Assembly (NCBI RefSeq): GCF_024708915.1 | Contig: NZ_JANJXQ010000030.1 | Location: 1 to 23,257 of the forward strand | Direction of reading: 5' to 3' | DNA from: Thiobacillus sp. | GTDB lineage: Bacteria; Pseudomonadota; Gammaproteobacteria; Burkholderiales; Thiobacillaceae | DNA length: 23,257 nt | In this document: one piece after another, positions 1-23,257 of the stretch | Layout of the letters: the number at the start of each line of letters is the position of its first letter | Position numbering within the stretch: the first letter of the stretch is position 1 | Translations under genes and position numbers: made by a program | The notes under the pieces: model-generated | Told to the model about the DNA's origin: nothing | The model's database searches: none | Seen by the model: the letters and a program-made list of their open reading frames with translations, nothing else

Positions 1-1355
1 ACGGCAAGGGTCTTGCCGATGATCATGAGGTCGAAGCCGAGCGACCAGTTGCGCATGTAGTCGATGTCGTACTGGATGCGGGCGCGCATCTTGTCGAGGG
101 TTTCGGTTTCGCCGCGCAGGCCGTTGACCTGCGCCCAGCCGGTGATGCCGGGCTTGACCTTGTGGCGCAGCATGTAGCCCTTGATGAGCTTGCGGTATTG
201 CTCGTTGTGGGCGACGGCGTGGGGGCGCGGGCCGACCACGCTCATGCGCCCTTGCAGGACGTTGATGAACTGCGGCAGTTCGTCGAGCGAGGTGCGGCGG
301 ATGAAGGCGCCGAAACGGGTGATGCGGGGGTCGCTGCGGCCGGCCTGGCGGATGGTGCCGCCGTCTTCGCAGACGCGCATGGAGCGGAATTTGTAGACAA
401 GGATTTCCTGGCCGTCGAGGCCGTAGCGCCGCTGCTTGAAGATGACGGCGCCGGGCGAGGACAGTTTGACGCCTGCCGCAAGGATGAGCAGCAGCGGCCA
501 GATCATGAGCAGGATGAGGCTGGCGATGACGAGGTCGCTGATGCGCTTGCCGATGCCGGACACGCCGAGGGTGGGGGTTTCGGTGAGCGCCACCACCGGC
601 ATGCCGTGGATGTGGTCGACCCGCGCCTGGATGAGGTCGGAAACGAAGATATCCGGCACGAAATAGACCGAGGCGGTGGTATCGCGCAGGGCGTCGAGCA
701 GGCTCAGGGTGCGCGGCTGCGCGGCCATGGGTAGGGTGATGTAGACGAGGTCGATGCCGTTGCGGTTGACGTAGTCGGGGATGTCGGCCAGCCGTCCGAT
801 CAGCTTTTTCGGGTCGGTCAGTTCGGTGCGCTCGAACGAGCGGTCGTCGAAGAAACCGACCACGTCCACGCCCAGCGCGCTGTCGTTGGCAAAGCGGCCG
901 CGCAATTCCGTTCCCAAATGGCCCGCGCCGACGATGAGGGCGCGGCGGCGTCCGCCTTCCAGCAGCAGCAGACGCGGCAGAATCTTGCGCACCACCCGAT
1001 GCGCCACCCACATGGCGACAGGGGTGGCGAGCATCCACGCCATCACCAGATCGGGGGGGAACCAGTCGAGATAGCCGGTGGAATAGCCGAACAGCAGGAT
1101 CAGCCCGGACAAAAAGAACCAGGGGATGACGACCTCGTTCCAGAAGGCGCGCAGGGTGACCTCGGGCCACTTGCCGGGAAAAGTCAGGGTGAAGACGATC
1201 AGGGCCAGGATGGGATACGGGCCGCGGAACGGCTCGCCGTAATACAGCGTGCAGCCGATCAGCACCAGCACGGCCACGAAGGGGTCGAGCAGGATCTTGG
1301 TCAACGAGACGACGGAAAGCTGCTGCCGGAACAGCCACTGGTTATGGTTCGTCAT
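1..1355 (-). CDS. Undecaprenyl-phosphate glucose (sugar) phosphotransferase, C-terminus cut by window edge
   Basis: Reading the minus strand from an ATG at 1355 gives 451 codons still open at the window edge. The product is a polyprenyl-phosphate hexose-1-phosphate transferase of the WcaJ/EpsB/PssY type. This family moves a sugar phosphate from a UDP-sugar to undecaprenyl phosphate in the inner membrane, the priming step of exopolysaccharide synthesis. Seen: several hydrophobic segments in the first ~120 residues, then a nucleotide-binding-like fold (ALIVGAGHLG), a further membrane segment (VIASLILLMIWPLLLLILAAG), and the conserved catalytic domain with KFRSM, SDPRITRFGAFIRRTSLDEL, PQFINVLQGRMSVVGPRPH and KPGITGWAQVNGLRGET. 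Family members are roughly 460-475 residues, so only about 10-25 are missing. A GGAG lies five bases before the ATG. The neighbouring PEP-CTERM gene fits the known link between exosortase substrates and exopolysaccharide loci. The sugar specificity cannot be read from the sequence. Confidence 0.9.
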   Translation of the reverse strand, partial: MTNHNQWLFRQQLSVVSLTKILLDPFVAVLVLIGCTLYYGEPFRGPYPILALIVFTLTFPGKWPEVTLRAFWNEVVIPWFFLSGLILLFGYSTGYLDWFPPDLVMAWMLATPVAMWVAHRVVRKILPRLLLLEGGRRRALIVGAGHLGTELRGRFANDSALGVDVVGFFDDRSFERTELTDPKKLIGRLADIPDYVNRNGIDLVYITLPMAAQPRTLSLLDALRDTTASVYFVPDIFVSDLIQARVDHIHGMPVVALTETPTLGVSGIGKRISDLVIASLILLMIWPLLLILAAGVKLSSPGAVIFKQRRYGLDGQEILVYKFRSMRVCEDGGTIRQAGRSDPRITRFGAFIRRTSLDELPQFINVLQGRMSVVGPRPHAVAHNEQYRKLIKGYMLRHKVKPGITGWAQVNGLRGETETLDKMRARIQYDIDYMRNWSLGFDLMIIGKTLA

Positions 1356-1364
1356 CACTCCAAA

Positions 1365-1380
1365 CGCATCGTGCGATGCG
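1365..1380. promoter_or_regulatory. Perfect inverted repeat just upstream of the sugar transferase start
   Basis: CGCATCG-TG-CGATGCG is a perfect 7+7 palindrome with a 2-base centre. It ends 9 bases before the ATG at 1355, next to the GGAG ribosome-binding site. It could be an operator, or an RNA hairpin that affects access to the ribosome-binding site. Only the symmetry is seen; the function is inference. Confidence 0.4.
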
Positions 1381-1759
1381 TTTCTCCTCTGCCTGCGGAC
1401 AGGCGAATTATTTTTTTGTCATAGCCCCGGCCGGTGTGATCCCGGGTTCGGGGGAATTATCCAGTAAAAGCAAAAACCGAAGCTTACCGGACCATGAAAT
1501 CGACGGCGCTCGCCGCGGCTTCGACAGCCCGGCCGGCGTATCCGCGCCGCAGACGGCCGCTGTAATCGATCCGGAACAAGACGCGGGGCGAACGCATGAA
1601 ACATTCGTACCAGTCCAGCCGTGCCTGTCTTTTTATCACATACACGGCCATGAATAAACCGGATCGATTGCCCGACAAGAAACATCCGCGATCCGCCCCG
1701 CCGCGTGCAGCCATTTTCCTGCTGCCGGACGATAGCGGAACCCGTTCATCCGGCCTGCG
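1381..1759. other. Intergenic region with no recognisable gene
   Basis: About 380 bases between the sugar transferase leader and the PEP-CTERM terminator. Short open frames exist on both strands, but none has a convincing ribosome-binding site or a recognisable product. The stretch presumably holds the promoter of the sugar transferase gene (minus strand). I could not pick a convincing -35/-10 pair. No tRNA or RNA fold was recognised. Confidence 0.5.
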
Positions 1760-1782
1760 AAAAAAAGCTTCCAACCGGAAGC
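1760..1782 (-). terminator. Rho-independent terminator of the PEP-CTERM gene
   Basis: On the minus strand the sequence reads GCTTCC-GGTT-GGAAGC followed by seven T. This is a 6-bp stem with a tetraloop and a U tract, placed 27 bases after the PEP-CTERM stop codon at 1810-1812. Confidence 0.85.
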
Positions 1783-1809
1783 CGTGAAGCGGATCGCGGC
1801 AATCGGCGA

Positions 1810-2532
1810 TCAGGCGGACGCACGTGATTTGCGGCGCGCCGCAAATCCGATCAACCCCAGCCCGGCAAGGAACAACGCATAGGTCTGCGGCTCAGGTACA
1901 GGCGTGGTGACGATGGCGAGCGCGGCAAATTTTTTCTCGATGAAGGCGGCGCTGCCGGCGCTGATGCTGCTGGCAAGCAGGATGTTTTCGATGGTGACGT
2001 TGACGCCGCCGACGATCCCGTCCGTCCCGCCCCAGCCAGCCGGGATCGTCACGCCCGTATGGGATGCCCAGTCGGTGGTCTGGAAATCCGCCATGCTGGT
2101 TACAGCAGTGAGCGGCAGGGCGGTCTTGATTTTGCCGCCGACAGCGGGCAGCAGCGGTGCTTCCAAGTCGCGCACGATGAGCTTGCCGCCCACCGCCACG
2201 CTGGAGCCTGCACCGATGTTGTAGTAGTCGCCGTCTTCCGTCAGGCTGACGGCCGACACCAGATAGCCGGAATGGGCGTTGACCGCGATGTTGAAGGTCT
2301 GGCTGGCGGCAGCGAACCCTGAGCCATTGAAAGCCTGCGCCTTGTAGGTGGTAGGCGTGAAGGACAGGATGTCGCCCACCACCGTTGGCGTGCCGAAAAG
2401 TCCGCTCAGCCCGCTGTCGAACGTAAAGCTGACGGTGCTGCCCGCAACCGTGACGGGAATGGCCAGCGCCTGGCCACTCAGCATCGCGGCCGACAGGCCA
2501 AGCACGATTGTCGTTTGTTTGAATAATTTCAT
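1810..2532 (-). CDS. PEP-CTERM sorting-domain protein (exosortase substrate)
   Basis: A 240-residue secreted protein of unknown function. Residues 1-24 are a Sec signal peptide (KLFKQ, hydrophobic core, cut after GQALA). The middle is Gly/Ser/Thr/Ala-rich and likely beta-sheet, with no domain that I recognise. Residues 212-240 form a textbook PEP-CTERM tail: VPEP, a hydrophobic helix (ALFLAGLGLIGFAA) and an RRK basic cluster. By family knowledge, exosortase recognises the PEP motif and processes the protein during export, usually in bacteria that make extracellular polysaccharide. The start at 2532 was chosen because GGAGG lies 8 bases upstream and the signal peptide begins there; a longer in-frame extension to 2676 would bury the signal. 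The gene is monocistronic, with its own terminator. No exosortase gene lies in the window. Confidence 0.9.
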   Translation of the reverse strand: MKLFKQTTIVLGLSAAMLSGQALAIPVTVAGSTVSFTFDSGLSGLFGTPTVVGDILSFTPTTYKAQAFNGSGFAAASQTFNIAVNAHSGYLVSAVSLTEDGDYYNIGAGSSVAVGGKLIVRDLEAPLLPAVGGKIKTALPLTAVTSMADFQTTDWASHTGVTIPAGWGGTDGIVGGVNVTIENILLASSISAGSAAFIEKKFAALAIVTTPVPEPQTYALFLAGLGLIGFAARRKSRASA

Positions 2533-2549
2533 TTTGCATTCCTCCAATC

Positions 2550-2563
2550 GGTTCCTGAGAACC
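2550..2563. promoter_or_regulatory. Short inverted repeat in the PEP-CTERM leader
   Basis: GGTTC-CTGA-GAACC sits just upstream of the GGAGG ribosome-binding site of the PEP-CTERM gene. It could be a leader hairpin or an operator half-site pair. The arms are only 5 bp, so chance is possible. Confidence 0.25.
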
Positions 2564-2896
2564 CAATATGACTCCCCTGGGCGCCTGTTCGACGACATCC
2601 GGGACAGGGCGCTTGCTTTGTATCGTTTTTCTATCGTTTTTTTTACAGTATGCCTATGCTGTGCTGCGCTCGGCAAGCCGCTCGCATACGCTACATGGCA
2701 TCCGGCTTCGCGGAAGAAAAATCAGAAAAAACATCCACTTGGCCGGGCGATCCAAGCAACATGCATGCCTGGAAAGCATTTTTCGCGCCATCCTCTTGTT
2801 TGCTTGCTGTTTTTTTCTCCGTAACACGGCAGACCCATGGCGAATCATGGCGGGATGTAAAGAAGCCCGACAGCGCGGCACGGCGCGCGGCCGAAA
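2564..2896. other. Intergenic region upstream of the PEP-CTERM gene
   Basis: About 330 bases between the PEP-CTERM leader and the end of the GGDEF-EAL gene. It is somewhat A/T-richer than the coding DNA, with T-rich patches at 2625-2645 and 2805-2820. A possible minus-strand sigma70 promoter for the PEP-CTERM gene is TTGCCG (2671-2676) with CATACT (2647-2652), 18-base spacing. I looked for a sigma54 -24/-12 pair, which some PEP-CTERM genes use, and found none. No convincing terminator for the GGDEF-EAL gene was found. Confidence 0.35.
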
Positions 2897-5734
2897 CTAC
2901 GGCAGGCGGTCGATCCAGGCACGCATTTCCTGCGGGCGCTGGAAATAATAGCCTTGGAAGCGCTCGCACCCCTGCTGGCGCAGGAAGGCGAACTGGGCTT
3001 CGTTTTCCACGCCTTCGGCCACCACTTCGAAATGCAGATGGCGGGCCATCGACAGGATCGTCTCCACCAGGGCGACGTCGTTGGGGTCGTGCGGAATGTC
3101 CTGCACGAAGCTCTTGTCGATTTTCAGTTCGGATAAGGGCAGGCGCTTCAGGTAAGCCAGCGACGAATAGCCGGTGCCGAAGTCGTCGATGGCGAAACGC
3201 AGGCCGAGCGCCGCCAGTTCGGTCATGCGCGCCACCGACTCGGAGGCGTGCTCGACCAGCTGGTTTTCGGTGATTTCCAGCGTAAGGTAGGTGGGGTCGG
3301 CGCCGGTGGCGGTAAGGATTTCCCTGACCCGCCGCACGAAATCGGCCTGGTGAAACTGCCGCGGGCTGACGTTGACGGCAATGCGCAGGCTGCGGCCTTC
3401 GGCATCGAGCCGGGCGATGAGGGTGCAGGCTTCGCGCAGCATCCACTCGCCCAGCGGCACGATGAGGCCGGACTCTTCCGCCAGCGGAATGAAGCTCGAC
3501 GGCATCACCAGGCCCCGGCGCGGATGCCGCCAGCGCACCAGCGCTTCGGCCCCGATCACCTTGCCGTCCGCATCGACCTGCGATTGCAGATACAGTTCGA
3601 AGCTGCGGTCGCGCACCGCCTCGCGCAATTCGCGATCGAGGGCATAGCGCTCGGCGACGGCTTCCTGCATGGCAGGTTCGAAATAGGCCAGGGCATTGCG
3701 GCCGCGCTCCTTGGCCCGGTACATGGCGGTATCGGCCTCGCGCATGAGATCGTCGACGCTTTCCGCTTCCTTGGGGAACAGGGTGACGCCGATGCTGGCG
3801 GTGGCGAGGTATTCCTGGCCGCCGATGCTTACCGGGTTTTCCAGCGCGCTGCGGATTTTCTCCGCCACCGCCATGACCAGGGCGCCGGCATCCTCCGGAT
3901 TTGTCGCCAGATCGGGCAGCATGATCACGAACTCGTCGCCGCCCAGCCGCGCCACCGTGTCTTCCTGGCGCAGGTAGAATGCCAGCCGCCTGGCCACTTC
4001 GCGCAGCACGGCGTCGCCCATCGCATGGCCATGCACATCGTTGATGCGCTTGAACTGGTCGAGGTCGACGAACAGCACGGCGCCGTAACGCCGGTTGCGG
4101 CGCGCAGCCGCCAGCGCCTGGGTCAGCCGGTCGAGGAACAGGACACGGTTGGGCAGTTCCGTCAGCGCATCGTGGTAGGCCAGGCGTTCGATTTCGGCCT
4201 CGGCCCGCTTGGCGTCCGTGATATCCATGCAGTGCCCGACGTAGCCGGTGAACTGGCCCTGGGTGTCGAAGCACGGACTGCCCTGGTCGATGATCCAGCG
4301 GTACTCGCCGCCGACGTGGCGCAAGCGGTATTCCATGGAAAACGGCTCGCGGCGCTCGAAGGCGGCGTTGTAGGTCTCAAGGCAGTGCGGCAGGTCGGCC
4401 GGGTGCACCCCTGCGGTCCAGCCGTCGCCCAGCTCCTGCTCCAGCGAGCGGCCGGTAAAGCGCAGCCAGGGCTCATTGAAATAATCGCATTCCCGGCCCA
4501 GCCCGGCGGTCCACACCAGCGCCTGCCCGCTGTTGGCGAGGGTGCGGAAATGCAGTTCGCTGTTGGCCAGCGCCGCGCGCAACTGGTATTCCTCCGAGAC
4601 ATCGCGGAACACCAGCACCACGCCCTGCAGTTCGCCGCGGGTGTCGCGAATCGGTGCGGCGCTGTCGGCGATGTGGTAACGCCGGCCGTCTCGCGCCACC
4701 AGGATCGCATGGTTGGTCAGCCCCACCACCTGCCCCTCGCGGATGACGCGCGCCACCGGAATGTCTGCCGGCGCGCCGGTGAGCGCATTTTCAATCGCGA
4801 ACACTTCGGCGACAGGCCGCCCCATGGCCTCGGCCCGAGACCAGCCGGTGAGGTTTTCGGCCACCGGGTTCATGAGCGTAACGCGCGCCTCGGTGTCGGT
4901 GGCGAGGATGGCATCGCCAATGGAATGCAGGGTGATGGCAAGCCGTTCCTCGCTGGTGGCCAGATTCGCCTGGGCTTCCTGCATGGCGCGCGCCATGGCA
5001 TTGAAGCTTCCGGCCAGTCTCGCAATTTCCAGCGCGCCTTCTTCCGGCACCGCCACATCCAGCTGCCCGCTGCGCAGGCTGTTCGCCGCCTGCTCCAGAC
5101 GCCCCAGCGGCGCGGTCACGTGGCGGTACAACATCCAGCCCAGCAGGCCGATCAGCAACAGGCTGGCGGCGAGGTCGGGCGCGCGTGCCTTGTATACGAA
5201 TGCGCGCATGGCCTGTCGCTCGCGTGTGAGATCGAATCCGACATACACCACACCCTGCCGCTGGCTGCGCAACTGCTGCACGTCGGCCGCCAGCTGGAAC
5301 GGCTGCATGGCGGCGAGGTGGGCACCATCCGGGCTGAGGGAAAAGACCATGGGGCGTTTTCCTTGTTTCACCCGTTCGTACCGCTTCAGATCAAAGCCCT
5401 GCAGCACGTCCGCCGCGAGCCTGCCACGCCAGGCGCGGCGGTGCGCCGTGATCACACGTCCGCTGTCGTCGAGCACCATCACGGTTTCCGCATTGGGATT
5501 GGCCGCCACCTCGGCCAGGTCCGCTTCCACCAGCCCCCGGCTGTTTTCCCAGCCCATTTCGACCATGCGCGCCAGGCGGACTGTATCGGCCAACAAATCC
5601 ACCCGCGCCTGTTGGTCGAGCTGCCCCAGGCGCTTGTCCAGAGCATTCATCACCGACACCCCCAGCACCACAAACAGCAGCAGTGCCAACCCCAAGGGCA
5701 GGCTGATGCGCAGGGGCAGACGCTGCATCCTCAT
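2897..5734 (-). CDS. Membrane HAMP-PAS-PAS-GGDEF-EAL c-di-GMP signalling protein
   Basis: A 945-residue inner-membrane protein predicted to both make and degrade cyclic di-GMP. Domains in order: membrane helix ~11-30; periplasmic sensor region ~31-186; second helix ~187-204; HAMP ~205-260; PAS ~263-385; PAS/PAC ~390-510 ending in CMDITDAKRAEAEIERLAYHDALT; GGDEF ~517-685; EAL ~695-945. The active-site motif is intact GGDEF (598-602), and a product-inhibition RxxD (R589-D592) lies five residues before it. The EAL domain keeps EALVR (730-734), N788, E820, DDFGTGYSS (D850/D851), K874, E907 and Q927, which are the metal- and substrate-binding positions. Both activities are therefore plausible. The start is uncertain: ATG 5734 overlaps the stop of a 30-codon ORF (ATGA), and a second ATG lies two codons later; neither has a strong ribosome-binding site of its own. 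The periplasmic ligand is unknown. Confidence 0.92.
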   Translation of the reverse strand: MRMQRLPLRISLPLGLALLLFVVLGVSVMNALDKRLGQLDQQARVDLLADTVRLARMVEMGWENSRGLVEADLAEVAANPNAETVMVLDDSGRVITAHRRAWRGRLAADVLQGFDLKRYERVKQGKRPMVFSLSPDGAHLAAMQPFQLAADVQQLRSQRQGVVYVGFDLTRERQAMRAFVYKARAPDLAASLLLIGLLGWMLYRHVTAPLGRLEQAANSLRSGQLDVAVPEEGALEIARLAGSFNAMARAMQEAQANLATSEERLAITLHSIGDAILATDTEARVTLMNPVAENLTGWSRAEAMGRPVAEVFAIENALTGAPADIPVARVIREGQVVGLTNHAILVARDGRRYHIADSAAPIRDTRGELQGVVLVFRDVSEEYQLRAALANSELHFRTLANSGQALVWTAGLGRECDYFNEPWLRFTGRSLEQELGDGWTAGVHPADLPHCLETYNAAFERREPFSMEYRLRHVGGEYRWIIDQGSPCFDTQGQFTGYVGHCMDITDAKRAEAEIERLAYHDALTELPNRVLFLDRLTQALAAARRNRRYGAVLFVDLDQFKRINDVHGHAMGDAVLREVARRLAFYLRQEDTVARLGGDEFVIMLPDLATNPEDAGALVMAVAEKIRSALENPVSIGGQEYLATASIGVTLFPKEAESVDDLMREADTAMYRAKERGRNALAYFEPAMQEAVAERYALDRELREAVRDRSFELYLQSQVDADGKVIGAEALVRWRHPRRGLVMPSSFIPLAEESGLIVPLGEWMLREACTLIARLDAEGRSLRIAVNVSPRQFHQADFVRRVREILTATGADPTYLTLEITENQLVEHASESVARMTELAALGLRFAIDDFGTGYSSLAYLKRLPLSELKIDKSFVQDIPHDPNDVALVETILSMARHLHFEVVAEGVENEAQFAFLRQQGCERFQGYYFQRPQEMRAWIDRLP

Positions 5735-5823
5735 GCCGACACCGGCTGGAAACGCGGATCGACCCGATTTTCCAGCGGCGCCAACGCGCTGGCGGCGAGA
5801 AAACGGCGGCGTCCCTTGTCCAT
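5731..5823 (-). CDS. Small Tat-signal-like ORF (30 aa), possibly a gene remnant or leader peptide
   Basis: The ATG at 5823 is preceded by GGAAGTGGAG, a good ribosome-binding site. The frame encodes 30 residues beginning MDKGRRRFLAASALAP, which resembles the start of a twin-arginine signal peptide (RRRFL followed by Ala/Leu-rich residues). It then runs out after ~14 more polar residues. Its TGA overlaps the GGDEF-EAL start as ATGA, the usual arrangement of translationally coupled genes. In many proteobacteria a periplasmic binding-protein gene precedes a membrane GGDEF/EAL gene. One reading is that the body of such a gene was deleted in frame, leaving head and tail. A short leader peptide that sets translation of the downstream gene is the alternative. 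Chance is also possible at this length. Confidence 0.45.
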   Translation of the reverse strand: MDKGRRRFLAASALAPLENRVDPRFQPVSA

Positions 5824-6062
5824 CTCCACTTCCCTCAGCCGGCGGCCCGTCATCGGCCTTCCGGACGAACTGTTTTTTTCCGGGAAACCGGATTCATGGG
5901 CAATATCTCACGTGCTCGCCCCGTTATTTTCGGTTTACCAGGCCGTTACCCGGCCGGGCAGACAGGATAATGACCCGATAACCGGCAGGCAGATGATCGC
6001 TGGATTGATGCCGCAATGGCAAGCCTCGATGCTGCATTGCCTTTTTTACCGAGACAAACGAG

Positions 6063-7346
6063 ATGGAAGAACTGATCGCCTGGCTACCCGCCGAACTGGC
6101 CTCGCTGCCGCGCTACGTGGTAGCGCTGGCGATCGGCCTGCTGATGGGGCTGGAGCGCGAACGCAACCCGGCGGCGAAGGCGGGCCTGCGCACGTTTGCG
6201 CTGACCGCGCTGCTGGGGGTGCTGGCGGCGCACCTGGCGACGGAGCTGGCCGAACCGTGGCTGATCGCGGCGGGGCTGCTGCTGGTCGGCGCGATGATGA
6301 TCGCGGCCTATCTGCGTTCCCCGCAACAGCCGGACGGCGACCCGGGAACGACGACGGTGGCGGCGCTGATGCTGTGCTATGGCCTCGGCGTGCTGGTCTG
6401 GCACGGCGAAATCCAGCTGGCGGTGATGCTGGGGATTGCGGCCACCCTGCTGCTGTATTTCAAGCCCGAGCTGCGCGGCCTGAGTGAGCGGATTTCGCGG
6501 CGCGACCTGCTGTCGATGCTGCAATTTGCAGTGCTGGCGCTGATCATCCTGCCGCTGCTGCCGAACGAGAATTACGGCCCCTACGGCGCGCTCAACCCGT
6601 ATCAAATCTGGTGGATGGTGGTGCTAATCGCCGGTGTGGGCCTGGCAGGCTACGCCGCGTTGCGCCTGGCCGGGCAGCAGCGCGGCGCGGTGATGCTGGG
6701 CCTGCTCGGCGGGCTGGTGTCGTCCACCGCCACGACTCTGGCGTTCAGCCGCCACGCCCGCGCCAGCCGCGACATGATGCCGGTCGCCGTGATCGTCATC
6801 GTGCTGGCCAACCTGATGGTACTGGTGCGGCTGGGCGTGCTGGCTGCGGTTGTCGCGCCCTTGGTCCTGTTGCAATTACTGCCGGTGCTGACCGGCGGAC
6901 TGATCGTCGGCGGCATCGGCGCCGCCTACGGCGTGCGGCGCCTGCGGCCACATGGCGAGCTGCCGGAGCTGGCGATTGAAAACCCCACCGAACTGCGTAC
7001 GGCGCTGGGCTTCGGCCTGATGTACGGGGTAGTGCTGCTGGCGGCGGCCTGGCTGTCCGATTTGCTGGGCACGCGCGGTCTGTATGCGGTGGCGCTGGTA
7101 TCGGGGCTGACCGACGTCGACGCCATCACGCTGTCGAGCCTGCGCCTGCACAATCTGGGCACGCTGCCGGTGGAGGGCGTGGTCAACATCATCACCCTTG
7201 CGGTGCTGGCCAATCTGGTCTTCAAATCCACGCTCACCCTCGCCATCGGCGGCTGGCAGATGGCGCGCCACGCCATCGCCGGCATGGGCGCGGCGGGGCT
7301 GGGGCTGATTACGGCCTGGGCTATAATTCGCGGCTTTTCCGCATAA
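6063..7346 (+). CDS. MgtC/SapB-family membrane protein with DUF4010 domain
   Basis: A 427-residue polytopic inner-membrane protein. The N-terminal ~140 residues are MgtC-like: the family signature around [11 protein letters not shown] (26-35) and [13 protein letters not shown] (40-52), then several hydrophobic helices. The rest matches the DUF4010 architecture, with helix after helix and conserved-looking loops such as [18 protein letters not shown] and [14 protein letters not shown]. The family has been linked to magnesium homeostasis and intramacrophage survival in MgtC itself, but the function of the long DUF4010 form is not established. The start at 6063 has only a weak ribosome-binding site (ACGAG). 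It is divergent from the GGDEF-EAL gene, and its 3' end carries the likely prfB promoter. Confidence 0.85.
7322..7327 (+). promoter_or_regulatory. Probable -10 box of prfB
   Basis: A perfect TATAAT lies 34 bases before the prfB ATG, inside the last codons of the MgtC-family gene. No good -35 is seen at 16-18 bases, so the call rests on the -10 and its position. Confidence 0.45.
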
Positions 7347-7361
7347 ACGCCGAACACCATC

Positions 7362-8466
7362 ATGGAAGCCGAAAGCCTCAATCAGATCGAATCCAGCCTC
7401 GCCGACCTCGGCGAGCGTGCCACCCAGCTCAGGGGGTTTCTTTGACTACCCTGTCAAGCAGGACCGCCTAGAAGAAGTCGTCCGCCTGTCCGAAGCGCCG
7501 GACTTCTGGAACGACGCCGCCCGCGCCCAGGAACTAGGCCGCGAACGCAAGGCGCTGGAAGACGTGGTGCTGGTGCTCGACCGCGTGGCGTCGGGCCTCG
7601 CGGACGCGGCCGAACTGTTCGAGATGGCGCGCGAGGAGAACGACGACGACACGCTGGCCGCCGTGCAGGCCGACATCGAGGGCATCGAAAAGGACGTCTC
7701 CACGCTGGAATTCCGCCGCATGTTCAACAACCCGGCCGATTCCAACAACTGCTTCATCGACATCCAGGCCGGCGCCGGCGGCACCGAAGCCTGCGACTGG
7801 GCGTCGATGCTGCTGCGCCAATACCTGAAATACGCCGAGCGCAAGGGCTTCAAGGCCGAGCTGCTGGAAGAATCCGAAGGCGACGTCGCCGGCATCAAGT
7901 CGGCCTCGATCAAGCTCGAAGGCGACTACGCCTACGGCACCCTGCGCACCGAAACCGGGGTGCACCGCCTGGTGCGCAAATCGCCGTTCGACTCGTCCGG
8001 CGGCCGCCACACCAGTTTCGCCAGCGTGTTCGTCTATCCCGAGGTGGATGATTCCATCGAGGTGGAAATCAACCCGGCCGACCTGCGCGTCGACACCTAT
8101 CGCGCGTCCGGCGCCGGCGGCCAGCACATCAACAAAACCGACTCGGCGGTGCGCATTACCCACCTGCCGACCAACATCGTGGTGCAGTGCCAGAACGACC
8201 GCTCGCAGCACAAGAACCGCGCCGAGGCGATGTCGATGCTGAAGTCGAAACTGTACGAAGCCGAACTGCGCCGCCGCCAGGCCGAACAGGACAAGCTCGA
8301 AGCCGGCAAGTCAGATGTCGGCTGGGGCCACCAGATCCGTTCGTATGTGCTGGACAATTCGCGCATCAAGGATCTGCGCACCAACGTCGAAGTCTCCGCC
8401 ACGCAGAAAGTGCTCGACGGCGATCTCGACGTGTTCATCGAAGCGAGTTTGAAACAGGGCGTGTAA
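7362..8466 (+). CDS. prfB: Peptide chain release factor 2 (programmed +1 frameshift)
   Basis: RF2 recognises UGA and UAA stop codons and triggers peptide release in the ribosomal A site. Translation starts at ATG 7362 and reads 27 codons ([13 protein letters not shown]..., ending LRGFL) to an in-frame TGA at 7443-7445. A +1 shift at CTT-TGA-C then continues as [12 protein letters not shown] to the TAA at 8464, giving 367 residues, close to E. coli RF2 (365). The catalytic GGQ is in [20 protein letters not shown], and the stop-codon-reading SPF tripeptide is in [14 protein letters not shown]. Naive gene calling would start this gene downstream of the shift. In many proteobacteria lysS follows; here the stop codon directly abuts the first gene of a Wadjet-type operon. 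Confidence 0.97.
7431..7446 (+). promoter_or_regulatory. prfB: RF2 autoregulatory +1 frameshift site
   Basis: AGGGGG (7431-7436), an internal Shine-Dalgarno-like element, is followed after three bases by CTT TGA C (7440-7446). This is the canonical layout of the RF2 frameshift signal, where low RF2 lets the ribosome slip +1 and make more RF2. Confidence 0.95.
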
Positions 8467-9741
8467 ATGGACGCGCCCGACCACAGCGGGAGCCTGGCGG
8501 AGTTCCTCGCGCCGGGTCTGCTTGCGGAAGACATCCCGCCGCTGTTCCCGCTGCTCGCCGCGCGCCCGCTGGTCGGCGCGCTGATCGCGTTGTTTCGCGG
8601 CGGCGACGACGAGGTGCTGATCCGGCTGATGGTGCTGCGCGAAATCGGCCTGCGCGCCGATGCGCCGGAATGGACGCCGCGCGAACTCGAATCGCATTTC
8701 GCCTACCTGTCGCAAACCAAGCTCAATACGGTGCTGGCGCGGCTGCGCGAACATGGCTTGCTGTTGTGGGACAGCGAGCGCCGCCTCTATCAGCTCTCGA
8801 CCGAAGGCCGCATGGTGCTGGCGGCGCTGTCGAACCTGCTGGCGTTCAATGCCGAGCAGGACGGCGAACTGGGTTTTCTGGCGGCGCAGGTCGCGGCCGG
8901 GGCGGCAGTGGGCAAGCTCGCACCGGAGGCCCTGTCGCATTTACTGGCACGGCTGGGCGAACTGGAAGAAGAGTTTGCGCAGGCAGTGGCGTCCGGTTCG
9001 GAATTCCGCCTGCGTGCCGCGCAGTCCAGACTGGCCTCGGTGCAGCAATGGCTCGACCGCGCCAACGCAGTGATGAAAAATCTCAGCGACGCCGGCCTCG
9101 ACGACGACAGCTGGCGGCTGGCGCAAAGCATCGGCCAGCGCCAGTCGCGGCTGCTGCGCATGGCGTCGGTGTTCCAGCGCGAACTGGCGGCGATCGCGCG
9201 CCAGCAGGTGCACCTGTCGCAGGGCGGCTTGTCCACTTCCGAACTCGCAGCCTGGCTGAAAACCCGATCGCTCGACAGCCTCGCTGAATTCGCTGATGGG
9301 CAGCTGGCGACCACGCCGGAGTCGGTGTTCGTGCTGCCCGACGTGATGCTCGACAACACCGAAGAATTCGTCGCGCGCGAGCAGCCCGGCCGCAAGACCT
9401 CTGCCATGCCCGCACCGGCCGAAATCGAATACACCCGCGACGTGCCGCTGGAACCACCGCGCGAACTGGTCGAATTGACCCGCATGCTGGCCGGGCTGGC
9501 CACGTCCGCGAGCGTTGCCGATACCGTCGTCGGCGGCAGCTTTGGATCGGCTTCCTACCGCTTGTCGCTCCTCGCGTTGATCGGCGAAACCAATATCGGC
9601 CCCGAACTTGCGCCGCTTGCCGAACTGCCGCTTGCCGTGGAATGGAGCGATGAAATGGAGGCGGTGGGACGTGGTGAAGTAGCGCATATCAGCGCCGGCC
9701 GCATTCAGCCGCAGCAAGAAAACAATGAGCCGCCCCTATGA
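8467..9741 (+). CDS. jetA: Wadjet-type kleisin-like subunit JetA (MksF-like)
   Basis: A 424-residue soluble protein, first of four overlapping genes with the layout of Wadjet/MksBEFG anti-plasmid SMC systems. By position and features it is the kleisin: a winged-helix-like N-terminus (TPRELESHFAYLSQTKLNTVLARLREHGLLLWDSERRLYQLSTEGR, ~74-118), a long helical middle (~120-260), and a C-terminal segment (~300-424) likely to dock on the SMC head. In these systems the kleisin bridges the SMC dimer and recruits JetB. The ATG directly follows the prfB TAA with no gap; AGGG seven bases upstream is inside prfB. The stop overlaps jetB as ATGA. The assignment rests mainly on the operon context and the neighbours JetC and JetD, since kleisins diverge strongly. 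Confidence 0.78.
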   Translation: MDAPDHSGSLAEFLAPGLLAEDIPPLFPLLAARPLVGALIALFRGGDDEVLIRLMVLREIGLRADAPEWTPRELESHFAYLSQTKLNTVLARLREHGLLLWDSERRLYQLSTEGRMVLAALSNLLAFNAEQDGELGFLAAQVAAGAAVGKLAPEALSHLLARLGELEEEFAQAVASGSEFRLRAAQSRLASVQQWLDRANAVMKNLSDAGLDDDSWRLAQSIGQRQSRLLRMASVFQRELAAIARQQVHLSQGGLSTSELAAWLKTRSLDSLAEFADGQLATTPESVFVLPDVMLDNTEEFVAREQPGRKTSAMPAPAEIEYTRDVPLEPPRELVELTRMLAGLATSASVADTVVGGSFGSASYRLSLLALIGETNIGPELAPLAELPLAVEWSDEMEAVGRGEVAHISAGRIQPQQENNEPPL

Positions 9742-10427
9742 ATACTGACGCCGCCGCCCGCCTGATCGCTCGCCTGCTGGCACTGCGCTATTTGCCGCGC
9801 GAAGACCTCGAAGTGCGCCGCCTGCTGGTCGACGCAAGCTTCCGCGACGAAGTCGAAACGCGGCTCGCCGCCAGCGGCCTGCGGCTGCTCGCCCAGCCTT
9901 TCGCCGCCCACATTGCGGTCGCGCTCGCCCGCGAACACGAGGCCGCCGTGTTCGAGCAGAACGACGCCTGGCAGGCTTCGAACATCGGTCTGCCCAAGGA
10001 TGCCGCCGCGCTGCTGGTGATCGTGTGGGCGCTCATCATCCTGCCCAAGCGCGAGCGCCAGCTGGCCAGCGAAGCGACGCAGAGCGACACGCAAAACGAA
10101 CTGTTCGAGACCGTGAAACTCACGCCCGCCGCGCACGAGGCCTCGCGCGGCATCCCCGAAAACGTGCTGCTGGAAGACTACGGCAAGCTGCTCGGCGGCA
10201 AGGCCAGACTGCAGCAGTTCGCGCTGCCGCAATTGTCGCGGCTGGGCTTCATCGAACGCCGCAACAAGGTCATCCACGAAGGCCCCTTGCTCGACCTGGC
10301 ATTCGACTACGCCGAGTTCGCGCCGCGCATTCTCGAAGGCGCGCTGTCCGATCTGCTCAAGCAACGCGGCGTACTGGAAACCGTTCCAAACGACGCACCT
10401 GAATCCGCATCCGAGGACAACGCCTGA
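9738..10427 (+). CDS. jetB: Wadjet-type KITE-like subunit JetB (MksE-like)
   Basis: A 229-residue protein in the position and size class of JetB/MksE, the small winged-helix (KITE) partner that binds the kleisin. Seen: a helical N-terminus with LPREDLEVRRLLVD, a central segment LPKDAAALLVIVWALIILPKRER, and a C-terminal winged-helix-like stretch (ENVLLEDYGKLLGGKARLQQFALPQLSRLGFIERRNKVIHEGPLLDLAFDY). The ATG overlaps the jetA stop (ATGA) and the TGA overlaps the jetC ATG by one base (TGATG). Translational coupling is therefore likely, as expected for subunits of one complex. Recognition is by context and by the fold-like pattern, not by a unique motif. Confidence 0.76.
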   Translation: MNTDAAARLIARLLALRYLPREDLEVRRLLVDASFRDEVETRLAASGLRLLAQPFAAHIAVALAREHEAAVFEQNDAWQASNIGLPKDAAALLVIVWALIILPKRERQLASEATQSDTQNELFETVKLTPAAHEASRGIPENVLLEDYGKLLGGKARLQQFALPQLSRLGFIERRNKVIHEGPLLDLAFDYAEFAPRILEGALSDLLKQRGVLETVPNDAPESASEDNA

Positions 10428-13198
10428 TGTTCCGCCTGCTTGAACTCGAAACCGTGCACTGGGATTTCTGGCGCAATTTCCGGCTGCCGCTCGACGCCTC
10501 CATCGTCACCATCTCCGGCCCCAACGGCTCGGGCAAGACCACCCTGCTCGACGCGCTGCGCACCCTTTTAGCCCTGGACTGCTCGAAAAAACGCGACTAC
10601 AAGCGCTACGTGCGGCGCAACGGCGAAGACTTCTGCTGGCTGCGCGGGGTGATCGACAACCAGCGCCAGCAGGGTTCGAGCCGCCGCCCGTTCGGCCTGC
10701 CCTACACCAGCGACCGCATCACGCTGGCCTGCCGCATCGACAAGAAGGGCGGCGACTGGACGCGCAAATACTGGATCGCCGACGGCGAAGTCGCATTGGC
10801 CGACCTCGAACAGCAGGGCGAAGAATTCGGCGTGCGCGACTACCAGCGCATCCTCCACGGCGCCGGGCTGTCGCCCGCCATCGCCCGCGTGCTCTCGCTC
10901 GAACAGGGGCAGACCGACAAGCTGTGCGAACTGTCCCCGCGCGAACTGCTCGACCTGGTGTTCCAGGTGTTCGGCGACAAGGACGTGCTCGACCGCTACC
11001 AGGAAGCGCGCCACCATCAGGAACACACCGCGCGCGAACTCGACGCCGGACAGAACCAGCTCGAAGCGCTCGGCAACAATCTCGAAAAGCACGAGCAGAA
11101 GGTCAACCGCTACCGCGAGTGGCAGCGCCTCAATCAGGAGCGCGTCGAGCTCGTCAGCGAAATCCGCCCACGCCTCGAACACTGCCTATTGCAGCGCGAG
11201 GCCGAGCATGCCGCGCGCACGCTGCTCGTCCAGCGCCGCGACTGGCGCGCCAAACGCCACGACCGCGCCGCATTGAAACTGGACTCGGACGCGCTCGACG
11301 CTGCGCTCGCGCAAGCCCTGCTGCGCAAGCGGGCCGCCAGCGACAACGAAGGCATCCAGAACAAAGCGCTCAACGACATCAACCGCGAACTCGGCGGCTG
11401 GGAAGTCATCGTCAAGCAGCAGCAGCGACTGGAACAACAGGCGCAGATGGCGGGCGGACAACTGGCCGACACACGCGAAATCGAAACGCTCGAATCGCAG
11501 CGTGCCGATCTGCTGGTCCGGATCGCCACGCTGCAGCAGCGCCAGGCCCAGCTCGACGAGATGCTGGAGAACCTCGCCGCCGGCCGCCGCGCCGATCCGC
11601 ACGACGTCGCCGCATTCCGCCAGGCCTTGGCTCAGGCCGACATCGACCACCACCTGCTCACCGACGTCGTCGAGATCGTCGACGCGAGCTGGCAGCCGGC
11701 GGTCGAGGCCGCGCTCGCGCCCTTCGCCCACATCGTGCTGCTGCAGCACGCGCGCGACGCCGAACGCGCGATGGCGCTCGGCGAAAAGCAGCGCTACCGC
11801 AACTTCATCGTTCCCGACTGCGTGAACGCGGGCCTTCCGCCGCAAGGCTCGCTGCTCGAAGTGGTGCGTTTTTCCAGCGCCGTGCCGGAATGGCTGCTGC
11901 GCACGCTGGAGCGCACCCGCCGCGTCGAAGACGTCGCCGCAGGCAGCAAGCTGCCGCGCGGCGAGGACTGGATCACGCGAAACGGCTATCTGCGCGAACG
12001 GCGCGGTGGCCGCCACGCGGCCCCCGAACAGATGCGCTTTGGCCGCGCCCGGCTCGATGCATTGCGCGACGAGCGCGCCGCACTCGACAAACAGTTGGCC
12101 CCGCTCAGAATCCAGCAGTCCGATCTCGCCGGCAGGATCAACGGCATGAAAGCGCAGCTGAGCGGCGAAACCGCCGCCGCGCAACTGGCCGGACGCGCCG
12201 CCGAATTCGCCGAGGCGCGTACGCAATATGAAGCCCTGGTGCTGCGCCGCCGCGACAACGGCGTGCTGGCCGCACAGACGGAACGCGAAACCGCCGATGC
12301 CGCCTACACGGATCTGCTCGCCCGTCGCACGGCGCTGGACGCCGAAGCTGCCCGCCTCGACCGTGAAATAGCCGAACGCGAAAACCGCAGCGGGCGCGAC
12401 GAACAAATTCGCCGCCGTCTGCAACTGCGGCGCGACCGCCGTCAGATGCCCGTTTCCTGGCGCGGCGCCGCGGCCAACCAGCAGTTGCTGGAGAAATGGC
12501 GCGACGCCACCAACGTCGACCGCCGGCTCGCCGAAATCGACACCAAGTTCGCCGACGAAAGCTGGGAAACCGACGACAGCGTGGTCGCCCTGCGCGACAA
12601 GATCGCCGCCAATTACCAGCAAATGGAACGCGACCTGGCCGCGCGCCGGCGCGACAACGAGCTCGCCGGCGAACAGACCCAGGCCGCGCGCGAGAACTAC
12701 ATCGCCGTGCTGCGCCACACCGTCGGCCGCTATGCAAAAAACCTCAAGACGCTGGGCGAAGTTGCCGGGATCAAGGTTGAACACGAGCCGGTGGCGCTCG
12801 GCAACGACGACACGACGCTGGCGCAGGCGGGGCTGTCGGTGCGCTTCGATTTCGACGCCAAGGGCTTCATGGGCATGAACGACGGCGACGCCTCCGGCGG
12901 CCAACAGGTGATGAAATCGCTGATCCTGCTGGTCGCCCTGATGATGGAAGAGTCGCGCCCCGGCGGCTTCGTCTTCATCGACGAGCCCTTCGCGCACCTC
13001 GACATCGTCAATATCGAGCGCGTGTCGGGTTTTCTGAAAGCCACCCGCGCGCAATATCTGCTCACCACGCCGGTCACGCACAACGTCAACATCTACGACC
13101 CGGCGACGCTCACCCTGGTGACGTTCAAGAAACGTCCGGGCGAGGCGTGGGCGCCTGGTGTAAAAGTCTTGATGCGCGATACCGCAACGGCGCATTGA
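10427..13198 (+). CDS. jetC: Wadjet-type SMC ATPase JetC (MksB-like)
   Basis: A 923-residue SMC-like ATPase, the motor of the complex. Walker A is GPNGSGKT (31-38). The ABC signature is SGGQQ (823-827). Walker B is FVFIDEP (848-854), followed by an H-loop-like LLTTPVTHNVNIY region. Between them run two long charged, Glu/Arg/Gln-rich coiled-coil arms (~185-390 and ~525-780) joined by a hinge-like segment around 400-520 (DVVEIVDASWQPAVEAALAP). By family knowledge, Wadjet complexes extrude DNA loops and detect small closed circles, which JetD then cuts; this protects cells from plasmids. At 923 residues it is much shorter than MukB. It overlaps jetB by one base and ends just before (or overlaps) jetD. 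Confidence 0.88.
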   Translation: MFRLLELETVHWDFWRNFRLPLDASIVTISGPNGSGKTTLLDALRTLLALDCSKKRDYKRYVRRNGEDFCWLRGVIDNQRQQGSSRRPFGLPYTSDRITLACRIDKKGGDWTRKYWIADGEVALADLEQQGEEFGVRDYQRILHGAGLSPAIARVLSLEQGQTDKLCELSPRELLDLVFQVFGDKDVLDRYQEARHHQEHTARELDAGQNQLEALGNNLEKHEQKVNRYREWQRLNQERVELVSEIRPRLEHCLLQREAEHAARTLLVQRRDWRAKRHDRAALKLDSDALDAALAQALLRKRAASDNEGIQNKALNDINRELGGWEVIVKQQQRLEQQAQMAGGQLADTREIETLESQRADLLVRIATLQQRQAQLDEMLENLAAGRRADPHDVAAFRQALAQADIDHHLLTDVVEIVDASWQPAVEAALAPFAHIVLLQHARDAERAMALGEKQRYRNFIVPDCVNAGLPPQGSLLEVVRFSSAVPEWLLRTLERTRRVEDVAAGSKLPRGEDWITRNGYLRERRGGRHAAPEQMRFGRARLDALRDERAALDKQLAPLRIQQSDLAGRINGMKAQLSGETAAAQLAGRAAEFAEARTQYEALVLRRRDNGVLAAQTERETADAAYTDLLARRTALDAEAARLDREIAERENRSGRDEQIRRRLQLRRDRRQMPVSWRGAAANQQLLEKWRDATNVDRRLAEIDTKFADESWETDDSVVALRDKIAANYQQMERDLAARRRDNELAGEQTQAARENYIAVLRHTVGRYAKNLKTLGEVAGIKVEHEPVALGNDDTTLAQAGLSVRFDFDAKGFMGMNDGDASGGQQVMKSLILLVALMMEESRPGGFVFIDEPFAHLDIVNIERVSGFLKATRAQYLLTTPVTHNVNIYDPATLTLVTFKKRPGEAWAPGVKVLMRDTATAH

Positions 13199-13200
13199 CC

Positions 13201-14346
13201 GTGCTGCGCGTCACCCCGCAGAGCAAAACCCGGCGGCTACGCGTAGCCAACCACCCGCCGCGCGGGCTCGACAGCCTGCCCGACGACTGGCGGCAACTCC
13301 TCAAACGCTGGGTCAGGCGCGGCGGCGACAGCCGCTGGGAAACGCTCAAGGGCGATGCCGGTGTGGGGCGGCAGAATCTGGCGCAGGCGCTGCTCGACTG
13401 GCTGCTGGACAACGGCTGGGTGGCGCTGACCGAGAAATTCGAGCGCGCGGAATGGTGGCCGTACCGGCTGCAGTTTCAGCAGCTCGCCACCCTGCGCGCA
13501 GCGCTCGGTATCGCCGATGCGGATGCCGTCGCCGCGCAATGGCAAACCCTGCGCACCGCCCTGCCGCCCGACACGCCGCTGCTCGACGCGCTCGATGCAC
13601 TGCCGCCCAGAACCGCGCTGGCCCGCGCCAACCTGGCCACCGCGCTCGCCCGCTGGCAGCTTGAGCAGCGCAGCGGCACCCAGCGCGATTTCGCCCTGTT
13701 CGCACGCGACGCCACCAAGGCCATCTCAACCGCGGAATGGACCTGGCTCGGCGAAGCCACCGACCTCGGCGAATGGGGCATCGAGCGCCACACGCCGCTG
13801 CTGCTGATCGCCGCGCCGGTCACGCTTCGTTTTCCACACGCTGCGCTAAACCTCGCCGCCTGCGCCGACTTTTGCGCCCTCACCCCCGCCACCCTGGCCG
13901 CCGCCGCGTCCGCCGACTGCGCGCCGGCCCGCTGGCTTCTGCTGGAAAACCGCACCAGCTTCGAGCGCGCCGCGCGCACCCGCGCAGCCGACGCCGGGGT
14001 CGTCTGGCTGCCCGGTTTTCCACCTGAGTGGTGGCGCAAAACCGTGGCATATTTGCTGGCCCTGGCACCCGCGCCCGCCGCCATCGCCTGCGACCCCGAT
14101 CCCGCCGGCGTCGCCATCGCCCTGCAGGCCGGTGCGCTGTGGCAGGCCGCCGGTCTCGACTGGCAGCCTTGGCACATGGACATCGCAACCCTGCAAAAAC
14201 TTCCCAGCCATGTTGCACTCAACGCCTGGGACAGCGCACGCATTGCGCAACTGAGACAGACGCCCGGCCTGCCCGCCACACTCGCGGCTTTGCTGGATTA
14301 CATGCAGCAGCACAAGCTCAAAGGCGAACAGGAAGGTGCGCTGTAA
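13201..14346 (+). CDS. jetD: Wadjet-type Toprim nuclease JetD (DUF2220)
   Basis: About 381 residues when started at GTG 13201, two bases after the jetC stop. TTG 13195 and GTG 13147 (inside jetC) are other in-frame choices; none has a clear ribosome-binding site, so the start is uncertain. The N-terminal ~150 residues are helical and winged-helix-like (WVRRGGDSRWETLKGDAG, QALLDWLLDNGWVAL). The C-terminal half carries Toprim-type catalytic motifs: E249 in LLENRTSF and D298/D300 in CDPDPAGVAIA, as in JetD/DUF2220 proteins related to the Spo11/TopoVIA nuclease fold. This is the subunit expected to cleave plasmid DNA. The active-site acids are present, so the operon looks functional. No obvious terminator follows. 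Confidence 0.83.
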   Translation: MLRVTPQSKTRRLRVANHPPRGLDSLPDDWRQLLKRWVRRGGDSRWETLKGDAGVGRQNLAQALLDWLLDNGWVALTEKFERAEWWPYRLQFQQLATLRAALGIADADAVAAQWQTLRTALPPDTPLLDALDALPPRTALARANLATALARWQLEQRSGTQRDFALFARDATKAISTAEWTWLGEATDLGEWGIERHTPLLLIAAPVTLRFPHAALNLAACADFCALTPATLAAAASADCAPARWLLLENRTSFERAARTRAADAGVVWLPGFPPEWWRKTVAYLLALAPAPAAIACDPDPAGVAIALQAGALWQAAGLDWQPWHMDIATLQKLPSHVALNAWDSARIAQLRQTPGLPATLAALLDYMQQHKLKGEQEGAL

Positions 14347-14367
14347 GCGCACAAGCACAAACCTGGC

Positions 14368-14405
14368 TTGCTTCCGCCCGGCATGATGTATATCCTGTAT
14401 ATACA
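14368..14405 (+). promoter_or_regulatory. vapBC promoter and palindromic operator
   Basis: TGTATAT (14387-14393), CCTGT, ATATACA (14399-14405) form a perfect 7+7 inverted repeat 13 bases before the vapB ATG. It overlaps a plausible promoter, TTGCTT (14368-14373), 17 bases, TATCCT (14391-14396). VapB/VapBC complexes usually repress their own promoter through such a palindrome. Confidence 0.7.
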
Positions 14406-14418
14406 AAGGAGGTCGACC

Positions 14419-14718
14419 ATGCTCACACGCGTCTTCAAAAGCGGCAACTCGCTTGCCGTGCGCATTCCCAAGGAACTCGCCATCGTCGAGGCCAGCCAGG
14501 ATGTCGAGATTGAAAAAATCGGCGACACCCTGGTGCTGCGCCCGGTCGTGAAGCGCAAATTGACCGGGCTGGCCGAAGCGTTCGCGATGTTCACCCCCGA
14601 CTTCATGGCCGAAGGCCGCGAATTCCACGAGCAGAAGGAACGCGACTGGAGCGGTTTCGATGAAGCCTCGCAGCTTCATCAGGAAACGCCAGACTACAAG
14701 CCCAGCGGCAGCAAGTAA
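14419..14718 (+). CDS. vapB: VapB-type antitoxin (AbrB/MazE-like)
   Basis: A 99-residue antitoxin. The N-terminal ~50 residues are an AbrB/SpoVT swapped-hairpin DNA-binding domain (MLTRVFKSGNSLAVRIPKEL... EIEKIGDTLVLRP). The acidic, Pro/Gln-rich tail (~60-99) is the part that would wrap the VapC toxin. The start at 14419 is chosen for the strong AAAGGAGG eight bases upstream and for agreement with the family N-terminus; a longer frame from 14368 would run through the operator. vapC follows after three bases. Autoregulation through the upstream palindrome is likely. Confidence 0.92.
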   Translation: MLTRVFKSGNSLAVRIPKELAIVEASQDVEIEKIGDTLVLRPVVKRKLTGLAEAFAMFTPDFMAEGREFHEQKERDWSGFDEASQLHQETPDYKPSGSK

Positions 14719-14721
14719 GCC

Positions 14722-15117
14722 ATGCGCTACATGCTGGACACCAACATCTGCATCTACCTGATGAAGGCGCACCCGCCCGAGGTATTGGCGCGTCTGCTTC
14801 ATCTCGATCACGGCGACGTCGTCATGTCGATCATCACTTACGCCGAGTTGCGCGTGGGACTCGAAGGACTCGGTTCCACCCGCGCACAAAACGAACGCGC
14901 ACTGCACCTGCTGACAAGCGATATTCCCGTCCTGCCCTTCGATGAAGCCGTAGCCGAACGCTACGGCGTGCAACGCGCCGCCGTCCGCGACCGCCGCCGC
15001 GACGCGTTGGATCGGCTGATCGCCGCACACGCCGCCAGCCTCGGTCTCACCCTTGTGACCAACAACGAAGCGGATTTCAGGGATTATCCCGGCCTCGTCG
15101 TCGAAAACTGGGTTTAA
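14722..15117 (+). CDS. vapC: VapC-type PIN-domain ribonuclease toxin
   Basis: A 131-residue PIN-domain toxin; members cleave specific RNAs such as initiator tRNA or rRNA loops. The four acidic active-site positions are visible: D6 (MLDTN), E42 (TYAEL), D97 (ALDRLIAAHA) and D118 (TNNEADF), so it looks active. The length is normal for VapC. It is translationally linked to vapB (3-base gap). The mini-HsdM gene begins only 30 bases after its stop without a strong ribosome-binding site or promoter of its own, so vapBC transcription may continue into the restriction remnant. Confidence 0.93.
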   Translation: MRYMLDTNICIYLMKAHPPEVLARLLHLDHGDVVMSIITYAELRVGLEGLGSTRAQNERALHLLTSDIPVLPFDEAVAERYGVQRAAVRDRRRDALDRLIAAHAASLGLTLVTNNEADFRDYPGLVVENWV

Positions 15118-15147
15118 CTCATCCTGCACACCATCCTCAGACAACCT

Positions 15148-15726
15148 ATGACCTACCCGCTTGCCGACCTGCTCAAGGACAGCGCCTACAAACTGACCCA
15201 GTTCAGCGCCGAGAAAATCAAAGCCCTTGAATCCGCAATCACCGTCAAGGAGGCGGGTAAGAAACCCGCACCCTACGTCACCTGCCTCGTGCGCGGGAAC
15301 GTGTTCAAACCGCACACCGGCACCAAGACCAGCGTGCTGTTCGTGCAAAAGTGGAACGACGATGCAAAAACCGGCCCGCTGTGCCCGCGTCTGGACGACT
15401 ACCCCATCTTCTTCGCCACCATGCGCGAGCCAAGCAAGGACAACAGCGGCGACAAGATTTTTGTGAAGCTGAAAGACGGCGAGGCCTGGGACCCCAACGC
15501 ACCATCAACCAATGAAATCAAGGTCTCGGAGCCGGTCGACCACTACGATGTCGCCCCACAAACCCTGAACGACTTCGTGCTCGACGAGCATGAGCACCTG
15601 GTGGTGAAGCACGACTTGTTCAGCCACACGCTGAAGGACGGCAAACGAACGCCCGACGGCATCGCCGAGGCCTTCATCGAATTCGCCAAGAATGAAGGCC
15701 TGGGGTTCTGGCGGGGAAAGCCCTGA
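15148..15726 (+). pseudogene. Internally deleted type I DNA methylase (HsdM) remnant
   Basis: A 192-residue open frame built from two ends of an N-6 adenine methylase. Residues 1-50 (MTYPLADLLKDSAYKLTQF ... APYVTCLVRG) resemble the N-terminus of HsdM proteins that carry an HsdR_N-like domain. Residues 51-192 (NVFKPHTGTKTSVLFVQKW, PLCPRLDDYPIFFATM, DNSGDKIFVK, DGIAEAFIEFAK) resemble the C-terminal part of the catalytic region. Everything between is missing, including the SAM-binding FxGxG and the catalytic NPPF/Y motif. Normal HsdM is at least ~480 residues. The join at G50/N51 (near 15298) is in frame, which points to a clean internal deletion. It cannot methylate DNA as it stands. It is followed by hsdS; no hsdR is present. 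Confidence 0.78.
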
Positions 15727-15755
15727 GCCCTTTCAACGAAACCCGGTACCGGGAG

Positions 15756-17213
15756 TTGTTGGAAGGGCTGGAGGCGACTGAAATACCTTGGTCTTCACTT
15801 AACGCTGAGGTTCGCTACGAAGCGGAGTTCTTCCAAAAAAAGTACCTGCGAGAAGATACATATCTCGCGAAATTTCCGGAGCAATCCATCGGAAATTTTG
15901 CTTATGTCACGGATGGCCCGCATGGCTACCACATAGTAGACGAATCGTCACCAATCGCAATGCTGACAGCAAAATGTGCGAAGGACTGGTTCACTGACCG
16001 CTCTTCGGCAGAGACCATTACTGAGTCAGTGAATTTGGCAAACAGGCGATCCATGCTTGAAAAAAATGACATTATTTTGTCCACGCGCGGCACCGTTGGT
16101 ATGTGTGCGCTTGTAACTAAGGAAGCGCTCCCCGCGAATATCGACCAAGATGTTGCACGCATTTCATGGCTTGATAAGCAGTCCATTCGACCAGAATTCG
16201 TTATTGCGTACCTGAACTCAAAGTTTGGCCAAGACCACATACGGCGCTATTCATCTGGAATGGTTCAGCAAGGTCTATCACTTCAAAAAGTTCGGGAAAT
16301 CCCAATACCTCTGCTGTCTGACCGAGTGCAGGGCGCATTGGCGATAGCAGTTCAAAGCGCACTCAAATCTCGCCGTGAAGCCTCGTTGAAATCCGACGAG
16401 GCCGAATCAATTCTCCGTCGCGCCCTTGGTGTCGAAAAGTGGCAAGCTCCAGAGCCGCTGACTTATGTCCGCAACAGTAGCGCCGTCTTCGCCGCCGGGC
16501 GACTGGATGCTCAATATTTCCAGCCCGAAAAAGCTGCCGCGCTCGAAATCCTGGCTGCTGCTTCCGATTCAGTGATTGGGAATTACTACGAATCCATCCG
16601 CGATCTGTGGCAACCCGACAATGGCCAACCTGACGAACAGGTGCGTAACTACGATCTCAGCGATGCGTTGGTTCCATTTCTTGACGGCAATAAAGAACTT
16701 GCCGAACGTGGCACCATTGCAAGCACCAAGAAGAAAATCGAGGAAGGCGATTTGGTGGTTTCCCGCCTGCGTTCCTATCTCAAGGAAATCGCCATCGTTC
16801 AATCGAGCGCCGATGTTCCCATGGTCGCATCGACCGAATTCATCGTGCTCCGCCCGCGTCAGGCGAACCCCCTCCCTATCGAAGCCCTGCTGATTTATCT
16901 GCGTTCCCATTTGCCGCAACTAATTTTCAAATGGTCGCAAGACGGATCCAATCATCCACGCTTCGACGAAAAGGAGTTGCTCAAGCTTCCCGTGCCGCGC
17001 GTTGTAGTCGAGCAGGCAGACCAATATGTTGAAATCGTCAACGCAATGGTTACAGCACGAGAAAAATCCGCCCAACTGATCGACGCCGCCAAGCGCGCAG
17101 TGGAAATCGCCATTGAGCAGGACGAGGCGGCGGGTCTGGCCTACTTGGCGGCGCAAAGCGCACTGAGCCCGGGCGTTCAGCCCTCCGCCAGCACAGCTGG
17201 ATATTTACAATGA
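15756..17213 (+). CDS. hsdS: Type I restriction-modification specificity subunit HsdS
   Basis: 485 residues from TTG 15756, with two target-recognition domains separated by helical spacers. The first half (~20-215) contains SIGNFAYVTDGPHGYHI, DIILSTRGTVGMCAL, YSSGMVQQGLSLQKVREIPIPLL. The second (~245-440) contains RLDAQYFQPEK, DLVVSRLRSYLKEIAIV, WSQDGSNHPRFDEKELLKLPVPRV. HsdS sets DNA sequence specificity for HsdM/HsdR. In-frame residues upstream (LSPFNETRYREL from 15723) look like genuine HsdS sequence. An ATGA overlap with hsdM may therefore have decayed to CTGA, leaving only weak start codons. The first recognition domain is A/T-richer than the flanks. With HsdM truncated and HsdR absent, it is probably an orphan. 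Confidence 0.87.
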   Translation: MLEGLEATEIPWSSLNAEVRYEAEFFQKKYLREDTYLAKFPEQSIGNFAYVTDGPHGYHIVDESSPIAMLTAKCAKDWFTDRSSAETITESVNLANRRSMLEKNDIILSTRGTVGMCALVTKEALPANIDQDVARISWLDKQSIRPEFVIAYLNSKFGQDHIRRYSSGMVQQGLSLQKVREIPIPLLSDRVQGALAIAVQSALKSRREASLKSDEAESILRRALGVEKWQAPEPLTYVRNSSAVFAAGRLDAQYFQPEKAAALEILAAASDSVIGNYYESIRDLWQPDNGQPDEQVRNYDLSDALVPFLDGNKELAERGTIASTKKKIEEGDLVVSRLRSYLKEIAIVQSSADVPMVASTEFIVLRPRQANPLPIEALLIYLRSHLPQLIFKWSQDGSNHPRFDEKELLKLPVPRVVVEQADQYVEIVNAMVTAREKSAQLIDAAKRAVEIAIEQDEAAGLAYLAAQSALSPGVQPSASTAGYLQ

Positions 17214-17264
17214 AGCGTTCATCGTCAATAGTTGCAACCACACCCTGCCTTAAGGAGCACCGCC

Positions 17265-17450
17265 ATGAACACGGCTAAAGAGTTGATCCAGAATCTGGTG
17301 CAGTCGCAGCCCGAGGATGCCACTTACGACGAGATCGTTCGCGAACTGGCGTTTGATCGCATGGTGCAGCGCGGGCTGGAAGACGCACGCAAGCACCGCG
17401 TGGTCGGCAACGAAGACATGCTGCACCGGATCAAGACGTGGTCGAACTGA
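17265..17450 (+). CDS. Small antitoxin of a ParE/RelE-type module
   Basis: A 61-residue protein starting MNTAKELIQNLVQSQPEDATYDEI and ending in RGLEDARKHRVVGNEDMLHRIKTW. This pattern (a short helical N-terminus, then a charged tail that recalls E-x-R-V) is typical of small antitoxins encoded just ahead of RelE/ParE toxins. AAGGAG lies seven bases before the ATG. The toxin frame begins inside its last codons (GTG at 17438), so the pair is translationally coupled. It may still be made, although its toxin gene is broken. The exact family name is uncertain. Confidence 0.78.
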   Translation: MNTAKELIQNLVQSQPEDATYDEIVRELAFDRMVQRGLEDARKHRVVGNEDMLHRIKTWSN

Positions 17451-17736
17451 GGTGGACGAACGAAGCCCAGACGTGGCTTCGCGACATCTTCGACTACATC
17501 GCCGGCGACAACCCGCAGGCCGCCGCCAGCGTTGTGGAAGGCATCTATGCGAAAGCCCGGTATTGCTCAGTTTTCCGGACGTAGGCTACCGCTACCGTCA
17601 GGTTGAAGAGGGCGAGATACGCATCCTGTTGTACGGCCATTACCGCATCGCCTATCTGCACCGGCAAGATAGCGAATCAGTGGACATTCTTGGCGTGTTT
17701 CACGGCGCACTCGAGATTGACCGGTATTTTCCATAA
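17438..17736 (+). pseudogene. Frameshifted ParE/RelE-type toxin
   Basis: The first frame runs from GTG 17438 (MVELRWTNEAQTWLRDIFDYIAGDN... EGIYAKARY) to a TAG at 17582-17584. A second frame, shifted by one base near 17555-17562, continues with the expected family sequence (VLLSFPDVGYRYRQVEEGEIRILLYGHYRIAYL ... DILGVFHGALEIDRYFP) to the TAA at 17734. Joined, the two parts make a normal ~100-residue RelE/ParE fold. One missing base in the CCCGG run at 17556-17560 would explain the break. As written the toxin is inactive; a sequencing or assembly error is the alternative. Confidence 0.82.
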
Positions 17737-17863
17737 GGTCGGGCAGGCCCAGCATCGCCGCCCTGCCCGCTCTGTCGTTGCACCTGCCTGTTTATTGTTT
17801 GGCACGTCCGTCAATCCGCTTTTCGGAATTTCCTGGAAGAGGGGATCCGGTTGAATCGAACGG

Positions 17864-17890
17864 CTGGATTCCGGGTCAAGCGCGGAATGA
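17864..17890. repeat. Dispersed palindromic repeat remnant
   Basis: CTGGATTCCGGGTCAAGCGCGGAATGA closely follows the widespread intergenic repeat pattern in which ATTCCGGG pairs with CCCGGAAT around a short centre; one base of the right arm (GCGGAAT) differs. It lies between the broken toxin gene and pepN. Confidence 0.55.
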
Positions 17891-17941
17891 AAGCTTGATT
17901 GTCGTACCCTGTTATTCACCCAGTTCGCCGCCGGAGCCCCC

Positions 17942-20674
17942 ATGCGCACCGAAACCCCCGTCACGCTTCACCTCAAGGACTACACCCCGCCCGTCTGGCT
18001 GATCGACACCGTCGATCTTCGCGTGGCGATTTCGGATGGCCACACCGAAGTCGAAGCCCGCCTCGCCTGCCGTCGCAACCCGGCGGCCGCAGGCGGCGCA
18101 CTGGTATTGAACGGCGAAGCACTGGAGTTGACGGGCATCACGCTCGACGGCGCCACGCTCGATCCGGCGCGTTTCACCCATGCCGACGACCGGCTGACGA
18201 TAGCCGGGCCGCTGCCGGATGCCTGCGTGCTGGAAACCGTGGTGCGCATCGATCCGGACCGCAACACCCAACTCTCGGGTCTGTACAAATCGAAGGACGG
18301 CTACTTCACCCAGTGCGAGGCGGAGGGCTTCCGCCGCATCACCTTTTTCCCCGACCGGCCGGACGTGATGACGGTGTTTACCTGCACCGTCGAAGCCCGT
18401 CGCGAGCAGTTCCCGCTGCTGCTGTCGAACGGCAACCCGGTTGCCGCGGGCAGCAGCGACGACGCGACGCGCCACTGGGTACGCTGGGAAGACCCCTTTC
18501 CCAAGCCCGCGTATCTGTTTGCGCTGGTCGCGGCGAAGCTCGACATACTGGAAGACCGCTTCGTCACCGCGTCGGGCCGCAGCGTCCGGCTCGAAATCCT
18601 GGTCGAGCCCGGCAAGCTCGACCAGTGCGGCCACGCGATGGCGGCGCTGAAAAAAGCCATGCGCTGGGACGAAACGCGCTTCGGCCTGGAGTACGACCTC
18701 GACCGCTACATGATCGTGGCGGTGGGCGACTTCAACATGGGCGCGATGGAGAACAAGGGCCTCAACGTCTTCAACACCAAGTATGTGCTGGCGCGCCCCG
18801 ACACCGCGACCGACGCCGACTACCAGGGCATCGACCGCGTGGTGGCGCACGAGTATTTCCACAACTGGACCGGCAACCGCGTCACCTGCCGCGACTGGTT
18901 CCAGCTCTCGCTGAAGGAAGGGCTCACCGTCTTCCGCGACCAGGAATTCGGTGCCGACGTGCATTCGCGCGCTGTCACCCGCATCCAGGAAGTGCGCGCC
19001 CTGCGCGCCGGCCAGTTCCCCGAGGACGCCGGCCCGATGGCGCACCCGATCCGGCCCGCCTCCTACGCCGAGATCAACAACTTCTACACCGCCACCGTCT
19101 ACAACAAGGGCGCGGAAGTCATCCGCATGATCCACACGCTACTCGGCGAAGACGGTTTCCAGCGCGGCATGCGGCTCTATTTCCAGCGCCACGACGGCCA
19201 GGCCGTCACCTGCGAGGATTTCGTCGCCGCCATGCAGGACGCCTCCGGCGTCGACCTCGCGCAGTTCCGCCGCTGGTACGCGCGCGCCGGCACACCGGTG
19301 CTGAAGGCGGCGGGCGTTTACGACGCCGCGGCGCAGACCTGCACGCTCACGCTGACGCAAACCCTCGCCCCCACCGCCTACGAAAAACGCCTCGCGGAAT
19401 CCGGCCAGGCCATCGACGACGGCCCGCTGCATCTGCCCGTCGCCGTCGGCCTCGTCCTGCCCGACGGCCGCGACGCGCCGCTGAAACTCGCTGGCGAAAC
19501 TGCCGCTGCCGGCACGACGCGCGTGCTGTCGCTGAAAACCGCCGAACAGCGCTTCGTCTTCGAAGACGTGCCCGCCGCGCCCGTCGTCTCGCTGCTGCGC
19601 AATTTCTCCGCACCCGTGCGGCTGGAATTCGAACAGACCGACGCCGAGCTTGCCCACCTGATGGCGACGGATTCCGATGCCTTCAACCGCTGGGAAGCCG
19701 GCCAGCGCCTCGCCACCCGCGTGCTGCTCGCCGGCATCGCCGCACAGCAGTCACCCCCCCTCCCGCAGGCGGGAGAGGGCCGGGGTGAGGGAAATGCACC
19801 GAACGAAAACTGGATCCCGCAAACCTTCGTCGACGCCTGCGCGCGCGTACTTGCCGACGGTCTCGCAGGCGACGCCGCGCTCGCCGCCGAAGCCCTGATG
19901 CTGCCGTCCGAAACCGTACTCGCCGACAGCGTCGCAGCACGCGGCGGCGTCATCGACCCCGACGCGATCTTTGCCGCAAGGCTCGCGCTGCGCCGCGCGC
20001 TCGCCGTGGCACTGCGCGACCCGTTCGAAGCCGCCTGGCAGACGCTCGCCCCGGCGGGCGACTACGCCCCCGATGGCGCGCAAGCCGGCCGCCGCAGCCT
20101 GCGCAACACCAGCCTCGCCTACCTGGCCGACGCCGCACCGGCGGACATCGCGCCGCGCCTCGTCGCGCAGATTGAAACCGGCACCAACATGACCGACGTC
20201 GCCGCCGCGCTCGCCACCCTCGCCCAGCTCGACGTGCCCGAACGCGTACCTGCACTGACCGCCTTCCACGACAAATGGCAGGACGAAGCCCTGGTCGTCG
20301 ACAAATGGCTGGCCATCCAGGCCACCGCGCGCATCACCACCGCCGCCACCGTGCGCGAACTCATGCGCCACCCCGCCTTCGACCTCAAAAACCCCAACCG
20401 CGTCTACGCCCTGATCCGCGGCTTTACCGGCGCCAACCCACGCGCCTTCCACGCTGCCGACGGCGCAGGCTACGCGCTCGCCGCCGACGTCATCGTCGAA
20501 CTGCAGGCGATCAACCCGCAGGTCGCATCCAGAATCGCGCGCAGCTTCGACCGCTGGCACGCCTTCGACGCCGGGCGGCAGGCGCACGCGCGTGCCGCGC
20601 TGGAGCGCATCGCGGCGGTCGAGGGACTGGCGAAGGACGTGGCGGAGGTGGTGGGGAATGCGTTGAGGGGGTGA
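17942..20674 (+). CDS. pepN: Aminopeptidase N (M1 metallopeptidase)
   Basis: A 910-residue cytoplasmic zinc aminopeptidase that removes N-terminal residues from peptides late in protein turnover. Seen: the exopeptidase motif GAMEN (267-271), the zinc site HEYFH (303-307) with the third ligand E326 in LKEGLTVF at the standard spacing, and the tyrosine-bearing NNFYTATVYNKGAEVIRM region. The C-terminal helical domain ends in RIARSFDRWHAFDAGRQ...RIAAVEGLAKDVAEVVGNAL, as in E. coli PepN (870 residues). The extra length is partly a repeat-encoded insert at ~604-617 in a surface-like loop. GGAG lies five bases before the ATG. The gene marks the right border of the accessory region. Confidence 0.96.
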   Translation: MRTETPVTLHLKDYTPPVWLIDTVDLRVAISDGHTEVEARLACRRNPAAAGGALVLNGEALELTGITLDGATLDPARFTHADDRLTIAGPLPDACVLETVVRIDPDRNTQLSGLYKSKDGYFTQCEAEGFRRITFFPDRPDVMTVFTCTVEARREQFPLLLSNGNPVAAGSSDDATRHWVRWEDPFPKPAYLFALVAAKLDILEDRFVTASGRSVRLEILVEPGKLDQCGHAMAALKKAMRWDETRFGLEYDLDRYMIVAVGDFNMGAMENKGLNVFNTKYVLARPDTATDADYQGIDRVVAHEYFHNWTGNRVTCRDWFQLSLKEGLTVFRDQEFGADVHSRAVTRIQEVRALRAGQFPEDAGPMAHPIRPASYAEINNFYTATVYNKGAEVIRMIHTLLGEDGFQRGMRLYFQRHDGQAVTCEDFVAAMQDASGVDLAQFRRWYARAGTPVLKAAGVYDAAAQTCTLTLTQTLAPTAYEKRLAESGQAIDDGPLHLPVAVGLVLPDGRDAPLKLAGETAAAGTTRVLSLKTAEQRFVFEDVPAAPVVSLLRNFSAPVRLEFEQTDAELAHLMATDSDAFNRWEAGQRLATRVLLAGIAAQQSPPLPQAGEGRGEGNAPNENWIPQTFVDACARVLADGLAGDAALAAEALMLPSETVLADSVAARGGVIDPDAIFAARLALRRALAVALRDPFEAAWQTLAPAGDYAPDGAQAGRRSLRNTSLAYLADAAPADIAPRLVAQIETGTNMTDVAAALATLAQLDVPERVPALTAFHDKWQDEALVVDKWLAIQATARITTAATVRELMRHPAFDLKNPNRVYALIRGFTGANPRAFHAADGAGYALAADVIVELQAINPQVASRIARSFDRWHAFDAGRQAHARAALERIAAVEGLAKDVAEVVGNALRG
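19752..19791. repeat. GC-rich palindromic repeat inserted inside pepN
   Basis: CTCCCGC-AG-GCGGGAG (19760-19775) is a perfect 7+7 palindrome followed by AGGGCCGGGGTGAGGG. This is the core of a dispersed repeat seen in many proteobacterial genomes, usually between genes. Here it is read in frame as SPPLPQAGEGRGEG (PepN residues 604-617) without breaking the gene. Confidence 0.75.
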
Positions 20675-20758
20675 ACGCAGCGATGGGTCTTGCCTGAATG
20701 GGGTGAATGTAATGACGGGATATCAGCCACCGCTGTCGTTCGGGCGCGTCAGGCTTCA

Positions 20759-21700
20759 TCAGCTTTGTGCTGATCGCCGATGGGCTCCGTTGGTATTCGC
20801 ACGCCCTGGCACGTTCCCAACTTGACATGCCCGATCAGCTTCCTGGCGCAACCAGATGCGAAAAGCCAGAAGTGCCGGGTCGTCCTTGCGAATGGCGCGG
20901 TATTCCAGAAGCCAGTCGCCGCTTGTGTGCGCAACGATCGGGAACGGTGCAACCAGGCGGCCCGCTGCCAGCGCATCGCTGACGTAAGGGATTTGAGCGA
21001 TAGCGACCCCGTCGAGCGCTGCCTGCATCGCCATGACGTTGCTCTCGAATAACACCTCGCCAGCGGGGTGCACGGGGGAACGCAAGCCCGCCGCCGCGAA
21101 CCAGTGTGGCCATTCATTGGGCATACCGGACACGACGATGAGATTTGCATTGCGCAGATCCTCGGGCGAGCGCAGCGTCGATGCGAGCCTGGGCGTGCAA
21201 ACCGGCACGACGGCGCTCGGGAACAGGCGTTCCGCATCGTAGCCCGGCAACGCGTGGGTATCGCGTCGGATCGTGCAGGTCCAGTCATCACGTACCGGGC
21301 GCGTTGCGCCACCCGTCGCCATGCGCACTTCGACGTCGGGATGGCTTCGATAGAAGCTCGCCAGTCGCGGAATCAGCCAGGTGATCGCCAGGGTTGGGCC
21401 AACTCCAACCGTCAACACCGGGCCACTGCACATTGCCGTAACGCTTTCAGTGAGCCGGGCGATGGAATCGAAAGCATCAGTCAGACCGGACAGCAATGCC
21501 TGCCCTTGCACCGTCAACTCCAGCGCGTTCGCATGTCGCAGAAACAGAGGAAAACCCAAACGATCCTCCAGCAAGCGAACCAAGCGGCTTACCGCGGTCT
21601 GGGTGACGTTCAGCTCTCTTGCCGCAGCGGTGAAACTGCCGTGTCGGCCTGCCGACTCAAAAGCGCGCAGCCCATTCAGTGAGGGTAATCGTCGCACCAT
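20759..21700 (-). CDS. LysR-family transcriptional regulator (GcvA/AmpR-like)
   Basis: A 313-residue LysR-type regulator. The N-terminal winged helix-turn-helix (~7-66) reads LNGLRAFESAGRHGSFTAAARELNVTQTAVSRLVRLLEDRLGFPLFLR. The effector-binding domain (~92-290) contains VGVGPTLAITWLIPRLASFYRSHPDVEVRM and the GcvA-like WPHWFAAAG and VAIAQIPYVSDALAAGRLVAPFP segments. The C-terminal ~20 residues are polar and not conserved-looking. It is divergent from the secreted cupin gene, 240 bases away, which is the usual layout for a LysR regulator and its target. The inducer is unknown. The start at 21700 gives the normal LysR N-terminus; the ribosome-binding site is weak (GAGA). Confidence 0.92.
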   Translation of the reverse strand: MVRRLPSLNGLRAFESAGRHGSFTAAARELNVTQTAVSRLVRLLEDRLGFPLFLRHANALELTVQGQALLSGLTDAFDSIARLTESVTAMCSGPVLTVGVGPTLAITWLIPRLASFYRSHPDVEVRMATGGATRPVRDDWTCTIRRDTHALPGYDAERLFPSAVVPVCTPRLASTLRSPEDLRNANLIVVSGMPNEWPHWFAAAGLRSPVHPAGEVLFESNVMAMQAALDGVAIAQIPYVSDALAAGRLVAPFPIVAHTSGDWLLEYRAIRKDDPALLAFRIWLRQEADRACQVGNVPGRANTNGAHRRSAQS

Positions 21701-21731
21701 ATGAGATCTCGATTTTGTGATACCCCAATTT

Positions 21732-21750
21732 TTACTTGTTGATACGGTAA
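21732..21750. promoter_or_regulatory. Possible LysR operator between regulator and cupin gene
   Basis: TTAC-N11-GTAA is an interrupted inverted repeat 31 bases upstream of the LysR start, within the divergent intergenic region. LysR regulators bind such dyads, typically built around T-N11-A. The arms are short, so the call is tentative. Confidence 0.25.
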
Positions 21751-21940
21751 GTTAAACACGTTTGCCCGGCAATGAGCCTCTCCCTATCATTCCTCATGAT
21801 TACCTTACTTCATACGGAAACCGTGTGTGTACAACCGCACTGGTGCGGACTCAGTTTTTTGATGGGTTATCGTCAACGCAAGGCCCACTTCCAGTCGGAC
21901 CACGGAATATGGATATCACAGACACATCAGGAGGCACAGC

Positions 21941-22372
21941 ATGACCAAAGGCGTTCTCTTCAGCATCGTCATTGCGACAACAGGAGTCTTATGTATGGCT
22001 TGCACACAACCGGCAGTTGCCCAGGAAAGACGTATCGGCGTGATCCCGCATGCGCCGCTGCTGAAGACAGCGGTGCCCGACACGGCGAACCAGGAAGTCG
22101 CCGTCTATCACGTCGAATATGCGCCGGGTGGCATCAATCCACGGCACCTTCATCCGGCAGCGGTCACTTTCCACATCCTTTCCGGCACGGGCATCTGGCA
22201 GGAGGAAGGCAAGCCGCCCGTCACGCTACGCGCCGGCGACAGCCTGCTCGTTCCGGCCGGCACCATTCACACGCACTGGAATCCCAGCACGACTGAAAAG
22301 CTCCGCTTTCTCGAATTCATCGTGGCTGAAAAGGACAAAGGGCGGTCCATTCCCAAACCATTGAAAGACTAA
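21941..22372 (+). CDS. Secreted cupin-domain protein
   Basis: A 143-residue small cupin with an export signal. Residues 1-27 are a Sec signal peptide, probably cut at AVA/Q; two cysteines lie nearby, but no good lipobox. The cupin barrel shows metal-site motif 1 as GGINPRHLHPAAVTFHILSGTG (the HxH is present; the usual Glu is replaced by a hydrophobic or Thr residue) and motif 2 as GDSLLVPAGTIHTHWNPS (P-x-G-x-x-H...N). It is therefore probably a periplasmic metal-binding protein of unknown substrate. AGGAGG lies seven bases before the ATG. Its stop overlaps the convergent TumA stop by four bases. The divergent LysR gene is the likely regulator. Confidence 0.85.
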   Translation: MTKGVLFSIVIATTGVLCMACTQPAVAQERRIGVIPHAPLLKTAVPDTANQEVAVYHVEYAPGGINPRHLHPAAVTFHILSGTGIWQEEGKPPVTLRAGDSLLVPAGTIHTHWNPSTTEKLRFLEFIVAEKDKGRSIPKPLKD

Positions 22373-22731
22373 GCCGCCTGCGCCAGCGTGAAATCGACCC
22401 GCACCCTGTCGAACGGACATACGATTTTTCCGCTCTCGGTTTTTTCCAGCAGGCCGGTTTCCAGCAGGGCATGCACGTCGCGGTGCACGGATTTGACGTC
22501 GCGCTCCAGCCGGCGGGCCAGTTCGCGCAGACTCATTTCGCCGGCGCCGCTCATGGCCTCCAGCACGCCCCAGCGCTTGGGGCTGATTTCCGAGAACAGC
22601 AGTTCGGGGCTGGCGTAGCTGAAGGTGAATTGCTGGGCGCGCCCGGATTTGGCGGCCTGGCGTATGCCTTTTGCACCGGCTCTGAGCGCGGCTTTCCAGT
22701 CGGGATTGATTTCGATGACGGCGGTTTTCAT
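22369..22731 (-). CDS. TumA-like antitoxin, winged-helix DNA-binding protein
   Basis: A 120-residue protein with a winged helix-turn-helix in the second half (PKRWGVLEAMSGAGEMSLRELARRLERDVKSVHRDVHALLETGLLEKTESGKIVCPFD, ~51-108). It resembles the small HVO_A0114/COG4190-type regulators that accompany TumE toxins. The N-terminal ~50 residues (KTAVIEINPDWKAALRAGAKGI) are likely to contact the toxin. It overlaps the upstream tumE stop as ATGA, so it is coupled; here the toxin gene comes first, as in other tumE-tumA pairs. The stop overlaps the convergent cupin gene. It probably represses its own operon. Confidence 0.8.
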   Translation of the reverse strand: MKTAVIEINPDWKAALRAGAKGIRQAAKSGRAQQFTFSYASPELLFSEISPKRWGVLEAMSGAGEMSLRELARRLERDVKSVHRDVHALLETGLLEKTESGKIVCPFDRVRVDFTLAQAA

Positions 22732-23009
22732 TCAACTCTCCTTTCCACTTCTGCCAGGAAATCGTCCAGCAGTTGGTCGATGGAAACGAATCGGTATACG
22801 GACTCTTTCCCGTCCAGATGCTGGTGATCACCCTTGCCGCGCTCATTGTCGAAACCGACGAGGCGCTTGCCATCCAGGATATAGACCAGGCGATACTTGA
22901 AGGCATGGTCGCAAGGCGGTACCGGGCAATGCAGCTTCCATATCTTCATCTCAACCAAGCCACCGTTGGGCAGGCGCTGGCGGTGCTGCTTGAGCAGTTC
23001 GGCCTTCAT
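22728..23009 (-). CDS. TumE-like toxin (DUF6516 family)
   Basis: A 93-residue protein when started at ATG 23009 (MKAELLKQHRQRL), the usual N-terminus of the family; an ATG at 23054 would add 15 hydrophobic residues and seems less likely. Recognisable family features are VEMKIWKL near the start, HAFKYRLVYI, the strongly conserved FDNERGKGDHQH, and YRFVSIDQLLDDFLAEV at the end. TumE proteins are toxins of a type II pair with a helix-turn-helix antitoxin; the target is not established from this sequence. The gene sits 62 bases after recQ in the same direction, and no clear promoter was seen in the gap. Confidence 0.82.
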   Translation of the reverse strand: MKAELLKQHRQRLPNGGLVEMKIWKLHCPVPPCDHAFKYRLVYILDGKRLVGFDNERGKGDHQHLDGKESVYRFVSIDQLLDDFLAEVERRVE

Positions 23010-23071
23010 GTTGGAATTCTTGACAACAACCAGAAGGAAGTTAACGGGCGGCATCTTCTAACGGGATAGCC

Positions 23072-23257
23072 CTACCCTTCCGCCACCACCCCCAGCACCG
23101 CCTCGCCATAGGCTTCCAGCTTCTTCGTTCCCAGCCCTGATATCTTGCCCAACTCCGCCAGCGTGGCAAGCCGGCGCGCTACGATATCGTGCAGGGTGGC
23201 GTCGTACAGGATGACGTAGGCAGGCACGCCCTTTTCGTCGGCGGTTTCGCGACTTAC
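23072..23257 (-). CDS. recQ: RecQ-type DNA helicase, C-terminal HRDC domain only
   Basis: The last 61 residues of a minus-strand gene that enters from the right edge. VSRETADEKGVPAYVILYDATLHDI and RRLATLAELGKISGLGTKKLEAYGEAVLGVV form most of an HRDC domain, the nucleic-acid-binding module at the end of RecQ helicases. RecQ unwinds 3'-to-5' in recombinational repair. The helicase core lies outside the window, so another HRDC protein such as RNase D is possible, but the GVPAYVIL-x-DATL wording is typical of RecQ. Confidence 0.82.
   Translation of the reverse strand, partial: VSRETADEKGVPAYVILYDATLHDIVARRLATLAELGKISGLGTKKLEAYGEAVLGVVAEG

Follow-up and report, generated by a model that had tools for sequence, protein, structure and literature searches.

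What kind of SMC system is encoded by a four-gene operon that directly abuts prfB, the gene for release factor RF2, in Thiobacillus sp., and is its expression tied to RF2? The explanation that we favour, and consider fairly probable, is that the operon encodes a divergent chromosomal JetABCD system, which at the prfB dock would be coupled to the preceding ORF and in which JetD would be an optional effector.

The operon and its junctions

The features of the window, meaning the whole stretch of 23,257 nucleotides that was analysed, on which the argument depends are these:

7362..8466, + strand: prfB (RF2); TIGR00020 498 bits, Pfam PCRF and RF-1; start ATG at 7362 read from the sequence
8456..8459, + strand: AGGG, 7 nt 5' of the jetA ATG; putative Shine-Dalgarno overlapping the RF2 Gln-Gly codons
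8467..9741, + strand: jetA, kleisin-like (MukF/JetA-like), 424 aa
9738..10427, + strand: jetB, KITE (MukE/DUF4194-like), 229 aa; called from position and size, the weakest assignment of the four
10427..13198, + strand: jetC, SMC ATPase with hinge, 923 aa; SMC_N 61 bits
13201..14346, + strand: jetD, predicted winged-helix/Toprim nuclease, 381 aa; E249, D298, D300
14419..15117, + strand: antitoxin-like small gene and PIN toxin (vapBC-like); PIN 76 bits, antitoxin named by eye
17942..20674, + strand: pepN-like M1 peptidase (Peptidase_M1); right border of the prfB-pepN slot

prfB contains the AGGGGGTTTCTTTGAC frameshift cassette, with a +1 programmed frameshift site (CTT TGA C) at 7440-7446, and its 3' end encodes SLKQGV. 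Its TAA (8464-8466) is followed by the jetA ATG at 8467 with 0 nt between them, confirming the initial annotation on this point. The same annotation had described four overlapping genes, which holds for jetA and jetB (4 nt, jetA ending at 9741 and jetB starting at 9738) and for jetB and jetC (1 nt, the jetB TGA being at 10425-10427 and the jetC ATG at 10427), but not for jetD, whose GTG, given the 13201 start, lies 2 nt past the jetC TGA (13196-13198). An alternative GTG at 13147 in the ORF list would make JetD 18 aa longer; the 13201 start agrees with the E249/D298/D300 numbering, and most of the first 86 rows listed are of 380-381 aa, with a few of 399. Besides the vapBC-like pair, the slot in the window holds an orphan HsdS-like gene. 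The vapBC-like module is the second module in the prfB-pepN slot, and its homologues in relatives are located in either the prfB-jetA or the prfB-pepN slot.

Assignment to the Wadjet/MksBEFG family

Our comparisons support the placement of the operon in a divergent Wadjet/MksBEFG family, based on the predicted fold of JetD, the SMC motifs, the gene order and the matches of relatives to Pfam JetD_C, DUF2399 and DUF4194; in profile-profile comparison the nearest type was type I. The Walker A, SGGQQ and Walker B motifs that had been read in JetC are present in the window copy, and an exact-pattern scan of 71 copies identified the signature and Walker B in all 71 and the Walker A pattern in 66. 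In profile-profile comparison the JetC hinge aligned with that of type I JetC at 97.4% probability over 182 columns. The predicted JetD fold, a two-domain arrangement of winged helix and Toprim, matched MksG, JetD, Topo VI-A and Spo11 in structure comparison. Its profile aligned with type I JetD at 96.7% probability over 309 columns, versus 0.3% for type II, making type I the nearer of these two types as represented by reference sets of 3 and 2 sequences, respectively. The Toprim residues E249, D298 and D300, also named in the initial annotation, were found in the window and are kept in 32, 33 and 32 of 33 copies; the exceptions are L116, with Gln at the catalytic Glu, and L125, with His at D300. 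Pfam matches in 33 JetD relatives were to DUF2399 (13), JetD_C (7) and the Spo11 Toprim (7), with no match to Pfam Toprim in the window's own JetD.

The model of JetA, which is only moderately confident, was matched best by MukBEF, MukEF and MukF entries, with the MukF rows barely above unrelated rows and a best Foldseek E of 0.01, none reaching 0.001; the model thereby suggests a moderate resemblance of JetA to MukF. The window differs from MukBEF in having a nuclease gene, and the Pfam MukB match of JetC, at 16.3 bits, falls under the cut-off of 23. DUF4194 was detected in eight of 34 JetB family members (best E 4e-4) with no match in the window's own JetB, and profile comparison of JetA and JetB with type I sets, which are small alignments of three sequences each, gave no match.

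PADLOC matched the SMC to JetC1 partially (3.4e-17), behind mad3 as the top row (4.9e-19), with neither JetC2 nor JetC3 among the matches listed (best 25 of 66 rows). The nuclease match was also partial (1.3e-12), its E against JetD2 was only 0.002, and no Jet model was among the matches listed for the window's JetA or JetB. Among family members JetA1 was matched in two of 37 and JetB1 in two of 34, both weakly, and JukB was the better match in 12 of 37. In the positive control, which was a same-class type I operon, the best matches were 7.8e-42 to 1e-198. HMM searches with the four proteins therefore bore out the Jet reading in part for the SMC and nuclease and not for the kleisin and KITE, in keeping with the earlier reservation that the operon fits no named Wadjet type with confidence. 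Full type I membership was rejected since four full-length profile matches were not obtained, unlike in the control operon, and a search for a named type by PADLOC, Pfam and NCBIfam produced partial or weak matches only. When A3, A4 and A5 were used in profile searches against solved structures, no Jet/Mks chain was retrieved. Possibly, this JetABCD family is missed by current defence finders.

With Wadjet type I the operon shares the order kleisin-KITE-SMC-Toprim, the alignable JetD and its fold, and the JetC hinge, but its SMC is of 923 aa compared to about 1130-1200 aa in three type I operons, and its JetA and JetB are not recognised. It is unlike MksBEFG of Corynebacterium glutamicum in that Pfam MksE was not found in G001, whereas it matches in C. 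glutamicum and E. coli. By analogy with known Wadjet biochemistry, JetC dimers would assemble with the kleisin JetA and the KITE JetB into an SMC motor that extrudes loops, and JetD would act as a Topo VI/Spo11-like Toprim nuclease cutting small circular DNA.

The prfB dock and probable coupling to the preceding ORF

Relatives were sought with two peptide patterns and the best 80 of 134 loci were compared, so that the distribution described here is a lower bound. All hosts of the family in these 80 loci are either beta-proteobacteria or unassigned proteobacterial bins. JetC was found in seven of 25 Thiobacillus genomes and in all seven is 3' of prfB, directly in five and behind vapBC in two. 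prfB and jetA occur together in 30 of the best 80 of 134 loci, from Thiobacillus, Gallionellaceae, Methylophilaceae and one Rhodocyclaceae, and placement at the prfB dock is common to Thiobacillus and some other beta-proteobacteria. In 20 of these 30 loci the putative jetA start falls within -4 to +20 nt of the prfB stop, and in one it is 123 nt away; in the remaining nine a small module, mostly vapBC-like, sits between the two genes, and the putative jetA start is again -4 to +20 nt from a stop, that of the inserted gene. It is very improbable that the adjacency reflects chance, i.e., an ordinary defence cluster that landed behind prfB in this strain. Such a landing would be consistent with the vapBC-like pair and the HsdS-like gene in the same slot, but a strain-specific accident is refuted by the recurrence of the arrangement in 7/7 JetC-bearing genomes of the genus and in 30/80 loci.

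The prfB dock is old. prfB-pepN junctions were identified in six of 13 jet-less Thiobacillus genomes, a lysS-like gene is downstream at five of six tested loci, and a lysS-like match is 53-853 nt behind prfB in nine of ten same-order genomes. The dock would belong to an old prfB-lysS neighbourhood that also receives vapBC-like and other small modules, and it is of note that a defence-type operon flush behind genes of this essential neighbourhood has been kept across several bacterial families. Accumulibacter loci and one Gallionella locus (L094) of the same JetC clade have no prfB upstream. The prfB and JetC distances were correlated over 27 loci (Mantel r 0.75), with values within families of 0.34 for Thiobacillus (p 0.08), -0.19 for Gallionellaceae (p 0.91) and 0.29 for Methylophilaceae (p 0.22). 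Strict co-inheritance of prfB and jet was rejected on this within-family incongruence, a weak test as the protein distances are short; since the within-family values are low, movement of jet within families into the same slot appears likelier. A class-wide JetC search, in which three candidates were scored per genome, matched 47 of 229 genomes, with G001 alone having a full-family match and the other 46 being short SMC-type. Two Variovorax plasmid records contain ~40% identical JetC pieces, neither of which covers 80% of the query. A keyword-limited literature search found neither Wadjet with prfB nor prfB as a defense integration hotspot.

The AGGG described earlier as ribosome-binding-like does lie 7 nt before the ATG inside prfB, but a dedicated site was rejected, as the motif consists of RF2 tail codons that are shared by jet-less Thiobacillus genomes. 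No sigma-70-like site was found within prfB, and an Rfam search gave no match. Because the flush junction is real and conserved and no sigma-70-like site was detected in prfB, read-through from prfB with coupling to jetA is likely. At the dock the operon would have no leader of its own, jetA would start at or beside the stop of whichever ORF lies before it, and its translation would most likely occur by termination-reinitiation on the read-through transcript. Since jetA is equally close to prfB or to an intervening module, the sequences indicate that at the dock jetA would as a rule be coupled to the ORF before it and that RF2-specific control is not required. The prfB-jetA junction is a probable natural example of a housekeeping gene coupled in translation to a predicted DNA-cutting system. 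Coupling as a family-wide rule was rejected: in 16 of 25 loci, of which 24 lack prfB, the closest ORF picked upstream runs on the opposite strand (length was the only criterion for picking ORFs, and some are perhaps spurious). In those other lineages, where the operon often lies behind a divergent gene, it must in many cases be transcribed from its own promoter.

We consider it quite unlikely that RF2 autoregulation specifically controls the operon, such that scarce RF2 would increase frameshifting, ribosomes reaching the prfB stop would re-initiate on jetA, and termination stress would raise JetABCD. The flush junction in 20/30 prfB loci and the negative search for a sigma-70-like site in prfB would suit such control, as would the frameshift stop, which is TGA in 43 of 49 prfB rows (TAA in four from three genomes, two rows ending before the site, six genomes doubled). 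However, jetA is next to a module instead in 9/30 loci, other lineages have different neighbours, and in one genome that carries jet (L057/L065) the frameshift stop is UAA. Diversity at 4-fold sites of the prfB 3' end (0.167 in flush genomes vs 0.248, raw values) is no more than suggestive of constraint in flush genomes, since recombination would give the same difference. The initial annotation's link to RF2 autoregulation is thus not upheld as a needed feature; where jetA is flush with prfB, it may shift the jet level.

Loci without an adjacent nuclease gene

Several related bacteria hold JetABC without an adjacent nuclease gene. Among the best 80 of 134 loci, jetD is beside jetC in 41, absent in 29 and undecidable in 10, and 27 of the 29 loci without it have jetA, jetB and jetC. 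Sampled Vogesella, Noviherbaspirillum and most sampled Chitinibacteraceae have no jetD, four Chromobacterium genomes have it unlinked, and L088 (Thiobacillus) has an in-place jetD deletion scar, this being the only locus for which the direction of change was seen. The dN/dS of jetA, jetB and jetC was 0.02-0.19 in eight chosen pairs without adjacent jetD, indicating purifying selection. Because several lineages have lost or unlinked jetD with jetABC still under purifying selection, JetABC is probably active in the absence of the nuclease as well, and JetD would be an optional effector. The 27 relatives resemble the three-gene, nuclease-less MksBEF condensin of P. aeruginosa, from which the window differs in having a nuclease, a likeness drawn from gene content.

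It has been proposed (PMC10586767) that nuclease-free condensins, MksBEF among them, arose from Wadjet systems that cut plasmids. That step is hard to test, and in this single family it becomes directly testable because there are close relatives with, without and with an unlinked nuclease. Tentatively, at slightly less than an even chance, we suggest that the nuclease is detachable, that JetABC would then be a nuclease-free condensin-like complex, that conversion from Wadjet to MksBEF has been recurrent in beta-proteobacteria, and that the prfB-dock forms are coupled upstream, often to RF2.

It is unlikely that the operon is mainly an accessory chromosome condensin of MksBEF type, with JetD minor or regulatory and plasmid defence not the main function. 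The 29/80 loci (best 80 of 134) lacking jetD beside jetC and the purifying selection on jetABC in the tested pairs are in line with that role, but JetC is patchy in Thiobacillus (7/25), prfB and JetC distances are incongruent within families, as expected of horizontally moving genes, and the JetD active-site residues are kept in most copies. In addition, ScpA is encoded in 18 of the 19 host genomes tested, which therefore probably have Smc-ScpAB; the sole genome without a ScpA match, that of Chitinibacter tainanensis, is JetABC-only and fits the condensin role.

The operon and its relation to the Wadjet types

The prfB gene of the window matches the RF2 profile at 498 bits, and the following coordinates describe its junction with the operon and the gene starts within it:

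8464-8466: TAA stop codon of prfB
8467: start of jetA (kleisin-like)
9738: start of jetB (KITE-like)
10427: start of jetC (SMC ATPase)
13201: most likely start of jetD (Toprim nuclease), a GTG

The four genes had been described as overlapping, which holds for jetA, jetB and jetC (4 nt for jetA/jetB, 1 nt for jetB/jetC) but not for jetD, which begins 2 nt past jetC. The numbering of JetD residues E249, D298 and D300 in the initial annotation agrees with the GTG start. Among close JetD homologues that carry an organism name, Thiobacillus is the most frequent, which points to a Thiobacillus relative as the source of the window.

No confident assignment to a named Wadjet type had been possible, and comparison with the PADLOC defence-system models bore this out. 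The type I models gave partial matches only for the window SMC (3.4e-17) and nuclease (1.3e-12), the top row for the SMC was the non-Jet model mad3 (4.9e-19), and the kleisin and KITE proteins had no match among the Jet models. In contrast, the top matches for JetA to JetD of a same-class type I operon, used as a positive control, were 1.5e-62, 7.8e-42, 1e-198 and 1.5e-51. In profile-profile comparison JetD scored 96.7% against type I but 0.3% against type II, with reference sets of three and two sequences, respectively, and comparison of the JetC hinge with type I gave 97.4%. Based on these comparisons with types I and II, we call the window operon a member of a divergent family that stands next to type I.

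Of 229 genomes sampled from the class, G001 was the sole carrier of the family at full similarity, and a JetC of 44-45% identity was present in two of 16 genomes of the same order that lie outside the genus. The best 80 of 134 related loci, many of them metagenome bins, are beta-proteobacteria by name or else unassigned proteobacterial bins. JetC-like pieces (39-41% identity) also occur on two large Variovorax plasmids (NZ_LR594690.1, 543090-544562; NZ_LR594663.1, 180832-182181).

The prfB dock and the control of jetA

JetC is present in seven of 25 same-genus genomes, in 20 of which the prfB region was examined. All seven carry it 3' of prfB, five directly and two behind vapBC. In the 13 jet-less genomes prfB is followed directly by pepN (six), by vapBC (two) or, about 300 nt on, by a vapB-like piece (one); there was no probe match after prfB in the other four, although in two of these a lysS-like match appears 2.6 kb further along. 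Two further features lie between the operon and pepN in the window:

15756-17213: 485-aa Methylase_S gene resembling type I restriction specificity genes
17263-17741: short conserved region ahead of pepN, resembling a relBE-type pair by eye

The Methylase_S gene is preceded by a vapBC-like pair and then a 192-aa ORF (15148-15726), and neither HsdM nor HsdR was found among the window ORFs scanned. The first ORF of the second feature recurs in loci L053 and L055 at 79-86% identity.

Among the best 80 loci, prfB and jetA occur together in 30, which were grouped by record title and JetC tree as 13 Thiobacillus-type (seven being genomes also in the genus survey), eight Gallionellaceae-type, eight Methylophilaceae-type and one Rhodocyclaceae. 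In 20 of these loci the candidate jetA start falls -4 to +20 nt from the stop codon of prfB, in L073 the distance is 123 nt, and an insert separates the two genes in nine. Eight inserts are 726-865 nt long, seven matching the PIN toxin of the window and one (L071) containing a gene judged PIN-like by eye. The ninth insert (L072, 3076-4895, 1.8 kb) contains an ATPase gene and a second gene of 195 aa, named by eye, which to the eye resemble another defence pair. In all nine, the candidate jetA start is -4 to +20 nt from the stop of the inserted gene; the constant feature at this dock is that jetA adjoins some upstream stop codon.

In five of six loci tested the next gene beyond the operon, or the next but one or two ORFs, encodes a class II tRNA synthetase and was taken to be lysS, and a lysS match lies 53-853 nt behind prfB in nine of ten same-order genomes. 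The operon therefore occupies an old prfB-lysS neighbourhood, which has become prfB-pepN in much of Thiobacillus.

The initial annotation placed the AGGG ahead of jetA inside prfB and suggested that the operon might ride on prfB and its autoregulation by RF2. The AGGG is located there, but it also forms part of the Gln-Gly codons in the tail of RF2, and this SLKQGV tail is common to nearly all prfB copies displayed, jet-bearing or jet-less. A search of prfB for sigma-70-like sites, a weak test in GC-rich DNA, was negative. The window retains an intact frameshift cassette. Control of the operon through RF2 autoregulation is possible where jetA is flush with prfB but, given the inserts and the other docks, cannot be a general rule. 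In three Thiobacillus genomes, L052 (G024), L054 (G003) and L057/L065 (G023), UAA replaces UGA at the frameshift site in the 5' part of prfB (CTT TAA C, not CTT TGA C), and therefore both release factors should terminate there.

At 25 loci (24 without prfB, and L095), the nearest upstream ORF picked is on the same strand in nine and on the opposite strand in 16. The same-strand neighbors include the following, 43-204 nt ahead of the start of jetA as aligned:

L094: adenylosuccinate synthetase gene
L100: aldehyde dehydrogenase-family gene, proA-like in appearance
L102: phosphomannomutase-type gene
L116: obgE

The proposed coupling is thus a property of the prfB dock and not of the whole family.

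The nuclease gene as an optional component

The jetD gene stands beside jetC in 41 of the best 80 loci and not in 29, while ten end too early to tell. Of those 29, 27 have the full jetA, jetB and jetC set; L078 starts within the jetC gene, and jetA was not found in L107. A whole-genome search of the 29 genomes, which recovered two positive controls, found jetD elsewhere in four, a remnant in one and no match in 24. The four are all Chromobacterium (L148-L151), in which jetD is solitary and away from jetABC; the 16-18 kb retrieved around it contained no JetABC. In L088 (Thiobacillus 65-1402) an intact jetC is followed by only about the last 34 codons of jetD and then pepN, and it is for this locus only that the direction of JetD change is evident. 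On a quick JetC tree (78 rows, nine unknown rows left out) the jetD state changes at least eight times.

In eight chosen pairs that lack an adjacent jetD, dN/dS values for jetA, jetB and jetC were 0.02-0.19; six chosen pairs that have one gave 0.02-0.22. ScpA was identified in 18 of 19 genomes tested, the exception being the JetABC-only genome of Chitinibacter tainanensis (G043, L109), in which JetABC may be a main condensin. We infer that JetABC in most cases serves as an additional SMC complex and has a nuclease-free role. Among the JetD proteins, that of Pseudogulbenkiania subflava (L116:10039-11151) has Gln in place of the catalytic Glu, and that of L125:9888-11006 has His in place of the second Asp of DxD.
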